A stretch of DNA of 64,000 bases. Source: an uncultured Gammaproteobacteria bacterium (GTDB lineage: Bacteria > Pseudomonadota > Gammaproteobacteria > Eutrophobiales > Eutrophobiaceae). The stretch covers positions 930,001 to 994,000 of the forward strand of contig OY282354.1 of the NCBI GenBank assembly GCA_958295485.1. Direction: 5' to 3'. Made by a program: the position numbers and the translations under genes. This document shows, one piece after another, positions 1-64,000 of this stretch (the first letter of the stretch is position 1; every line of letters begins with the position of its first letter). Under the pieces are notes generated by a model, which did no database searches, was not told where the DNA came from, and worked only from the letters and a program-made list of their open reading frames with translations.

Positions 1-57
1 TCCTTAAAGTAAGTGCGTTTATTTTTTGCAGATCGGGATGATAAGACTATTTCACCG

Positions 58-234
58 GAAAATCATCGTCTCATTACCGAATCGACGAGACTGCTCATCC
101 TTGCCTGCGGCTGAACGGCAACCCATCCTGCAAACTTGAAAAACAGGCAATACGCGCCTTCTGCCGGTATAATGCGTTTCTTCAGCATGGCAAGCCGTCT
201 TGTAAACTTGAAAAACAAGTGATGCTCCTTTGCC
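58..234 (+). repeat. Tandem hairpin units in leader of the methyltransferase gene
   Basis: Two units of about 48 nt (117-165 and 189-234) share an outer GGCA...TGCC pairing and an inner hairpin with the same loop AAACTTGAAAA. The inner stems differ but still pair: CCTG/CAGG in the first (127-130 with 144-147) and CTTGT/ACAAG in the second (199-203 with 215-219). A poorer third unit may lie at 58-105, with GTCTC/GAGAC (68-72 with 87-91) followed by a similar TGCTC..CCTTGCC tail. Compensatory change in the stems suggests a structured RNA, possibly a tandem aptamer, but I cannot match it to a known riboswitch class. A TATAAT at 168-173 could equally mark a promoter in the same stretch. Confidence 0.45.
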
Positions 235-282
235 AACGGCGGCCATGACCTAAGCGCCGCTTTAATCGGAGGTATGATACTA

Positions 283-1215
283 ATGAGCTACCGGATTATA
301 AAAGATAAAATCGATAACGGGGAAGTGATCCTGCTGGATGGCGGCACCGGCTCGGAGATAGAACGGCAGGGCGTCAAGATGAATGACCTGGCATGGTGCG
401 GCATCGCCCACATGGAACAACCCGAGGTAGTCCGTCAAGTCCATGAAAGTTACATCCAGGCCGGCGCCAATATCATTATCGCCAACACCTATGGCACGTC
501 ACCCCATGTAATCAAACGCCTGGGCCTGGAAGATAAAACCGCAGAAATCAATCAAGCCGCGGTTCATCTTGCGTTACAGGCCCGTGATAACACGAACAAG
601 GAAGTCTGCGTCGCCGCTTCCATGTCTTCCATGCCGGCGTTTGACTCGCCCCGCATACCAACGGGCGACAGTTTCAGGGAAGGTTATTTTCAGCAAGCCG
701 AATTACTTGCGGAAGCAGGGGCTGAACTAATTATTACCGAAATGATGATGGACATCGACAATGCAAGCATGGTGACGGCGGCAGCCAATGCGGCCGGCAT
801 ACCCGTGTGGACGGGTTTCAGCGTTTCCATGGATGATAACGATGAGCTGACCAACTATACGGGTCTTCAACGCAGCCAGCACCTTGAATTTGAATGCATG
901 CCATTCAAAAGCATGGCAGCGCGGATCCTGCCACTGGGCTGTGACGCCGCCGGCGTGATGCACTCCCGCGTCAACCATACCGGCCCGGCCTTGGCGGAAT
1001 TGACTGAACTCTGGGACGGCCCCACGTTTGCCTATGCGGAAAGCGGTTATTTCGTCCCGCCAAACTGGAAGTTTGAAAATATCATTTCCACGAAGGACTA
1101 CTTTGAATTTGCCCGTCAGTGGATCAATCAAGGCGCGCAAATCATCGGTGGCTGCTGCGGCATCGGGCCTGAGCATATCAGGGCGCTGAAAGAGAACCTG
1201 CCACGAAGGGTATGA
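283..1215 (+). CDS. Homocysteine S-methyltransferase family protein
   Basis: Predicted zinc-dependent methyl transfer to homocysteine or a related thiol in the cytoplasm. The N-terminal DGGTGSEIERQG and the C-terminal GGCCGIGPEHI are hallmarks of the family (MmuM, BHMT and MetH N-terminal domain), and the two adjacent Cys of GGCC are zinc ligands. The third ligand normally sits in a G-V-N-C motif; here that motif reads GVMHS, so His may replace Cys. The start at 283 is preferred over the in-frame ATG at 274 because the GGAGG at 268-272 lies 10 nt before it, while the 274 ATG almost abuts it. The protein is 310 residues, a normal length. Methyl donor and exact substrate cannot be read from sequence. 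Confidence 0.85.
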   Translation: MSYRIIKDKIDNGEVILLDGGTGSEIERQGVKMNDLAWCGIAHMEQPEVVRQVHESYIQAGANIIIANTYGTSPHVIKRLGLEDKTAEINQAAVHLALQARDNTNKEVCVAASMSSMPAFDSPRIPTGDSFREGYFQQAELLAEAGAELIITEMMMDIDNASMVTAAANAAGIPVWTGFSVSMDDNDELTNYTGLQRSQHLEFECMPFKSMAARILPLGCDAAGVMHSRVNHTGPALAELTELWDGPTFAYAESGYFVPPNWKFENIISTKDYFEFARQWINQGAQIIGGCCGIGPEHIRALKENLPRRV

Positions 1216-1248
1216 ACCGCTCGTCGAAATACAGGACCTAGCGGTTCC

Positions 1249-1854
1249 GTGGCTGGAACGACCGAGGCATTCTCCCGCGTCAAGATTGACGCCCTGCTTG
1301 CGGATGCCGGGTGGAACCTGACTGATGGCGTGAGCGTCCTGTTCGAACATGCGTTGCCGGGCGGCTTGCGCGCCGACTATGCGCTCTGCGACCGCAAGGG
1401 ACGACCCATGGCCATTGTCGAGGCCAAGCGCGCCAGCATAAATCCAATCGCTGCGCAAGACCAAGGCATTCATTACGCGACGCTGTTAGGGGTTCCTTTT
1501 GTCTTCCTGTCGAATGGCGAAGAGGTGTGGTTTCTGGATCGCGACACTGATGCTCATGCACGTGCAATAGCGACCATTTATTCACAAGAAGATTTGGAAC
1601 GTCGACTCGCCGTGCGGGAGTTTCGCCGCGAGTTGTCTGAAGTTCCAATCGACCCGACAATCATCGTGCGCGACACGCTACGCTTCTTCGATCTCGACGC
1701 ACCCACGTCCCGCCACGGGCTACCGCGGGCGATCGGCGAAGGCTGGCTGGCGCCCTCTGCTCGACGCGCTGACCGAGGCGTACCGCGAGGCCGCCACCCG
1801 CTGAGGGCTGCGCGGCGCTTGGTGTGGGAACAGGAGCGGACGGCATGGCCGTGA
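1249..1854 (+). pseudogene. Truncated type I restriction HsdR N-terminal fragment
   Basis: The first 145 or so residues resemble the N-terminal nuclease domain of type I restriction subunit R (HsdR), with a PD-(D/E)XK-like core: RADYALCDRKGRP then AIVEAKRASI, and LGVPFVFLSNGEEVWF further on. After about residue 150 the similarity stops and the frame runs into arginine-rich, non-family sequence. The helicase motor domains (normally some 700 more residues) are absent, and no HsdM or HsdS is nearby. It starts with GTG 33 bp after the methyltransferase gene. In another frame near 1759-1803 a short LLDALTEAYREAATR-like stretch ends in a stop, suggesting a junction between two broken genes. Probably a decayed insertion relic. 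Confidence 0.6.
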
Positions 1855-2594
1855 TCGGAGTGGATGGTTGCAAGGCCGGATGGTTCGCCGTCCGCATCAA
1901 GGGCGGCGACGGCGGCGACTACAGCGTCGACGTGTTCCCCACGGTGACCGATCTGCTGGAGTCGCCTTGGGGCGACGTCTCGCTGATCCTGATCGACATC
2001 CCTATCGGCCTGCCGAACTCACACGATGCAAGGTCCTGCGACAAGGAGGCCCGCGCCCGGCTTGGCCGCCCCCGCGCCTCCTCGGTGTTCCCTGTGCCTG
2101 GTCGCAAGGCGCTGGAGGCGTATCGGCGCTTGCACGACTACAAATCGATGTCCGCCGTCAATCGCTGCGAAACGGGACGCGGGTTGTCGATTCAAGCGTT
2201 CAGCATCGTCCCGAAGATCCGCGAAGTGGACGACCTGATCCGAAAACGTGGTCCGGCCGCTTACCCGACCATTCGCGAGATTCACCCCGAGGTGTGTTTC
2301 TGGGCGCTCAACGGCGGCCAGCCGATGGGCCACCGTAAACACGACGAGGCTGGCCACCGTGAGCGACTCGAGGTGCTGCGCGCGCTCCATCCGCGCGTGG
2401 ATGACTTCTACACCGAAGCTTTGAACAGGTTTCTGCGCAAGGAGGTCGCTCGCGACGACATCCTCGACGCGCTTGCGGCTGCCCTCACCGCCGTTCCCGC
2501 CGAGTGTTCGGGCGCGACCCTGCCGACACTGCCCGCAGAACCGCTGCGGGATGTCCACGGCCTGCCGATGGAGATGGTGTACCGCGAGACGTAA
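1845..2594 (+). CDS. DUF429 family protein, predicted RNase H-fold nuclease
   Basis: A 249-residue protein beginning MAVIGVDGCKAGWF, the characteristic start of DUF429 proteins, which are predicted to have an RNase H-like fold. Later family features include LILIDIPIGLP, an arginine-rich RPRASSVFPVPGRKAL stretch and REIHPEVCFWALNG. The function is not established for the family. An in-frame ATG exists at 1824, but 1845 puts the conserved strand at the N-terminus. The gene and the stretch from about 1660 are clearly more GC-rich than the flanking housekeeping genes, which together with the HsdR fragment just upstream points to horizontal acquisition. Confidence 0.8.
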   Translation: MAVIGVDGCKAGWFAVRIKGGDGGDYSVDVFPTVTDLLESPWGDVSLILIDIPIGLPNSHDARSCDKEARARLGRPRASSVFPVPGRKALEAYRRLHDYKSMSAVNRCETGRGLSIQAFSIVPKIREVDDLIRKRGPAAYPTIREIHPEVCFWALNGGQPMGHRKHDEAGHRERLEVLRALHPRVDDFYTEALNRFLRKEVARDDILDALAAALTAVPAECSGATLPTLPAEPLRDVHGLPMEMVYRET

Positions 2595-2596
2595 CC

Positions 2597-2947
2597 CCGC
2601 GTACGCTACACAAGACGGCGAGAGGCAGCAAATTCGTAACCGGCCTCGATTTCAAAGACAATGCTTCGTGGATTATCGAGGCTTTGAAAGAGGCATCATG
2701 CGACGTAACGGAGATCGTCCTCGAAGTCGGTCAAAAACTCACTCAAAATTGGCGCCGTCAAGAAAGTTTGGCCAGCCATCAAGCCATGAACATGCGCCAA
2801 CTCCAGGAAGTCCTGAAACGGGAATATGTAAATTCCGAGAACCGACCGGAAGTTCGCGCCAGATTTATCGCTATTTGCAATGCCGGTAAACCACCGTCCC
2901 CCCAGATCCTGGAGGCGGCGAAACGCCTGGATGATGAGGGATTCTGA
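2597..2947 (+). pseudogene. Unidentified open frame, possibly the 3' part of a lost gene
   Basis: The frame stays open for 117 codons after the DUF429 stop and reads like coding sequence (for example SWIIEALKEAS, LKREYVNSENRPEVRARF and a helical C-terminus PPSPQILEAAKRLDDEGF). There is no ATG before the internal AMNM at about residue 65, and the frame otherwise extends back into the DUF429 gene in another phase. That suggests a 3' fragment fused at the island boundary rather than a complete gene. I do not recognise the family. Confidence 0.3.
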
Positions 2948-3242
2948 TTGCCCCCTGCAAATCGTTTGTCCCGGCAGATAAAGACCTTCATGATTTAAAG
3001 TCTTTTGATCATGGAAACTCTAACGCAAATATAGACCTCGCTAACCAGAACTTGCATCCGGCCCTCGTAAGGCTGCTTTTAGCCACTGGTCCCGCTTGAG
3101 TTATTGGAAATTCATTGTTTTTTGCAAATAAAACTCTATGATCAGGCTTCGTTTCAAGGTATTAATGCGCCGGCATATCAGTGGCGGAAATAACGCGCCC
3201 TGCCGCCGGCCGGCTATTTTTGCTATATTGACTTGCTAACCG
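2948..3242. other. Intergenic region before the outer-membrane protein gene
   Basis: I see no gene here. The last 50 bases hold GCTATATTGACTTGC immediately before the next start codon, too close to serve as an ordinary promoter for that ATG. A palindromic GCCGGCCGGC lies at about 3205-3215. No terminator with a clear T run is visible. Confidence 0.4.
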
Positions 3243-4034
3243 ATGAGAAGAAGCGACGGTATCAACAAGCCCCTCCAAACAGGCGCGCTCCTTGCGTTGT
3301 CAGTTTTTCTGATAGCCGCCCCCTGTTCCCCCGTCGGCGCTGATAGCGGCGCGGCTTCCGCCGAAGGCGGCCTCTACGGTGGCGCCTTTGTTGGCGTTGG
3401 CCGAACCAGTGGCCGCCTTGTTGACAGGGATGGCGCGGCGAACTGGGGCAACCCCGGTTGGACTGTGGATTACAGCCGTCCGCGCTTCATCGGCGGCGCG
3501 CTGTTCGGAAAAAAGTTCGGGAGGGGGCCGTTGCCCCTCAGGGTCGAGTTGGACGGCGCCTTCGGCGACATGTTCTCGCGTAGCAACCAGCTTGACCCCC
3601 AAGCCCTGGACGAGACGGCGCGCCTTAGGTATCAATGGGTCGTCACCGCCCGGGGCGGATTTGAGGCGGCCCTGGGTCCCGCCACGATCTTCCTGACCGC
3701 TGGGCTGGCGGCGACCCGGGTCGAGAATTCGGTGACCGACCTGGACCGTAGCGGGCTGAACGCGCCCTGGTATAGGGATCCCGATGATTCCTTCCACGAC
3801 GAGTCAACAAAGTTCGGCTGGGTCCTAAGCGGCGGCATCGAGGCCCTGGTGAATGAGACTTGGACCTTGCGGGGGGAAGTCTTGCACATGGATTTTGGCG
3901 AGGACACTTACCAGTTCAACCATTCCGGCAATAATCGTTGCGGTCCGGGAGGCCCCCGCAGGCCCTGCCTCTACGACATCGATAACGAGTTTGGCATGGC
4001 GCGCCTGGTGGTCATTCGCCGCTTCAACCTGTAG
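3243..4034 (+). CDS. Outer-membrane beta-barrel protein
   Basis: A 263-residue protein with a signal peptide (hydrophobic ALLALSVFLIAAPC followed by AD-S around residue 34) and the alternating pattern of an eight-stranded barrel: YGGAFVGVGRTSG at the mature N-terminus, repeated aromatic and glycine-ended strands, and a C-terminal strand MARLVVIRRFNL. The strand GEVLHMDFGEDTYQF resembles the penultimate strand of small OmpA/Omp25-like barrels. Probable role is a surface or outer-membrane structural protein; substrate transport cannot be inferred. It stands alone, about 95 bp before the AAA gene. Confidence 0.75.
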   Translation: MRRSDGINKPLQTGALLALSVFLIAAPCSPVGADSGAASAEGGLYGGAFVGVGRTSGRLVDRDGAANWGNPGWTVDYSRPRFIGGALFGKKFGRGPLPLRVELDGAFGDMFSRSNQLDPQALDETARLRYQWVVTARGGFEAALGPATIFLTAGLAATRVENSVTDLDRSGLNAPWYRDPDDSFHDESTKFGWVLSGGIEALVNETWTLRGEVLHMDFGEDTYQFNHSGNNRCGPGGPRRPCLYDIDNEFGMARLVVIRRFNL

Positions 4035-4129
4035 GGTCTCAGCGCCAGGGCAGGGCGGCGCAAACTTGCGGTAAAGATGGTGGATATCTTTGGTAATGAT
4101 ACCATGACGATTGTGGAGGTGAGGGTCTA

Positions 4130-5113
4130 ATGGCACGAGCAGATCTAATCATCAAACTAATGCAAAGCGGCAGTAAAGCTGATCAGGTTGCTTTTCAAAA
4201 AACGGCGGAAGATTTGATTGCCGAAGAAAAGCGCAAAGGTCACCGTATTTTGGCGGAGCGCATGCACAAAGCGCTACGTCCTTCATATAACAGCAATGGC
4301 ATTCGGTCTGTTGATCGAATGCAAAAACTCCAGGGCGAATTGTTTTATGAGATTACCCCGGAGCGACAAATCAGTAGCTTGTTTCTACCCTTGGTTGTTG
4401 AAGAACAGATACGTGAAGTTGTTGAAGAGCAACACCGATCAGAATTACTACATTCTTATAACCTCAAAGCGAGGCATCGGCTCCTTTTCGTCGGCGCGCC
4501 CGGTAATGGCAAAACGACCCTTGCCGAAGCTTTGGCGTATGAACTGATGTATCCGTTAATCGTGATTCGCTATGAATCGTTGATTGGCAGCTACTTGGGA
4601 GAAACATCCAGCCGGATTAAAAACATCCTTGAATATGCCAGAACCCAACACTGTGTTTTGTTTTTTGACGAGTTCGAGACCCTTGGGAAAGAGCGTGGCG
4701 ATACCCGCGAAACAGGAGAAATAAAACGCATTGTCAGTTCCTTGTTGTTGCAGACCGATGCCTTGCCGGATTACGTGGTGTTAGTGGCTGCCAGTAACCA
4801 TCCTGAGTTATTGGATAGAGCGGTATGGCGAAGGTTCCAGATCAAAGTCGAATTACCACTTCCAACTCGCCAACAACTGTGTGTGTTGATAGACGCTGTA
4901 GCGGAACGCTGTGAAACGAATTTCGGTTACAATACCAGAGACTTGGCAGAAGTATTGAAGGGCAGTAGTTATGCTGAAGCCGAACAGTTTTGTCTTGATA
5001 TTGTGCGTCGGGCCGTGCTCTCTCACCAGAACAACGATGCTAAAAAGATCACGGAGCACAAGTTGAAGCAATGGAAAACTTGGCTGCAACCGACAGCAAA
5101 TAAAGATGGGTAA
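4130..5113 (+). CDS. AAA ATPase coupled to a subtilisin-like protease
   Basis: A 327-residue AAA ATPase with Walker A GAPGNGKTT (about 122-130), Walker B VLFFDEFE (about 175-182) and a sensor-type stretch VVLVAASNHPELLDRAVWRRF ending in the arginines expected of the classical AAA clade. The N-terminal 110 residues are helical and unfamiliar. A strong Shine-Dalgarno (GGAGGTGAGGG) precedes the start. Its stop and the next gene's start overlap as TAATG, so translation is probably coupled and the products likely act together. Such ATPases usually remodel or present substrates; here the partner is a protease. Confidence 0.85.
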   Translation: MARADLIIKLMQSGSKADQVAFQKTAEDLIAEEKRKGHRILAERMHKALRPSYNSNGIRSVDRMQKLQGELFYEITPERQISSLFLPLVVEEQIREVVEEQHRSELLHSYNLKARHRLLFVGAPGNGKTTLAEALAYELMYPLIVIRYESLIGSYLGETSSRIKNILEYARTQHCVLFFDEFETLGKERGDTRETGEIKRIVSSLLLQTDALPDYVVLVAASNHPELLDRAVWRRFQIKVELPLPTRQQLCVLIDAVAERCETNFGYNTRDLAEVLKGSSYAEAEQFCLDIVRRAVLSHQNNDAKKITEHKLKQWKTWLQPTANKDG

Positions 5114-7689
5114 TGGCGAATAAGTTTCCGCTTTTAATCTTTCCCCAACCCAAGTTAGTAACTCCGTCTCAGGGTAGAGGATTTCTGCTTCCAAAGCCGC
5201 AAGTTCCTGATCATGGCAGACAAGTTGACCGTTTAGACCCTCAAATAGGGAAAGTCCAATCTGAGTTCGAAAGATTCAAAGGTATGATTGACACCTCAAT
5301 CGCGGGTGCAGAACCTGAAATGGTGCTCGTGCTGGAGTTGGCAAAACGGATTGATGATCTGGCACGGGCCGTCAATGCCGCTGGTTTGGAATGGCTGGGC
5401 GAATGGGATATCGAGATAGAATCGGATGATGATTTCCCCGCGAAGGACAAGAGAACAACACGGGATGGTCGCCTGTTTGTTTCCATGGCCAATCAACAGG
5501 GCATGAATGAACTGTTATCTCTCTGGCGACAGTGGTGTCAAAACCGGCGACCCCCTCGCGGCAAAACTATATGGGGTGAGATTTTTACCCACCTGAAAAA
5601 TATTCGGCGCTGGGGTATGTCGGAGACTCTGATTGAAACTGGCATGAAGGAGTATTTTGAAAATTTTTTGGATGGTGAATCAGTCAGTTTCCAAATTGAA
5701 TTTTTTTACCATCAGAGCCGCAATAAACGTAGACATGTTGAAGACAATATCAAAACCTTCCTGGACCAAGAAGGCGGCGAGACAATCAGTGACTTTATTG
5801 ATATTCCGGATATTGCTTTCCACGCGGTAAAAGCGCGTATGCCTATTGAGAAAATTAAGGAGTTACTTGAGACTTCAGAGGAACAAACGGAGCGCCTTTA
5901 TCTTTTTACCTATCCAAATATTATGTATTTTCGCCGCACGGGACAGAGCATAACCAGCACGGTTGAAGGTGATGGAGAAGAAACGCAATACCCGCAAACA
6001 GAAGCCAAACAACCACCGATTGCAGCTATTCTGGATGGCGTTCCCAATTTGCAGCATAAAGCGCTGGAAAATAGAGTCGATCTTGATGACCCTTTTGACT
6101 TGGCGAAAGAGTATCAACCGGGTGAACGCAAGCACGGAACAGAGATGGCATCATTGGTTATTCATGGCGATCGATCGGATGATAAAGCGGAACCAATTCA
6201 CAGCAAAGTACATCATGTCGCAGTCATGCAGGTAGATGTCAGTTCAAGAGGTTTTGGCGACATGCCAGAACATTTCCCTGAAGATTGCTTTTATGAAGAC
6301 AGAATAGAGCAGGCTGTGCGCCGCATTGTGGAAGGTGATGGTGAAGTAGAAGCTCAGGCGCCTACCGTCAAGATTATCAATTTGTCATTGGGTGATGGGA
6401 CTCGCCCGTTCATTCACACACCCAGTCCTTGGGCGAGATTACTGGATTGGCTTTCGTGGAAATATCGTGTGTTGTTCTGTGTCAGCGCTGGAAACTATCT
6501 TGACCCTTACGACTTTGATATTCCCTATTCAGAATATCAATTAAAAAGTGATGAAGAAAAGACAGATCTGTTGCTTGAAGCAATGCAAAACAGCCTTTCG
6601 GAAAGGCGGTTACTCGCACCCGCTGAATCCATTAACGCAATAACGGTAGGCGCTTTGCATCAGGACGAAAGTGGCAATAATTATTACTTGGCGCACAGGG
6701 TCGATTTATTACCGGGTAGCCGGCTTTTGAGCCCAATATCACGGTTGGGTCATGGGTTCAGGCGATCAGTCAAACCGGAAATCTATTTTCCGGGTGGACG
6801 GCAACTATACAACGAGCCGGTTTCCTCAAAAAATAGCGAATTTAGACTTAACGAGGCGTTACATGCACCTGGCCAGAAAGTTGCCCGGGACAGCGAGTCG
6901 GGCGAGTTATCCAGGGAAGTGTTCAGCAGGGGAACGAGTAATGCTACTGCCTTGGCAACGCGAGCGGGCGTACAAATTCACGAAGTGCTGGAACAGCTAA
7001 ACACTGACAATCAAATTCCCGACAACCTGATAGCTGTATTGATAAAAACCCTACTCGTGCATGGCAGCATCCAAGACAGAGACACTCAGCAAGCCGTAGG
7101 GCATTTAAAACATCAGGATAACTCAAGACAATTCAAAACTGTATTGGCGCGTTATCTCGGTTATGGAGTAGTAGATGTGGGTCGGGTATTAGGCTGCATT
7201 GAGCAACGGGGCACCGTGGTAGGTTTTGGAGAAATAGACACAAATGAGTTACATGAATATCATTTCCCTATTCCCGATGAATTTAGTGGCCAGGGGACAT
7301 TTCGTCGGATGGTGGTTACGTTGGCATGGTTTTCACCGATCAATCCGCGACACCGTTATCTCAGAGAGGCAAAGCTGGAAATCCAGCCTGAAAGTAATTG
7401 GAATGAAACAGCGTTGAAATTGGCGCGCACGGATGGTGACCACCATCAAGTCAAGCGTGGCGCCGTACAGCACGAAGTATTGGAAGGTAGAGACCAATTA
7501 GCGGCATTTCAGCAAAATGAGCAGATTGTTTTGCGCGTCCTTTGTAAAAAGGATGCCACTGAAAAACTGGAAGAGCGCATTCCTTACGGTTTGGCTGTAA
7601 CACTGGAAGCTGCTGAAGAAAGCCAGATACCAGTATATCAAAGAATCAGGGACAGGTTATCTGTACCGGTTGGGGTCACAAGCATATAA
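5113..7689 (+). CDS. Large S8 (subtilisin-like) serine protease paired with AAA ATPase
   Basis: An 858-residue protein with no signal peptide, so probably cytoplasmic. Residues 1-300 are an unfamiliar, partly helical region. The catalytic domain follows: Asp308 in IAAILDGVPN, His341 in KHGTEMASLV, the oxyanion Asn in CVSAGNY (about 459) and Ser609 in SRGTSNATALAT, the complete order of an S8 protease. Residues 680-858 form an additional beta-rich region. The gene overlaps the AAA gene by one base. S8 protease/AAA ATPase pairs recur in bacterial accessory regions and I infer a regulated proteolysis or defence role. What releases the protease activity is unknown. Confidence 0.85.
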   Translation: MANKFPLLIFPQPKLVTPSQGRGFLLPKPQVPDHGRQVDRLDPQIGKVQSEFERFKGMIDTSIAGAEPEMVLVLELAKRIDDLARAVNAAGLEWLGEWDIEIESDDDFPAKDKRTTRDGRLFVSMANQQGMNELLSLWRQWCQNRRPPRGKTIWGEIFTHLKNIRRWGMSETLIETGMKEYFENFLDGESVSFQIEFFYHQSRNKRRHVEDNIKTFLDQEGGETISDFIDIPDIAFHAVKARMPIEKIKELLETSEEQTERLYLFTYPNIMYFRRTGQSITSTVEGDGEETQYPQTEAKQPPIAAILDGVPNLQHKALENRVDLDDPFDLAKEYQPGERKHGTEMASLVIHGDRSDDKAEPIHSKVHHVAVMQVDVSSRGFGDMPEHFPEDCFYEDRIEQAVRRIVEGDGEVEAQAPTVKIINLSLGDGTRPFIHTPSPWARLLDWLSWKYRVLFCVSAGNYLDPYDFDIPYSEYQLKSDEEKTDLLLEAMQNSLSERRLLAPAESINAITVGALHQDESGNNYYLAHRVDLLPGSRLLSPISRLGHGFRRSVKPEIYFPGGRQLYNEPVSSKNSEFRLNEALHAPGQKVARDSESGELSREVFSRGTSNATALATRAGVQIHEVLEQLNTDNQIPDNLIAVLIKTLLVHGSIQDRDTQQAVGHLKHQDNSRQFKTVLARYLGYGVVDVGRVLGCIEQRGTVVGFGEIDTNELHEYHFPIPDEFSGQGTFRRMVVTLAWFSPINPRHRYLREAKLEIQPESNWNETALKLARTDGDHHQVKRGAVQHEVLEGRDQLAAFQQNEQIVLRVLCKKDATEKLEERIPYGLAVTLEAAEESQIPVYQRIRDRLSVPVGVTSI

Positions 7690-7722
7690 TAACGGAAGTG
7701 AGAAGCTGTTGAGAGAGGTGGC

Positions 7723-8607
7723 ATGAGTTTATCTGCGGGAAATAAATTTCGGCAGGCGGTTGAAAATCATAAACCCCTGCAGGTGGTTGGGACTGTTACG
7801 GCGCTGGCCGCGCGCATGGCGGAACGGGCGCGACACAAGGCGATTTATTTGTCCGGTAGCGGGCTGGCGGCGAGTTCCCTGGGCCTGCCTGATTTGGGTA
7901 TCAGCGCCCTGGAAGACCTGTTGATAGATATTCGGCGAATTACCGACGCGTGTGAACTGCCGTTGCTGGTGGACGTGGATACGGGTTTCGGCGGCGCGTT
8001 CAATATTGCCAGGACGACGCGGAGTCTGATCAAGGCCGGCGCCGCGGCCATGCACATCGAAGACCAGGTTGCACAGAAACGCTGTGGGCACAGGCCCAAC
8101 AAGGTCATCGTGTCACGGGAAGAAATGGTCGACCGGATTAAAGCTGCGGTGGACGCTCGTCACGATGAGGGGTTCGTGATTATGGCCAGGACCGATGCCT
8201 TGGCGGTTGAAGGCCTGCAATCCGTTATCGACCGGGCTAATGCTTGTGTTGAGGCTGGCGCCGACATTGTCTTTCCCGAAGCGGTCCCAACACTTGATCA
8301 ATATAAGGAACTACGCGCCGCGCTAACCGTCCCTTTGCTGGCGAATATTACCGAGTTTGGAAAAACCCCCCTGTTTTCAACCGGGGAATTGGGCGAGGTC
8401 GGCGTCGATATCGTCCTGTATCCTTGCGGGGCCTATCGCGTAATGAATAAAGCCGCCATGACGTTTTACCAGGCCGTCCTTGAAGATGGACACCAGCGCA
8501 ATGTTATCGGCGCCATGCAAACGCGGGAAGACATGTATGACCTCCTGGGTTATCACGAATACGAGCAAAAATTAGACGCTTTATTTTCACAGGAGCCGGT
8601 AAAATGA
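7723..8607 (+). CDS. prpB: 2-methylisocitrate lyase
   Basis: Cleaves 2-methylisocitrate to pyruvate and succinate, the last step of the methylcitrate cycle for propionyl-CoA. The 294-residue sequence shows the isocitrate lyase/PEP mutase fold, with [20 protein letters not shown] for magnesium binding and the catalytic loop KRCGHRPNK near residue 119. A GAGAGAGGTGG precedes the ATG. It opens a prpB-prpC-prpD-ppdK cluster in one direction, overlapping prpC by four bases (ATGA). No prpR-type regulator is adjacent. PrpB is distinguished from oxaloacetate decarboxylase mainly by this context. Confidence 0.93.
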
Positions 8608-9752
8608 GCGAGGCCCAAGGGGCGTCAAAACCCAAGAAGTCAGTTGCCCTGTCCGGGGTGGTAGCGGGTGATACGGCTTTATGCACCGTTGGGCGCAGTG
8701 GCAATGATTTGGCCTACCGTGGTTACGATATTCTGGATATTGCTGAAACCTGTGAATTCGAAGAGATAGCGCACCTCTTGATTCACGAGAAATTACCCAC
8801 CCGGGCGGAATTAGAGCGATATAAAGCGAAATTGGCTGGCCTGCGCGGGTTGCCTGACCAGGTCAAGGCCGGGATGGAACTGATCCCGGCAAGCGCCGCC
8901 CCCATGGACGTCTTGCGAAGTGGTTGCTCACTTATGGGCGCCGTTTTGCCGGAATCCAGTGAACAGACGGTGGAAGAAGCGAGGGATATCGCAGACCGGT
9001 TATTGGCCTCGTTCGCTTCCATGCTGGTCTACTGGCATCACTTCAGTCATAACGGCAAACGCATTGATGAGAATACTGGTGATGATTCCATCGGTGGCCA
9101 CTTCCTGCGCCTGTTGCACGGTGAACCGCCCGGGGAGTTGTGGGTACGCGCCATGCACACCTCGTTGATCCTGTATGCTGAGCACGAGTTCAATGCCTCG
9201 ACGTTCGCCGGCCGGGTGATTGCCGGAACGGGGTCAGACATTTATTCGGCCATTACCGGCGCCATCGGCGCATTACGCGGCCCCAAACACGGCGGCGCCA
9301 ATGAAGTGGCCATGGAAATTCAACAACGCTATGCCACGCCGGATGAAGCGGAGGCAGACATAAAAGAACGGATCGCGCGCAAAGAAATCGTTATCGGCTT
9401 CGGTCATCCTGTCTATACCATTTCCGACCCCCGGAATGTGGTGATCAAGAGGGTTGCAAAAGAACTCTCAGCCGATAAAGGGGATATGGCCTTGTTCGAT
9501 ATTGCTGAAAGACTGGAAACCGTCATGTGGGACGTCAAGAAGATGTTTCCGAACCTGGACTGGTTCTCCGCTGTTGCCTATAACGCGATGGGCATACCGG
9601 TTCCCATGTTCACGCCGATTTTTGTCATGGCAAGGGTGACAGGCTGGGCCGCGCATGTTATTGAACAACGGCAAGGTGGAAGGATAATACGACCCAACGC
9701 AAATTACATCGGGCCGGACCAGGCCGAATTCGTGCCCATAGACAGGCGATAG
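8604..9752 (+). CDS. prpC: 2-methylcitrate synthase
   Basis: Condenses propionyl-CoA with oxaloacetate. The 382-residue protein belongs to the citrate synthase family: [12 protein letters not shown] and [13 protein letters not shown] hold the catalytic histidines, and the C-terminal [20 protein letters not shown] closes the fold. The opening [28 protein letters not shown] is typical of methylcitrate synthases rather than GltA. Its start overlaps the prpB stop (ATGA), implying coupled translation. Citrate synthase side activity is common in this family. Confidence 0.93.
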
Positions 9753-9773
9753 CGGGGACTGAAATTAACCCCC

Positions 9774-9794
9774 TTGCCCCCTTGTCAGGGGCAA
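9774..9794. other. Short hairpin between prpC and prpD
   Basis: TTGCCCC and GGGGCAA flank a 7-nt loop in the 83-bp gap. There is no T run, so it is not a convincing terminator. The CCCTTGTCAGGGG core recurs at about 54025-54037, so it may be a short dispersed repeat. Confidence 0.35.
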
Positions 9795-9835
9795 ACCGTC
9801 GAGATTAATAATAACCACAGGAGAAGAATGAACCT

Positions 9836-11287
9836 ATGTCGAACATGGGGATTCGCGACGCCAGGCGACCTGGTGCAGACCAGCTGCTGCAGGATATCGC
9901 TGACTATGTACTGAACCACAGGGCTGAAAGCGAGGAGGCGCGGCGTACCGCTTTTTATTGCCTGTTGGATACCCTGGCTTGCGGCATGATGGCGCTTGAA
10001 TTTCCGGCTTGCGCCAGGATGCTGGGGCCGGTGACGCCCGGCGCTGAAATGATTAATGGCGCGCGGGTGCCGGGGACGAAATATCAACTGGACCCAGTGA
10101 TGGCGGCGTTTAATATCGGCGCCATGGTGCGTTGGCTGGATTTCAATGATACCTGGCTTGCCGCCGAATGGGGGCATCCGTCTGATAACCTTGGCGGCAT
10201 TCTTGCGGTCGCCGATTACCTGAGCCTGAAAAACCTGTCTGAAGGACAAGACCCGCTGACCGTTGCAGACGTGCTTACCGGCATGATACAAGCCCATGAG
10301 ATCCAGGGTGTGCTGGCCTTGAAAAACAGTTTTAACCGCGTCGGCCTGGACCACGTCCTGCTCGTCCGCATTGCCAGTACTGCGGTAGTGACAAGAATGT
10401 TGGGGGGCGACCGGGATCGGATTATCAACGCAGTCTCCAATGCCTGGATTGACGGCGGCGCGCTGCGGACTTACCGTCATGCGCCTAACGCGGGTTCGCG
10501 AAAAAGCTGGGCTGCCGGCGATGCCACCAGCCGGGCGGTTCGTCTCGCCCTCATCTCGTTGACCGGCGAAATGGGTTATCCATCGGCGTTGACCGCCGAA
10601 CATTGGGGGTTTCAGGACGTGCTGTTCAAGGGGAACGAGGTCATCGCCGAACGACCCTTTGGCTCCTACGTCATGGAAAACGTGCTGTTCAAAATCTCGT
10701 TTCCGGCGGAATTCCATGCCCAGACCGCCGTTGAAGCGGCCCTGTCGCTACACGAACAGGTGAAAGATCGTTTGGATGATATAGAAAAAGTGACTATCGA
10801 AACGCAGGAGGCCGGGGTGCGCATTATCGATAAAACCGGGCCGCTGGATAATCCGGCTGACCGTGACCACTGTATTCAATACATGACGGCGATACCCTTG
10901 ATTTTGGGTCGCTTGACCGCCGGCGATTATGAAGACGGGATTGCCGCTGATCCCCGCGTTGATGAGCTCAGAAATAAAATGGAGGTGACGGAAAACAGAC
11001 AATTTACCATCGATTATCATGATCCGGATAAACGGGCTATCGGCAACGCGGTACAGGTTTTTTTCAAGGACGGATCAAGGACGGATAAAGCCGTCGTTGA
11101 ATACCCCATCGGCCATCGCCGCCGCCGGGGTGAAGGCATTCCCCTGTTACTCGATAAATTCAAAAATGCCGTCGCCGCGCATTTCTCCGATGCGCAAAAG
11201 GATGCAATCCTCGCCGCCTGTGAGGTTCAGTCTTCTCTTGAAGCAATGCCCGTAAATGAATTCGTCCAACTTTGGATTAAACCGTAA
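9836..11287 (+). CDS. prpD: 2-methylcitrate dehydratase, MmgE/PrpD family
   Basis: Dehydrates 2-methylcitrate to 2-methyl-cis-aconitate. The 483-residue protein shows the family's [30 protein letters not shown] block (about 100-130), [15 protein letters not shown] and the late [15 protein letters not shown] stretch. It is a normal length for PrpD. CAGGAGAAG lies upstream at an acceptable distance; an earlier ATG at 9828 is out of frame. It sits 83 bp after prpC and 9 bp before ppdK, so the four genes probably form one transcript. No acnD or prpF is present, in keeping with the PrpD-type route. Confidence 0.92.
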
Positions 11288-11296
11288 TCGGCGCCC

Positions 11297-13963
11297 ATGA
11301 CTGACAAGACAAGCAATGTAAAGCGCACCTATTACTTCGGCAATCGATTGGCCGAAGGAAGCCGGGATATAATTAATTTATTAGGCGGCAAAGGCGCCAA
11401 CCTTGCTGAAATGACCAGCATTGGCCTGCCTGTTCCCCCGGGATTTACCATTACCACCACTACCTGCGCGGAGTATTACCAGGGTGGCGGGAAGCTCTCG
11501 CGGGAATTATTGGACGGCATTAAACTGAACATGACTCGCCTGGAAAAAGAAACGGGCAAACTGTTCGGTGATGATGATAATCCGTTGCTGGTCTCCGTCA
11601 GGAGTGGCGCCGCGGTCAGTATGCCGGGCATGTTGGATACGGTCTTGAACCTGGGTTTGACGGACAAGTCTGTTATCGGGCTTGGTAAACAAACGGATAA
11701 CCGGCGGTTTGCGCTTGACGCCTACCGGCGCCTGATCAACATGTTTGGCAACGTTGTCATGAACGTGGAGCATGAACATTTCGAAGCCGCCTTTACCAGG
11801 ATCAAGAAACAATACGGCGTCACCGAGGATGCCGATTTGAATGAGAAGGGTCTGGAAAAGCTGATCGCCGCTTATAAGGAAGTTTACAGGAAACACAGTG
11901 GCAAAACGTTTCCGCAGGATCCCCATAAGCAGCTTGAGAAAGCCGTCGAAGCCGTGTTTAAAAGCTGGGATGCTCCCCGGGCGCAAGCCTACCGCAAGAT
12001 ACACGATATCAGGGAGATAATCGGTACCGCAGTGAACATCCAATCCATGGTATTCGGCAACATGGGCAGCGATTCAGGTACCGGTGTCGCTTTTACCCGG
12101 GATCCGACCACGGGGAAAAATGAGATTTATGGCGAATTCCTGGTCAATGCCCAGGGGGAAGACGTGGTGGCCGGCATCCGCACGCCGAAACCGGTGGCGG
12201 AAATGAAAAAATGGCGACCGGAGATTTATGCGCAACTGCTTAAAGTCAAACGCACCCTGGAAGCCCATTACAAGGATATGCAGGACATTGAATTTACCAT
12301 CGAAAAAGGCGTGTTGTACATGCTGCAAACCCGCACGGGACAGCGAACGGGCGCCGCCGCGGTAAAAATCGCCGTGGATATGGTCAAGGAAAGACGCATC
12401 AGCCAGAAAACCGCGCTGTTGCGCGTTCCCGCAAATGACCTGAACCAGGTACTGCTGCCTTCCTTTGCTCATAAGACGAAACGCAACGTGCTGACCACGG
12501 GCCTGCCGGCATCACCCGGGGCCGCATCTGGTTATCCTGTTTTCACTGCCGATGAAGCGGTTGAACAGGGTGAAAACGGCCGGCCCGTTATCCTGGTCAG
12601 GCGGGAAACCAGCCCTGAGGATATTCATGGTATGCACGTCGCCGAGGCCATACTGACTTCTACCGGCGGTTCGACCAGCCACGCGGCCGTTGTGGCGAGA
12701 GGCTGGGGGAAATGTTGTGTGACCGGCGCCAGCGAGCTGATTATCGACAGCAAACACAAGACCATTGCCATCGGGGACAAAAAAATAACCTCGAAAGACA
12801 TGCTCAGTATCGATGGCAGCAACGGTGACGTCATGTTGGGCGACGTGGCAAAGCAGCCGCCTGTTTTCACCGGGGAATTCAAGACGCTGATGAATTGGGC
12901 CGATAAGACCCGCAAGCTGGTGATACGCACTAACGCTGACACTCCCATGGACGCCGCAATGGCCCTGGAGTTCGGCGCAGAGGGAATAGGACTGTGCCGG
13001 ACGGAGCATATGTTCTTCGGCGAGAACCGCATTGCGGCAATGCGCGAGATGATTCTTGCGGAGGATGAGGCCGCGCGCCGCGTCGCGCTGAAAAAGTTGT
13101 TGCCCTTTCAACGCCGCGATTTTGAGGGTATTTTTACCACCATGCGCGGCCTGCCCGTGACGGTGCGCTTGCTTGATCCTCCCCTGCATGAATTCCTGCC
13201 GAAAGAGGAAAAACTGCAACGCCAACTTGCCAGGAAAATGAAGGTCAGGGTCGATAAGATCATCAATCGCGTTAATCAGCTGCACGAAGTCAACCCCATG
13301 TTAGGACATCGGGGCTGTCGGCTAACTGTTACCTACCCTGAAATCCTGGAAATGCAGGTAACCGCCATCGTCGAAGCGGCTGTAAACTGCCGGAGAAAAC
13401 GCATCAATGCGCAACCGGAAATCATGATCCCGCTGGTCGGACTGGAAAGCGAGTTGTCCATGTTAAGGGAAAAGGTTGTGCAAACCATCGCCCGCGTGAA
13501 GCAAAAGAAAAAGTTCAGCGGTAAACTGGACATCCTTATCGGCACCATGATAGAAATTCCCAGGGCCGCCATCACCGCTGACAACATCGCCGTGCACGCT
13601 GACTTCTTCAGCTTCGGCACTAACGACCTTACCCAGATGACCCTTGGTTACAGCAGGGATGATATTGGCAGTTTCATGCCCGATTACATGGAGAAAAACA
13701 TATTGGAGAAAAACCCGTTTCAAACCATAGACGTCGTCGGCGTTGGCCAACTGGTCGAACAAGCCGTGCATAAAGGCAGGTCGGTAAAACGAAGGTTAAA
13801 GTGCGGGATTTGTGGTGAACACGGCGGTGACCCGGAATCGATCAATTTTTTCCAATCGGTTCAATTGGATTATATATCGTGTTCACCATTTCGGGTCCCT
13901 ATCGCCCGCTTGGCGGCAGCCCAGGCAACGTTGCAAAACCAGCAGGAATTATTCAGCCGATAG
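11297..13963 (+). CDS. ppdK: Pyruvate, phosphate dikinase
   Basis: Interconverts pyruvate, ATP and phosphate with phosphoenolpyruvate, AMP and pyrophosphate. The 888-residue protein has all three parts: an N-terminal ATP-grasp domain (LLGGKGANLAEM, DSGTGVAFTRDPTTG), the swivelling phosphohistidine domain with TSTGGSTSHAAVVARGWG (His near 463) and a C-terminal TIM barrel with FSFGTNDLTQMTLG and the catalytic-Cys CGICGEHGGDP. It starts 9 bp after prpD. Since the methylcitrate cycle yields pyruvate, co-location suggests it recycles that pyruvate to PEP for gluconeogenesis. Direction in vivo is an inference. Confidence 0.95.
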   Translation: MTDKTSNVKRTYYFGNRLAEGSRDIINLLGGKGANLAEMTSIGLPVPPGFTITTTTCAEYYQGGGKLSRELLDGIKLNMTRLEKETGKLFGDDDNPLLVSVRSGAAVSMPGMLDTVLNLGLTDKSVIGLGKQTDNRRFALDAYRRLINMFGNVVMNVEHEHFEAAFTRIKKQYGVTEDADLNEKGLEKLIAAYKEVYRKHSGKTFPQDPHKQLEKAVEAVFKSWDAPRAQAYRKIHDIREIIGTAVNIQSMVFGNMGSDSGTGVAFTRDPTTGKNEIYGEFLVNAQGEDVVAGIRTPKPVAEMKKWRPEIYAQLLKVKRTLEAHYKDMQDIEFTIEKGVLYMLQTRTGQRTGAAAVKIAVDMVKERRISQKTALLRVPANDLNQVLLPSFAHKTKRNVLTTGLPASPGAASGYPVFTADEAVEQGENGRPVILVRRETSPEDIHGMHVAEAILTSTGGSTSHAAVVARGWGKCCVTGASELIIDSKHKTIAIGDKKITSKDMLSIDGSNGDVMLGDVAKQPPVFTGEFKTLMNWADKTRKLVIRTNADTPMDAAMALEFGAEGIGLCRTEHMFFGENRIAAMREMILAEDEAARRVALKKLLPFQRRDFEGIFTTMRGLPVTVRLLDPPLHEFLPKEEKLQRQLARKMKVRVDKIINRVNQLHEVNPMLGHRGCRLTVTYPEILEMQVTAIVEAAVNCRRKRINAQPEIMIPLVGLESELSMLREKVVQTIARVKQKKKFSGKLDILIGTMIEIPRAAITADNIAVHADFFSFGTNDLTQMTLGYSRDDIGSFMPDYMEKNILEKNPFQTIDVVGVGQLVEQAVHKGRSVKRRLKCGICGEHGGDPESINFFQSVQLDYISCSPFRVPIARLAAAQATLQNQQELFSR

Positions 13964-14005
13964 CGGCGTTGCGAAGCCAGGTGGAATTGTTCGGTTGATG
14001 TTATG

Positions 14006-14076
14006 AGCGGGTGATGGGAATCGAACCCACGTTCTCAGCTTGGGAAGCTGATGTTCTGCCATTGAACTACACCCGC
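14006..14076 (-). tRNA. tRNA-Gly(CCC)
   Basis: The minus strand reads GCGGGTG at the 5' end and CACCCGC at the 3' end, a perfect 7-bp acceptor stem. The anticodon arm is CAGC-TTCCCAA-GCTG, giving anticodon CCC, and the T-arm carries GGTTCGATTCC. The discriminator is T followed by CAT, so CCA is not encoded. It lies between ppdK and thiS on the opposite strand. Confidence 0.95.
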
Positions 14077-14139
14077 AAAATCAATCGACGTTGACCTCGT
14101 TGATTTTACCATGCTTCGGTCCGGTAAGGAAAAATCCTG

Positions 14140-14145
14140 TATAAT
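14140..14145 (+). promoter_or_regulatory. Candidate -10 box for thiS
   Basis: TATAAT preceded directly by TG lies 18 bp before the thiS ATG. No good -35 hexamer is visible at 16-18 bp. No TPP riboswitch core is recognisable upstream. Confidence 0.4.
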
Positions 14146-14163
14146 GACCCGTCGAAAATCAAA

Positions 14164-14361
14164 ATGATGCTATTAATTAACGGCAGTAAAACATCGATAA
14201 CGGACGTGGCAACGGTGTCCGATTTGATTTCCAGGTTGGAGATCGAGGGCAACATTGCGATAGAGATCAACAAAGAAATCATCCCCCGGAGTATGTTTGA
14301 CCATTACCAGCTGTCAGATGGCGATGAAATAGAAATAGTCACCGCGATTGGCGGTGGGTGA
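14164..14361 (+). CDS. thiS: Sulfur carrier protein ThiS
   Basis: A 65-residue ubiquitin-like protein that carries sulfur as a C-terminal thiocarboxylate for thiazole synthesis. The pattern MLLINGSK...DLISRLEI...DGDEIEIVTAIGGG is typical, ending in the Gly-Gly needed for adenylation, here with one extra Gly before it. Two adjacent ATG codons (14164, 14167) could start it. thiG follows after a 223-bp repeat-filled gap, where the two genes are often contiguous. ThiF and ThiO/ThiH are not in this window. Confidence 0.92.
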   Translation: MMLLINGSKTSITDVATVSDLISRLEIEGNIAIEINKEIIPRSMFDHYQLSDGDEIEIVTAIGGG

Positions 14362-14364
14362 GTC

Positions 14365-14542
14365 AAGGATGGGGAGGCTGGAGTTTAGCGAAGACATTGA
14401 AGTCGCGCCAGGGATGGGGAGGCCGGAATTTGGCGAAGACATTGAAGTCGCGCCAGGGATGCGAGGCTGGAGTTTAGCGAAGACATTGGAGTCGCGCCAA
14501 GGATGCGGGGCTGGAGTTTAGCGAAGACATTGAAGTCGCGCC
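14365..14542 (+). repeat. Four tandem 44-45-bp direct repeats between thiS and thiG
   Basis: Units at 14365-14409, 14410-14454, 14455-14498 and 14499-14542 share GCGAAGACATTG.AGTCGCGCC with a few substitutions. The first two are 45 bp and would encode a repeated 15-residue block (EFSEDIEVAPG) in one frame; the third and fourth are 44 bp and break that frame. There are no spacers, so this is not a CRISPR. It fills nearly the whole gap between two genes usually co-transcribed. Confidence 0.9.
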
Positions 14543-14584
14543 AGGGGTGGCAGTTAATATACCCGGTAAAATGAAACTACAAAA

Positions 14585-15379
14585 ATGACTATATCACCGA
14601 AAGATACCTTAATCATCGACCACCAGGTTTACTCATCCCGCCTGTTAGTCGGCACGGGCAAATATAAAGACCTGGAAGAAACAAGGCAGGCCATAGAGGC
14701 AAGCGGCGCCCGGATCGTCACCGTCGCCATTCGACGCACCAACATCGGCCAGGAAAAAGAGGAGCCCAACCTGCTTGATTACATCAGTCCTGACGAGTTT
14801 ACCATTCTTCCCAATACTGCGGGTTGTTTTGATGTGGACTCGGCAGTCAGGACTTGCCGGTTGGCGCGTGAATTGCTCAACGGACATGACTTGGTGAAGC
14901 TGGAAGTATTAGGCGATAAAAAAACCCTGTTCCCGGATATACCGGAGACTTTGAAGGCCGCCGAAATACTCGTTAAGGAAAATTTCAAGGTCATGGTCTA
15001 TACCAACGATGATCCGATCATGGCGTTGCGTTTTGAAGAGTTGGGGTGCATAGCGGTCATGCCGCTGGCCGCCCCTATCGGGTCCGGGTTGGGCATTCGC
15101 AATCCCTATAACATCAGGACCATAGTCGAAAATGCCAGCGTGCCGATATTAGTGGACGCCGGCGTTGGCACCGCCTCGGATGCGGCCATTGCAATGGAGT
15201 TGGGTTGTGACGGCGTATTGATGAATACCGCCATCGCCGAGGCGAAAAACCCGGTATTAATGGCGACAGCGATGAAAAAAGCCGTCGAAGCGGGCCGGGA
15301 GGCTTACCTGGCCGGACGTATGCCGAGACGCGCCTATGCCAGCGCCTCATCGCCAATCGACGGCGCCTTCTTCAGTTAG
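14585..15379 (+). CDS. thiG: Thiazole synthase ThiG
   Basis: Builds the thiazole phosphate of thiamine from deoxyxylulose phosphate, ThiS thiocarboxylate and dehydroglycine. The 264-residue TIM-barrel protein begins with [14 protein letters not shown], has the Schiff-base lysine in LVKLEVLGD (about residue 105), then [19 protein letters not shown] and the phosphate-binding [18 protein letters not shown]. Length and motifs are normal. It lies downstream of thiS and the repeat array and upstream of trmB, a familiar gammaproteobacterial order. Confidence 0.95.
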
Positions 15380-15418
15380 CCCTAGCCCGCATCCAGCGCA
15401 GTCTGTAATGATAATAGA

Positions 15419-15486
15419 GTGATATATTTACGGTAACTCATTGACAGCAAAGAATTTTCCATTGATGGCAGGCGAATTGGTGAGAA
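15419..15486 (+). promoter_or_regulatory. Conserved 68-nt leader before trmB
   Basis: This leader aligns without gaps with 43602-43669 before the M20 hydrolase: both begin GTGATATA, contain CAGCAAA and TTTCC, and end in TTGGTGA(G/A)A just before the ATG, with about 75 percent identity. A TATATT at 15423-15428 lies where the other copy has TATAAT, so it may be promoter plus untranslated leader. Confidence 0.6.
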
Positions 15487-16164
15487 ATGCGGGTCAGAAG
15501 TTATGTATTAAGACAGGGCAGGCTCACAAAAGCCCAGGCAAAAGCAATAGAGCAATACTGGGCGAAATTCGGTATCGACTATCATAACGAAGAACTGGAA
15601 CTCCACAGGATATTCAACCGGGCAGCCCCCAAGATATTAGATATAGGCACAGGCACGGGAGAGACCACGCTCATGCTGGCCGGGGAGAATCCTGAAAATG
15701 ATTACCTGGCCGTTGAAGTGCATCGGCCCGGCATCGGTCGTTTATTACGCGGAATTGTCGAGCGCGAACTCACGAATATCCGCATCATCAACCATGACGT
15801 TGTTGATATAGTCAACCATCAGATACCGGACCAGTCCTTGTCCTCGGTCTATATCCACTTCCCTGACCCATGGCCCAAGAAGCGTCATCATAAGCGCCGG
15901 CTTGTGAATCCCGGTTTTATAAACAAGCTGGCAACCAAAATGAAATTTGAAGCCACGTTATACCTGGCTACCGATTCCCAGGAGTTGGCGGAGCGCATGT
16001 TGAGTGTTTGCGACGGCGAACCGGGTTTAATCAACCTGGCCGGCCCGGGGAATTTCTCGCCAAGACCGGAATGGCGACCATTGACAAAATTTGAACACCG
16101 GGGATTGAATTTAAACAATCGCATCTGGGACCTGATTTATTGCCGGGCTTCAGGTAAAACGTGA
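15487..16164 (+). CDS. trmB: tRNA (guanine-N7-)-methyltransferase TrmB
   Basis: Methylates G46 of tRNAs using S-adenosylmethionine. The 225-residue Rossmann-fold protein has the SAM-binding LDIGTGTGETT (about 54-64), VEVHRPGIG and the family signature IHFPDPWPKKRHHKRR (about 124-139). The start MRVRSYVLRQGRLTKAQ matches the typical family N-terminus. It is preceded by the leader shared with the M20 hydrolase. Confidence 0.95.
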   Translation: MRVRSYVLRQGRLTKAQAKAIEQYWAKFGIDYHNEELELHRIFNRAAPKILDIGTGTGETTLMLAGENPENDYLAVEVHRPGIGRLLRGIVERELTNIRIINHDVVDIVNHQIPDQSLSSVYIHFPDPWPKKRHHKRRLVNPGFINKLATKMKFEATLYLATDSQELAERMLSVCDGEPGLINLAGPGNFSPRPEWRPLTKFEHRGLNLNNRIWDLIYCRASGKT

Positions 16165-16222
16165 TGTAGAATACCCCCCAAAAATATCCTGGAGTTCTGC
16201 GGAGGAGGCACGGATATACATT

Positions 16223-17011
16223 ATGTTGGAATTGACTGAAGCGGCGGCAACCATCGCACAGGATGCGGCAGAGAAAATCCTGGATATTTATGAAACCGAT
16301 TTCAAGGTTGAGCATAAAAACGACAAGTCCCCGCTCACCAAGGCGGACCTGGCCTCCCATAAAATCATATGTAACGGACTTGCGGGGCTGACCCCGGATA
16401 TACCGGTCCTCTCTGAAGAATCCGCCAACGTACCTTATTCGACGAGAAAAACCTGGGATCGATACTGGCTTGTGGACCCGCTTGACGGCACCCGTGAATT
16501 CATTAAACGAAACGGGGAATTCACAATCAATATCGCCTTGATTAAAGATCATTACCCCGTTGCCGGAGTCGTTTACGTACCGGTTAAACGGCTTTGCTAC
16601 CATGCGACTCGAGGCGGCGGCGCATATAAAGCATACGCGAACGAGCAACCCGTGAATATCTCGACAAAGACGACCGGGGCCGCCCCTTTTGTTGTTTCGT
16701 GCAGCCGCTCGCATGGCAACAGGCGGCAGGAAGAATTTCTCCAAAAATCAGGGGGCAACACAGAGATTATCGCCGTCGGCAGCTCACTGAAGTTTTGTTT
16801 GGTAGCTGAGGGGGTTGTCGATATTTATCCGCGATTCGGCCCTACCTCCGAATGGGACACGGCCGCCGCCCAGTGCATTGTCGAAGAAGCGGGGGGTATG
16901 GTGGCGGATTTTGGTTTTACCCGGTTGAGCTACAATTCAAAAGACTCATTGCTTAACCCGGGGTTCCTGGTAATTGCCGACCCAACCTTCGACTGGAAGC
17001 CCTACTTATAA
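16223..17011 (+). CDS. cysQ: 3'(2'),5'-bisphosphate nucleotidase CysQ
   Basis: Hydrolyses PAP, the by-product of sulfate assimilation, to AMP and phosphate. The 262-residue inositol monophosphatase-fold protein carries the metal motifs VLSEESANV (about 67), WLVDPLDGTREF (about 88-99) and PTSEWDTAAAQCIVEEAGG (about 208-226). A GGAGG lies upstream of the ATG. Nearest relatives of the fold are IMPase and FBPase, but the D-P-L-D-G-T-R-E-F form is typical of CysQ. Confidence 0.92.
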   Translation: MLELTEAAATIAQDAAEKILDIYETDFKVEHKNDKSPLTKADLASHKIICNGLAGLTPDIPVLSEESANVPYSTRKTWDRYWLVDPLDGTREFIKRNGEFTINIALIKDHYPVAGVVYVPVKRLCYHATRGGGAYKAYANEQPVNISTKTTGAAPFVVSCSRSHGNRRQEEFLQKSGGNTEIIAVGSSLKFCLVAEGVVDIYPRFGPTSEWDTAAAQCIVEEAGGMVADFGFTRLSYNSKDSLLNPGFLVIADPTFDWKPYL

Positions 17012-17183
17012 AAGTAATACAGGCTGACCTGAACATCCTGAAAACGATTTCTATTGCGCTGGTTTGTTTATTTACCTCTGTTCACAGGCTCTGTGCTCTT
17101 GGGGATGTCGGGGATGTCGGGGATAACCCAAGTAGCGGCCGGGGGCCTGGCTTTAGTGATAATGAGTGGAGGGGTATATTTGG

Positions 17184-17447
17184 TCAGGCTGCCGCTTGGC
17201 GTAGCCGTTCTTGCGCCAAGTCGTAGGCCGCTTGGACGCGCATCCAATGATCGGCGTTGCTCCATCCGAGGCGTTCCATCGCAAGCGCCATCGCTGGTGT
17301 AATACTGCCATGACCATTCAGTAGCCGCGACATTGTAACGCGCGCCATGTCAAGCCGTTTTGCCGCCTCCGTCACGGTCCAGCCGGTCGCCTCTATGCAT
17401 CGCCGGATTGATGCTCCAGGGTGCGACGGGTTGCACATTGCTTTCAT
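17184..17447 (-). CDS. higA: HigA-family antitoxin (HTH)
   Basis: An 87-residue XRE-type helix-turn-helix protein with the HigA signature NPSHPGASIRR near the N-terminus, then WTVTEAAKRLDMARVTMSRLLNGHGSITPAMALAMERL and a C-terminal dimer helix. In HigBA modules the toxin gene precedes the antitoxin. Here only the last codons of a higB-like gene remain upstream, 12 bp before this start, so the antitoxin is orphaned. It may still repress its own promoter. Confidence 0.85.
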   Translation of the reverse strand: MKAMCNPSHPGASIRRCIEATGWTVTEAAKRLDMARVTMSRLLNGHGSITPAMALAMERLGWSNADHWMRVQAAYDLAQERLRQAAA

Positions 17448-17458
17448 TTTATCTTCTT

Positions 17459-17536
17459 CTAATGATAGTCGATCAAGTCCACATCTACCGCTTCGCCATC
17501 AACAAAACGGAAAACAATTCGCCCGTAATTTTGAAG
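17459..17536 (-). pseudogene. higB: HigB toxin remnant (C-terminal codons only)
   Basis: On the minus strand 25 open codons encode NYGRIVFRFVDGEAVDVDLI-DYH followed by a stop, matching the C-terminal end of HigB/RelE-type toxins. An in-frame stop at 17537-17539 cuts the frame, and I find no N-terminal toxin sequence further upstream. The toxin is therefore deleted, leaving higA. Confidence 0.65.
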
Positions 17537-17634
17537 CTATAACGGTATGGGATTAATCCAATGATAAGTGTAGTATAACTTGTAAAGAATCATGATTAAG
17601 GTTTATGCTGTTGGCTAACGTAGTAGATCACATA

Positions 17635-17862
17635 ATGAACTATCAAAATTACATTACCATCGAACCAGGTAAGCGTGGCGGCAAGCCGTGTATCCGTTCC
17701 ATGCGTATCACCGTCTATGATGTGCTGGATTGGTTGGCGTCCGGCATGAGCGAGGCCGAGATTCTAGAAGATTATCCGGAACTGATCCGGGATGATATCA
17801 GGGCTTGTTTGGCCTTTGCCGCCGACCGTGAACACCAGTTATCTACGATTGCACCAACTTGA
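17635..17862 (+). CDS. DUF433 family antitoxin
   Basis: A short protein with the DUF433 pattern ITIEPGKRGGKPCIRSMRITVYDVLDWLASGMSEAEILEDYP, a helix-turn-helix-like fold found as the antitoxin partner of PIN-like DUF5615 proteins. The frame opens at an ATG at 17605, but 17635 fits the family N-terminus better (75 residues). The downstream toxin gene overlaps the stop as TTGA, as expected for a coupled toxin-antitoxin operon. The pair looks intact. Confidence 0.85.
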   Translation: MNYQNYITIEPGKRGGKPCIRSMRITVYDVLDWLASGMSEAEILEDYPELIRDDIRACLAFAADREHQLSTIAPT

Positions 17863-18194
17863 AGCTGCTCTTGGACCAGAACCTGTCGTACCGGTTACTG
17901 GAGGAGGTCAAGTCCGTCTACCCCGGTTCAACACATGTCAGATTACTTGGGCTTGAGCAGGCCGATGACATCACTATCTGGCGCTTTGCCAAAGATAACG
18001 GTTATACCATTGTCACTAATGACTCAGATTTCCACGAACTCAGCCTGGTATATGGCGTACCGCCTAAAGTTATCTGGCTCAAATGTGGTAACAAACCCAA
18101 GTGGTATGTTCTCGGTCTGCTAATAAACAATCAGGACAGGATTCATGACTTCAATAATGATCAAGATAGCAGTTGCCTTGAGATTTATTCCTGA
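17859..18194 (+). CDS. DUF5615 PIN-like toxin
   Basis: A 111-residue PIN-like nuclease. MKLLLDQNLSYRLL carries the first acidic residue, LEQADDITIWRFAKDNGYTIVTNDSDFHEL the next acidic cluster, and IWLKCGNKP is a family block. It starts with TTG, overlapping the antitoxin stop by four bases (TTGA). Predicted ribonuclease toxin neutralised by the DUF433 protein. The last 15 residues are less conserved in pattern, but no truncation is evident. Confidence 0.82.
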   Translation: MKLLLDQNLSYRLLEEVKSVYPGSTHVRLLGLEQADDITIWRFAKDNGYTIVTNDSDFHELSLVYGVPPKVIWLKCGNKPKWYVLGLLINNQDRIHDFNNDQDSSCLEIYS

Positions 18195-18358
18195 TTGTTT
18201 GATGACAATTTTCCCCACGATTTTCCTAACGGAGTTATTAGCGGATTTTGGGTGAAAACGCCCTGTCAATTACTTCAAGACGAAACACAACGTCATTCAT
18301 GCCCTGATAGAGGAGACCGTTCGAATTCATCAAATAGCCCCACCTCTGTCTGTGGTTG

Positions 18359-19045
18359 TCACCGCCACAGCATTTCTATAATGGTAATTTCGTTATCACC
18401 CGCGTTTTCATAGCTGTGCCTCTCACCGCCTGCCTGCCAGGAAAAATCACCGGCCTCGACCTGCTGTATATTTCCGTTGCTATCTGATACTTGTCCAGCG
18501 GACTGGTAAACCTTTGTATAGGGAAGGTGATGACTATGAAGCCCCGTTTTCTCTCCCGGCTGCAAATGGATCCGGTAGACACTGGCATGAGGTTTTTCCA
18601 TGACCAAAGCCATGGCGCTGGTATTGCCCTCCAGCGCTGTCGCGTTATTGGATATTTTGTCCTTGATGCCGATGCCAATAACATGGAAGGGAGTTGTACC
18701 GATATTCCCCACACGGTGGACGTGAGGCAAGCCGTGGTTATCGGAACTGAATCTCAAATCGCCGGTTTTAACATCTGCCTCCCTTCTTTCCCCACCCAGG
18801 GGCTTTGCCCATACTTTCGTCCCCACTATCGTGACGTAAAGCAGATCAATCTTGTGTTCATGGTAGAGGCTCACATAACCGGGTGGTAAATTAACATCCA
18901 GAATCATGGCATGATCATTCTCAAACGCCAGTTTGTGCCGCGGTTCCTCATACACCGGCACCCAATCTTCCGCATACAAAGCAGAGCAAAATAGTGACAA
19001 GACGACACTGCTAAAAAAATTACGGAACATAACTAACCTGTCCAT
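18359..19045 (-). CDS. Exported bicupin protein
   Basis: A 228-residue protein with a signal peptide (FFSSVVLSLFCSALYAED, cleavage after ALYA) and two cupin barrels. The first holds YHEHKIDLLYV, the second LHSHHLPYTKVY and the late RHSYENAGDNEI, all histidine patterns for a metal. Probably a periplasmic metal-binding or small-molecule-modifying protein; substrate unknown. It is monocistronic and convergent with the DUF433/DUF5615 pair. Confidence 0.75.
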   Translation of the reverse strand: MDRLVMFRNFFSSVVLSLFCSALYAEDWVPVYEEPRHKLAFENDHAMILDVNLPPGYVSLYHEHKIDLLYVTIVGTKVWAKPLGGERREADVKTGDLRFSSDNHGLPHVHRVGNIGTTPFHVIGIGIKDKISNNATALEGNTSAMALVMEKPHASVYRIHLQPGEKTGLHSHHLPYTKVYQSAGQVSDSNGNIQQVEAGDFSWQAGGERHSYENAGDNEITIIEMLWR

Positions 19046-19078
19046 ATCGTTTTATCCCCCGGAAATATTAAACCCGTT

Positions 19079-19317
19079 AACCCCGGATGATAATCGTTAA
19101 TAACCTGAAGCTTCTGTTGTGCGCTCACGCGCCTGCCCCCGGCGCCGGAGGACATTGACGATACCCCACCAGCGCTGAGCATCCCAGGATATCGAATAAC
19201 CCCAGATGATAATCGTTAATAACCTGAAGCTTCTCGTTGTGCGCTCACGCGTCTGCCCCTGGCGCCGGAGGACATTGACGATACCCCACCAGCGCTGAGT
19301 GTCCCAAGACCTCGAAG
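19079..19317. repeat. 119-120-bp tandem duplication at the 3' end of the AAA_14 gene
   Basis: The copies at 19079-19197 and 19198-19317 are nearly identical (for example GGCGCCGGAGGACATTGACG in both). The second copy contains the last 20 or so codons and the stop of the minus-strand ATPase gene; the first lies just beyond that stop. The duplication therefore repeats the end of the coding region downstream, without extending the reading frame. Confidence 0.9.
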
Positions 19318-20942
19318 ATTAGCGCCAGCAACTCGTTGCCCTCGGCATCGGCAAGGTGCATTTCTTCGCCCGGCTGGAAGGATACCGGCTGCAGTTGCCC
19401 GCCGTTGATGGCGATATTATCAGCGTACAGATACGTTCTGTCATGGGTGTCCCGAATGGGATTCAAACGCCCCACTAAACCTGGAATATAGCCTGTTCCT
19501 CCCGGGAAAATGGTCGCGCCACCGCCCCGTAGCGGAAACAGATTGATATGGAGTACGCGTTCGGCGGGTACCCAATTCCGCTCAAGGCGTCCTCCAAACC
19601 CACTGGCGGCCACGAATACCGTCATTGGCAGATGGCTGGAATGCAACTCAAGAATCGCTTCGCCGTGTTCATCGGTCTGCGCGGACTTACAGGTTTTGTT
19701 CGGAAACAATGCGAGGATGTCGGCATTCGCGATAGGCTGTCCTCCCGAGACGACCTGTACGACGGTACCTGCATGGGGTAGCGCTGCTGTCCGCAGCATC
19801 CGCCACGGTATCAGCCGGCCGTCTCCGCGCTGTTGAAACTCCTCTCCACCGTAGACGACCGCCACATCAGGCAGGGGCGCATCAGGGAAATGTCGTCGAA
19901 CTCGCCTGACGCTGTCGAATAACCTTTTCGATGGGGTCGCGGAGGACTTGGCTTCGAGCAGCGTCAGGGCATCTGGTTGTTCAATAATAAGATCGATTTC
20001 AGCTCCGTTGCTGTCCCGGTAGAATGAGAGTCCCCGGGTTTCGCCCCGATTGGTGCGGTGTTTCAGGATTTCCGAAACCATCCAGGTCTCGAAGATGGCG
20101 CCGCGCAGTGGGTGCGAGCGGAGCTGTTGCGCTTCGCGGATTCCCAGCAGCCAGCAGACAAGGCCGGTATCATAAAAGTACAGCTTTGGCATCTTTACGA
20201 GACGTTTACGTGGCCTTGCATTAAATGTCGGCAGGCGAAAGGCGATAAAACTCGCTTCCAGAATGCTGAACCAGGCCTTGGCGCTTGGCTGTGAGATACC
20301 ACAGTCGTTGGCCAGGGAAGAATAGTTGAGCAGTTGTGCAGTGCGACCGGCGCACAATTCTGCGAAACGTTGAAATGCCACGAGGTCGCCGACGTTACTG
20401 AGCGTTCGCACATCCCGTTCGAGATAAGTAGCGACGTAGGAACGCAGCCAGGCCGACGGCTCGAGATCCTGATCGAATATGCGTGGATAGCCGCCGCTGA
20501 ACAGGGCTTCTTCGAGGCCCGCGGGGTATTGGGTAAAGCGTCTGATCTCACTCCAGGTCAATGGTAGTAATTGATGCACCTCGGTTCGTCCCGCCAGCGA
20601 CTGGCTGACCGATTCCAACAGGGATAAGTTTTGTGAACCGCTGAGGACCCAGCGTCCGGGCGCCGGGTTATCGTCGATGATACCTTGTAGATAGGAGAGC
20701 AACTCGGGCACACGCTGCACCTCATCAATGATGGCGCCGTCCGGGAATTGTGTCAGAAATGTTCGTGGATCCTCCAGCGCGAAAGCACGTTCGTCCGGAG
20801 CTTCAAGCGTTCGGTACGCATGGTTGGGAAACAAGGCGCGGCACAACGTGGTTTTGCCACTCTGCCGGGGGCCGGTAAGCGTTATGACAGGCGCCCGGGT
20901 CGCTGCCTTGGTTAGTTCCGGAGTAAGGTCTCGATAAATCAT
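19245..20942 (-). CDS. AAA_14/DUF4143 ATPase with extra C-terminal beta domain
   Basis: A 565-residue protein. Residues 1-150 form the AAA_14 ATPase (Walker A LTGPRQSGKTTLCRALF, Walker B GAIIDEVQRV, then WVLSGSQN). Residues 190-380 match DUF4143, ending in a PD-(D/E)XK-like strand pair (NGAEIDLIIEQ and TLLEAKSS). Standard members end near 380-400 residues. This one continues about 170 residues: a carboxypeptidase-regulatory-like sandwich (GTVVQVVSGGQPIANADILAL, TDEHGEAILEL) and then a glycine-rich segment. Function is unknown; the family is common in accessory regions. Confidence 0.82.
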   Translation of the reverse strand: MIYRDLTPELTKAATRAPVITLTGPRQSGKTTLCRALFPNHAYRTLEAPDERAFALEDPRTFLTQFPDGAIIDEVQRVPELLSYLQGIIDDNPAPGRWVLSGSQNLSLLESVSQSLAGRTEVHQLLPLTWSEIRRFTQYPAGLEEALFSGGYPRIFDQDLEPSAWLRSYVATYLERDVRTLSNVGDLVAFQRFAELCAGRTAQLLNYSSLANDCGISQPSAKAWFSILEASFIAFRLPTFNARPRKRLVKMPKLYFYDTGLVCWLLGIREAQQLRSHPLRGAIFETWMVSEILKHRTNRGETRGLSFYRDSNGAEIDLIIEQPDALTLLEAKSSATPSKRLFDSVRRVRRHFPDAPLPDVAVVYGGEEFQQRGDGRLIPWRMLRTAALPHAGTVVQVVSGGQPIANADILALFPNKTCKSAQTDEHGEAILELHSSHLPMTVFVAASGFGGRLERNWVPAERVLHINLFPLRGGGATIFPGGTGYIPGLVGRLNPIRDTHDRTYLYADNIAINGGQLQPVSFQPGEEMHLADAEGNELLALIFEVLGHSALVGYRQCPPAPGADA

Positions 20943-20993
20943 GAGTACAGACTCTACCAGTAATTTCAGGATAATTCAAATTCTAATTTTTAA

Positions 20994-21221
20994 TTACCCT
21001 AAAATTACCTGCAATAATGTGCGTAGTCCACTACGCAGGTTTCTGTCGTCTGAAATTGCCAATTCGCGCAAGCAATGCTGGAAATACTTCTTGTCATTCT
21101 CCAACTTGCTGATGGCCTTTGTTAATGAAGCGACAACTACCTCTCCGTAAGCATTAGCCGCTCGTTCCAGACCGGCAGCCGCTGCCGAAGTAACAACAGG
21201 TATCGTTGAGAAACCCGGCAT
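20994..21221 (-). CDS. Small hypothetical protein
   Basis: A 75-codon frame starting MPGFSTIPVVTSAAAAGLERAANAYG, with a helical, alanine-rich N-terminus and a charged middle (SKLENDKKYFQHCL). It lies 51 bp upstream of the AAA_14 gene in the same direction. I do not recognise it, and it could be part of the debris between 20943 and 21588. Confidence 0.3.
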   Translation of the reverse strand: MPGFSTIPVVTSAAAAGLERAANAYGEVVVASLTKAISKLENDKKYFQHCLRELAISDDRNLRSGLRTLLQVILG

Positions 21222-21353
21222 CGAAACATGTCAAGGCCTTCCATACCCGAAGATGTCTCGGGCGCTTGAACTCAGGCATTGATGACGCCATAGCCATATT
21301 CCTGTGTCAGTTGTGTAATCAATTCACGTTCCTCAGCGCTTATTCCGTTCAGG

Positions 21354-21533
21354 TCAACGTGGCGCCAATTGCGTATTCTGGGCAGCCTGATAGGCGCTTT
21401 CAAGAATGAACTCAGTCAACGTCTTCTGCCTCACCTGCGCGGCTTGGCGGAGGATCATTTCCTGCTCCGGCGTCGCACGCAATCCCAGACGAGCGGAGCG
21501 AGATCGAGTAGTCGGTGTCGATATCAATGGCAC
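21354..21533 (-). pseudogene. DUF1778 (TacA-like) antitoxin remnant
   Basis: From a GTG at 21533 the minus strand encodes 59 residues including ARLGLRATPEQEMILRQAAQ and KTLTEFILESAYQAAQNT, the ribbon-helix-helix part of DUF1778 antitoxins. The C-terminal toxin-binding tail (about 30 residues) is missing, and no GNAT toxin (TacT) follows. A better start with GGAG, ATG at 21540, is in another frame, hinting at a frameshift. Beyond the stop, another frame reads GISAEERELITQLTQEYGYG, an unidentified fragment. Confidence 0.55.
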
Positions 21534-21588
21534 GATTCATCTTTCTCCATGTATTACAAATACCATAACTTACTGTGTAGAAAAGGTG

Positions 21589-21661
21589 TGGCCAGGGACA
21601 GAATTGAACTGCCGACACAGGGATTTTCAGTCCCCTGCTCTACCAACTGAGCTACCTGGCC
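21589..21661 (-). tRNA. tRNA-Phe(GAA)
   Basis: The minus strand starts GGCCAGG and ends CCTGGCC plus discriminator A, a full acceptor stem. The D-arm is GCTCAGTTGGTAGAGC, the anticodon loop CTGAAAA gives GAA, and the T-arm carries GTTCAATTC. CCA is not encoded (CAC follows). It lies downstream of yggX on the same strand. Confidence 0.96.
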
Positions 21662-21725
21662 AAGTCAACGATAAGTCACGAGTTACGTGGCATGGGTGGA
21701 AGGGGCGTATTAAATCCAAGTTTGG

Positions 21726-21786
21726 GTTTTCAGTCAAGCGGGCTGTTTTTCCGTTCTGCGCAAGGTCACGCCAAAACAGCTCCTGA
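21726..21786. repeat. Dispersed palindromic element, copy 1
   Basis: GCTGTTTT (21742-21749) pairs with AAAACAGC (21773-21780) around CCGTTCTGCGCAAGGTCACG. The loop and arms are almost the same as in the element at 51742-51806, which has longer arms. Just beyond, AAATCAAAGACTTGGCCCC (from 21819) resembles the motif following the VirD4-like gene. Confidence 0.7.
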
Positions 21787-21842
21787 ACTTTCTTTCAGTC
21801 CAGTTAGCAAGGCATTAAAAATCAAAGACTTGGCCCCTTGCG

Positions 21843-22115
21843 TTATCCGGCAGGGGGGACATACTCCTGTGGCTTTTCGGAGCCTTCGCCAAAGAAGTAT
21901 TTTTCCATTTCCTGCTCTAAAAATTTCCGCGCTTTCGGTTCAAACGGGGTCAGACGGTATTCATTTATCAACATGGTTTGATGTGACAGCCACATCTGCC
22001 ATGCTTCCTGTGAAACATTGTTATAGATTCGTTTTCCCAGTTCGCCCGGATAGGGCGGGGCGGCCAGCCCTTCTGATTCCCTGCCCAGTTTTATACACGT
22101 TACGGTATGTGACAT
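21843..22115 (-). CDS. yggX: Fe(2+)-trafficking protein YggX
   Basis: A 90-residue protein linked to iron-sulfur cluster protection and repair. [27 protein letters not shown] carries the conserved Cys7, followed by the helical body [18 protein letters not shown] and [14 protein letters not shown]. The start is set by GAGGAGAAAACGTC-ATG; the longer open frame upstream has no support. It follows mutY on the minus strand, the usual mutY-yggX order. Confidence 0.95.
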
Positions 22116-22288
22116 GACGTTTTCTCCTCTGAGTGACGACCTGAACCCAAGACGGGAACCGGAGTGGCGCATTATTTCCCCCTGCTCAAGCCAGGGGTAG
22201 GCTCTGACTCTCCCCCTCAAGGAGGGTGTCGCAAAAGCCGCCCGGTGCTACTACTGGCAATGCCCCTACGGGTCGGGTTCAGGTTACG

Positions 22289-23329
22289 TTAATATAATCG
22301 GTTGATTAGCTCCTTTACGGGTGTCGCCATGCCTATCTCCGGCGCCTGTTTCGGCGAGTACCAAAGGAATTGTTCATTATCCCGTATTTCATCGGTCTGA
22401 TCACGAATAATGACTTTAACCGGCGTAATATCAAGATGGAAGTGGCTGAAAGTGTGCCTGATTTTCGGCAGGGAGATTAACTCTTCCGATACTGGGGAAT
22501 AACGGGTCTTTATCCATGCCAGCAATTCCGTATTCGATTTGCATTCCGGGAAACTCCACAGGCCACCCCATACGCCGGCGGGAGGGCGTCTTTCCAATAA
22601 AATTTCCCCTTGCTCATTTTCGAGAATAGCAAAAACGACTTGGCGGACCGGGATGGTTTTTTTTGTTTTCCGGGTCGGCAGCTGGTCCTGCTCGCCGTTT
22701 TTGAACGCATGACAACCTGATGCAAGTGGACAAGGGGCGCAAAGCGGGCGGGCACGGGTACAGACGGTAGCGCCCAGGTCCATGATCGCTTGCGTATAGA
22801 CGGCCGGTTCCCGTTGCGGGGTCGCCTGTTCGGCCAACTGCCATAACCGGTTTTCCACCTGTTTATGGCCGGGCCAGCCATGTATCCCGTAAAAGCGGGT
22901 TAATACGCGCTTTACGTTACCGTCTAAAATGGGGTAGGGGTGGTTAAAACTCAATGCGAGTATGGCCCCCGCGGTAGAGCGACCGATACCGGGCAAGGCC
23001 ATCAAGGCGTCCAGGTCCGAAGGGAACCGGCCGGCGAAATCCTGGTCGATAACCTGCGCGGCGCGGTGCATGTTCCTGGCCCGGGCGTAATAGCCCAAAC
23101 CCGTCCAAAGATGCAAGACCTTATCCAATGGCGCCGCGGCCAATGCGCTGACATCCGGGAAGCGTTCAGTGAACCGGATGAAATAAGGTATCACCGTTTT
23201 AACCTGGGTCTGTTGCAACATGATCTCGGAGACCCAGACGCGATAAGGAGAGGCGTCTTCCTGCCAGGGAAGATCACGCCGTCCATACTGTTTGAACCAG
23301 GGCGGCAATAAAGCGGCGAGCTCACTCAT
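22289..23329 (-). CDS. mutY: A/G-specific adenine glycosylase MutY
   Basis: Removes adenine mispaired with 8-oxoguanine. The 346-residue protein has LPWQEDASPYRVWVSEIMLQ with the catalytic Glu, the helix-hairpin-helix LPGIGRSTAGAI with Asp in ILDGNV, and the iron-sulfur motif CTRARPLCAPCPLASGC (C-x6-C-x2-C-x5-C). A C-terminal NUDIX-like 8-oxoG recognition domain includes GGLWSFPE. Start overlaps a small in-frame extension of asmA described separately. Confidence 0.96.
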   Translation of the reverse strand: MSELAALLPPWFKQYGRRDLPWQEDASPYRVWVSEIMLQQTQVKTVIPYFIRFTERFPDVSALAAAPLDKVLHLWTGLGYYARARNMHRAAQVIDQDFAGRFPSDLDALMALPGIGRSTAGAILALSFNHPYPILDGNVKRVLTRFYGIHGWPGHKQVENRLWQLAEQATPQREPAVYTQAIMDLGATVCTRARPLCAPCPLASGCHAFKNGEQDQLPTRKTKKTIPVRQVVFAILENEQGEILLERRPPAGVWGGLWSFPECKSNTELLAWIKTRYSPVSEELISLPKIRHTFSHFHLDITPVKVIIRDQTDEIRDNEQFLWYSPKQAPEIGMATPVKELINRLY

Positions 23330-23489
23330 GGCTTGCCAATCGTTCGATATTCAGGATGGTATCCCGCGCTTCCCGCGCCATTTCATGTTTTATCAGCAGC
23401 GGCCCGATAAGGGGCGGGACCCGGAAATCGGGCTGTATTATGTTTTTCAATCCTGCTTTCAACAGATCAAGCCCAGGTTCTCCGTCCGT
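23322..23489 (-). other. In-frame open extension of asmA beyond its amber stop
   Basis: Directly after the asmA TAG stop the same frame continues for 55 sense codons to a TGA that overlaps the first codons of mutY. The encoded sequence looks protein-like (GLDLLKAGLKNIIQPDFRVP and LLIKHEMAREARDTILNIER). It has no ATG early on; a TTG at 23462 could start a 46-residue protein. Either asmA has acquired a premature stop, the stop is read through, or this is a tiny separate gene coupled to mutY. Confidence 0.4.
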
Positions 23490-26400
23490 CTAATCAGCGG
23501 ATTTATCGGCATGGGGAATAGACAAGTCGATAACGTGGAAGATTTCATCCACGATTTTATCCGGGCGCAATGAACCTAATATCACCCCCCAAGCCAGTTC
23601 CACTTTTGGATTATCCAGGGGTCCCTTGATATTGACGGGCAAATCGAATCCGATTAATTCAGCCAACCCTTTACCGCCGGCTTCCTTTGAGGCGCCTGTA
23701 ACAGTCGCCGATGCCCGGTAATCGATGATATCGGTGTGCAAGTCCGCGAGTATGCCCTTGCCCGTTAATCGAAAAGTCGGGGCCTCGGCATTCAAGTCAT
23801 CCATTCGGACCACCCCCGCGTTTGCCACGAGATTGCCGGTCAATACTGAAAAATCGGTGACCTCCGTTTCCTCAATATCATAAAGCTCGTCCTGTTTGGA
23901 TTGCTTCCATGTGTGCAGTGTTTTTTCCAGGTTAAAACCGATTATGGCGCCGTCACTGAGGTTCAGGCTTATTTGACCGTCCAAATTCTGTTTCATGAGA
24001 TCGCTGTTTTCACCCGTGGCGGATAACGTGGCGCTGAAATCTCCCTTCCCGCGAAATTTCGCTTTGCCGGTCACGTCTTCAAGCAAGGGTTCGGCCTGTA
24101 TGCCTTGCAGGCGCGAGTTGAGCGCGAGTCTTGGGCTTGCGGGGTTCACGTCCAATTCGATGTCTCCGGAAAACCGACCCTGGTAGAGATCGGCTGATAC
24201 CGGCGCCATTTTCACGACGCCATCCTTTGCATCCATGCGCAATTTCACCCTCTCCAGCGTCGCATTCGAGACAATCAACTTGTTAACATCGAAATCGCCG
24301 GCCATATTCAGTTTTTGGACTGTATCAACGGGGATAACGAAGATTCCCGTTGCCCTGGTTTGGCTGTTTGCCGCCTTTTCAATTTCCCCCGCCCGTTGGG
24401 TTTTCCGCTTTGCGGTCGATTTGTTCCGTTGCGCGGGCGCCGGTGACATATATCGGTCCAAATTGATTTCGTCTACATTCAAATCGAATTGCAGGGCGGG
24501 GTTTTCATCCATATCGGCGATCTTGAGTTCGCCGGTCAACCTGGTCTCATCCAGCTGGAATGCCAGCTTGCTTAAATTCAACTCGCTTGCCGAGCCGTTG
24601 AATTGACCGGATAAGGCCACCCTGGTCAAGGCCTGCCGGTCCGTGGTGACCGGCAGCTTCTGTTTGAATTGTCCCGCGAGTTTGCGCGGGTTAAAAGGTT
24701 GGATGTCGACCTGTCCGCTGAAAGCAGGAGCGCTTAATACCTTATCCACCCGGAGATTGCCCGCCGATTTCAGGCCGAGGCTGTCCAGGGAAAACTTATG
24801 GAGGGTGAGGGTCTCCTCGTCCAAATTGATTTCGTCTACGTTCAAATTGAATTGCAGGGCGGGTTTTTCATCCATATCGGCGATCTTGAGTTCGCCGGTC
24901 AACCTGGTCTCATCCAGCTGGAATGCCGGCTTGCTTAAATTCAACTCGCTTGCCAAGCCGTTGAATCGACTGGATAAGGCCACCCTGGTCAAGGCCCACC
25001 AGTCCGTGGCGACCGGCAGCTTCTGTTTGAGTTGTCCCGCGAGTTTGCGCGGGTCAAAAGGTTGAACGTCGACCTGTCCGCTGAAAGCAGGGGCGCTTAA
25101 TACTTTATCCACCCGGAGGTTGCCCGCCGATTTCAGGCCGAGGCCGTCCAGGGAAAACCTATGGAGGGTGAGGGTCTCCTCGTCCAAATTGATTTTGGCA
25201 TCGGCATCAAGGACTACTTTTACCGGCGAACCGGGGATGTCTTTCCCGGCGATTACGGCCTCCAGGGCCAAGGGCGCCAGCGCGATGCCGGCGCGCGTTC
25301 CCTGGATTCGGGTATCAAGCTCCACTGACCGTAAGACCTGGGCCAGGTCAGCTTGATCGAAGGCTGTGAGCAATCCCGATATTTCGGCGCCTTTTACGTT
25401 CAGATTTCCGCTCACCGTCCCTTTTTGGGTCTGCATGTTCTTTGCATCCAATGCGCCGGTTGCGCTGATACCCAAGGCATTGATCGACAATACCGGGACA
25501 GATACGTCACCGCTTTTCAAGTCGGCATCAAAATTCGCTGCCAGCCTGAATGCCTTCGCCGGGGTATTCGCCAATTTTTTTCCATAGTCGGTTAAAGTCG
25601 GGTTTTTGCCTCCCTGTAACTGCCCAACCACCTTCAACAGGGTTGGTAAATCCGGCCCCCTTGCATTTAATTCACCTTGATAACCCGGCGTGTCGGAATG
25701 GATGTTGCGTGCCTTCACCTCGCCGGTGACGGCAGCGCCCAGCAGGTTTGCAGACAGTTCGGACAGGTCTATATCACCACGTTCAAGATTCGCGTCTACT
25801 GCCGCGCTGACTTGAAAATCCCGGTCCCCCAGCCGGGCCAATTGAGATGCCAGCGGTTCAATCTCGGCCACCTTGAATAACAGTCCCAGGTCTGAACCCT
25901 GCACGTTTACCGTCGCGTTGATTGAAGGCTTGGGCGACTCGATGCGGCTGGCGCTGATATTGCCCTCGATTGTCATCCCCAAGGCATCGATTTTGCCATC
26001 GGAAATCGATGCTGTCTCGTCATCCAGGTTCACGTTCACCCCGGCTGACAAGGTTGCCGTTGTTTCCCCGCCGGGTATGTTTTTGCCTTTAATCAGGGCG
26101 TTGATATCCAGTGGCGAAACCGCGTATTGCCGCGCATCCGTATCGTAGGTAATGATGCCGGTCAGCCTGACTGTCGAATCCACCGCCGGTTTATTGCTTT
26201 TCCCGTGAAAACTCAGGTTGAAATTGATGGGTTTGCCATATTCGAGCTCAGCCGTTGAGATGTTCAGGTCGGAAACGTCATGGCGAACCGCCGCCTGTTG
26301 ATCATCCCAGGTGACCCTGGCGTTTTCCACGGCGACGCCCCCGAGGATGATCGAGGCTAAAGGCAGCGCCGGCGCATCATGCTCCGGTTCATCCCCGCTA

Positions 26401-26795
26401 ATGAGGCCGTCCCAGTTTGAAACACCTTGTTCATTCCTTGCAAGGTTAATCACCGCGCCCCGGATATGGACGGTGTCCACCTCGTATTCTTCGCGCAACA
26501 GGGGGATTGATTTTACCCGCAGCTTGATATAGTCCACGTGCAGGAAAGGCGCATCGCCGAACCCTTGCGCATTGCCGAGGCTAAGCCCGTTTGCTTCCAG
26601 TCCCAGCCAGGGATACAGGGTGATGTTGATATCTCCATCAAGGGACAGGGACCTGCCGGTCTTTTCACGGAATTCAGCCGTCAGCCAATCCTTATGCTCG
26701 TTGAGGTCGATCGATACGATTGTAATAATTGTCGCTGGGACGAGGATGACGGCGAGTCCGACCAGCCAGAATAACAGCTTTACCAGCTTTATCAT
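23490..26795 (-). CDS. asmA: AsmA family protein
   Basis: A 1101-residue inner-membrane-anchored periplasmic protein of the AsmA/YhjG group, linked to outer-membrane lipid homeostasis. An N-terminal helix ([24 protein letters not shown]) is followed by the AsmA start [22 protein letters not shown], a long series of beta repeats and the AsmA C-terminal region ([22 protein letters not shown]). The start overlaps the argH stop as ATGA; an open upstream frame inside argH is a shadow. It contains a 121-residue tandem duplication (see repeat). At about 1100 residues it is longer than E. coli AsmA. Confidence 0.92.
24459..25184 (-). repeat. 363-bp tandem duplication inside asmA
   Basis: Two units of exactly 363 bp (24459-24821 and 24822-25184, boundaries approximate) encode almost the same 121 residues: both contain [18 protein letters not shown], the QKLPV block and [21 protein letters not shown] identity is high, indicating a recent in-frame duplication; divergence shows as conservative substitutions (for example [10 protein letters not shown] versus [10 protein letters not shown]). 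Confidence 0.95.
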
Positions 26796-28213
26796 GCACT
26801 GCCATTCCCGGCGTCGCCAAGCGTCGACAAGTACTGCCGTGCCTGCGCGACGGCCTGTTTGACCCTGTCCGGGGCGGTTCCGCCGGTATGATCCCTGGCC
26901 GATACTGAGCCTTGCAGGTCCAGGTAGCCGTAAACGTCCTCTTCGATTTTGTCGCAAAATTTCTGCATCTCGGCGAGTTGCATTTGAGCCAGGTCACGGC
27001 CCTGCGCCATGGCGTGCTGTACGATGCCGCCGACGATGGCATGGGCATCCCGGAATGCCACCCCTTTCAGGACCAGGTAATCCGCCAAGTCGGTAGCGGT
27101 CAAGCAGCCCCCCTCCGCGGCCGCCAGCATGGCCGCGCGGTTTACCCGTATGGAAGGAACCAGGTTGACGCAGGCTTCCAGGCACAGTTTCACCGTGTCC
27201 ACTGCATCGAACAGGCGCTCCTTGTCTTCTTGGTTATCCCGGTTATAAGCCAGCGGTTGGCCTTTCATCACGGTCAGCAGGCCCACCAGGTCACCATAAA
27301 CGCGTCCCGTTTTACCGCGTATCAACTCCGGCACGTCCGGGTTTTTCTTTTGCGGCATGATGGAAGAACCGGTGCAAAAGGCGTCGTCAATATCGATAAA
27401 ACCGAATTGTGGCGACAACCAGAGCACCAGTTCTTCGGAAAACCGGGATAAGTGCATCATGATGAGCGCGGCATCAGCGCAGAATTCAATAATAAAATCC
27501 CGATCACTCACGGCATCCAGCGAATTTTCCGCCACGGTTGAAAATTTCAGCAATTCGGCGGTAAAAGATTGGTCGATGGGAAAGCGCGTGCCGGCCAACG
27601 CCGCCGCCCCCAGCGGCATTACGTTAATACGATCCAGACAGTCCCGGAGCCGTTGTTGGTCGCGCTTCAACATTTCATACCAGGCCATGATATGGTGACC
27701 GAAGGTGACAGGCTGCGCCGCTTGCAAGTGTGTAAAACCCGGCATCAAGGTGTCGGTTTCCCGCTCGGCCAACGCGACCAGTGCCTGCATGTTCTGCAGC
27801 AGCAATGACGATATGTTTTTCACCTCGGCGCGCAGGAACAGGCGCATATCCGTAGCAACCTGGTCGTTGCGTGAACGGCCGGCGTGTATTTTTTTCCCCA
27901 CCTCGCCAAGCCTGTCAACCAGCGCGGTCTCGATGTTCATATGCACGTCTTCCAGTTCCTGTTTCCAGGCGAACTTCCCTGTTTCAATCTCATCCAGGAT
28001 GTCGCTCAGCCCATTGGTGATTTGCTCGCATTCATCGGCAGACAGTACCCCGACGCGTGCCAGCATCGTCACGTGGGCGATTGAGCACTGGATATCATAG
28101 GGGGCCAAACGCCAGTCGAAAGAGACGGATTGTGTAAACCTCTCCACGAAACCGTCCGTGGCTTGGCTAAATCGCCCGGCCCAAGGCTTGGTTGTTTTCA
28201 TCCTGGATGTCAT
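26792..28213 (-). CDS. argH: Argininosuccinate lyase
   Basis: Splits argininosuccinate into arginine and fumarate. The protein has the fumarase/aspartase superfamily signature [20 protein letters not shown], plus [17 protein letters not shown] and [16 protein letters not shown]. About 473 residues from the ATG at 28213; a TTG at 28234 and an ATG at 28200 are also in frame, and none has a strong Shine-Dalgarno. It overlaps asmA by four bases. Confidence 0.96.
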
Positions 28214-28312
28214 CGCAACGTTGGCGTTATTCAATTAAAGCGCACAGTATAAAGCAGGGAAGGCAAATATCTAAAAACTTCATTTGTGGGCAAGGGGATC
28301 GGGAACGCTTAT

Positions 28313-29323
28313 TCAGCCTGTGATTTCCTTATTTGACCAAGTGTCGTTATCGGCGTTGTAGATGAAACGGGGTTTTAGCTCGCCTGCTTCGACTGCATAG
28401 ATTTCCACCAATCGCCGGCGCTCCCGTTCGGCTAAAAAATCCATGTGCAGAAACAAGTCCAGGTTGTGCAGATATTCGCTTTCAATGACGTTGAACGGCA
28501 GTTTTGACCCGCCTGCGGTCAGGCTTACCAGCCGGTTGAGGGCCGCCCTCGAGTTATTGGCGTGTAAAGAGGTATAAACGCCGCGATGACCGGTATTCAA
28601 GGCCTGGTAGAAAACGTCAGCCGCATCCGGTTCCCTTATCTCCCCAACGATGATTCTGTCCGGTCTTTGCCGCAATGAAGTCGCCAGCAGTTTTGCCAAT
28701 GTAACGGGGTCGGTATCATCACCGTCCCGTTTTTGCGCTTCCATTTGTATGGCATTCGGCGCGTGGATCTTGATTTCTGCAACGTCTTCACAGATCACGA
28801 TCCTGTCACGGGGTGGGATGGCAAACGACAAGGCATTCAAAAGCGTTGTTTTGCCACTGTTGGTTGCGCCTGAAACCAGGAGGTTGTCGCCGCGTTCGAC
28901 GGCATCGAGTAAAAAGAGCTTTATCTCTGAATTGATGGTATTGGTTTGCGCCATGCGTTCGAGATCAAGGCTGTCGCGCCGGTGCAGGCGAATCGACAGG
29001 GTGCAACCGCTGGGCGTTGCCGAAGGCAGGGTGGCGCAGACGCGGCTGCCGTCAGGCAATCGCGCATTAATGATGGGGGTCTTAACCGGGTCGAAGTATT
29101 GTGACAGCGCATTGGCGATTTGCTCTATGAGGGTCGCCACGGCGGCATCGGTTTGAAAAGACAGGTTCGTCCTGTACATGCCTTTGTCCAGGTCATCCGC
29201 CCAGATGTCGTCATAACGGTTGACCATGATATTCGTCACCGTATCGCTGTCGATAAGTGATTGAATCGGGGAGAGGTAGAACCTTACCAGTTCCCAGTCA
29301 TCGGCGGTCAATGCGGTCAGCAT
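28313..29323 (-). CDS. VirB11/TrbB-like secretion ATPase
   Basis: A 336-residue hexameric traffic ATPase of the type II/IV secretion superfamily. An N-terminal domain (SDTVTNIMVNRYDDIWADD) precedes Walker A LVSGATNSGKTTLLNAL, the Asp box VICEDVAEIKI, Walker B DRIIVGEIREPDA and the His box GHRGVYTSLHANNS. In conjugation it energises pilus and substrate transfer at the inner membrane. It is divergent from a VirD4-like gene; no other VirB genes are visible, so the locus looks incomplete or scattered. Confidence 0.87.
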   Translation of the reverse strand: MLTALTADDWELVRFYLSPIQSLIDSDTVTNIMVNRYDDIWADDLDKGMYRTNLSFQTDAAVATLIEQIANALSQYFDPVKTPIINARLPDGSRVCATLPSATPSGCTLSIRLHRRDSLDLERMAQTNTINSEIKLFLLDAVERGDNLLVSGATNSGKTTLLNALSFAIPPRDRIVICEDVAEIKIHAPNAIQMEAQKRDGDDTDPVTLAKLLATSLRQRPDRIIVGEIREPDAADVFYQALNTGHRGVYTSLHANNSRAALNRLVSLTAGGSKLPFNVIESEYLHNLDLFLHMDFLAERERRRLVEIYAVEAGELKPRFIYNADNDTWSNKEITG

Positions 29324-29370
29324 GATTTATCCCTGTCGTTCCTTTTTACTTATTCCCGGTTATTCCGATA

Positions 29371-29407
29371 GTTCCCGCTAACAGTGGGTTTGGTGGCTGT
29401 TTTTTCG
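29371..29407. repeat. Dispersed palindromic element, half copy
   Basis: GTTCCCGCTA followed by GTGGGTTTGG and GGCTGTTTT matches, in inverted orientation, the right arm and flank of the palindrome at 51742-51806. Only one arm is clear here. It lies in the divergent gap between the VirB11-like and VirD4-like genes. Confidence 0.55.
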
Positions 29408-29443
29408 ACGAACAGCGGGGACTCCTGTAGTTATTCTAATACA

Positions 29444-29474
29444 TTGATCGCCCCAATGGAAATTCTGGTATAAT
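29444..29474 (+). promoter_or_regulatory. Candidate promoter of the VirD4-like gene
   Basis: TTGATC (29444-29449) and TATAAT (29469-29474) are separated by 19 bp, slightly longer than ideal. The ATG at 29517 follows with GGAG 8 nt before it. Confidence 0.45.
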
Positions 29475-29516
29475 CCGGGGCTGAACATACGGAGTCACAG
29501 ACATGGAGATGCCCTC

Positions 29517-31223
29517 ATGGATGATATTTTAGCCCGATTGGTAAGTTGGAGCGACCCTTGGTTATGGGTGTGTCTCGCAACGGTTTTGTATGCGTTCACC
29601 CTGGTCGGGTTCCTGCCGCTTGCATCAGAGAGAGAATTGACGACATCAGAGCACGTCTTGCTGCATTCAAGACGGGTACTGCTGATTGCATTCCTGCTAC
29701 TGGCCTTGGGGTTCCCCTGCATTCTTTGGTCCTTGGCTGTAAACGTCTCAGGCAATATCACGGTTGCAAACAACGTCATCAATATCGTTGTGATCGCCCA
29801 GGCCTGGAGAATGTGGGGCCTGTTGCTCGGCGCATTGCTTGCCGGATTTATCACAAAGATCATTTTTTTAAGATATTTGTACCCCTGGTTTTCGTCCTGG
29901 TACATATTCAGGCGGGTATCGCAAAGAGGCAATTCCATTTCGGATATACGTTCGGAATCGGACCGGTTCGACGAGAAAAATTTCCAACCCGGCAAATACT
30001 ATAAAGCAGGGAAGATGCTCATCGGATTGCAAGAGGACAACTCGCCCCTGTACGTCGATATCGAAGACTGGAAGGCCTGGAACCAGAGAGTGGTAGGCCC
30101 CACCCAGACGGGCAAGGGCATCTTGTTCGGCCTGCAACTGGATCAATCGATCCGCCAGGGCTTTTGCACGGTTTTTTTCGACGTCAAGCCGGACAGACAT
30201 GCCTTGGGCATCATGAGAAAGGCCTGCGAAGACAGCGGCCGGCGGTTGGTAACGGTAGATTTTAACGGTGGGCTACAGGGCAAGTGGTCGCCCTTCAGGA
30301 CCGGCACGGACCGGGAAATAAGAACCCGGTTGATGCAGGCTTATGACCTCGCTGAAAGAGGCGATACGGCGGATTATTACAAGATCGGCGAGCGCGAATT
30401 CCTGGAGTCTGTTTTCAACCAGTGGAGCAAGGAGCTGATCGACCTGCCGAGGATGTTCAGGAATGCAAAAGCGCCGCCGCCGACGGTCAGTAACCTGACA
30501 AAAGAAATGCTGGCTTTGTCCGCGCTTAAACCGGGGCGAAACAAAGGAGTCGATATAGAGCGCGTGTTACGTGAAAACGCGGTGCTCTACGTGCGCTCTT
30601 CCGCGTCGGACCCGGTTGTCAAACGGGCTACCCGAATAATGCTGTTGTGCCTGTTGCAGGCGGCGATGCGGCTGTATGGCAGGCGCGAACGTACCAGCCA
30701 CCTGTTCATGGGCATAGATGAAGTGAAGTTTCTCGCCGCCGACGTCCTGGGAGACATGCTGGCGACGATCACCGGGTTTGATTGCCACGTCGCCATCGCT
30801 TATCAAAGTCTGGGTGATTTAAGGTCAGTGAACAGGAAGCTGGTGAATGTAGAGGCCCTGGAGTCCAGCGTTGAAAACAACTGCAAGATGTCCTTGTACT
30901 ACCAGCCCAGTGACTTTGAGACGGCTGAATATGCGGCGCAGCAAAGCGGCACAAGGCAAGCCAGCCGCTATCGCATGAACATCAATATCAATAAAGCTGG
31001 TGGCGAGGTCTACGATGAAAGAAACATGATCACCCAGGAAGACGCGTACTATATTCATCCCAATACCCTGATGATGCTGCCGGCAAGAGTAGCCATGCTG
31101 AAAATGCCGGGCAAGCTGGCGGAAATAGTCTATACCTCCTGGGTAAGCGTTGATCCCGACTATATCGATGACAGTCAATGGTATGGCAATAAGCGAAACA
31201 CCCCGCCCTCCCCACCATCATAA
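29517..31223 (+). CDS. VirD4/TraD-like coupling protein
   Basis: A 568-residue membrane ATPase that would bring DNA or protein substrates to a type IV secretion channel. Helices lie near 15-35, 55-80 and 95-120. The motor has a P-loop-like RVVGPTQTGKGILFGLQ, ASDPVVKRATRIMLLCLLQ and a Walker B-like SHLFMGIDEVKFLAADVL, followed by CHVAIAYQSLGDL. It is divergent from the VirB11-like ATPase and convergent with trbM. Its 3' end is duplicated downstream. No relaxase is found in the window, so mobilisation activity is doubtful. Confidence 0.8.
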   Translation: MDDILARLVSWSDPWLWVCLATVLYAFTLVGFLPLASERELTTSEHVLLHSRRVLLIAFLLLALGFPCILWSLAVNVSGNITVANNVINIVVIAQAWRMWGLLLGALLAGFITKIIFLRYLYPWFSSWYIFRRVSQRGNSISDIRSESDRFDEKNFQPGKYYKAGKMLIGLQEDNSPLYVDIEDWKAWNQRVVGPTQTGKGILFGLQLDQSIRQGFCTVFFDVKPDRHALGIMRKACEDSGRRLVTVDFNGGLQGKWSPFRTGTDREIRTRLMQAYDLAERGDTADYYKIGEREFLESVFNQWSKELIDLPRMFRNAKAPPPTVSNLTKEMLALSALKPGRNKGVDIERVLRENAVLYVRSSASDPVVKRATRIMLLCLLQAAMRLYGRRERTSHLFMGIDEVKFLAADVLGDMLATITGFDCHVAIAYQSLGDLRSVNRKLVNVEALESSVENNCKMSLYYQPSDFETAEYAAQQSGTRQASRYRMNININKAGGEVYDERNMITQEDAYYIHPNTLMMLPARVAMLKMPGKLAEIVYTSWVSVDPDYIDDSQWYGNKRNTPPSPPS

Positions 31224-31438
31224 ATCAAAGACCTGACCCCTTTCATGTGTGCTTTCATCCCAATACCCTGATGATGCTGCCGGCCAGGGTAGCCATGCTG
31301 AAAATGCCGGGCAAGCTGGCGGAAATAGTCTATATCTCCTGGGTGAGCGTTGACCCCGACTATATCGATGACAGTCAATAGTATGGCAATAAGCGAAACA
31401 CCCGGCCCTCCCCACCATCATAAATCAAAGACCTGCCC
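31054..31438 (+). repeat. 200-bp-period tandem duplication of the VirD4-like gene's 3' end
   Basis: Bases 31054-31240 recur at 31254-31438 with a constant offset of 200 and only a few substitutions. The first copy encodes the last 57 or so codons of the VirD4-like protein; the second lies outside the gene and includes a mutated TAG in place of one TGG codon. Both end with AAATCAAAGACCTG(A/C)CCCC. Confidence 0.92.
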
Positions 31439-31480
31439 CCATTCTGCGCAAAGGTTCGGGGCAATGACGACGATGGACGA

Positions 31481-32035
31481 TCACTCCCCCCATTTCAGGT
31501 AACAGGGTTTTTGCAACGCCGGGGTTGTCCCCATGCCAAATCCGTATGCCGGCGCCGGCGCATCAGGGTCGGCACAGACTTTTTTGTATTTGGGCAGGTT
31601 GAATCCGCTTGTCAAGGGATGATTGAAGTAGGCGATACAGTAAGAAGGAGTCGCGTTCAGGAAATGATCGACGTCGGGAACTTCATCCTCATCATACCTG
31701 ACCCAGCGTGACATTGCGTTCAAGGTCGTCGTCAAATTTTTAATTTCACACCTGCCGGCCCCGCTCGCTATCGCCCTGGCAAGTCCGGGACTACCCGTCG
31801 GGCACTTGTTCAAGAACTTCAGCCTGGCTGCGAAGGTAGCGGGCCAGGTGGTTTTTTTGATGGCAAAATAATAAGACAGCGCCGCGCTGCACGCCCCTGG
31901 CCGCACGCCTGATGACAAGCAGAGCAGGGCTTCACAAGACAGGCGCGTTACGCCGGTTAATAAACCCCCGCTATAAGCGGCCTGCGCCGACGCCAGGGTT
32001 ATGAATAAGAGGGCAATGTAGAGTATCCGTTGCAT
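31481..32035 (-). CDS. TrbM-like conjugal transfer protein
   Basis: A 184-residue exported protein with a signal peptide (ILYIALLFITLASAQAAYS) and a cysteine-rich TrbM-type core: LSCEALLCLSSGVRPGACSAALSYYFAI. Eight or so cysteines in the mature part suggest disulfides in the periplasm. TrbM is an accessory conjugation protein of IncP-type systems. The nearby VirD4- and VirB11-like genes support a shared origin. Confidence 0.75.
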   Translation of the reverse strand: MQRILYIALLFITLASAQAAYSGGLLTGVTRLSCEALLCLSSGVRPGACSAALSYYFAIKKTTWPATFAARLKFLNKCPTGSPGLARAIASGAGRCEIKNLTTTLNAMSRWVRYDEDEVPDVDHFLNATPSYCIAYFNHPLTSGFNLPKYKKVCADPDAPAPAYGFGMGTTPALQKPCYLKWGE

Positions 32036-32103
32036 TTATCTAATCTCCTTATCATGTATAGGGCAGGGTCAACCGGGAATGGTTCGTCCCTCGCTGGCCC
32101 CAT

Positions 32104-32134
32104 AAAAAAAGGCGATCGCGAGATCGCCTTTTCG
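32104..32134 (-). terminator. Rho-independent terminator
   Basis: On the minus strand AAGGCGATC-TCGC-GATCGCCTT forms a strong hairpin followed by a run of seven T. It lies directly after the stop of the 32139-32510 gene and before trbM, separating the two. Confidence 0.85.
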
Positions 32135-32138
32135 CCGG

Positions 32139-32510
32139 TCAGCGCCAACCTGATGCAAGTGCGATATAGCTGTCATTTTGCTGTTGGTCGCCGGAATCAT
32201 GGCATACCGGTTTCAAGAATGCCTGGCAGACTGCTATTGTTTCATAACTGACATAATTTCTGACCGCCTCATGGTGGTCGATTATGATAGTCGTGTAGTA
32301 GTCGGTTTCGGCGTCTTCGATACAAACTTCAGCGACATAGAAGGGCGCGCCAAATCCAATGACCTCAAAGGTCTGGGCACAGCGCTTGTCGGTGAGCTGG
32401 TCACCTCCTTTCACTTCGCCGTCCCTGACTATGGTGTACCAGTCGTTTCCACTTTTCTCTGCTATAACCACAGAGTCAGTACCAGCATTGAGTTGATAAT
32501 CAAGGTTCAT
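32139..32510 (-). CDS. Hypothetical protein, 123 residues
   Basis: I do not recognise the family. It has a well-placed GGAGG 8 nt before ATG, a compact soluble sequence rich in acidic and aromatic residues (GNDWYTIVRDGEVKGGDQL, VCIEDAETDYYTTIII) and several cysteines, without signal peptide or membrane helix. A strong terminator follows immediately, supporting a real single-gene transcript. The overlapping plus-strand frame is a shadow. Confidence 0.6.
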   Translation of the reverse strand: MNLDYQLNAGTDSVVIAEKSGNDWYTIVRDGEVKGGDQLTDKRCAQTFEVIGFGAPFYVAEVCIEDAETDYYTTIIIDHHEAVRNYVSYETIAVCQAFLKPVCHDSGDQQQNDSYIALASGWR

Positions 32511-32557
32511 AATTGCTACCTCCAGGGTTTATCCAGGGATAGGCAATCCGTAATTAT

Positions 32558-32588
32558 CCGGGCAGCCCGGATTAATCCGGGTTGCCCG
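32558..32588. other. Near-perfect inverted repeat in a divergent gap
   Basis: CGGGCAGCCCGGA and TCCGGGTTGCCCG pair with one mismatch around TTAA. It lies between two divergently starting genes and has no T run, so it may be an operator-like palindrome or a REP-type repeat rather than a terminator. Confidence 0.55.
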
Positions 32589-32609
32589 TTTACTCAACAT
32601 CAAGTATAG

Positions 32610-34151
32610 ATGATACTTACCGATATGACCAGAAAAATTAATGCCCCTGTAATAAAAGATATGAAACAGGCAAAACTGCAATACTCCCGCAAACTCCCGA
32701 CCATCGCCCAGTTCGATGCGCTGGAACACTGGTTGATCGTGCTCAGGGATACAGACGCAAAACAGGAATGGCCGATATTTCCTTATAGCGCCGCCTTGCA
32801 AAAACGCTATAACCGCTTGCAACAGGACAGAGACGGCGGCCCTTCTGTACTGATAACGGATTTGCCCAACGACAAGGCCTGCCGCGTGGCGCTGGCGACG
32901 CTGAAGCCGGAACAGCCGGCGTTCTCCATCCTCACCCTGTCACGCAAACTAATTAATGGACATCGTGATTTTCATCCAACCGAATTAGGTATTGCTATCG
33001 TCGGATTTTCTCCGAAACAGTCCGAGCGGGTCGCCGAGGCGGTATTGGCGGCTGCGCTTGCCGCCGCTGCGGATATGCCTGATTATCGCAGCAAGCCTGA
33101 AAAACGGGGCAGGCTGGAGCTCGTCAAACTTCACGGCGTAGCGACAAAGCATGGATTCAGGCGCACTTTTGCGGAGGATGCGGGCAATGCCCTGGCGCGT
33201 TATCTTACCGCCTTGCCCCATAATGAATTGACCCCCGCCTTGTATCGTGAACGTATCACCCGGTTAGCCGGTGAATACGGCTGGGAAAGTCAATTCCTGG
33301 GCATCAAGCAACTGGAGGAGAAGAAGGCCGGCGCGTTTTTGGCCGTCGCCCAGGGAAGCCCGCATAAAGACGGGGGGATTTTACATTTGCGCTATCAACC
33401 TGCCGGCGGAGCATCCACTGGCGGGCTGGCCTTGGTCGGCAAGGGGATTTGTTTTGATACGGGGGGCGTTAATTTAAAACCACATAATGGCATGGTCGGA
33501 ATGCACGAGGACATGGGGGGGAGCGCAGTCGCATTGGGTACGCTACTGGCCTTGACCCGGCTCAAGGTCCGCTTCCCTGTTGATTGCTGGCTGGCGATAT
33601 GCACCAACCACATCGGCCCGGACGCCTATAATCCCGGCGATATTATTACCGCTGTCGATGGCGCCACCATTGAAGTCGTCCATACCGATGCAGAGGGCAG
33701 GATGGTATTGGCGGATACCCTTGTGCTGGCGTCCCGCGCCGAACCCGGGCTGATTATCGACTATGCCACCCTGACAGGGGCCTGCGTATATGCCCTCGGC
33801 AAGGCGTACAGCGGGGTATTCACCAATCGCGCCGATCTTTTGCCTGACCTTATCAAGGCCGGCGTTGACAGTGGCGAACGGGTCTGGCCGTTTCCCATGG
33901 ACGACGACTACGATGAGGCCCTGGAAAGCAAGTTCGCCGACATCAAGCAATGCAGCGCCGACCCCGGCGCAGACCACATCCTTGGGGCGCGGTTCCTCAA
34001 GCGGTTCGTCAAGAACGACTGCCCGTGGATACACATGGACCTCTCCGGCGACAACCACAAAGGCGGCCTGGCCCATATCCCCACCGATACCACGGGCTTC
34101 GGCGTAAGATTTACTCTCAACCTGCTGCTGGATAAAAAAATAATAAAATAG
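32610..34151 (+). CDS. Leucyl aminopeptidase family (M17) peptidase
   Basis: A 513-residue M17 metallopeptidase, cleaving N-terminal residues of peptides in the cytoplasm. The catalytic domain shows LVGKGICFDTGGVNLKP (metal-binding Lys and Asp), MHEDMGGSAVALG, and HTDAEGRMVLADTL, where the family usually has NTDAEGR, then DYATLTGA. Metal ligands are conserved. It resembles the shorter-N-domain, PepB-like proteobacterial group more than PepA. The start is uncertain: ATG at 32610 and 32628 are possible and neither has a clear Shine-Dalgarno. Confidence 0.88.
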   Translation: MILTDMTRKINAPVIKDMKQAKLQYSRKLPTIAQFDALEHWLIVLRDTDAKQEWPIFPYSAALQKRYNRLQQDRDGGPSVLITDLPNDKACRVALATLKPEQPAFSILTLSRKLINGHRDFHPTELGIAIVGFSPKQSERVAEAVLAAALAAAADMPDYRSKPEKRGRLELVKLHGVATKHGFRRTFAEDAGNALARYLTALPHNELTPALYRERITRLAGEYGWESQFLGIKQLEEKKAGAFLAVAQGSPHKDGGILHLRYQPAGGASTGGLALVGKGICFDTGGVNLKPHNGMVGMHEDMGGSAVALGTLLALTRLKVRFPVDCWLAICTNHIGPDAYNPGDIITAVDGATIEVVHTDAEGRMVLADTLVLASRAEPGLIIDYATLTGACVYALGKAYSGVFTNRADLLPDLIKAGVDSGERVWPFPMDDDYDEALESKFADIKQCSADPGADHILGARFLKRFVKNDCPWIHMDLSGDNHKGGLAHIPTDTTGFGVRFTLNLLLDKKIIK

Positions 34152-34334
34152 CGGGCGCAAGGGTGACCGGCTGCCCACAAACGACGTGGTTGACGCCATG
34201 ACTCTCCTTGAGCTCCTGGTTCGATTCGGCGAGTGGTGGGATGGAGACCAACTTTGCCTCGCGCATGAAGAAGGTGAACGCCAGGAGCCGAGCATCATCT
34301 GCTCGATGGGCCTGATTGGACACTGACATCATGC

Positions 34335-34361
34335 TTGATTCTGTCGCCTTACTGGTATAAT
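34335..34361 (+). promoter_or_regulatory. Candidate promoter of the AbrB-type antitoxin
   Basis: TTGATT (34335-34340) and TATAAT (34356-34361) are 15 bp apart, followed by AGGAG at 34371 and the ATG at 34383. Upstream, 34198-34326 holds a 42-codon open frame (MTLLELLVRFGEWW) of unknown significance. Confidence 0.5.
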
Positions 34362-34382
34362 ACTTTTGTAAGGAGAACTATC

Positions 34383-34604
34383 ATGGTGATCAAGATTACA
34401 TCAAAGCGACAAGTCACTTTCCCAGCCAACGTGTCGGACGCGCCAGGCGTGGGTCCCGGCGATCAAATCGAGCTGGAAGAAGGGCCAAATGGCTTTATTC
34501 TGCGACCCAGACGCATCGATTACTTTCGTCTCGGGACATTGCACGGTAAGATCCGGCGAGGACGCGGAACGTTCGATCTCCAAGCTTTCCGGGAGCAGAG
34601 GTAG
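34383..34604 (+). CDS. AbrB/MazE-type antitoxin
   Basis: A 73-residue swapped-hairpin DNA-binding protein: MVIKITSKRQVTFPANVSDAPGVGPGDQIELEEGPNGFILRPR. The start is set by AGGAG 7 nt upstream; the longer frame upstream overlaps the promoter. Such antitoxins usually precede a PIN toxin, but the next genes are remnants of other families, so the toxin partner is missing or replaced. Confidence 0.8.
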   Translation: MVIKITSKRQVTFPANVSDAPGVGPGDQIELEEGPNGFILRPRRIDYFRLGTLHGKIRRGRGTFDLQAFREQR

Positions 34605-34606
34605 GC

Positions 34607-34768
34607 CCCAGCGCTTCGGGAAGGAGCGTGTTCCACATGCGGGAGTTCTACCTGCTCTACCGAGATCTGCCAAAAGTGCAACCGCCAGTTGCACAAATCG
34701 GTTGGACCCACAACTTATCCCGCCGTATTGATTACGGCATACAAGCCGGACCCGAAACGTTGGGATGA
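34607..34768 (+). pseudogene. DUF1016 (YhcG-type nuclease) fragment
   Basis: In frame with an ATG at 34637 the sequence SVFHMREFYLLYRDLPKVQP and then VAQIGWTHNL matches the conserved block of DUF1016 PD-(D/E)XK nucleases (GxSxRNVxxMRxFY...SWTHNL). Only about 35 codons match before the reading changes phase and ends at 34768. The nuclease domain is absent. Confidence 0.55.
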
Positions 34769-34790
34769 AGCATTCCTGGAGAGGCGATGA
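34713..34790 (+). pseudogene. C-terminal fragment of a DUF4258-like toxin
   Basis: A second frame starting where the DUF1016 match ends encodes TYPAVLITAYKPDPKRWDEAF-LERR and a stop. The ITAYKPDPxxWD ending is typical of DUF4258/MqsR-like small proteins. The stop overlaps the next start as ATGA, preserving the old operon junction although the 5' part is gone. Confidence 0.5.
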
Positions 34791-35014
34791 TGGTGAAACA
34801 GAAAACCAAGTACGTGCATGAGGGGCATTATGTGGCTGAAGTTGACATTCAACTCGTAGAGGGCGCCGGCGGTTGGGCTCCTTACTTGAGTGTTGAGGAT
34901 GCTTATAAGTTGGATGATGTGCGTGAAGCGCTTCGCCGGGGTGATTTGGAGTCCGCCTCGCAGTATGGTCGAATCTACGAACTTCGTCCGGTGATGCTCA
35001 ACAAGATCGCATGA
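34787..35014 (+). CDS. Small conserved hypothetical protein, possible antitoxin
   Basis: A 75-residue acidic protein: YVHEGHYVAEVDIQLVEG then WAPYLSVEDAYKLDDVREAL and RRGDLESASQYGRIYELRPV. It resembles a common family of short proteins encoded immediately after DUF4258-type genes, likely their antitoxin. Two ATGs (34787, 34790) are possible and AGGCG lies close. Its toxin partner upstream is truncated. Confidence 0.6.
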   Translation: MMVKQKTKYVHEGHYVAEVDIQLVEGAGGWAPYLSVEDAYKLDDVREALRRGDLESASQYGRIYELRPVMLNKIA

Positions 35015-35071
35015 CAAGACGGTAAAGTAAAGTTTACTTCAGCAATATGGATTTAAACGATTGAAAGTCGG

Positions 35072-35746
35072 ATGCTATGGATGGCTCTTGAGAATCGAAT
35101 CCTCCTGAGGCCTGATGCCCCCGGTTATCCGGCGGCGTTGCGGCGTTGTTCCGATAAAGGGCAGTCGCCTGCCGTCACGGTGCAGGGCAACCTCGACGCG
35201 CTTGCCAGACCGCTGCTCGGCTTCTTCTGCTCGGTGCGCTGTCCTGGCGATATTATCCTCAAGACCTACGACCTCACGCGGGCGCTTCGTAGCGCGAACG
35301 TGGCGATAATCGGCGGGTTTCAGTCCTCCATGGAGAAAGATTGCCTGCCCCTGCTGCTGCGGGGCACGACACCCGCAGTCGTCTGTCCGGCGCGGGGACT
35401 TGGCCGTATGCGCGTGCCTGCTGAATGGAAGAAACCACTGGCCGACGGACAACTCCTGCTCCTTTCCTTCTTCGACGACAGCATTCGCCGCGCCACAGCA
35501 AGCATCGTTGCCCGCCGCAATGCTTATGTCGCTGCCCTTGCCGACCGCATCCTCATCGCTCACGCCGAAAAGGGGGGAAAGATCGAGGAATTATGCAAGA
35601 ACGCGCTCGCCGGAGGAAAACCGGTATATACCCTGGATTCTCTGGACAACGCCCACCTCATAAAACTCGGCGCGGCGCCAGTCCACGCCGCCGACCCCGA
35701 ACCCCTGATAGCACGAGAATTTTACTCTGACCTGACGGCTATTTAG
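35072..35746 (+). CDS. DprA-like Rossmann-fold protein
   Basis: A 224-residue protein related to DprA/SMF and the SLOG superfamily: NRILLRPDAPGYPAALRR, LLGFFCSVRCPGDIILKTYDL, NVAIIGGFQSSMEKDCLPLL and RNAYVAALADRILIAHAEKGGKIEELCKNAL. The last blocks match DprA's nucleotide- or ssDNA-binding Rossmann elements, but the SAM and winged-helix domains are absent. Short DprA-like proteins often sit near defence genes, here 173 bp before the DUF6602 operon. DNA binding or nucleotide sensing is plausible but unproven. Confidence 0.72.
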   Translation: MLWMALENRILLRPDAPGYPAALRRCSDKGQSPAVTVQGNLDALARPLLGFFCSVRCPGDIILKTYDLTRALRSANVAIIGGFQSSMEKDCLPLLLRGTTPAVVCPARGLGRMRVPAEWKKPLADGQLLLLSFFDDSIRRATASIVARRNAYVAALADRILIAHAEKGGKIEELCKNALAGGKPVYTLDSLDNAHLIKLGAAPVHAADPEPLIAREFYSDLTAI

Positions 35747-35919
35747 ATGGTCATTCTGACAAGTTTTAATCACAAACGGCCGGTCGCAGTCAAGCCGGTT
35801 TGTAGTTTCTCCATCAGGGCTGTTCAGTTACAATTATGCCCGACCCTTGGAGTTATCGGGAGAATATCTACCGAAATCTGCCATATGCCAATCGGCTCTC
35901 GACAAATGCGAGTGACAGG

Positions 35920-36723
35920 ATGAATAAAAAACCTTATCGCAACATTTTATCAACTACCCATAAGGCCCTCGCCGCGGAAATCAGACAAGCTCGGTCTTCG
36001 ATACCACACGCGGGTGAGACCGGCGCACTTATCGAAAATCTAATCCGGGCTAAATTACAAGAAGTTTTACCGGAGAAAGTTGCTGTGGGAAACGGTTTTG
36101 TCGTTGACGCGGAGGGTGGCGTTTCAAAGCAAATGGACATCATTCTGTATGACAGGTTGAATACACCCCGCATTTTCTATAGCGATGACGCCCAGATGTT
36201 TCCAGTGGAAGCAACCTATGCCTGCGGGGAGATTAAAACAAACCTTAATACAGAGACACTCAGAGATACATTTGAAAAATGTTCAAGCTATAAAGCCTTG
36301 GTCCGAAAGGCCTATATCAATCGGAATAGTCCGATAGAGCAAACATTCCTTCTCTATGGAGATGAGTGCAAGCACTGGCAATCAATTTTCTTTTGCATCG
36401 CCGTTGAAAGCATTCGGCGCGAGACTCTTCTTAAAACATTCGTGGAAATCGTGAAAAAAAGGGAGCTGAAATATAACGATCGTGTTGATACTGTATGCTC
36501 CCTGGATGGAAAATTTCTGCTCAACGCGACAAAGCCGAGTATAGACAATGATCTTCAAGGTAGATCAATTGACCTTCTTCCTGATAAAGAACTTAATCAT
36601 ATTTCATCATACCAGACAAAAGAGCCATGGGCGCTATTCGTCTTTTTGCTAATGCGGTATATGGTACAAGCGCCCCAAGTGATTGTTAATATGCTATCCT
36701 ACGACAATGGGAAACCATTCTGA
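35920..36723 (+). CDS. DUF6602-like nuclease-fold protein
   Basis: A 267-residue protein with a PD-(D/E)XK-like order: ETGALIENLIRAKLQEVLPEKVAVGNGFVVD, then SKQMDIILYDRLNTPRIF with the first Asp, and ATYACGEIKTNLN with the E-x-K pair. It matches DUF6602. The C-terminal half is helical with a hydrophobic WALFVFLLMRYMV. The frame opens at 35836, but the first 28 residues look non-coding; 35920 is preferred. It is 13 bp upstream of the ATPase gene. Nuclease activity is inferred from fold motifs only. Confidence 0.72.
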   Translation: MNKKPYRNILSTTHKALAAEIRQARSSIPHAGETGALIENLIRAKLQEVLPEKVAVGNGFVVDAEGGVSKQMDIILYDRLNTPRIFYSDDAQMFPVEATYACGEIKTNLNTETLRDTFEKCSSYKALVRKAYINRNSPIEQTFLLYGDECKHWQSIFFCIAVESIRRETLLKTFVEIVKKRELKYNDRVDTVCSLDGKFLLNATKPSIDNDLQGRSIDLLPDKELNHISSYQTKEPWALFVFLLMRYMVQAPQVIVNMLSYDNGKPF

Positions 36724-36736
36724 AGAGTAAAAAGCC

Positions 36737-37783
36737 ATGCTATCAAGGTTACACATACAAAAATTCCGCGCATTTAACCCACTCAAGATCGATTCCCTGG
36801 CTAAAATCAATCTTTTCTCCGGACGCAACAACTCGGGGAAGACCAGTTTGCTTGAAGCGATTTTTCTTCTTTCCGGGGCTGCAAATCCCGCAGTTTTGCT
36901 AAATGCGAATGTTCTTCGCGGAATAACGGTAGTGCCCGGACTGGAAAACGTGACACAAAATGTTTTGTGGAAGCCAATGTTTCATGATCTGAACATGAAC
37001 ACACCCATAAGAATTACCGCGCATCATTCTTCGCGTGGAGCATTGGAGGTCAAGCTCTCAGTGAAGCGACCGAACCTGATCGAACTCCCGTTGGATAATA
37101 TTGATGCGGTGCCCGGGGTAATCGTATTCGATTTCGCACGAAACGGGGAGGCGAAGGTAAGCCACAACATAACTGTGATAAACGATTTAATGCAGGTTCA
37201 GACGGAGCAACCTAACGTGGAAACGTCGTTTTCGGCCATTATTCTTTCTGCGCGTAACAAGAATATAGAGGAAGACGCTCAGCGACTGGGGCAATTACGA
37301 CAGCAGAAAAAGGGGCATTTAATTGTGAAGGCGCTGCAAGTCATTGAGCCGGCATTGCAAGGTGTTGAAGTTAATTCCACCACCGGCCAGTCCATGATAT
37401 GGGGGGATATCGGGCTCAGCGAATTGATGCCCTTGCCTATTATGGGGGACGGCATGGTCCAAATCGCCCGGATCGTTTTGGCGATATCGTCAATGCCCGG
37501 AGGCGTAGTCTTGATCGATGAGATTGAGAATGGCCTTCACCACTCTGTGCTACCCCAAATCTGGAAGGTTATCCGGGAAACAGCCAAACGATTCAATACA
37601 CAAATTTTTGCAACAACACACAGTTACGAATGCATCGAAACAGCGGAAGATGTCTTTAAATCATCTGACGATGACGCTTTTCTTCTCCATCGCCTCGATA
37701 GCATCGAAACGGAAACCCGGTGCGTCACCTATGAGAAAGAAACAATGGAGACAGCGATCCGGCACAATATGGAAATCCGCTAA
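36737..37783 (+). CDS. OLD/RecF-like AAA ATPase
   Basis: A 348-residue ABC-type ATPase of the OLD/SMC-like group. It opens with LHIQKFRAFNPLKIDSLAKINLFSGRNNSGKTSLLEAI (Walker A GRNNSGKTS, about 31-39), contains the signature region LMPLPIMGDGMVQIARIVLAI, Walker B GGVVLIDEIENGLHH and the switch His in IFATTHSYECI. It lacks the C-terminal TOPRIM domain found in full OLD proteins; a separate TOPRIM gene follows 2 bp later. The arrangement suggests a split OLD- or PARIS-like complex. Confidence 0.85.
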   Translation: MLSRLHIQKFRAFNPLKIDSLAKINLFSGRNNSGKTSLLEAIFLLSGAANPAVLLNANVLRGITVVPGLENVTQNVLWKPMFHDLNMNTPIRITAHHSSRGALEVKLSVKRPNLIELPLDNIDAVPGVIVFDFARNGEAKVSHNITVINDLMQVQTEQPNVETSFSAIILSARNKNIEEDAQRLGQLRQQKKGHLIVKALQVIEPALQGVEVNSTTGQSMIWGDIGLSELMPLPIMGDGMVQIARIVLAISSMPGGVVLIDEIENGLHHSVLPQIWKVIRETAKRFNTQIFATTHSYECIETAEDVFKSSDDDAFLLHRLDSIETETRCVTYEKETMETAIRHNMEIR

Positions 37784-37785
37784 AT

Positions 37786-38400
37786 ATGGTAATGCCAACA
37801 AAGATCAAATCAAATGTACAACTTCTCGTGGAAGGCAACGATCAGAGAAATTTTTTTGAAGGATTTTGCCAACATCTCCCTCTTTCTCACATTGAAATCC
37901 ATGACTTTGGGGGAGTAGCCGAGTTACGCAAGTTCCTGGCCGCGTTTCGCATGACCCCAGGATTTCAATCTGTCACCAACCTTGGCATTATTCGGGATGC
38001 TGAACAGGATGCAACGTCAGCATTTCAGAGTGTTCAATCTGCGCTAAGGAATGCTGATCTTGATGCCCCTGATCTTCCCCGGAAACCAAGCGCCGGAAAA
38101 CCCTCAACTATAGTATTAATTCTTCCCGAGGATGATAAAAGCGGTATGCTCGAATCATTGCTTTGTAAAACCTTTGTTAATGAGCCTGTTAATACTTGTA
38201 TAGATGCATTTTTCAAGTGTGTCAAAGCCCAAGCGAAGGTTAATATCAAAAGACCGGAAAAGGCTCGCGTTCATGCTTATTTATCAACGAAAGAAGACCC
38301 ACACCTGTCTGTCGGCGTCGCCGCCAAGCGAGGCTATTGGAATCTGAATCATGATTCCTTCAGTTATATTCGCGATTTCCTGGCGAAACTTACCTCGTAG
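37786..38400 (+). CDS. DUF3226-like TOPRIM protein
   Basis: A 204-residue protein with TOPRIM-type motifs: VQLLVEGNDQRNFFEGF (catalytic Glu), LGIIRDAEQDATSAF (D-x-x-x-D) and LPEDDKSGMLESLL, matching DUF3226. TOPRIM nucleases paired with OLD-type ATPases cleave DNA or RNA in several defence systems. It begins 2 bp after the ATPase stop, completing a three-gene operon. The effector role is inferred. Confidence 0.78.
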   Translation: MVMPTKIKSNVQLLVEGNDQRNFFEGFCQHLPLSHIEIHDFGGVAELRKFLAAFRMTPGFQSVTNLGIIRDAEQDATSAFQSVQSALRNADLDAPDLPRKPSAGKPSTIVLILPEDDKSGMLESLLCKTFVNEPVNTCIDAFFKCVKAQAKVNIKRPEKARVHAYLSTKEDPHLSVGVAAKRGYWNLNHDSFSYIRDFLAKLTS

Positions 38401-38587
38401 TTCAGAAGTATCTATCGGATCAATCCAGATTAGTATATCGATCGCGTATCGACGAAGCGCTACGGTTTCACGGACGAGAAACTGCTATTGAAATAATTAC
38501 CTGAATTTAGTTAACTACTCGTGTCAGAATATTGATGGGAAGATATGGTCTGTCACATCCATGACACGTTTATGTGGAGTAAATGCC
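38401..38587 (+). other. Intergenic region after the defence-like operon
   Basis: No gene is supported. One frame reads RIDEALRFHGRETAIEIIT before a stop at about 38503, possibly the tail of a lost gene. GGAG at 38576 serves the next start. Confidence 0.3.
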
Positions 38588-39082
38588 ATGAACAGTATCG
38601 TCAAATCAGGTATTAAACGGGTCGACCACGTCTCATTGACTGTCCCGGACATGGAGGCGGCCATTACTTTTTATACGGAAGCGCTGGGTGGAAAACTGCA
38701 ATACCGCATGGGGCCTTTTGATGCGGGAGAGCTGCCCCTGATGGAAGATGGGCGTGATTGGACTGAGGCGCACGTTAATGTTAAAGGCGCTCGTTTAGAG
38801 CTCGCGATGTTGAAATTAACGGACAACCTGAACATGGAATTATTTCAGTACCATAAACCTGGAGATGCCGCCAAGACGCCTCCCCGGAATTGCGACATCG
38901 GCAGCCGGCACGTTTGTTTTGAAGTAGATGATATTAAAAGCGCGATCAGCTACCTGGAACAGCATGGCTGTAAGGCCATGATCGGCCCTATCACGATGAA
39001 AGATGCGCCCTGCCCACCATCGCATTCCTGGTATGTTTTGGATCCCTTCGGCAATCAGCTGGAGTTGGTGGAGTATTTATAA
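38588..39082 (+). CDS. VOC (glyoxalase/bleomycin resistance) family protein
   Basis: A 164-residue vicinal-oxygen-chelate protein with IKRVDHVSLTVPDMEAAITFYTEAL, a metal-ligand His in GSRHVCFEVDDI, and a C-terminal SWYVLDPFGNQLELVEYL with the last Glu. The ATG at 38588 follows GGAG; an open stretch from 38561 lacks support. Likely a metal-dependent lyase, isomerase or dioxygenase on a small molecule; substrate unknown. It lies 222 bp upstream of a TonB-dependent receptor. Confidence 0.8.
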   Translation: MNSIVKSGIKRVDHVSLTVPDMEAAITFYTEALGGKLQYRMGPFDAGELPLMEDGRDWTEAHVNVKGARLELAMLKLTDNLNMELFQYHKPGDAAKTPPRNCDIGSRHVCFEVDDIKSAISYLEQHGCKAMIGPITMKDAPCPPSHSWYVLDPFGNQLELVEYL

Positions 39083-39304
39083 ATCAAACGGGCATAATAT
39101 GGATGTAACTACCTGAACGGATTGGTTCATTTAGACCAACATGGTTAATAGTATCCACAATATTTTGCGGGTAGTGTAGAAAAAAACCAACAACACATTG
39201 ATTTTACTGTATTAAGTATCTTTCTTCCCGGTTGGTGCATTTCCTGCTCCCTTTTATTAGTTTGACCAAAACCAAAAAAGTAGCGTATTCAGGGGGAGTA
39301 TACA

Positions 39305-41371
39305 ATGGGGAATTTTTACTTTGGCAGGTGGGCGGTTGCCGCGGGTATTCTGCTCTCGGCGTCAGCGAGCTACGGCGTTGCCGACCTCGATGAAATAACC
39401 GTCACTGCGACCCGGCAGGACCAGACCTTGGCAAACATCTCGAGCGCGGTCAGCATAGTGGAACAGGAAGATATTCAGGTGGGTCGCCAGCAGTTGGGCC
39501 TGGATGAATCGCTGAACCGGGTACCCGGCATATTCTTTCAAAATCGCTACAACTTCAGCCAGGACCTTCGCGTTGCGATCCGGGGATTCGGTTCCCGGGC
39601 AAACTTTGGTATCCGCGGCATCAAGGTATTCGTTGATGATCTCCCTGCGACGCTGGCCGATGGTCAGAGCGGGGTCGATGACATTGATATTGGTTCGACA
39701 AGTCGCGTCGAAATCATCCGCGGCCCGTCTTCCGCGCTGTATGGCAGCGCCTCTGGCGGCGTCATGAGTCTTTACACGGAGGACGGCGCGGATTCCCCGT
39801 TTGTTGAAGGCAGGGTGACAGTTGGTGAGTACGACCATCAAAAATATCAGCTCAAGTTTAGCGGACAGACCGGCAAGCTGAATTACCTGGTGAATGGTTC
39901 CTACCTGGCCAGCGACGGCTACCGGGTTAACTCGAGGGTTGAACATGGACTGGTGAACAGCAAGTTTCGTTATGAATTTGACGATAGTTCCGACCTGACC
40001 GTGATCTTCAACCTGGTGGATTCGCCCCAGGCGGATGATTCCGGTGGCATCAATGGGGCCGACGTGGCAGCGGACCGACGTCAGGCGCAAGCAAGAAACC
40101 TCAGCTCCAACGCCGGCGAAGAGTTGTCACAACAAAAGTTAGGATGGATCTATCGCCGGGAATTCGGCGAGCGGCATGAGATCAGGGTTCGCAATTATTA
40201 CCTGTGGCGGGATTTTCAGGCTTTTTTACCCATTGGCTCCCATATCCGGTTTGTCCCGGATGACGGGGTAGTTGAATTTGATCGGTTCTTTTTTGGTGGC
40301 GGCGTCCAATATACCTATACGGGAGAATGGTTTGGTCGCCCCAATCAATTTACCGCGGGTTTTGATATCGACATTCAGGAAGATGATCGACAACGTTATC
40401 TGAATGACGCCGGCATACAAGGGGCTTTGGCCTTTGACCAGCTGGAAGAAGCAGAGTCTTATGGCTTTTATTTCCGCAACAACCTCGCTGTTACCGATTT
40501 TCTGCAACTTACCCTGGGTGGTCGTTACGATATTGTGGATCTCTCCGTTGAGGATCGGTTTCTGGCTAACGCCAACCAGTCCGGCGAACTGGATTTCGAT
40601 GAATTCAGCCCAAGCGTTGGTTTGACCTGGACGGCTACAGACTCGGTCAGTTTCTATTTCAACTACGCGACCGCGTTCGAAACCCCCACCTTTACAGAAC
40701 TGGCTAATCCGGCGAGAAACCTCAATGTAAATTTAGGCGGGTTTGCTTCCGTGGATGCCCAGAACGCGGAAAGTTTTGAGATTGGCGCCCGGGGTCTCAT
40801 CGGCGACCGTATTTATTTCGATGTTGCCGGGTTTATCATGGACGTGGAAGACGAGGTGGTGAGCGTGACCAATATCGGCAATCGCTCGTTTTTTGAGAAT
40901 GCCGATACCGACCGGAACGGTTTTGAGGTTGCCATCGTCGCAGACATCGTGGGGGGATTGCAGTTTACCGCGTCCTATACTTATTCTGACTTCGAGTTCG
41001 ATCGCTTTCCCACAAATACGGCGGCGGAAGGCAATGATTTGCCTGGTTTACCGGAGAACCAGTTTTTTGCGGAACTGGCGTATCGTCACGATTCCGGTTT
41101 CTACCTGAGCTGGGACATCCTCGCGGTTGACAAGTTGGCGGTGAATAATGCCAATACCGTCATCTCCGATTCCTATGAGGTATCAAACCTCAGGGCCGGC
41201 CACCGCTTCGGGTTCGCAGGATTGGAAGTATCTCCGTTCCTCGGCGTCAACAACCTGTTTGATCAAAAATACATGTCCAACCTGCGTCTCAACGGTTTTG
41301 GCGGCAGGGTGTTCGAACCGGCGCCGACGCTGAATTTCTACGGTGGCTTGTCAGTCCGATTGAATTATTAG
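39305..41371 (+). CDS. TonB-dependent outer-membrane receptor
   Basis: A 688-residue receptor importing a siderophore or other ligand. Signal peptide (VAAGILLSASASYGVA), TonB box DEITVTATR, plug domain (LGLDESLNRVPGIFFQNRYN, VEIIRGPSSALYGSASGGV) and a 22-strand barrel (PSVGLTWTATDSVSFYFNYATAFETPTF) ending in FYGGLSVRLNY with a terminal aromatic. A GGGGGAG precedes the ATG. The opening plug resembles FecA/IutA-like receptors, but the ligand cannot be assigned. No Fur box could be confirmed in the 222-bp upstream gap. Confidence 0.92.
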   Translation: MGNFYFGRWAVAAGILLSASASYGVADLDEITVTATRQDQTLANISSAVSIVEQEDIQVGRQQLGLDESLNRVPGIFFQNRYNFSQDLRVAIRGFGSRANFGIRGIKVFVDDLPATLADGQSGVDDIDIGSTSRVEIIRGPSSALYGSASGGVMSLYTEDGADSPFVEGRVTVGEYDHQKYQLKFSGQTGKLNYLVNGSYLASDGYRVNSRVEHGLVNSKFRYEFDDSSDLTVIFNLVDSPQADDSGGINGADVAADRRQAQARNLSSNAGEELSQQKLGWIYRREFGERHEIRVRNYYLWRDFQAFLPIGSHIRFVPDDGVVEFDRFFFGGGVQYTYTGEWFGRPNQFTAGFDIDIQEDDRQRYLNDAGIQGALAFDQLEEAESYGFYFRNNLAVTDFLQLTLGGRYDIVDLSVEDRFLANANQSGELDFDEFSPSVGLTWTATDSVSFYFNYATAFETPTFTELANPARNLNVNLGGFASVDAQNAESFEIGARGLIGDRIYFDVAGFIMDVEDEVVSVTNIGNRSFFENADTDRNGFEVAIVADIVGGLQFTASYTYSDFEFDRFPTNTAAEGNDLPGLPENQFFAELAYRHDSGFYLSWDILAVDKLAVNNANTVISDSYEVSNLRAGHRFGFAGLEVSPFLGVNNLFDQKYMSNLRLNGFGGRVFEPAPTLNFYGGLSVRLNY

Positions 41372-41426
41372 TAAGGTTTCGACAAGGGGGCGGGCTGAAA
41401 ACCGGCTTAATCGCTGGTGGATGTGG

Positions 41427-41867
41427 TTACCACTCGCCGATATTCCCTGCCGATGCCCAGGGTTCTCGTGGCGCCAGTGGTTCGCCTTTTTGCAGGAGTT
41501 CGATTGAAATGTTGTCCGGCGTACGCAGGAAAGCCATGTGACCGTCCCGTGGCGGGCGGTTAATGGTCACGCCGCTATCGGCAATCTTCCGGCAGGTGGC
41601 ATAGATGTCATCCACCTCGAAGGCGACGTGGCCGAAATTACGCCCGCCGGTGTATTCTTCCTGGTCCCAGTTATAGGTAAGCTCCAATACCGGGGAGGTT
41701 GATTCTTGTGCCTGTTCTGCATCACCGGGCGCTGCCAGGAAAACCAGGGTAAAACGCCCCGCTTCGCTGGCGTAGCGTTTTACCTCTCGCATGTCCATGA
41801 CGCCACAGAAAAAAGACAGGCTTTCATCCAGGTCGGAGACTCGAAGCATGGTGTGTAAATAGCGCAT
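41427..41867 (-). CDS. gloA: Lactoylglutathione lyase
   Basis: Converts the methylglyoxal-glutathione hemithioacetal to lactoylglutathione. The 146-residue protein carries all four metal ligands in context: His in [10 protein letters not shown], Glu in PVLELTYNW, His in [13 protein letters not shown] and Glu in [18 protein letters not shown] lies before the ATG. It is divergent from ridA, and the gap contains a 37-bp direct duplication of its upstream sequence. Confidence 0.93.
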
Positions 41868-41876
41868 TTGTTTTCT

Positions 41877-41978
41877 CCTTATGTTTCAGTAATATTATAG
41901 TCAACCCATAGAGCAGATCAGGTAAAGAATTAGCCGCCTGGCCTTATGTTTCAGTAATATTATAGTCAACCCATAGAG
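41877..41978. repeat. 37-bp direct repeat in the gloA-ridA divergent gap
   Basis: The same 37 bp occurs at 41877-41913 and 41942-41978, an offset of 65. It contains TTGACT on the minus strand, with a candidate -10 near the copy-1 ATAAGG, so the gloA promoter may be duplicated. The copies are identical. Confidence 0.9.
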
Positions 41979-41990
41979 AGGTAACCAATC

Positions 41991-42374
41991 ATGATTGAAG
42001 CGCTCAGTTCTGAAAATCTGCCGGCGCCCCGGTTTCGTTACAGCGCGCTGGTCAAATCCGGGCCTTATTATAAAACTGCCGGCATGATTGCCCTGGATAA
42101 AGACAGCGGTGAACTGGAACCGGGCGGGGCTGGCCCGGAAACGGCAAAAATACTCAAAAATCTGCTCGAAGCATTGCCCGATTTCAACTTGTCACTGGAT
42201 GACCTTGTCAGCGCGACGATTTATACAACCCGATTTGATCAGTTTCCCGCTATCAATCAGGCCTGGGAAGCGGTCTTTACAGAAGATATTCGACTACCGG
42301 CGCGCGCTTCCATCGGCGTCAACGCGCTACCCCTCAATGCCACGGTCGAGATGGAGTTTCTATTCTATAAATAA
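41991..42374 (+). CDS. RidA family protein (YjgF)
   Basis: A 127-residue trimeric enamine/imine deaminase-fold protein. LVKSGPYYKTAGMIALDKDSGELEPGG, SLDDLVSATIYTT and the C-terminal LPARASIGVNALPLNATVEMEF carry the family Arg (in ARASIGV) and the closing Glu. It probably clears reactive enamines produced by PLP enzymes. GAGAGGTAACC is the ribosome-binding site. It is divergent from gloA. Confidence 0.9.
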   Translation: MIEALSSENLPAPRFRYSALVKSGPYYKTAGMIALDKDSGELEPGGAGPETAKILKNLLEALPDFNLSLDDLVSATIYTTRFDQFPAINQAWEAVFTEDIRLPARASIGVNALPLNATVEMEFLFYK

Positions 42375-42377
42375 AAT

Positions 42378-42396
42378 TATGACTGTGGGAGTCATA
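42378..42396. terminator. Weak hairpin between convergent ridA and the TauE/SafE gene
   Basis: TATGACT-GTGGG-AGTCATA forms a 7-bp stem directly after ridA. There is no long T run. A stronger GC-rich stem (CCTCGGCG/CGCCGAGG) overlaps the end of the facing gene at 42415-42440. Either could reduce read-through. Confidence 0.4.
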
Positions 42397-42404
42397 GCTT
42401 AATT

Positions 42405-43151
42405 CTATATTGCGCCCTCGGCGATCATTTTAACGCCGAGGATAAAAAGTGACAGGTATAGAATTTTATAAACGGTTTCCTGCGAAATTCTGCCTAATAA
42501 CCAGTAACCCAACTTTATCCCTATTGGCGCAATTGGCATCAGGATTAACGAAGTCATTAAATTTTCGGGGGTAAGAAGATTCAAATAACCGTATGGAATG
42601 AGTTTTACATAATTTATAAAGAAGAAAAACATGACCATGGTGCCGATCAGCGTTGTTTTTTCCAGGCGCTGGGGCAGCATGTAGATACTCAGCGGAGGGC
42701 CGCCCGCATGAAGCTGGGTGCTGGTAAAACCGGCAACCCCACCCCAAAAACAACCGCTTGCTTTTCCCGGTTTATTTCTCCGTGCAGATAAACCAAGCCA
42801 ATGGCTGAGGCAGAACCCGAGAGAGATAACCCCAATCATTATGCGTAAGTGGTCTTCCGTTAAATTGCCCATCAGGGCCGAGGCAATGACAATGCCGATT
42901 AAACTGGCCGGGAGTAATATTTTCAGGTGGGAAACGTCAAAGTTGCGCCGAAAATTCCAGGCTGCAAATATATCCATGACACACAAGATTGGCAGCAGTA
43001 TGGCAGCCGCCGTGATTGGGTCGGTGGCAAACGACATCAAAGGCACGGTTATCGCCCCCAGGGTCCCGGCAAATCCTCCTTTGGCTATACCGACAAACAG
43101 AATGGCGGGTATTGCGACCAAGTAAAAGAAAGGGTCGGCTATGGGATGCAT
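42405..43151 (-). CDS. Sulfite exporter TauE/SafE family permease
   Basis: A 248-residue membrane protein with about eight helices in two related halves, including PAILFVGIAKGGFAGTLGAITVP and FWGGVAGFTSTQLHAGGPPLSIYMLPQ, the two glycine-rich hallmarks of TauE/SafE. Exports an anion such as sulfite or an organosulfonate. The ATG at 43151 (MHPIADPFFYL) fits the family; the frame to 43232 adds a hydrophilic leader overlapping the next gene and is unlikely. Substrate unproven. Confidence 0.88.
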   Translation of the reverse strand: MHPIADPFFYLVAIPAILFVGIAKGGFAGTLGAITVPLMSFATDPITAAAILLPILCVMDIFAAWNFRRNFDVSHLKILLPASLIGIVIASALMGNLTEDHLRIMIGVISLGFCLSHWLGLSARRNKPGKASGCFWGGVAGFTSTQLHAGGPPLSIYMLPQRLEKTTLIGTMVMFFFFINYVKLIPYGYLNLLTPENLMTSLILMPIAPIGIKLGYWLLGRISQETVYKILYLSLFILGVKMIAEGAI

Positions 43152-43186
43152 AAGATTCGTGATTATAGGGCTTAAAGAGCGGCAGG

Positions 43187-43495
43187 TCAGTGATTTTGGA
43201 TTTTCTCCAGAATGTCCATATCCATAATCCACATGCAGAGCAGTATGCGAGCGCCGGGTCGCATCTTGTCTATGAATTCCTTTTGTGAGTCGGGGTCATC
43301 TCTTAGTTTTTTGAGCTGGTTAACGCCGTTAGCGATGCTTGCCGCAATTTCATCGGTCAGGTTCATATCGGCGATGTCCAGAAGACAGGCTTGTTCTACC
43401 GTTTCCTCTCCGAACAAACGAGCTAATTCCTTGTTGCGGCGTTTATTACCCTCCATGGAGTGAGCGGGGTCCTCAATGTGAGCGGTTTCCGTCAT
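43187..43495 (-). CDS. Hypothetical helical protein, 102 residues
   Basis: I do not recognise the family. It is soluble, acidic and helical (NKRRNKELARLFGEETVEQA and EIAASIANGVNQLKKLRDDP), ending MWIMDMDILEKIQNH. It lies 35 bp upstream of the permease gene on the same strand and may be cotranscribed. The Shine-Dalgarno is weak (GCCGGAA). Confidence 0.5.
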   Translation of the reverse strand: MTETAHIEDPAHSMEGNKRRNKELARLFGEETVEQACLLDIADMNLTDEIAASIANGVNQLKKLRDDPDSQKEFIDKMRPGARILLCMWIMDMDILEKIQNH

Positions 43496-43601
43496 TTCCG
43501 GCTTCTGAAAATATTTTCTCTCGGCGCGACAAGGTTGCCGGCATTATATACCCCTTTAAAGTGAGAAGTGAGAAGTGTGAAAGGGGGTCAGGGTGAAGAT
43601 A

Positions 43602-43669
43602 GTGATATAATCGCGGTAATTTATTGGCAGCAAATAACTTTCCGGTAATGACAAGTGATTTGGTGAAAT
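43602..43669 (+). promoter_or_regulatory. Conserved 68-nt leader before the M20 hydrolase
   Basis: Aligns without gaps with 15419-15486 before trmB, at the same distance from the ATG. It includes TATAAT at 43606-43611, CAGCAAA and TTTCC. The two leaders' shared ending TTGGTGA is close to the ATG and could act as ribosome binding context. Confidence 0.6.
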
Positions 43670-44904
43670 ATGCAGGTTAAAACAGGAATAGACGGTGACC
43701 GGCTGTGGTCGTCGCTTATGGAAATGGCTGAGATTGGCAGAACGCCGCGGGGTGGGTGCAACCGCCAGGCCCTGACCGATGAAGACAAGCAGGGACGGGA
43801 CCTGTTTATTTCATGGTGTAAGGATGCCGATTGTAAAATTACCATTGATGAGATGGGTAACGTTTTGCCAGGCGCGCCGGTGAGAATGATTCACTCCCGC
43901 CTGTCATCGCGGGGTCACACCTGGATACACAACCTACCGGCGGAAAATACGATGGTGTTTATGGGGTACTTGCCGGGCTTGAAGTGATCCGTACTCTAAA
44001 CGATAACCATCTTGCGACAAAACACCCGGTAGAGGTCGTTTGCTGGACCAATGAAGAAGGCGCGCGATTTTCACCGGCGATGTCAGGCTCAGGCGTGTGG
44101 GCGGGCGCCTTTGACCTGGAATACGGCCATGGCCGTCTTGATGGAGAAAGCCGAACAATAAAAGATGAATTGCGACGGATTGGTTACCTGGGCGCGGCAA
44201 AATGTCGGGCGAAGCCGGTCAAGGCCGCATTTGAGGCGCATATCGAACAGGGGCCCATATTGGAAAATAAGAACAAACAGATCGGCATAGTAACCGGCGT
44301 GCAAGCCATGCGTTGGTACGATTTAATCATCAGGGGAGTGCCGTGTCATGCAGGTACGACGCCGATGGAAATGCGGCGGGACCCTTTCATGGCGCTGCAC
44401 AGGGTCATCGACAAACTCTATCAAATCGCCGACGATTTCAGACCTTTGGCAAGGATCACTTTCGGCGCTATCAGGGCTGAACCCGGCTCGCGTAATACCG
44501 TGCCTGAACAGTTGATCATGACTGTCGATATGCGTCACCCCGAGCGCGACCAGATAGGACATATGGATCGGATAATGGGGGAAACCGTTATGAATGAATG
44601 TAGTAAATATCGACTCACTGCGGAGGTAAAAGAGGAGTGGAACTCTCCTGCGGTAAATTTTGACGATGGTTGTATAAACGCAGTCCGTAACGCCGCTGAG
44701 AGGCTGGGGTACTCGAACATGGAAATGGCAAGCGGCGCCGGGCATGACTCCGTCTATGTATCCAGGGTGGCGCCGACCAGTATGATATTCGTCCCATGCG
44801 AGGGTGGCTTAAGCCACAATGAAGAAGAAAATGCCAGCAAGGAAGACCTGGAGGCCGGCTGCAACGTACTGCTACATGCCATGTTGGAGATGGCAACCGC
44901 CTGA
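43670..44904 (+). pseudogene. M20-family N-carbamoyl amino acid amidohydrolase, frameshifted
   Basis: The two parts together make a complete amidohydrolase of the N-carbamoyl-L-amino acid hydrolase/allantoate amidohydrolase group. The first frame covers DRLWSSLMEMAEIGRTP to DEMGNVL. After that the correct frame is one base off: GENDSLPPVI then GSHLDTQPTGGKYDGVYG with metal ligands, and downstream TNEEGARF, HIEQGPILE and GAGHDSVYVSRVAPTSMIFV. A single missing base in the GTTTTGCC near 43861-43868 explains everything. Either a recent inactivation or a sequencing error; the rest is intact. Preceded by the trmB-like leader. Confidence 0.8.
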
Positions 44905-45001
44905 CTCCTTGCCGGGGGATTTAGCCCGTCCGGGAAGTCTCCGCCGTTATTCCCGCTTTCACCGGAATAACGCGCCGGATTCCGGCTTTGTCCGTTCTCC
45001 C

Positions 45002-45673
45002 TCAGCTTGGTTGCGCTGAGAAGAAGAGCTTGATTTGGTTGGCCAGTGACTTGCAGGCGTTTGTCTGGACGCGAGCCAGTATGGGGATTGGAATGATGAT
45101 GGCCGGCATGAATGACGTCCCCTTTGTTTCGGCATTGATCTTTCCTGACAGGGCGAGGCTCTTGAAATCCCATATGCTGGCTTCATAGTTGGCTTCATCT
45201 TCCCAATAGGCAAAACCGAAACAGCCACCGCCGCCGGGGCCGACTGCGCAGGCAACGGAACCTGTCGAGTCTGTCCTTTCAGTGGCGCCGTCAATCCATA
45301 TGAAATAGCGTATGTTGAAATCATTGAATTTAGCGGCGATAGCGGGAATCCGCGCCAGCTTATCCAGGTTTTTGACATCCATCGGCGCAGTGCTGGTTTC
45401 GAAATAGGGATACATGCTGTCCACGAATGTTTTTTCCGGAATGACGCTTATCTCGGATTGACCTTCCCCCAGGGTCTTGCCGACGCAAGTTATGAAATCC
45501 TCTTCGGTCTCGTAACTGGAACTATGCCGGCGTCCCAGTACGACAATCGACTCACCCTGATCGATGGTCGCGGTGGAAGCCTCGCGATACTCATCGATAA
45601 CCGTCGCGCTCTTGCAACCTGCCAAAAACCCGGTTGAGGGCAACAAAATGAAAATTAACGCGCCAATTCGCAT
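45002..45673 (-). CDS. Predicted lipoprotein at the end of the envelope locus
   Basis: A 223-residue protein with a lipobox (FILLPSTGFLAGC, Cys20). The mature part has a hydrophilic N-terminus, a CsgG/TolB-like sensing pattern (ESIVVLGRRHSSSYETEEDFITCVGKTL) and a beta-rich C-terminal half (IRYFIWIDGATERTDSTG, CFGFAYWEDEANYEASIWDF). I do not recognise a named family. It is the last gene of the minus-strand locus, 34 bp after the preceding lipoprotein. Confidence 0.68.
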   Translation of the reverse strand: MRIGALIFILLPSTGFLAGCKSATVIDEYREASTATIDQGESIVVLGRRHSSSYETEEDFITCVGKTLGEGQSEISVIPEKTFVDSMYPYFETSTAPMDVKNLDKLARIPAIAAKFNDFNIRYFIWIDGATERTDSTGSVACAVGPGGGGCFGFAYWEDEANYEASIWDFKSLALSGKINAETKGTSFMPAIIIPIPILARVQTNACKSLANQIKLFFSAQPS

Positions 45674-45707
45674 AGCTCACCAATTCTGCAATTCTGCCGA
45701 ATGCTTT

Positions 45708-46355
45708 TTATATCGAGCCCCCCGTCTTTTCAGCTAACCAGGCGTCTACCCCGCTTACTTTTGGAAATCCAAGCGCGAATCTGGCCCCCGCATCCCGCAG
45801 GGCCTGGTTAACCGCCGCATTGAGTCCTTTGTCACGGCTTTTCATAAATTCAGTCGAGGATTTGCCGTACCCGGTAACCGACCAGCTTGCAATCTGGTCC
45901 CCGGATTGATTATAAAGGGTCATATCGTATTTAATCCAGGCTTCATAAAAATCCGTTTTGGTTTCCCCCGGCAGGGCGAATTGCATTTCTGCGACGTTCG
46001 GTAAAAGCACGGCGTCAACCGTCGCGTCGGTGGTTATGCCGGCGACTTCTTTTACTTCCTCGAACATGGAAGGAAGAATTTTATAGAACAACGCCATGTG
46101 GGCCTCGCTGCTGTTGATCTTCCAGTTGGACCTGTCATCAGAGTCTTCTTCATACACGTAATTTCGCAACTGCTCGTTATAAAAAACACCCATCTTGATC
46201 GGCATCTGCGTCAACAGGGGGACGGGTATTTCACTGGCGACCTTAAGCGACATGGATTGCTGGCAGGCGGTCAACATTAAAAATAATCCAACCGAACATA
46301 TAATTTTGCTGTTCAGGATGAGTTTGCCTGCCCCTGTCTTGTTAAATATCAACAT
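45708..46355 (-). CDS. Predicted lipoprotein
   Basis: A 215-residue protein with lipobox FLMLTAC (Cys31) starting at an ATG preceded by GAGGT; the frame to 46430 is an unsupported extension. The mature part includes PVPLLTQMPIKMGVFYNEQLRNYVYEE and AWIKYDMTLYNQSGDQIASWSVTGYGKSS, a pattern seen in periplasmic-facing outer-membrane lipoproteins of unknown function. It lies 98 bp after the second VWA gene. Confidence 0.7.
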   Translation of the reverse strand: MLIFNKTGAGKLILNSKIICSVGLFLMLTACQQSMSLKVASEIPVPLLTQMPIKMGVFYNEQLRNYVYEEDSDDRSNWKINSSEAHMALFYKILPSMFEEVKEVAGITTDATVDAVLLPNVAEMQFALPGETKTDFYEAWIKYDMTLYNQSGDQIASWSVTGYGKSSTEFMKSRDKGLNAAVNQALRDAGARFALGFPKVSGVDAWLAEKTGGSI

Positions 46356-46453
46356 TTTGTTTACCTCGCGCCATGGAAGACAACCCTGTGGCCGGCATGA
46401 CGATATTTTGCGCTGGTCTTGTACTGACATAAGTATAGTAGGATTAGCGACAA

Positions 46454-47443
46454 TTAGTTAAGACCGACAAATGCGCCGCCGTTCCTGCGAGTCAACTCGC
46501 GCATCAGTGAGGCGTAACGTTTGTTGGTCAGGTGGAAATGATCAGGCGCGGTATGGGGAACCGGGAAGCCGACGGCGTGGATGCGTACCCTGGCGGCGCC
46601 GTTTTTATCTTTCGGGTTGATTCGTTCAACCGTATCTATGACTTCCTTGATTGAAGGCCCGGTAAATTCGTCGCCGAATACATATACGCTGATTTTTTTT
46701 CCGGGGTCATAAAAGTCGCGGATGGCGCGGGTGATGCCTTCCACCGGACTGCTGTTGCTGAAAGCTCTCCAGCTACGCAAGGCGCTGATGATGGCCCTGC
46801 GTCTTCCCTTTGTATCAGGCAGCCACTTGCGCCGGTACTGGGAAACCAGGTAGTCGCCCATGTCACTCATTATCTGCAAGCCCTTGAGCCTGGGATAGAC
46901 GTCCAGGGTGGTAGTCAATTGATCGATCATATCGTTCCAGTGGTGGTTAACCATGCTGCCCGAGGTATCAATGATAAAAATAACGTATTCGCTGTCAACC
47001 GGTATCCCGCCTATCAGGTCGGTTTTCACCCGGTCTTTTTGCGACAATAACCGCTTCGTTTCTTCCGTGAGTTGTTGCAGGGCCAGTTCAAATTCTCCCT
47101 TGATGATGGCGCCGACTGCGGTATCGTCACGCGCGCTGTTATGGCGCAGTTTTTCCACGTGAAGCTCCGACTGGAGACGCGCGACCCGCTCTTCCCACTG
47201 GGAGCGTTGTTCGTGTTTCGCATCCAAATCACGGTTGAGGATTTTGGCTTCGCCGCGAATTTCAAATAACTGCACTTGTAATTCGCGCACGATTCCATGC
47301 ATGGATTCAGCCGCGGATTCCAGTATCGGGCTGTCCCCGGTCTTGGCAATCATGAGCAATAGTATGATTGCGCCGAAGCCGCAGGTAATGACGTCCAGGA
47401 ATGAAATGCTGAATGCCTCGTTTTCCCGGCGTTTTTTTTTCAC
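46454..47443 (-). CDS. Membrane-anchored VWA protein 2
   Basis: A 329-residue protein starting with GTG and overlapping the preceding VWA gene by four bases (GTGA). The N-terminus FSISFLDVITCGFGAIILLLMIA is one membrane helix with Asp17 in F-L-D, like the helix of ExbD/TolR (F-I-D-V). A coiled coil follows (about 45-140), then a VWA domain with MIDAS IFIIDTSGSMVNH and a later YVFGDEF. It is paralogous to the neighbouring VWA protein. Predicted periplasmic metal-ion-dependent protein-binding module on a stator-like anchor. Confidence 0.85.
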   Translation of the reverse strand: MKKKRRENEAFSISFLDVITCGFGAIILLLMIAKTGDSPILESAAESMHGIVRELQVQLFEIRGEAKILNRDLDAKHEQRSQWEERVARLQSELHVEKLRHNSARDDTAVGAIIKGEFELALQQLTEETKRLLSQKDRVKTDLIGGIPVDSEYVIFIIDTSGSMVNHHWNDMIDQLTTTLDVYPRLKGLQIMSDMGDYLVSQYRRKWLPDTKGRRRAIISALRSWRAFSNSSPVEGITRAIRDFYDPGKKISVYVFGDEFTGPSIKEVIDTVERINPKDKNGAARVRIHAVGFPVPHTAPDHFHLTNKRYASLMRELTRRNGGAFVGLN

Positions 47444-48528
47444 GGCCAATCCTCGGTCGGGCTCATAAACGCCCCTTTTGTACTCATCGCCAGGCGCCAA
47501 AAGGCATAAGCCGCTTCAGCGTCTCCTTCCATCGGCGCCAAGATCACGTTTACGGGCACGTTTCCCGGCAGTTTCTTTACCGCCCTATTGAACAAGTCCA
47601 GGCGCTGTTTCCCGGTAATGGTCACTCCCCGGATGGTTTTTGACCCCTGGGTCGGCAAACCGTCGGTGATCAGGTAAATGTTATCGGGTCGCGGTCGTAA
47701 CCGGCTGATCCCGGCGAAGGCCTTTTCCAGGTTGGTGCCGCCTTCCGGCACGATCTTCCTGAGCGCTTTGACGACTTGATTTAATTCCTCCCGATCTCTT
47801 ACTTTCAGCCATTGGCCCTGCTTGCCGGGGAGTACCGATCTTGATTCGGTATTGAAGATATGGATTTGGTACTTGCCGTCGCGGGGGAACTTGGTTGCCA
47901 GCCAGTCCACCATTTCCAATGCCTGCATCCACTTTTGCGCGTTCCGCTTCAGCCCATCCCGCATGTTGCGAAAACGTATGACGTTGACAATGGTGTCGTC
48001 CAACATGCTGGCCGAGACATCCAACAGGATTAACGCGCGTTGCCCGCCTAATTTGAGACCGGTCAGGTATTCACGATTTCCCTCGCCGACAATCCGGATG
48101 GCATCGTCTCCCGTTTCCCTGATTTCTTTTTGCAACTGCTTTTTTTGCTCTTCCAGCTGTTTGATATTGAGTTTCAGCCGGTCTAATTCCACAGAATCGG
48201 CATCCTCCGCCAATTGTTCGGTCAGGGACCGGGTTTCCCGAATTTCTTCCATGATGCGTCTCGCCAGACCCTGCGCGATGGCAAGGGCTTCATCAATCTT
48301 CGAGATGGTATTGCGGGTCCTGGCGAGGTTTTGCTTGCCTTCCAATATCTCCTCCTCCAGGAGCATGGCTTCCGACGCCTCATCGCTGGTATCGACGGGA
48401 ACGGGGACATCAGTATCAATGTTGTGCTTGATGATAAGAAACAACAAGACCACCGAGCCGAAACCGCAGGACATGATGTCCAGAAAGGACAGGCTGAAAG
48501 GAGTTAATGGTCTTTTAACCCGCGCCAT
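47440..48528 (-). CDS. Membrane-anchored VWA protein 1
   Basis: A 362-residue protein. FSLSFLDIMSCGFGSVVLLFLII is a single helix with Asp17 in the same position as in its paralogue. A long coiled coil (about 55-140) precedes the VWA domain: MIDAS ALILLDVSASMLDD, then VPEGGTNLEKAF with the Thr, and YLITDGLPTQGS with the Asp, all expected metal contacts. ATG at 48528 follows the previous stop by one base; the frame upstream is inside the neighbour. It would pair with VWA protein 2 and the ExbB-like channel. Confidence 0.85.
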   Translation of the reverse strand: MARVKRPLTPFSLSFLDIMSCGFGSVVLLFLIIKHNIDTDVPVPVDTSDEASEAMLLEEEILEGKQNLARTRNTISKIDEALAIAQGLARRIMEEIRETRSLTEQLAEDADSVELDRLKLNIKQLEEQKKQLQKEIRETGDDAIRIVGEGNREYLTGLKLGGQRALILLDVSASMLDDTIVNVIRFRNMRDGLKRNAQKWMQALEMVDWLATKFPRDGKYQIHIFNTESRSVLPGKQGQWLKVRDREELNQVVKALRKIVPEGGTNLEKAFAGISRLRPRPDNIYLITDGLPTQGSKTIRGVTITGKQRLDLFNRAVKKLPGNVPVNVILAPMEGDAEAAYAFWRLAMSTKGAFMSPTEDWP

Positions 48529-48529
48529 G

Positions 48530-49852
48530 TCAAGCCAGGACACTGATGATGGTAAATTCAATCCCGCCGCCGGCAAAACTGAGCACGTCGCCCGGTTTCA
48601 GTTCAGGTCTCCCGATAGCTGGTTGACCATTGATGAAAACAGTCGAACTATTTTCGGCATTCAGCATTGCCGCCGAATCTTTCAGGGCGACGGAGCAACC
48701 GGAGTCCTGCCTTTTGTCCCCCGTCACCGCGCCGGTGAGCGCTAGATAGGATGGCGCCTGTTTAATCGGGTAGGCCATGTTATCGACTAATATGTGTATA
48801 TGGGTTTCGCTTTCATTGAGGTCTTGCCCGATTGATTGTGACGTTGCGGGGAGCGAGGTTACTGCGGGATTAGACGCGGCCTTTAGCTGGGTGACGAAAT
48901 AAATGCCTTCACCTGCCGATTTGTCCGGTAAAGCATAGCTCATACAGCCGTCGAACACGGCGTGTTCATGCAAGACGGTTGCGTTTGCCAGGTTATCGGC
49001 AAACGCCGGCAGACAGGCCAACCGTTCATTGAGCAGGCAGGGAACCGAAGGGTCGATGGCGCCGGTTATTTTACCGTATAAAGGCTGGAGTATATTGACC
49101 AGGGCTTCACGATTCAATTCGGCCTGGTAACCGGCATTCTCATATTGGATATGGAGCGTTACCTTGGTTTCACTCTTTAACAACCGCAGACATTGCGGCA
49201 GCTGCTCGTACAACGCCCGTTCCGATTCAGCCTGACGCAACGGGTCAAAACGGGATTGTTGAATAAACAGGTCGGCGATGAAATTTGCACAGGTATCATG
49301 CATGGCTATGAGTCCGACGTCATTGATGACCCTGACCGCCGTCCGGTTGACGGTTTCGGACACTTCCAGCGTGGTCAAAATCGTATGGTGCAAATATATA
49401 TCGAGGTAGTTATAGACGCCAGGACCAGCCGTCGCCGCCGTTGCCGCAACCGCGGAATCGATCAAACCCGTTATGGAAAACGGGCTGGCCTCCACCAAGC
49501 CAAGCAGTAGTGAGAGCTGCTCGGTGGTAAAGCTGCCGGGCACCGCGAAAACCATCTCGTCGGGTTTGCCCGCCAACTCGTGTATGAAGAGCAGGTGGGC
49601 AAAGGCGATATCGACGTTGTGTCTTGCCAGTTTGGTCGGGTGTTTGAAGTTGTCCTGGTTCAGGTTGCTCCAAAACCGGTTGAAGGTGTTCCTGGGATCA
49701 ATATGCGCCGATTTTGACGCCTTATCGCCTAACTCGATCCGGTCCTGCTTGAGGACGGCGACGGCCGGACTCCTGGCCACGATTTCCCCAGCCCGGACAA
49801 TGGCAACGTCACAGTCATTCAATTCTACTATCGTGCGATTAGCTGCCCCCAT
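48530..49852 (-). CDS. Divergent Hsp70/actin-like protein with FHA-like tail
   Basis: A 440-residue cytoplasmic protein. Residues 1-320 follow the Hsp70/actin order: a degenerate phosphate-1 strand TIVELNDCDVAIVRAGE, then MVFAVPGSFTTEQLSLLLGLVEASPFSITGLIDSAVAATAA and VYNYLDIYLHHTILTTLEV in place of the usual D-L-G-G-G-T-F. Several nucleotide-contact glycines are missing, so ATPase activity is doubtful. The last 80 residues (STVFINGQPAIGRPELKPGDVLSFAGGG) look FHA-like. Tightly packed with neighbours: 1-bp gaps both sides. Confidence 0.65.
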   Translation of the reverse strand: MGAANRTIVELNDCDVAIVRAGEIVARSPAVAVLKQDRIELGDKASKSAHIDPRNTFNRFWSNLNQDNFKHPTKLARHNVDIAFAHLLFIHELAGKPDEMVFAVPGSFTTEQLSLLLGLVEASPFSITGLIDSAVAATAATAGPGVYNYLDIYLHHTILTTLEVSETVNRTAVRVINDVGLIAMHDTCANFIADLFIQQSRFDPLRQAESERALYEQLPQCLRLLKSETKVTLHIQYENAGYQAELNREALVNILQPLYGKITGAIDPSVPCLLNERLACLPAFADNLANATVLHEHAVFDGCMSYALPDKSAGEGIYFVTQLKAASNPAVTSLPATSQSIGQDLNESETHIHILVDNMAYPIKQAPSYLALTGAVTGDKRQDSGCSVALKDSAAMLNAENSSTVFINGQPAIGRPELKPGDVLSFAGGGIEFTIISVLA

Positions 49853-49853
49853 T

Positions 49854-50651
49854 TTACCTGACCTGTAAATGCCTGAGCAGGTTCACGTCGCAGTAATGTT
49901 GGGTATCCAATACCAGTCTTTCCTGCATGAGTTGCAGCTGGTGCATCAGGAACATGATAAAAATACTGATAATCAGGGCGATAAACGTAGAGTTGAAGGC
50001 GACGCCCAGGCTGACGGTTACCCCCACAATATCACCCTCAACGGCGCGATGGGCTTGGCCGAGGGCCTCGCCGATGCCGCGTACCGTTCCGATAAACCCT
50101 ATGGACGGTATTGCCCAGATGATATACCTGATCATGGAAAGCTCGGCGTCCAATCGGTCGGATTCCGTGTCACATACTTCCTTGATGGCCGAAGATACGT
50201 CTTGAATGTCAGCAGTGGAACCGAATCGTTGCAACGCCGCCAGTAGCGCGCGTGGCAACAGGTACTCCCGTTCTTCATGGGACAGGGCTTGCAGCGGCCT
50301 GGCGTATTGCCGGGTATCCTCAGGCAGGATGCTGGTGCCGGGCGCAACCTTCAACAGGGACTGGGTCAGCAGGCGCCGCTCATGCAGCGCTATTTTTGTC
50401 TTGAGGCCGATAATCGCCATGGCCCAAAGGGCTAATATAAAACAGGCTTCCTGTTCAAAATCCTTTATTACTATAAAAACAGAGCGTTTTACTTCATAGC
50501 CCCTCCCTTCTTCCTGTTGAATTCGTTGTTCCGCCAAAATGGCGTTCGCGTTGGGCCGGACAATGGTGATATAAACGGCATGAACGATAATGATTGCGAT
50601 AATCAGCGCAAACAACTGGTAAAGAAAATCGGATATCGGATTATGTTTCAT
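49854..50651 (-). CDS. MotA/TolQ/ExbB-like proton channel subunit
   Basis: A 265-residue inner-membrane protein with helices near 10-30, 72-92, 172-192 and 208-232. The conserved C-terminal part SIGFIGTVRGIGEALGQA followed by IVGVTVSLGVAFNSTFIALIISIFIMF matches the MotA/TolQ/ExbB family signature (GTVxGI, and the second long helix facing the ExbD/MotB helix). It starts the tight block with the Hsp70-like and VWA genes. Probably forms a proton-conducting pentamer with the VWA anchors. Confidence 0.88.
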   Translation of the reverse strand: MKHNPISDFLYQLFALIIAIIIVHAVYITIVRPNANAILAEQRIQQEEGRGYEVKRSVFIVIKDFEQEACFILALWAMAIIGLKTKIALHERRLLTQSLLKVAPGTSILPEDTRQYARPLQALSHEEREYLLPRALLAALQRFGSTADIQDVSSAIKEVCDTESDRLDAELSMIRYIIWAIPSIGFIGTVRGIGEALGQAHRAVEGDIVGVTVSLGVAFNSTFIALIISIFIMFLMHQLQLMQERLVLDTQHYCDVNLLRHLQVR

Positions 50652-50742
50652 GGCGTTTAACCCGCATATCTTACCAAGTGACAGGCTGCGCGCGCAGGAT
50701 TTTTTTCGCTGGCGGGTGACATGCCTGGTGAGCTATGCGGGT

Positions 50743-51036
50743 TTATATATCGACTGGAAATTCTGTGGAATAGTCCTTGGAAACTTCATCAGTCGGATTG
50801 AACTTTTCCGGCGCTTTACTCTGCGGTTCCGGGTTCTCCGCTTCCTGCTTCCCGTTTCCTGCTTCTTGCCCGCCTGATTCCGCGACAACCGGGTTTTCCC
50901 CTGCGGTTTCTACTTGCCCGGCGTCCATTTCCCTTTCAACGGGCGCGTCTTCCGCCGATACCATAACAGTAGCAAACATAATGAGAAAAATAGCGCGCCG
51001 AATGTCGTACAGGTATTTCCCGGCCTCAAGCATCAT
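50743..51036 (-). CDS. Small secreted or anchored acidic protein
   Basis: A 97-residue protein starting MMLEAGKYLYDIRRAIFLIMFATVMVSAEDAP: one hydrophobic segment, probably a signal peptide cleaved at VSA, then an acidic Glu/Pro/Asn-rich tail (AENPEPQSKAPEKFNPTDE) of low complexity. No fold is recognisable. It lies 91 bp upstream of the channel gene in the same direction and may be an unstructured linker or accessory of the complex. Confidence 0.5.
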   Translation of the reverse strand: MMLEAGKYLYDIRRAIFLIMFATVMVSAEDAPVEREMDAGQVETAGENPVVAESGGQEAGNGKQEAENPEPQSKAPEKFNPTDEVSKDYSTEFPVDI

Positions 51037-51134
51037 AAATCGGGGTCCTCGTTTTCTCAACCGATTGCAGGAAGTACGGATTTTTGATTGTCCACCTGAC
51101 CACCAGGTCCACGTGGTTCCCGGGGTTTATCTTG

Positions 51135-51590
51135 CTAACGCAGGGTTTGCAGCATCATCACCACCGCTGCAACCAGTGTCACATTGGCGATAACGATGCC
51201 GAGGCCCATTATCCAGAGATGTCGGTATAATGTCTCGAATTTGCCATTTATGGCCTCGAATTTGTCCGCCATCTCAGCCGTGATCTCCGCTTTCATTTCT
51301 GCCATGCGCTTTTCCAAACCGCCTCTCAATTCTGCAATTTCAGTCCTTACCTCGGCGATTTCAGTCCTCACTTCTGCAATTTCAGTTCTCACCTCTGCGA
51401 TTTCAGTTCTTACTCCTGCGATGGTTTTTTCCACGTCGGCCCCTAGTATCGCGAGATCTGCCTTGGTTGCAAGGTTCTGGTTCATGGCATCGCCCATGAT
51501 GTCAACCACGGCTTCGGCCTGGGTGTCATTGAAGTCGGCATATTTGAGGTTTTTGACTGCCTGGTGGGTATCAAATGCGGGAATATTCAT
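51135..51590 (-). CDS. DUF1640-like coiled-coil membrane protein
   Basis: A 151-residue protein: NIPAFDTHQAVKNLKYADFNDTQAEAVVDI matches DUF1640 proteins, followed by a coiled coil with four near-identical VRTEIAE heptads (a 21-bp repeat unit), more helix, and a C-terminal helix WIMGLGIVIANVTLVAAVVMML. It resembles stand-alone coiled-coil genes found near repeats and toxin-antitoxin genes. It lies inside the envelope locus but may be an insertion rather than a component. GGAGAACGG precedes the ATG. Confidence 0.75.
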   Translation of the reverse strand: MNIPAFDTHQAVKNLKYADFNDTQAEAVVDIMGDAMNQNLATKADLAILGADVEKTIAGVRTEIAEVRTEIAEVRTEIAEVRTEIAELRGGLEKRMAEMKAEITAEMADKFEAINGKFETLYRHLWIMGLGIVIANVTLVAAVVMMLQTLR

Positions 51591-51741
51591 GCGTCCGTTC
51601 TCCTGTGTTCGTCCGTAAGTTATATTGAATGCTCGCTGCCATCATTTTACTATCAATCGGCATGGACTCCAGTATAGTAGAAAAAGCAGACACGGGCAAA
51701 TGTAAATTCAGGCAGGCGAGGCGCTCCCGCTGTCCGTCGAA

Positions 51742-51806
51742 AGTGGGTCTGGGGGCTGTTTTTCCGTTCCGCGCAAAGTCTCTCCAAAACAGCCCCCAAA
51801 CCCACT
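51742..51806. repeat. Dispersed palindromic element, full copy
   Basis: Arms of 21 bp (51742-51762 and 51786-51806) are inverted repeats with one mismatch (GTGGGT...GGGGGCTGTTTT and AAAACAGCCCCC...ACCCAC) around a 23-nt loop. The same arms and loop core recur at 21726-21786, and one arm at 29371-29407. On the minus strand it lies after the end of the PEGA gene. Confidence 0.85.
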
Positions 51807-51819
51807 AACGGGAACTGCT

Positions 51820-53916
51820 CTAATCCAGGTAGCGGGCAATCCTGAAGCCTACGTCGCTTCGTGATTTGTTGCCATAGTCACGGAAGGACAAACGTAATTC
51901 AGTGATAGTGCCATGGGCCCAGCTTGAACCCCGGATCACGTGAAATTCTCCATCCAAGGGACCAAGGGGGTCAACTTTAACCTTCTTGTCGGCGCTGATG
52001 GCAATATCGTAGAAGTCGTTCGTCCATTCGGCGGCGTTGCCTCCCATGTCGAATAATCCCTTCTTGTCGGGCGCAAAACTGCCCACCGGCGCGGTGACGA
52101 TGAATCCGTCATCATACTTGCCGATTACCTTGCCTAATAAAACCGCTGCTTTCCGGTCGGCGAAGTTGCCGCTTTTGTTCGTTGGCGGCATCTGGTTGCC
52201 CCAAGGGAACTTGAGCGGGGCATTCCCGCTGGTAGCGCGGGCGGCCCAGGCCCATTCCGCTTCAGTCGGCAATCGATAACCGGTTGCATTCTTGTCAAAC
52301 CCCGTGATTTTATTGTCTTTTTCGATATAAAACGGCGCCAGTGAAGCTTGGTTGCTTAACCAGTTACAGTACCGCGCCGCTTGTTGCCAGGTGACGTTGA
52401 CTACCGGTTGCGTTTCGCCGTTCAGGTTGTTGCCATCGATAAGACCGGATGAAAAACCTTTGTCGAATAACTTGTATTCACGGTTCGTCACCTCTTTCAA
52501 CCCCAGGTAAAAAGGCCGTGTAAGCCGTATGTTGCGAATGGTTTCGTTGGCCCTGCGTCCCGGTTCCCGGCGTGATGCGCCCATGGTAAAGGCGCCTGGG
52601 TGGAATAACTTCAAAACCTGGCCGGCCGGCGTGGTGATGACAGGCTTGACGTTTTGCAATTTGGCTTGTTTGATACTCTTTAACCTGACGTTCAACTCCT
52701 GGTCGATCCCGATATGGGGTATCAAGGTGGTTTTATAATCCACGTAGTCTTTCTTGCGTATCTCTATTCTATGTTTCCTGGCCGGGAGTTGGAGGGTACG
52801 GTTCGCCGTCCCGACCAAGGCCCCGTCGATATACAGTTGCGCATCAGCGGGTTTAACGTTGACCGTAACGGAAACCAGCTCGGGTTCAAGGGTGACGCGC
52901 AGTCTTTTTTGCTCTCCTGATTTGGCGGTAAGCGCCCTGACGGCCGGTTTATAGCCTTGCTTGAAAAGACGAATGTTTGTCTTCTCTCCCGGCGTCAGGC
53001 TGAGTTCCAGCGGGGTTAATCCCGCGTAACTGCCGTTGACGGTGGTATTCGCCCTGGCGGGTTGGGAAACGAGGAACAAACTTGCCGCCGCTGGTTCCAG
53101 TTTGATATTGGTCAGGACCAGTGGTTTACCGGCAACCACGTTAATCTCATCCTGCCAAACCTCGTAGCCGGGTGACTTGATCCTGATCTCGTGTTTACCT
53201 TCCAATATCTCCTGTGTCAGCGGCGTCTTGCCAAGCGGCGCTTCACCGTTGAATACCTGGGCGCCCCCGGGTTCCGAGTCGAAGCTCACTTCTGCCCAGG
53301 CGGGAGTCAAGTCAACCACTAACGATTGTTCCCGGTCGAGTCCTTCTATTATTATATTTTCCCGGAAGGGGAAATAGCGCGCCGTCTTGATCTCCACAAG
53401 ATGCGGTCCGGGGGGGACGTCCCTGATAGTGACGGGCGCTTTCCCCCTGGAGATATTATCGATGAATACCTCCGCGCCGGTTACCGCCCCGGCGTCTACT
53501 TGCAAATGTCCGGGTTGTTTTTGTAATTGGTAAGCGTAGCGTTGGGCTTGTTCCCGGCTGACGGTGAGCCTCTCAGCCGCGGGATAATAGCCCGGGGCGG
53601 ATAAATTGAAATCATACTCACCGGGTCGAATAAGATAACGGTTGCCTAATTTCAATTTCACGCCGCCATTGATGTCGACGTCCGCGTTCACCGGATCGGT
53701 TTCGATATGAACCGCCTTGGCCGTGAACATGAACCAGGCGATGAATACGCCGGACGCAAGCAGGACGCCGATGAGGCAGGTCTTCAGGTTAAGCGAAAAA
53801 GCCTGTAAAAAGGATGAGGCTGTCTTTTCCCCCGTATAGGGTTCGAATTTAACCGGCTTGATGAGTTCACCGGCGTCGGGAGGCGTTGACGCGGCCTGTT
53901 TCTTTTCCGTAGCCAT
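51820..53916 (-). CDS. PEGA-repeat protein with formylglycine-generating-enzyme domain
   Basis: A 698-residue protein. A short cytoplasmic N-terminus leads to a helix (LKTCLIGVLLASGVFIAWFMF, about 44-66), then four or five PEGA domains (for example GAEVFIDNISRGKAPVTIRDVPPGPHLVEI, SEPGGAQVFNGEAPLGKTPLTQEI). From about residue 440 an FGE/SUMF1-like fold follows: AFTMGASRREPGRRANE, TQPVVNVTWQQAARYCNWLS, YRLPTEAEWAWAARA, MGGNAAEWTNDFYD and VIRGSSWAHG. The FGE fold often acts only as a sugar- or ligand-binding C-lectin-like scaffold, so enzymatic activity is not implied. Periplasmic, possibly peptidoglycan-facing. Confidence 0.85.
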   Translation of the reverse strand: MATEKKQAASTPPDAGELIKPVKFEPYTGEKTASSFLQAFSLNLKTCLIGVLLASGVFIAWFMFTAKAVHIETDPVNADVDINGGVKLKLGNRYLIRPGEYDFNLSAPGYYPAAERLTVSREQAQRYAYQLQKQPGHLQVDAGAVTGAEVFIDNISRGKAPVTIRDVPPGPHLVEIKTARYFPFRENIIIEGLDREQSLVVDLTPAWAEVSFDSEPGGAQVFNGEAPLGKTPLTQEILEGKHEIRIKSPGYEVWQDEINVVAGKPLVLTNIKLEPAAASLFLVSQPARANTTVNGSYAGLTPLELSLTPGEKTNIRLFKQGYKPAVRALTAKSGEQKRLRVTLEPELVSVTVNVKPADAQLYIDGALVGTANRTLQLPARKHRIEIRKKDYVDYKTTLIPHIGIDQELNVRLKSIKQAKLQNVKPVITTPAGQVLKLFHPGAFTMGASRREPGRRANETIRNIRLTRPFYLGLKEVTNREYKLFDKGFSSGLIDGNNLNGETQPVVNVTWQQAARYCNWLSNQASLAPFYIEKDNKITGFDKNATGYRLPTEAEWAWAARATSGNAPLKFPWGNQMPPTNKSGNFADRKAAVLLGKVIGKYDDGFIVTAPVGSFAPDKKGLFDMGGNAAEWTNDFYDIAISADKKVKVDPLGPLDGEFHVIRGSSWAHGTITELRLSFRDYGNKSRSDVGFRIARYLD

Positions 53917-53948
53917 GAAATCTATGAGGGTTTCTCCTGTCTCCCCTT

Positions 53949-54039
53949 CTCCCTATGACAAGGAGGGCTCAAGGGGGGGTGGGGGAGTCCCAGCAAGGTC
54001 TGTTGCAGACCTGCGCGAGAATCTCCCTTGTCAGGGGGA
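53949..54039. repeat. Short inverted repeats in the TPR-PEGA intergenic gap
   Basis: TCTCCCTATGACAAGGAG (53949-) and CTCCCTTGTCAGGGGGA (54023-54039) are imperfect inverted copies, and AGGTCTG-TTG-CAGACCT (53996-54012) is a perfect small hairpin between them. The CCCTTGTCAGGGG core also occurs between prpC and prpD. Confidence 0.4.
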
Positions 54040-54067
54040 CTTTCCAAACTTTTTCTGCGGCATAGAC

Positions 54068-55639
54068 TCATAGGGCGATTTTTTCATTGCTTTGAATGAC
54101 AACGGGTTGCATGGATTTATCCGGGTCGACAAAAAATTCAACGCGCGCGTCCCGATACCCGTCGCGATGCCCGACCGCCACGTAACTTCCCGGACGGAGT
54201 GACAAGTCCTTGCTGGTGAAATAGCCGAGTTCGCCTACTTTATACAGGATTACCTTGGTCAGGTTGTCGGACTTGAGTTGTACCTGAACGGGCGTGTCGG
54301 CCTTGTCCAATAACCGGGAAAGTTTGGTTAATTGCCCGGTCAGGACGGGTCCCGGCTCAGAGATGCTTAGAATTTTGTTGTAAAAGCCAGTGGCCTCGTT
54401 AAAGCCGGCCGGGTCGAAAAGCCGGGCCGAGTGGACTGTCAAGATCTGCTCCAGCCTGTTGTGTATTTCGTTGCGTGTGGTTGTCCGCTCTTTACCTTCT
54501 ATAGCGTTTGCCAGGTTGCCGTTCAATGACAGGGCGGCTTCATACTTGGACAAAGCCCCTTGCCAGTCTTCAATCGCCTCCAATTTTTTGGCTTGCTTGA
54601 GCAAGGAATCGATATTGCCGGAGGTAATGCGATGCCTGGCTTGTTCAAGGCCGCTACGGGCGTCCCGGGACTTCGGTTTTAATTCAAGCGCCTTGGAAAA
54701 GGCAGTCTGCGCCTGTTCAAGCTGCCCTTTTTCAAGAAAGCCGAAACCCGAGGACATCGCCAGGTTGAATTTACGGTCACTGAGCTTTTCTTCAGACAAC
54801 TGGAGTTGCTGTTTAGCCCGGCGCGAATGATTATCGATATCAAGGGCTTGTTGGTAAGTCGTCCTGGCGTCTTCCAATTTACCTGCCTGTAACAGCGCGT
54901 CCCCTTGATTAATCAGGGTAGTGACTTCATCCAGGGTCTCGGCGCGGCGCAGCCCCAGCAGGGCAGCCCGATCTATGGGGTCGATGGCAAGCGCCACCTT
55001 GAAAGCCTCCCTGGCCTGTTCAGGGTCGCCCTCGAATAATGCCGCGTTTCCCGTTGTCATGCTTTTCTCGAATAACCCATCTATGCCTTCCAGCAGTCTG
55101 GTAAAAATATCCAGCGCCCGCGCATACTGGTCCCGCGCCTGGGCAAAATTCTGCAGGCCATATTCAGCATCACCCGCTTCGGCATGTTGTATCGCCTGGT
55201 CATACTCTTTTTCGGCCCAGGCCCTTACCCCTTCCCCACCCAAGGTTCTTTGCGCATCTAACATTTGCGCCAGGATATCCTGGGTTTCCCGGCGTAGTTC
55301 AGACTGTTGCGCTTTTTTCCAGGGGGATTCGGCCGCGCCGGCTTGGGTTTTTACCGGTTGCCGAGACCCCTGTGACCGGCTTTTTTCCGTGACTGCCGGC
55401 CTGGCGTCAATGGCAGCGGGGTCAGTGGTGGCAGGAGGAAGCCGCAGGGGGAGCAGAAAAACAACAATTGCGACAGTGAGTGATAAAACGCCGAGCGACA
55501 GCCATAACCAGGGTTGTTTATTGAAGCGCCCGCTTGTCTTTTTCTCTTTTTCCGTAACAGCAGCGGTCAGGTCAATAGCAGCCGGCTTGATTGTAGTAAA
55601 ATCAGGCCCCGATATATTCTCGTTTTCATTTTTGCTCAC
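54068..55639 (-). CDS. Membrane-anchored TPR protein with PEGA-like tail
   Basis: A 523-residue protein with a cytoplasmic N-terminus, one helix (WLWLSLGVLSLTVAIVVFLLPL, about 44-66), a helical linker and about seven tetratricopeptide repeats (AEYGLQNFAQARDQYARALDIF, GDALLQAGKLEDARTTYQQALDI, GQLEQAQTAFSKALELKPKS). The last 70 residues are a beta-rich PEGA-like module (LKSDNLTKVILYKVGELGYF). Likely a periplasmic protein-interaction scaffold. It sits 21 bp after a lipoprotein gene and 151 bp before the PEGA-FGE gene. Confidence 0.82.
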   Translation of the reverse strand: MSKNENENISGPDFTTIKPAAIDLTAAVTEKEKKTSGRFNKQPWLWLSLGVLSLTVAIVVFLLPLRLPPATTDPAAIDARPAVTEKSRSQGSRQPVKTQAGAAESPWKKAQQSELRRETQDILAQMLDAQRTLGGEGVRAWAEKEYDQAIQHAEAGDAEYGLQNFAQARDQYARALDIFTRLLEGIDGLFEKSMTTGNAALFEGDPEQAREAFKVALAIDPIDRAALLGLRRAETLDEVTTLINQGDALLQAGKLEDARTTYQQALDIDNHSRRAKQQLQLSEEKLSDRKFNLAMSSGFGFLEKGQLEQAQTAFSKALELKPKSRDARSGLEQARHRITSGNIDSLLKQAKKLEAIEDWQGALSKYEAALSLNGNLANAIEGKERTTTRNEIHNRLEQILTVHSARLFDPAGFNEATGFYNKILSISEPGPVLTGQLTKLSRLLDKADTPVQVQLKSDNLTKVILYKVGELGYFTSKDLSLRPGSYVAVGHRDGYRDARVEFFVDPDKSMQPVVIQSNEKIAL

Positions 55640-55660
55640 TATTTATTCCCGGCCCTGGAT

Positions 55661-56851
55661 TCAATTTTCTGTGGCGCTCCCGTTTTCTCCGATTCCTCCG
55701 GTTTCGGTCTCGTAGATTTCTTTGAGTATCCCGCGCCATTGACCGTATTGATCCTTTACCGTGCCCGACAAGGTAACGGTTCGATCTTCGAGGTCAATGG
55801 AATGGGATTGTATTTCCGAATCCAGTGAATCGGAAATTTCTTCCAGGGCTTCTACGTGGACCTTGGCCTCTTCGCGTTTTTGCAGGCCGCTTTGAATCGC
55901 TGCGGCGCCGGCGCCTATGCCTACCACGCCGGCCGTTCGCGCGGTACGGCTGTCAACGCCTTGGGCCAGTATCCCTGCCAATACCGCCAGGGCGCCACCG
56001 ACCAGCCGTGCATTTGACTGGGCCTTGACCTCTCTCAATGCCTCGCTTTCCAGGTAGAAGGCCTCGCGCCATTCCAGGTAAGGCGCCTCCATCTGGTTGA
56101 CGAACGACGCGTAATATTGTTGTAGTGTATCAACAAATACATAGTCGCGTTCACGGACCTGGCGGACTTGGCGCAAGATTGGGTCATCGTTGGCCGGCAG
56201 GCGCTTGATGTTATAACGACCTTTTCCATCAAGCTCCAGGTGATCGCTGAATACCTCCGGGGAGAGGCCCTTCGCAAACTTCAGTTCGGCAATGGTTCGC
56301 ATGGCCCTGATTTCATTTGCATCAAACTGGTTGCGATATACCAGCATGTCATTTGCGATTTGGCTATATATCTTTTGAAAAGGTTCTCTACCTTTGGCGA
56401 CGGCGGGATCAAAGGAATACTTACTGGCTGTTCCCGTGTATTTTTTGGTAAACCAGCGTTTTCCCGAAGCGTCTTCCACCGTTACCTGCAACCAGAGATT
56501 TGCCCCGTCCGATTTCAGGATTTCAGCTTCAACCCAGACGTCCATCTCGCTCAGCCGGTCGGGGATAACGCGCACTGCCCCCCAGTTGCCTGAATTTTGG
56601 AGGGTTTCCATCAGCTTGAACGGCATGAAGCGGGCCTCGGCTCCACGAATTTTAGGATAGACGCCATCTTCCGGGGCGCTGACGGCGTCAACACCCGGGT
56701 TGAAAATGCCTATCCCCACGTCTAACAATAATTCTTCAGGCGTTGCCTCCCCTGCCAGGGCGACTTTTTCGTGGCTGACCGTTTTTACCGTGGTCGTGTT
56801 GCAACCGACTATAAGCAGGCAAAGTAAAATTATTGCTGCGCCAGGTTTCAT
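55661..56851 (-). CDS. Predicted lipoprotein of the envelope locus
   Basis: A 396-residue protein with lipobox LLCLLIVGC (Cys17). The N-terminal half (LLLDVGIGIFNPGVDAVSAPEDGVYPKIRGAEARFMPFKL, DVWVEAEILKSDGANLWLQVTV) reads like a lipid-anchored domain that senses or binds a periplasmic partner. A middle helical part has a small glycine-rich segment (VGGALAVLAGILAQGV), and the C-terminal EDRTVTLSGTVKDQYGQW is BON-like. The family name is unknown to me. It begins 11 bp after the upstream lipoprotein gene. Confidence 0.72.
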   Translation of the reverse strand: MKPGAAIILLCLLIVGCNTTTVKTVSHEKVALAGEATPEELLLDVGIGIFNPGVDAVSAPEDGVYPKIRGAEARFMPFKLMETLQNSGNWGAVRVIPDRLSEMDVWVEAEILKSDGANLWLQVTVEDASGKRWFTKKYTGTASKYSFDPAVAKGREPFQKIYSQIANDMLVYRNQFDANEIRAMRTIAELKFAKGLSPEVFSDHLELDGKGRYNIKRLPANDDPILRQVRQVRERDYVFVDTLQQYYASFVNQMEAPYLEWREAFYLESEALREVKAQSNARLVGGALAVLAGILAQGVDSRTARTAGVVGIGAGAAAIQSGLQKREEAKVHVEALEEISDSLDSEIQSHSIDLEDRTVTLSGTVKDQYGQWRGILKEIYETETGGIGENGSATEN

Positions 56852-56862
56852 ACATCTCGATC

Positions 56863-57810
56863 TCATCTTGAATCCCTCTTGTATTTACGGTATTCATCCC
56901 AAAGTTTAGCTCTTAACTCGGGGTCTTGCTCTTTCATGGCGGCTTCACGGAGTTGTCGCGCAATAATGTCGTCCCCCTTGGCGCTGACGAGATCAGGAGG
57001 GATTTCGCTGTGAGATATTGCAGGTTTATTGCCCGGTCCTTTAATAGACGCGGGGTCACTATCCACCATAGCGGTTTTCAAAGGCTCTTCCATGGCTTCA
57101 CCGTCTCCTTCACCCTCACCGGCAAACTCTTCACCAGGAAAGCCGCCATAGCCTTCCTGGTTGTCTGCCTTTTTTATGGCTTCCCGTTCACTTAACATGA
57201 GCCGGTCGAATTCTGCAAACTCGTCCTGGAGCTGCTTATCAAGAACTTGTCGCTTCTCTGCGCTGGTTGCCGGCCCGCCGCCCGCGCTTGCCTGTGGTGG
57301 TTGACCGCCGCCGCCTTCACTACCTTCACCCGGTTGCGGTGGCTTGCGTTTTCTACCAAATTCATCCAACGCTTCGGCTAAAATTTCATCGTCGGTCTTG
57401 TCTTGACCTGTGCCGGCAGTGGATTGTGACCCAGCCGCTGATTTACCCTTATCGGATCGTGCCGTAGAAGGGGACCCACCCGGTTTACCCCCGGGTTTGG
57501 CGGATGGTGACCCGGCCCGCGTGGAGGGTATGGATGTGGCGCCAGGCACAGGCCCGCCGGGCGAGTCCGCCGTGCCTGTTGTGCCAGGGATGACCGGCGC
57601 GCCCGGCGCTCCCACCGTGCCGGGTATGCCCGGCCCGCTCACTGTCACCGTCCCCGGCGTACCCGGCCCACCCACCGTCACCGTACCGGGCGTACCCGAC
57701 CCACCCGATGAAGAAACCGTGGACGTCGGCTTGCACGCAGCTACAAGCAGCATTACGGCAATGATGAAAAGGGACTGAAACACGCGTTTGATTTTATTTG
57801 CACCATTCAT
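56863..57810 (-). CDS. Glycine/proline-rich lipoprotein, first gene of the locus
   Basis: A 315-residue protein with lipobox VMLLVAAC (Cys26). The next 60 residues are collagen-like and repetitive (GTPGTVTVGGPGTPGTVTV), likely extended and flexible, and the DNA there is a set of degenerate 24-bp repeats. The C-terminal half is acidic and helical (ATSAEKRQVLDKQLQDEFAEF) and ends KLWDEYRKYKRDSR. It may be a flexible tether between outer membrane and the rest of the apparatus. No named family recognised. Confidence 0.72.
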   Translation of the reverse strand: MNGANKIKRVFQSLFIIAVMLLVAACKPTSTVSSSGGSGTPGTVTVGGPGTPGTVTVSGPGIPGTVGAPGAPVIPGTTGTADSPGGPVPGATSIPSTRAGSPSAKPGGKPGGSPSTARSDKGKSAAGSQSTAGTGQDKTDDEILAEALDEFGRKRKPPQPGEGSEGGGGQPPQASAGGGPATSAEKRQVLDKQLQDEFAEFDRLMLSEREAIKKADNQEGYGGFPGEEFAGEGEGDGEAMEEPLKTAMVDSDPASIKGPGNKPAISHSEIPPDLVSAKGDDIIARQLREAAMKEQDPELRAKLWDEYRKYKRDSR

Positions 57811-57902
57811 AATTATTTTAATCCCCCAGACAGTCGCGCCTGACAGGAACCCCCGGTCAAGTCAGGGACTTCCGCGATATGGGCTTGTTCAGGATATCCT
57901 TG

Positions 57903-57908
57903 ATTATA
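57903..57908 (-). promoter_or_regulatory. Candidate -10 box of the envelope locus
   Basis: On the minus strand TATAAT lies about 93 bp before the first ATG of the locus; the -35 region is weak. The leader contains a CCTGAC...GTCAGG hairpin near 57839-57866. Confidence 0.3.
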
Positions 57909-58122
57909 ATATAAACCGCCGGCATATATATCATTTCCAGACATAAATTTAGATAGAAGATATTGATAATTGTTCCCCCGGGGACAGTTTACTTGTATCA
58001 GACCCCGGACAGACAAATAAACTGCCCCCTGGATTCCTCGCCGCCACGCTCCCTGGCAAGACGTTTTGCCAGTAGCATCCTGGGGCGCAGGCGAAGCAGA
58101 TGAGTCGCCATGGGATTAACCC

Positions 58123-58303
58123 CAAGGAGGAAATTCAGGAGAAATTCAGCAGGAGAAATTCAGGAAGGAGAAATTCAGGACACCCATGGAAGTTCGGGAT
58201 ACCTATAAATAGGGAAATTCAGGGGAGAAATTTGGGACACCCAGGAAATTTGGGACACCCATAGATTAAATCGAAAATTTGTGGGTGTCCTAAAATTCTT
58301 GCA
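58123..58303 (+). repeat. Degenerate short-repeat cluster before the Fic gene
   Basis: The 587-bp gap before the Fic gene holds no gene I can support. Within it GAAATTCAGG (seven or so variants) and GGGACACCCA (three variants) alternate, and GGACACCCA (58252-58260) pairs with TGGGTGTCC (58282-58290) to form a long-loop hairpin. It resembles clusters of intergenic repeats left by small palindromic or REP-like elements. Confidence 0.7.
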
Positions 58304-58397
58304 CTTTCAGTTACACCACCGTATGTGAGAGATTTTGGCTTTTAATGAAGTTTATGTTAGAGTTTTTGCAATTTGAACCAAAAACTCTCGAATTAGA

Positions 58398-59888
58398 ATG
58401 GCAAAGCTCTACTTGGCAACGGATATCAGGACACGAAATGCCCTGCAGCGGCGATTTCAAAGGGGTGAGTTGTTGCGCGTGCGTAAGGGTGTTTACGTGG
58501 ATACGGATGACCAAGCTGATGCGGAAAAGACCATACTGCGTCACTGGGTGAAAATCGCCAGGTTTCTGTTTGACGATGCCGTAGCTGTATTCAGGACAGC
58601 CGTCGAACTGGAACCTCACAACCGCAGGGTCTATCTTATGGTGTCTGAAGGAGAACGTCGAACGGTTACCGTGGGGCCGCTTAAATTGACCATTGAATCC
58701 GGTGTGGTTGATCAAGGGGTTGAGCCGTTCGACCCCGATATGTCGAGAAGCAACCCCGCCCGTCAACTCCTGGAAAATCTTACGCCGTCGCGCACGCGGG
58801 CCGGCGATAAAAAGGCATTGGGAAGCGCCTGGGTAGAATCGCAACTGATCGCGGAAGTGAAAAAACGAGGTGAGGACGGCCTGAATCGACTCAGGGATGA
58901 GGCAAAGACGCTCGCCCCGATTTCAGGCTTGGAAAAAGAACAAAAACAACTCAACGGCATGATAGCGGCAATACTGAAAACTCATCCGACAGGGGGGATA
59001 TTACAAACCGGGGAGGGAATTGCATTCACGGCCGATAAGCCGTTTGATGCAATAAGAATCGAGCGTTTCAAACAACTCGCCGATTATCTTAAAAAAGTAG
59101 ACCTGGACATGATGCCATACCAGTACAAGCATATGGGTTGGCGCCACTTGGCCTTTTTTGAAAGTTATTATTCGAATTATATCGAAGGCACAAGGTTCAC
59201 GCTGGATGAGGCGGAGGACATCATTGCTTCCGGTAAAGCCGCCTATGAAAGACATGAAGACAGCCATGATTTGCTGTCACACATGGAAATTACGGCAGAC
59301 CTTACCGAAATGATGCGTGTGCCGAACACGGCGACCGAGCTAACCGGTTTATTGACTGCAAGACATGGTGTTTTACTTGCGCAACGCCCCGAAAAAAGAC
59401 CGGGTCAATTCAAGGAAAGGCCCAACCAGGTCGGTTCGACGGTATTCGTATCGCCGGACCTGGTTGAGGGGACTCTCATTCAGGGTTTTGAAATTTATCA
59501 TCACTTGCCGGCCGGTATCAAGAGGGCATTATTCATACATTTCCTGATCGCTGAATGCCATCCCTTTGAAGATGGCAATGGGCGCATGGCGCGTATTATG
59601 ATGAATGCGGAATTAGTGGCGGCTGCGCGCCATAAAATCATCATACCCATAGTTTGCAGGGATAATTATCTCGAAAGTTTACGCGACGCCACGCGGCGCG
59701 ACCGGTTCAGGACGACAGTCAAAGTGTTGCACCAGTTGCACCAATACACTGCGGCCATTGAATGGAATTACTACGATGATGCGAGAGCGTCACTGGAGGC
59801 GCACGCGGCAAACCGGGAACCCGATGACGGGCTTATGACGTTTAATAAACAATTAAGGAAATATACCGGCGATTACCGTGCCGGTTGA
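58398..59888 (+). CDS. Fic-family protein with AbiEi-like N-terminal domain
   Basis: A 496-residue protein. The Fic core has the catalytic motif CHPFEDGNGRMAR (about 387-399) and the class II inhibitory motif S-N-Y-I-E-G (about 258-263) ahead of it, so it should be an autoinhibited AMP transferase. The N-terminal 130 residues (YLATDIRTRNALQRRFQRGELLRVRKGVYVDTDDQADAE) look like the winged-helix and antitoxin region of AbiEi-type proteins rather than the usual Fic N-domain. Presumed stress or toxin-like role; target unknown. Confidence 0.85.
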   Translation: MAKLYLATDIRTRNALQRRFQRGELLRVRKGVYVDTDDQADAEKTILRHWVKIARFLFDDAVAVFRTAVELEPHNRRVYLMVSEGERRTVTVGPLKLTIESGVVDQGVEPFDPDMSRSNPARQLLENLTPSRTRAGDKKALGSAWVESQLIAEVKKRGEDGLNRLRDEAKTLAPISGLEKEQKQLNGMIAAILKTHPTGGILQTGEGIAFTADKPFDAIRIERFKQLADYLKKVDLDMMPYQYKHMGWRHLAFFESYYSNYIEGTRFTLDEAEDIIASGKAAYERHEDSHDLLSHMEITADLTEMMRVPNTATELTGLLTARHGVLLAQRPEKRPGQFKERPNQVGSTVFVSPDLVEGTLIQGFEIYHHLPAGIKRALFIHFLIAECHPFEDGNGRMARIMMNAELVAAARHKIIIPIVCRDNYLESLRDATRRDRFRTTVKVLHQLHQYTAAIEWNYYDDARASLEAHAANREPDDGLMTFNKQLRKYTGDYRAG

Positions 59889-59909
59889 ACCGTGGGCATT
59901 GCATATTAC

Positions 59910-60125
59910 ATGGCGACCTTGACCATTCGAATCGATGATAAACTTGACTCCGAATTGCGTGAACTCGTGGCGCGAACGGGCAAGCGCAAAAGCGAACTCG
60001 TTCGCGAAGCGCTCAGGCGTCAGCTTGCCATCGCGCGTTTCAAAGACCTCAGACGACGCTTGGCGCCATTTGCCGAAGCCCATGGTTGGCTGACCGATGA
60101 AGATGTTTTTGAGGAAGTCTCCTGA
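59910..60125 (+). CDS. Orphan ribbon-helix-helix antitoxin
   Basis: A 71-residue CopG/RHH protein: MATLTIRIDDKLDSELRELVARTGKRKSELVREALRRQLAI followed by a C-terminal helix DEDVFEEVS. The ATG at 59910 fits the family; 59892 is an unsupported extension. In intact modules a PIN toxin gene overlaps the stop. Here the next codons (RNFSGSLFRGK and a stop) resemble only a scrap of one, so the toxin is missing. Confidence 0.75.
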   Translation: MATLTIRIDDKLDSELRELVARTGKRKSELVREALRRQLAIARFKDLRRRLAPFAEAHGWLTDEDVFEEVS

Positions 60126-60244
60126 GAAACTTCAGTGGTAGCCTATTCAGGGGTAAGTAAAGGCTGGGGTCAAAGACGCCAAAACCTGCTGGTCATCCCT
60201 CGGTCAATTACCCATAGAGAGGTCGTTTCCAGAAAGAAAATCTC

Positions 60245-60274
60245 TTGACGCTGGCCAAAGCATAGTTCGATAAT
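60245..60274 (+). promoter_or_regulatory. Candidate promoter before a small hypothetical gene
   Basis: TTGACG (60245-60250) and GATAAT (60269-60274) are 18 bp apart. Apart from this, 60126-60307 holds no gene I can support. Confidence 0.35.
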
Positions 60275-60307
60275 ACGACAAGGCCAAACTTGATAGAAGA
60301 GATAAAT

Positions 60308-60517
60308 ATGCCCAGCGACAACAAGCGCCGCAACTTGGTGATGGAGAAGTCGTTCATCCATATCAACCCAGGCCCCAAAACCGCCCCACCGTTATCTGAT
60401 GCCAATTCATCTTCCAATACCGCCCCTTCGGTTCAGCCGCAACTGAGTGAGAGCGATGAACCGAGCAACATGGCCTCGAACAGCGCCGATAGCTCGTCGA
60501 TGAGCGACAACGCCTAA
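60308..60517 (+). CDS. Small hypothetical protein, serine-rich tail
   Basis: A 69-codon frame: MPSDNKRRNLVMEKSFIHI then a Ser/Asn/Pro-rich, probably disordered tail (SSNTAPSVQPQLSESDEPSN) ending SMSDNA. It follows the candidate promoter at 60245-60274. I do not recognise it. The opposite-strand frames here are no better supported. Confidence 0.3.
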   Translation: MPSDNKRRNLVMEKSFIHINPGPKTAPPLSDANSSSNTAPSVQPQLSESDEPSNMASNSADSSSMSDNA

Positions 60518-60586
60518 GATTTTCCAGAAGCCGTTCGAACTATGAAAGTTCCTTTCGTCGAGATTACCGGCCTCTTGTCCTGTTCA

Positions 60587-61612
60587 TCATTGTACCTCAT
60601 CAGCGTAGCGGCGGTGGAGGGAATGGCGTCGCTGCCGGTAGCTTGAGTAATGGTCGGCCAGGTCGGTCGGGTCGGGTTTGGCTTGATGGCGCCAGGGTTC
60701 GGAAAAGGCGGTCAGGTGTACGATATTTTCTTCGACGACGAGCGCGCCAGCGGTTAGCCCGTTGGCAATGACGCCCGCGTCCCGGCCCAGGCCCACGGCG
60801 GGGTAGTCGTTGAACGATGCGGCGCCCATGCGTTCAAGAAACGCCTCCGCCTCGGCGGCGGGGACTGACGCGTCGGGCTCGGACGGCTGCTCCATGGCGT
60901 CGATGGCGTAACTGCGGACGAGCTTGGGCAGGAACGCGGCGAAAGTATCCGGCTGGTCGAACAGGTCCAGGCCGAAGCGCCGCCGGCCTATGACGAAGAT
61001 GGCGCCGACCTGGGTAGCGGCGGGAGTGATGGCTTGCACGTAGTCGTTTAGATTCTTCGAGTGGCGCTCGAAGATCGAGCCCATCGCGCCGGTAGGGGAT
61101 TCCGCTTGCATCCTTGCGGCCTTTTCGTCAATGGAGTTCCAGACCTTGGATTGATCAGACCGATTCGACCCCGTGGCGCGTTTCGATGCATAGACACTCG
61201 CGAGTTTCTCCTCCCGTCCCCGGGAGAAGTGAACGCGCTCGCTCACAGCGAAATCGTCCCTGTTGTAGGCCCAGCGGCCTGCTTCTACGCACGATACCGG
61301 AATGATGGTGGTCTGGTTGGCGGGAAGCAACATGGTGAGGTTGGCGACTCGATTCTGCTTGGCGCCGACCAGTTCCTCGCCGTCGATGATGAGCAACGGC
61401 AGGTCCGCCCGGTTCTCAACCGCAAGGTCAGGCACGTTGCCGCTTTCGGACACCTCGCGTATGGAGACGAGACCGTCCCGCAGGCCATCTTCAAGCAGCA
61501 GGTAGAGCAGGGCGTTCTGGCGCTCCGACATCAGGGGGAACACGGTCAGCCCATCACAGGTTGTTGATTTTTCTATTTTTATGCTTGAAATGGCGGTTTT
61601 AACTTGTTGCAT
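60587..61612 (-). CDS. ARPP-1 (DUF6569) family protein
   Basis: A 341-residue protein with the DUF6569/ARPP-1 pattern: LTVFPLMSERQNALLYLLLEDGL, NVPDLAVENRADLPLLIIDGEELVGAKQNRVANLTMLLPANQTTIIPVSCVEAGRW. The family occurs across bacteria without assigned function. GAGGAGTACTCAA precedes the ATG at 61612; the open frame to 61696 overlaps the regulatory gap. It is divergent from a MerR-type regulator, which may control it. Confidence 0.85.
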   Translation of the reverse strand: MQQVKTAISSIKIEKSTTCDGLTVFPLMSERQNALLYLLLEDGLRDGLVSIREVSESGNVPDLAVENRADLPLLIIDGEELVGAKQNRVANLTMLLPANQTTIIPVSCVEAGRWAYNRDDFAVSERVHFSRGREEKLASVYASKRATGSNRSDQSKVWNSIDEKAARMQAESPTGAMGSIFERHSKNLNDYVQAITPAATQVGAIFVIGRRRFGLDLFDQPDTFAAFLPKLVRSYAIDAMEQPSEPDASVPAAEAEAFLERMGAASFNDYPAVGLGRDAGVIANGLTAGALVVEENIVHLTAFSEPWRHQAKPDPTDLADHYSSYRQRRHSLHRRYADEVQ

Positions 61613-61750
61613 TTGAGTACTCCTCGTATTATCGTTGGATAAGAACCGATTGTTTGAAGTTTGGGACATTATGAAGCAGTTCCTGAAATAAATCAACAGT
61701 ATTTATCAGTTAAAGACAGTAAATATCGCTTTCAATGCATCGATCTCACT

Positions 61751-62440
61751 ATGGGTAGCTACACGCCTCCGCACGGCTACACGGCTGAGGAGTTGGAACA
61801 CGCGACCGGGTTCGACCGGAGGACTATCGCGTACTATGTGCAGGAGGGACTGCTTCCCAATGTCGGCAAGCGGGGGCCTCGGACCCGCTATCCGAAGCTG
61901 TTTCGGGACCGCCTGCTCTTCATTCGGCGTATGCGGGACGCAGAGGCAACCGGCGAGTCGCCGCCGGTTTCTTTAGGCGACCTGCGCGAGATATTCGAGC
62001 GCGTCCCGTCGGAGATGGTCTCCAAAGTCGCCGACGGGCACATTGACGCACACCTCTTCTCGACGGCATCATCCGGGTACCATCGCCCGAAGGGGACCGA
62101 TGAGAGGATGGACGTGAGCTACCCTGGTTCGGCTCCAGGCCACGATAAGGTGTCGGAACCACCGTTTTGGGAGCGAGGGTTCGAGGAGTCGCATCCCGTC
62201 CCGGACTCGGAGTACCATGAGGCAATGGAGTTGGGTGATTCCCTGGCTGACTTGCAGGAAGTCGCGCGCCGTCGTCACAAGCTCTCGTCGCGCTTGACGG
62301 ATACGTGGTCCCGAATAGAGATTTCACCTGAAATCGCCCTTTCGGTCCGGGGCGTGAATGACGAGGATGCGGGACTTCTGGAGAGAGTCAGACAAGGCTT
62401 GCAGCGACTGATTTTCCATCGTTCCAGGGGGCGCCGGTAG
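61751..62440 (+). CDS. MerR-type transcription regulator
   Basis: A 229-residue protein with an N-terminal winged helix: HGYTAEELEHATGFDRRTIAYYVQEGLLPNVGKRGPRTRYPKLFRDRLLFIRRMRDAEA matches MerR DNA-binding domains. The remaining 150 residues lack the usual coiled coil and metal-binding Cys residues, so the effector domain is atypical. Divergent from the ARPP-1 gene with a 138-bp shared gap, suggesting local control. The ATG at 61661 in frame is less likely. Confidence 0.78.
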   Translation: MGSYTPPHGYTAEELEHATGFDRRTIAYYVQEGLLPNVGKRGPRTRYPKLFRDRLLFIRRMRDAEATGESPPVSLGDLREIFERVPSEMVSKVADGHIDAHLFSTASSGYHRPKGTDERMDVSYPGSAPGHDKVSEPPFWERGFEESHPVPDSEYHEAMELGDSLADLQEVARRRHKLSSRLTDTWSRIEISPEIALSVRGVNDEDAGLLERVRQGLQRLIFHRSRGRR

Positions 62441-62586
62441 ATTATCGGCGACACAGGATGCTGAACCGGCCGAAGCATCGATCGATATTTGACCGGTTTC
62501 CTGCTTTTGCGGGAATGACGGGTGATCGGGAGACCTGTCCCTGCCGCCCACGGATTTTGAGGAGGAACCATGCTTTGAGGTTATCC

Positions 62587-63375
62587 ATGATAAAGAAAAC
62601 TATCCTGGTTGTTTGCCTGGCGGCGCTCACGGCGGGCTATGCTTTTGCCGCGCCGTTCAGTTATACCTGGCGCATCGAGGAGCTCGCCAGGGCAGATGCC
62701 GAGACTATCGAGTTGCGGGATAATAAAGGCAAGATCCTGAAAAGGGTTGACGTTAAACAGATGGTCTATCTGTATTCGGTCATGCAGGCCATTGAGGAAG
62801 TCTCAGAGCTCAGGTCAGAACTGCTTATCGTCGATGGCAAGTTGCCCAATGCTTTTGCCACGAAGGGCATGATAGAACTGGAGCCTGACGACGGTAATAG
62901 TGAAAAAGGCGACCGCGAGGGAACTGGCAGTGATAAAAAAGTGGTTATGAAAGGAAGTTCAATCAAGGATGCAAAGCCCATTAATAAAGACAATGCTGTC
63001 GAGGCAAACATTATCGGTATCAATTTTGCCTTGCTTGACATGCTTGGATTGGACGTGCACATGGCCGCTGCTTTAATCGGTCATGAGTTGGGGCATTTGA
63101 AATTAAATCACGGAGAGGATCATAAAACCCGGCGAAACGCTGACATAAGAACTGCCGCCAATACCAAATACAGTCGTGATAACGAGCGGGAAGCGGATTA
63201 CCTGGGCGCAATCTGGGCGGTTGAAGCCGGCTACGACCCGGCCGGGGCAGTCCGTTTACAGGAATTGATGTATAAGAAAACCAAGCACTTGTCCGGCGGG
63301 TTCTCAGGTTCACACCCGTCTTCGGTTGAACGGATTGCAAAATTAAAGTCCCTTGCCCGCCGACTCTCCCCGTAA
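62587..63375 (+). CDS. Exported M48-type metalloprotease
   Basis: A 262-residue protein with a signal peptide (TILVVCLAALTAGYAFAAP) and the zinc motif in ALIGHELGHLKLNHGED, with the later Glu in NEREADYLGAIWAVEAGYDP and SGSHPSSVERI. This is the HExxH...E arrangement of M48/BepA-like peptidases. Probably periplasmic quality control. GAGGTTATCC precedes the ATG; the frame upstream includes a dispersed TTTTGCGGGAATGACG repeat and is not coding. Confidence 0.88.
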   Translation: MIKKTILVVCLAALTAGYAFAAPFSYTWRIEELARADAETIELRDNKGKILKRVDVKQMVYLYSVMQAIEEVSELRSELLIVDGKLPNAFATKGMIELEPDDGNSEKGDREGTGSDKKVVMKGSSIKDAKPINKDNAVEANIIGINFALLDMLGLDVHMAAALIGHELGHLKLNHGEDHKTRRNADIRTAANTKYSRDNEREADYLGAIWAVEAGYDPAGAVRLQELMYKKTKHLSGGFSGSHPSSVERIAKLKSLARRLSP

Positions 63376-63427
63376 CCGGAAAAATTCGACGCGTCGGGAC
63401 TTCCTTCAAGCCAGTCGATTTAACCGA

Positions 63428-63583
63428 ATGGAATCCGACGTTGCCATGATGAAAGTCGCAATAGCTGAGCTTCGGGCAACGACCCGGACCGGTTTGGCCA
63501 TCCTGGTAGCGCTCTTATTGCTTGAACTTCGCCCCTTCATCGCTGCCGCTTGGCCCGTCCCTGGCTTCGCGCCGGCTGGATGA
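63428..63583 (+). CDS. Short coiled-coil/membrane frame, doubtful
   Basis: A 51-codon frame MESDVAMMKVAIAELRATTRTGLAILVALLLLEL with a hydrophobic helix follows the M48 gene. It resembles the tail of small coiled-coil membrane proteins, but no ribosome binding site is seen and it may be a gene fragment. Confidence 0.3.
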   Translation: MESDVAMMKVAIAELRATTRTGLAILVALLLLELRPFIAAAWPVPGFAPAG

Positions 63584-63599
63584 CCCTTTCAGGGCTGCC

Positions 63600-64000
63600 T
63601 TAATCCACTATGCGGATTTTGTTGTTGAGTGTTTCCACCGGTTCGCCGTTTTCAAAACGTGGTCGGTAAACCCGCCCCTTAATCGTTTTCTTTGCTTTTC
63701 GGCGGGCGGAGGTGGCGTTTTCCGGTTCCGATTCGATAATTTTTACGTTTTTGGCGCGGCCCGTGCTGGATACATCAAAAGACGCCAGGACAGTAGTGGC
63801 TTTCTTTTCTTCTTCCAGCTTCTTATCCACCTCTGGCAGCGGCAATCTCAAGGCCGGAAGATAGTGCGGTTTACCGAATAATTCCTCGACCGTTTCCTGA
63901 TGTTCACTGGTGTCGGTCAGGACTTGGTGAGCGGACTTGTAGTTTTTGAATGCCGTTGTTTTCTTGCCCATCAGGAGGTTCCAATCGGCTAAATGCACCA
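63600..64000 (-). CDS. TonB-like energy transducer C-terminal part (partial)
   Basis: The frame runs off the window edge, so only the C-terminal 133 or so residues are seen. The end (ASFDVSSTGRAKNVKIIESEPE, then KKTIKGRVYRPRFENGEPVE) matches the TonB C-terminal domain, preceded by a helical TPR-like stretch (MGKKTTAFKNYKSAHQVLTDTSEHQETVEELF). Probably a periplasmic protein with TPR plus TonB-like C-terminus; the N-terminus lies beyond base 64000. Confidence 0.7.
   Translation of the reverse strand, partial: VHLADWNLLMGKKTTAFKNYKSAHQVLTDTSEHQETVEELFGKPHYLPALRLPLPEVDKKLEEEKKATTVLASFDVSSTGRAKNVKIIESEPENATSARRKAKKTIKGRVYRPRFENGEPVETLNNKIRIVD

What the first reader, a model, noticed from the sequence alone, without database searches (positions are those of the whole stretch)
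45002..57810. Candidate new stator-driven envelope machine: ExbB-like channel plus two VWA proteins with ExbD-like helices
Seen: one minus-strand run with lipoprotein, lipoprotein, TPR protein, PEGA-FGE protein, then a small acidic protein, an ExbB-like channel, an Hsp70-like protein, VWA1, VWA2 and two more lipoproteins. The channel, Hsp70-like and VWA genes are packed with 1-bp gaps or 4-bp overlaps. Both VWA proteins begin F-S-x-S-F-L-D with Asp17 at the same place in a single membrane helix, as in ExbD/TolR (F-I-D-V). Known: ExbB/TolQ/MotA proteins form proton channels with such Asp-bearing helices, and VWA MIDAS sites bind protein ligands through a metal. Inference: a force-generating complex in which VWA domains do the work of ExbD, TolR or OmpA-like domains, linked to the outer membrane by four lipoproteins and to the cell wall by PEGA/TPR scaffolds. 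I know of no described system with this set.
Basis: partly seen in the sequence, partly recalled or inferred. Interest (0 to 1): 0.85.

Follow-up and report, generated by a model that had tools for sequence, protein, structure and literature searches.

The report
Proton-driven envelope motor with VWA axle
A conserved set of about eleven neighbouring genes looks like a proton-powered motor in the bacterial inner membrane that pushes or twists on the outer membrane through two VWA-domain proteins; the motor core was predicted in a 2025 paper, while I found no description of most of the parts around it.

Summary
In detail: one minus-strand operon (57810-45002) with an ExbB-like channel, two membrane-anchored VWA proteins, an Hsp70-like protein, TPR and PEGA-FGE scaffolds and four lipoproteins. 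It is no chance cluster. It recurs in Gammaproteobacteria and in MAGs labelled Desulfobacterota, Acidobacteria, Kiritimatiellae and Myxococcales. ExbB lies beside the VWA pair in 79 of 80 loci that could be judged; the same 16 of 398 sampled genomes hold both; Asp17 is invariant (92/92 VWA1, 98/98 VWA2); no ExbD is in any operon; both ExbB pore threonines are invariant. The core idea (paired VWA proteins replace ExbD/TolR as the Asp-bearing axle of a TolQ-like pentamer) was published in 2025 (PMC12204202, prediction only), so "no described system" is wrong. New here: the accessory set. The "Hsp70" is a pseudo-ATPase with an FHA-like tail; LP2 has a CsgG/FlgT/PelC/TolB-N-like fold; the FGE domain lacks catalytic-region cysteines; many relatives add a TPR-TonB_C protein and an M48 metalloprotease. 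Function is untested. An ExbD profile did not recognise the VWA helix, so the axle role rests on context, invariance and the published models.

The parts
56863..57810 (-). LP1: lipoprotein, low complexity, collagen-like PGTVTV repeats; conserved C-terminal part
   Evidence: 65 of 67 full-context loci
55661..56866 (-). LP2: lipoprotein, residues 40-181 CsgG/FlgT/PelC/TolB-N-like fold, long coiled coil, Gly-rich stretch, small C-terminal alpha/beta domain
54068..55639 (-). TPR protein with one N-terminal membrane helix (45-63)
51820..53916 (-). PEGA(x5)-FGE protein, N-terminal membrane helix; FGE-type domain, no cysteine in the last 60 residues in 73 of 77 members (probably non-catalytic)
51135..51590 (-). 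CCDC90-like coiled-coil protein, not found in the operon of the relatives; not a conserved part
50743..51060 (-). small acidic exported or membrane-anchored protein
   Evidence: 62 of 67
49854..50651 (-). ExbB/TolQ/MotA-family channel protein; pore Thr189 and Thr222 invariant
48530..49852 (-). pseudo-Hsp70: Hsp70 nucleotide-domain fold (2-313) without phosphate-loop motifs, plus FHA-like C-terminal domain (about 351-440)
47440..48528 (-). VWA1: membrane helix with Asp17 (codon 48480-48478), coiled coil, VWA domain with complete MIDAS residues
46454..47443 (-). VWA2: membrane helix with Asp17 (codon 47395-47393), coiled coil, VWA-like domain with invariant DxSxS
45708..46430 (-). LP3: lipoprotein of unknown fold, present in 56 of 67 full-context loci
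45002..45673 (-). LP4: lipoprotein of unknown fold, present in 56 of 67 full-context loci

Best explanation
The operon encodes a proton- (or sodium-) motive-force-driven trans-envelope motor of the 5:2 type. Five copies of the ExbB-like protein form the channel; one VWA1 and one VWA2 helix, each with Asp17, form a heterodimeric axle in its pore in place of an ExbD/TolR/MotB dimer (inferred; matches the published AF3 prediction). Ion flow turns or tilts the axle; the periplasmic coiled coils and VWA domains carry that motion to partners, probably by metal-dependent gripping through their MIDAS sites (inferred). The partners are the inner-membrane-anchored TPR and PEGA-FGE proteins and lipoproteins at the outer membrane, LP2 having a CsgG/FlgT/PelC/TolB-N-like fold found in several outer-membrane ring proteins. 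The pseudo-Hsp70/FHA protein is a cytoplasmic scaffold or gate on the channel (inferred). Most likely cellular role: work on outer-membrane proteins or lipoproteins (assembly, extraction or turnover), because an M48 metalloprotease and a TPR-TonB_C protein belong to the operon in many relatives; a secretion or surface-motility role is the main alternative. Shown: gene set, conservation, invariant residues, predicted folds of two proteins. Not shown: complex formation, ion flow, motion, phenotype.
For: Same gene order in about 17 relatives and in most of 80 loci from named genomes. Of 67 loci with full context: ExbB, VWA1, VWA2 in 67, PEGA-FGE and LP2 66, TPR and LP1 65, Hsp70-like 62, LP3/LP4 56. 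79 of 80 VWA pairs have ExbB within 2.5 kb upstream on the same strand. In an even sample of 398 genomes of the phylum the same 16 hold VWA2 and ExbB, adjacent in 14, on separate contigs in 2. Asp17 in 92/92 VWA1 and 98/98 VWA2 with an N-terminus. No ExbD in any of these operons, while the ExbD model does find the ExbD genes of the same genome. ExbB Thr189 and Thr222, aligned with the pore threonines of canonical ExbBs, are 26/26. Published AF3 model of the same architecture (PMC12204202). Outer-membrane link: LP2 fold vs FlgT Z 11.7, PelC Z 10.6, CsgG Z about 10, TolB-N Z about 9.9; M48 in 20 of 23 and TonB_C in 13 of 22 of the aligned flanking proteins.
Against: A position-specific ExbD-helix matrix scores VWA helices no better than many unrelated proteins (112 of 639 controls reach the VWA2 median, 283 the VWA1 median), so homology of the helix to ExbD is not shown. 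No structure of the complex was computed here. One Kiritimatiellae genome (L137/L173) has the VWA pair apart from ExbB. The flanking genes that hint at outer-membrane work are absent next to the window's own operon. Fold matches of LP2 are moderate and show no function.
Confidence: 0.68

Rival explanations
1. The VWA proteins are TolA/TonB-like side-bound transducers, and the channel's axle is an ExbD/TolR encoded elsewhere in the genome.
For: A first family of vWA transducers that works this way is proposed in the same paper. The own genome encodes three ExbDs. The VWA helix is not ExbD-like by profile.
Against: Each of the three ExbDs lies directly beside another ExbB. No ExbD in any of the operons. 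The acid in the helix is invariant; the helix shows F-S-x-S-F-L-D and no SHLS histidine motif, the mark of side-bound transducers.
Confidence: 0.12
2. A sensory or gated ion channel rather than a motor: ligand binding by the VWA domains opens or closes the ExbB channel, and the pseudo-Hsp70/FHA protein passes the signal on in the cytoplasm.
For: Pseudo-Hsp70 with FHA-like tail next to ExbB; a distant paralogous locus in the same genome couples ExbB to a Ser/Thr kinase, a PP2C-like phosphatase and FHA proteins.
Against: The Hsp70-like gene is missing in the shorter version of the operon while lipoproteins and scaffolds stay; no kinase, phosphatase or transcription factor in the operon.
Confidence: 0.12
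3. A secretion or surface-motility motor like the type IX secretion motor GldL/GldM with the FGE-type ring lipoprotein GldK.
For: The FGE part of the PEGA-FGE protein hits the GldK and GldJ models (3.4e-35, 9.1e-16), below their cut-offs; a TPR protein and lipoproteins surround the motor.
Against: GldK is an outer-membrane lipoprotein, this protein has a membrane helix; GldK model cut-off 350 bits, score 122; no secretin-like or adhesin gene is conserved in the neighbourhood.
Confidence: 0.2

Closest known systems
TPH-vWA / TolQ-like motor of Williams-Jones et al. 2025 (PMC12204202, second vWA family, sampled from Idiomarina homologs)
   Same: Two different membrane-tethered vWA genes next to a tolQ-like gene, no tolR/exbD, conserved Asp in the membrane helix; Proteobacteria and Verrucomicrobia
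   Different: The section read reports no Hsp70-like, PEGA-FGE, TPR, lipoprotein, M48 or TonB_C partners for this family; I could not compare sequences directly with the Idiomarina genes
ExbB-ExbD / TolQ-TolR (Ton and Tol motors)
   Same: PF01618 channel with both pore threonines; a partner with one N-terminal helix carrying an invariant Asp at its start
   Different: Partner is a VWA protein, in two unlike copies; no ExbD domain; different periplasmic and outer-membrane partners
GldL-GldM-GldK (type IX secretion and gliding motor)
   Same: Channel plus helix-bearing periplasmic partner plus an FGE-type protein and lipoproteins
   Different: VWA instead of GldM domains; FGE protein is membrane-anchored, not a lipoprotein; no other T9SS gene seen
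ZorA-ZorB (Zorya defence motor)
   Same: MotA/ExbB-type motor with an added gene set
   Different: No PADLOC hit for the ExbB-like or VWA2 protein; partner is not OmpA/MotB-like

Membership tests
MotA/TolQ/ExbB channel family (PF01618) | matches the family model above its cut-off | tested here: met
   55.2 bits vs cut-off 22.9; 26 of 26 relatives match
MotA/TolQ/ExbB channel family (PF01618) | conserved pore threonines in the last two membrane helices | tested here: met
   T189 and T222 26/26, aligned with canonical ExbBs of the same genome
ExbD/TolR (PF02472) as the axle | ExbD domain in the operon | tested here: not met
   no ExbD-model hit in any of the operons; the model finds the ExbDs of the own genome
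TPH-vWA/TolQ motor (PMC12204202) | heterologous pair of helix-tethered vWA genes beside a tolQ-like gene | tested here: met
   79 of 80 judged loci; the same 16 of 398 genomes hold both
TPH-vWA/TolQ motor (PMC12204202) | conserved Asp in the membrane helix of both vWA proteins | tested here: met
   92/92 and 98/98
TPH-vWA/TolQ motor (PMC12204202) | helices lie in the pentamer pore | not testable with these tools
   single-chain prediction only; AF3 model reported in the paper
5:2 ion-driven motor | five channel subunits around two axle helices, ion flow drives motion | not testable with these tools
   needs structure and flux assays
VWA domain | MIDAS residues DxSxS, T/S, D | tested here: met
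   VWA1 D186 S188 S190 T281 D305 invariant; VWA2 D178 S180 S182, S250, D277 invariant
Hsp70 chaperone | Hsp70 nucleotide-domain fold | tested here: met
   pLDDT 91; DnaK Z 28.6 over 309 residues
Hsp70 chaperone | phosphate-binding loop motifs (D-L-G-x-x-T type) | tested here: not met
   0 of 31 members
Formylglycine-generating enzyme (catalytic) | active-site cysteines near the C-terminus | tested here: not met
   73 of 77 members have no Cys in the last 60 residues
GldK/PorK | scores above the NCBIfam cut-off | tested here: not met
   122 bits vs 350

The most novel reading that the evidence does not exclude
A full trans-envelope machine of 11 to 13 components with a heterodimeric VWA axle, a pseudo-Hsp70/FHA gate on its cytoplasmic side, a CsgG/FlgT-like lipoprotein ring at the outer membrane, and in many species a dedicated M48 protease and TonB_C protein: a further major PMF-driven envelope system beside Ton, Tol, the flagellar stator, Zorya and T9SS, working on outer-membrane proteins.
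Probability: 0.35. Interest if true: 0.82.

Novelty: new member of a known kind. Interest (0 to 1): 0.56.

Why it matters
Outer membranes have no ATP or ion gradient of their own, so every machine that brings energy to them is important. If this one works as inferred, it would show that the axle of an ExbB-type motor can be two different VWA proteins, and it gives a fuller parts list for a predicted but untested system, including culturable hosts (Microbulbifer, Pseudoalteromonas, Seongchinamella) in which it can be knocked out. It makes the 2025 prediction directly testable.

Tried and rejected
ExbD-helix profile against the VWA helices: negative. Profile searches of PDB sequences for LP2, LP3, LP4 and the ExbB: no convincing relatives; for VWA2 only coiled-coil hits. 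Defence system: PADLOC gave no hit for ExbB, Hsp70-like, VWA2 or the lipoproteins and only weak coiled-coil-type hits for VWA1. Catalytic FGE: rejected, no cysteines. True Hsp70 chaperone: rejected, phosphate loops lost. MoxR-VWA chaperone system: considered and set aside because no MoxR-type ATPase was seen among the conserved neighbours. CCDC90-like gene as a part: rejected, only in the window. Literature searches with combinations of VWA, TolQ, PEGA, FGE, Hsp70 gave only PMC12204202 as relevant. Supplementary files of that paper could not be read, and the named Idiomarina genes could not be fetched for a direct comparison.
Full report
WHAT IS THERE. The window is part of a 3.7-Mb genome; the nearest named record is a gammaproteobacterial MAG (VWA2 84% identical). 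On the minus strand, 57810 to 45002, lie LP1, LP2, TPR, PEGA-FGE, a CCDC90-like gene, a small acidic protein, an ExbB-like protein, an Hsp70-like protein, VWA1, VWA2, LP3 and LP4. The ExbB to VWA2 genes are packed with 1-bp gaps and a 4-bp overlap. With the starts ATG 48528 and GTG 47443 both VWA proteins carry Asp at residue 17, at the start of their only membrane helix (F-S-[LI]-S-F-L-D). Hydropathy with the positive-inside rule puts their N-termini in the cytoplasm and coiled coil plus VWA domain in the periplasm (topology inferred).

CONSERVATION. A search of 58 genomes with the ExbB protein found it in 24, the own genome included. The operon is complete and in the same order in most of the regions fetched; three relatives keep a shorter version, LP1-LP2-TPR-PEGA/FGE-ExbB-VWA1-VWA2. 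A scan of about 85,000 species genomes with a VWA2 profile confirmed 244 relatives, of which the best 80 were returned, from Gammaproteobacteria and from MAGs labelled Desulfobacterota, Acidobacteria, Kiritimatiellae and Myxococcales (MAG labels may be wrong). In 67 loci with full context (drawn from 20 regions of relatives plus the 80; a few are the same record reached twice) ExbB, VWA1 and VWA2 are present in 67, LP2 and PEGA-FGE in 66, TPR and LP1 in 65, Hsp70-like and the acidic gene in 62, LP3 and LP4 in 56. In one Myxococcales MAG the same genes form two converging units. An even sample of 398 genomes of the phylum gives an estimate that does not depend on a capped list: 16 hold VWA2, the same 16 hold this ExbB, adjacent in 14; in the other two they are on separate contigs.

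VWA without ExbB: 1 of 80 judged loci; that genome keeps ExbB, Hsp70-like and PEGA-FGE on another contig. Asp17 not conserved: it is, 92 of 92 and 98 of 98. A further test, an ExbD-derived position-specific matrix, did not separate VWA helices from unrelated proteins; the helix is therefore not recognisably homologous to ExbD, and its role rests on position, invariance and exclusion of ExbD. The ExbD model found no ExbD in the operons but found the three of the own genome, each beside another ExbB. ExbB Thr189 and Thr222 are invariant and align with the threonines of canonical ExbBs; that such residues line the proton path in MotA/ExbB/TolQ is established knowledge and is stated for the vWA system in PMC12204202.

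WHAT THE OTHER PARTS ARE. The Hsp70-like protein folds confidently (pLDDT 91) into an Hsp70 nucleotide domain (DnaK, Z 28.6, rmsd 3.2, 309 residues), but none of 31 members keeps a D-L-G-x-x-T phosphate motif; its C-terminal part resembles FHA domains at low significance (best E 0.0023). It is best read as a pseudo-ATPase scaffold. LP2 residues 40-181 match FlgT (Z 11.7, rmsd 3.9, 127 residues), PelC (10.6, 2.4, 112), CsgG (about 10), TolB-N (9.9) and PqiC (9.1) (Foldseek E only 5.7e-4 for LptE and 1e-3 for TolB): a fold common in outer-membrane lipoproteins and rings, no proof of a ring. The FGE domain lacks cysteines in the catalytic region in 73 of 77 members and resembles GldK below its cut-off. 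A lipobox was matched in most LP1-LP4 members (50 of 73, 59 of 74, 64 of 71, 63 of 70), mostly with residues other than Asp at +2, which by the E. coli Lol rule suggests the outer membrane (inference). Directly downstream of LP4, relatives often carry an M48 metalloprotease (20 of 23 aligned proteins), and directly upstream of LP1 a TPR protein with a TonB_C-like end (13 of 22); neither is next to the window's operon.

HOW IT MOST LIKELY WORKS. Ion flow through an ExbB pentamer drives a VWA1/VWA2 heterodimer whose Asp17 pair takes up and releases protons; coiled coils and VWA domains carry the motion to inner-membrane scaffolds and outer-membrane lipoproteins. Steps shown: gene set, invariance, predicted folds of two parts. 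Steps inferred: stoichiometry, heterodimer, motion, ligand gripping, and the target. The protease and TonB_C neighbours make work on outer-membrane proteins the likeliest role, with secretion or surface motility second.

NOVELTY. Williams-Jones et al. (Mol Biol Evol 2025, PMC12204202) already describe a second family of membrane-tethered vWA proteins, in unlike pairs, tightly linked to tolQ homologs without tolR/exbD, with the conserved Asp and an AF3 model inside the pentamer. They report no phenotype. The section I read does not mention the accessory genes of this operon. The finding is thus a member of a recently proposed kind, with a much fuller parts list.

Noticed in passing
L056:9702-11044 (G000:C1:2275701-2277043): A second ExbB-like gene without ExbD, paired with a 196-aa protein whose helix reads DPFTDLLFNALLGFTFLFLVAIMF, followed by a 'DIDVWVEDPDG' domain. 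The partner is in 30 of 57 relatives, and an ExbB relative is adjacent in all 20 loci fetched. Looks like another ExbB motor with an unusual axle protein; no Pfam hit.
   Followed up: partly
L055:1-10464 (G000:C1:3430000-3440463): A third ExbB-like gene without ExbD, in a cluster of FHA proteins, a PP2C-like phosphatase, trypsin-like FHA proteins, a Ser/Thr kinase with FGE and peptidoglycan-binding domains, and a protein with the helix FSMSALDLFASALGAFILIS and a DIDLHVIDPAG domain; relatives of that protein were found in only two other genomes of 57.
   Followed up: partly
window 51135-51590: CCDC90-like coiled-coil gene inserted between PEGA-FGE and the acidic gene; in two relatives a nucleotidyltransferase-like gene lies inside the operon instead, so this stretch seems to tolerate insertions.
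   Followed up: no
window 43670-44904 (+): An amidohydrolase-like gene that is one frame of about 415-423 aa in relatives (L035, L036, L060) is split over two overlapping frames here, an apparent frameshift or sequencing error.
   Followed up: no
VWA1 and VWA2 helices, four residues after Asp17: Both helices carry a nearly invariant Cys in a C-G-F-G-[AS] motif at the same position, which could pack or cross-link the two axle helices.
   Followed up: no
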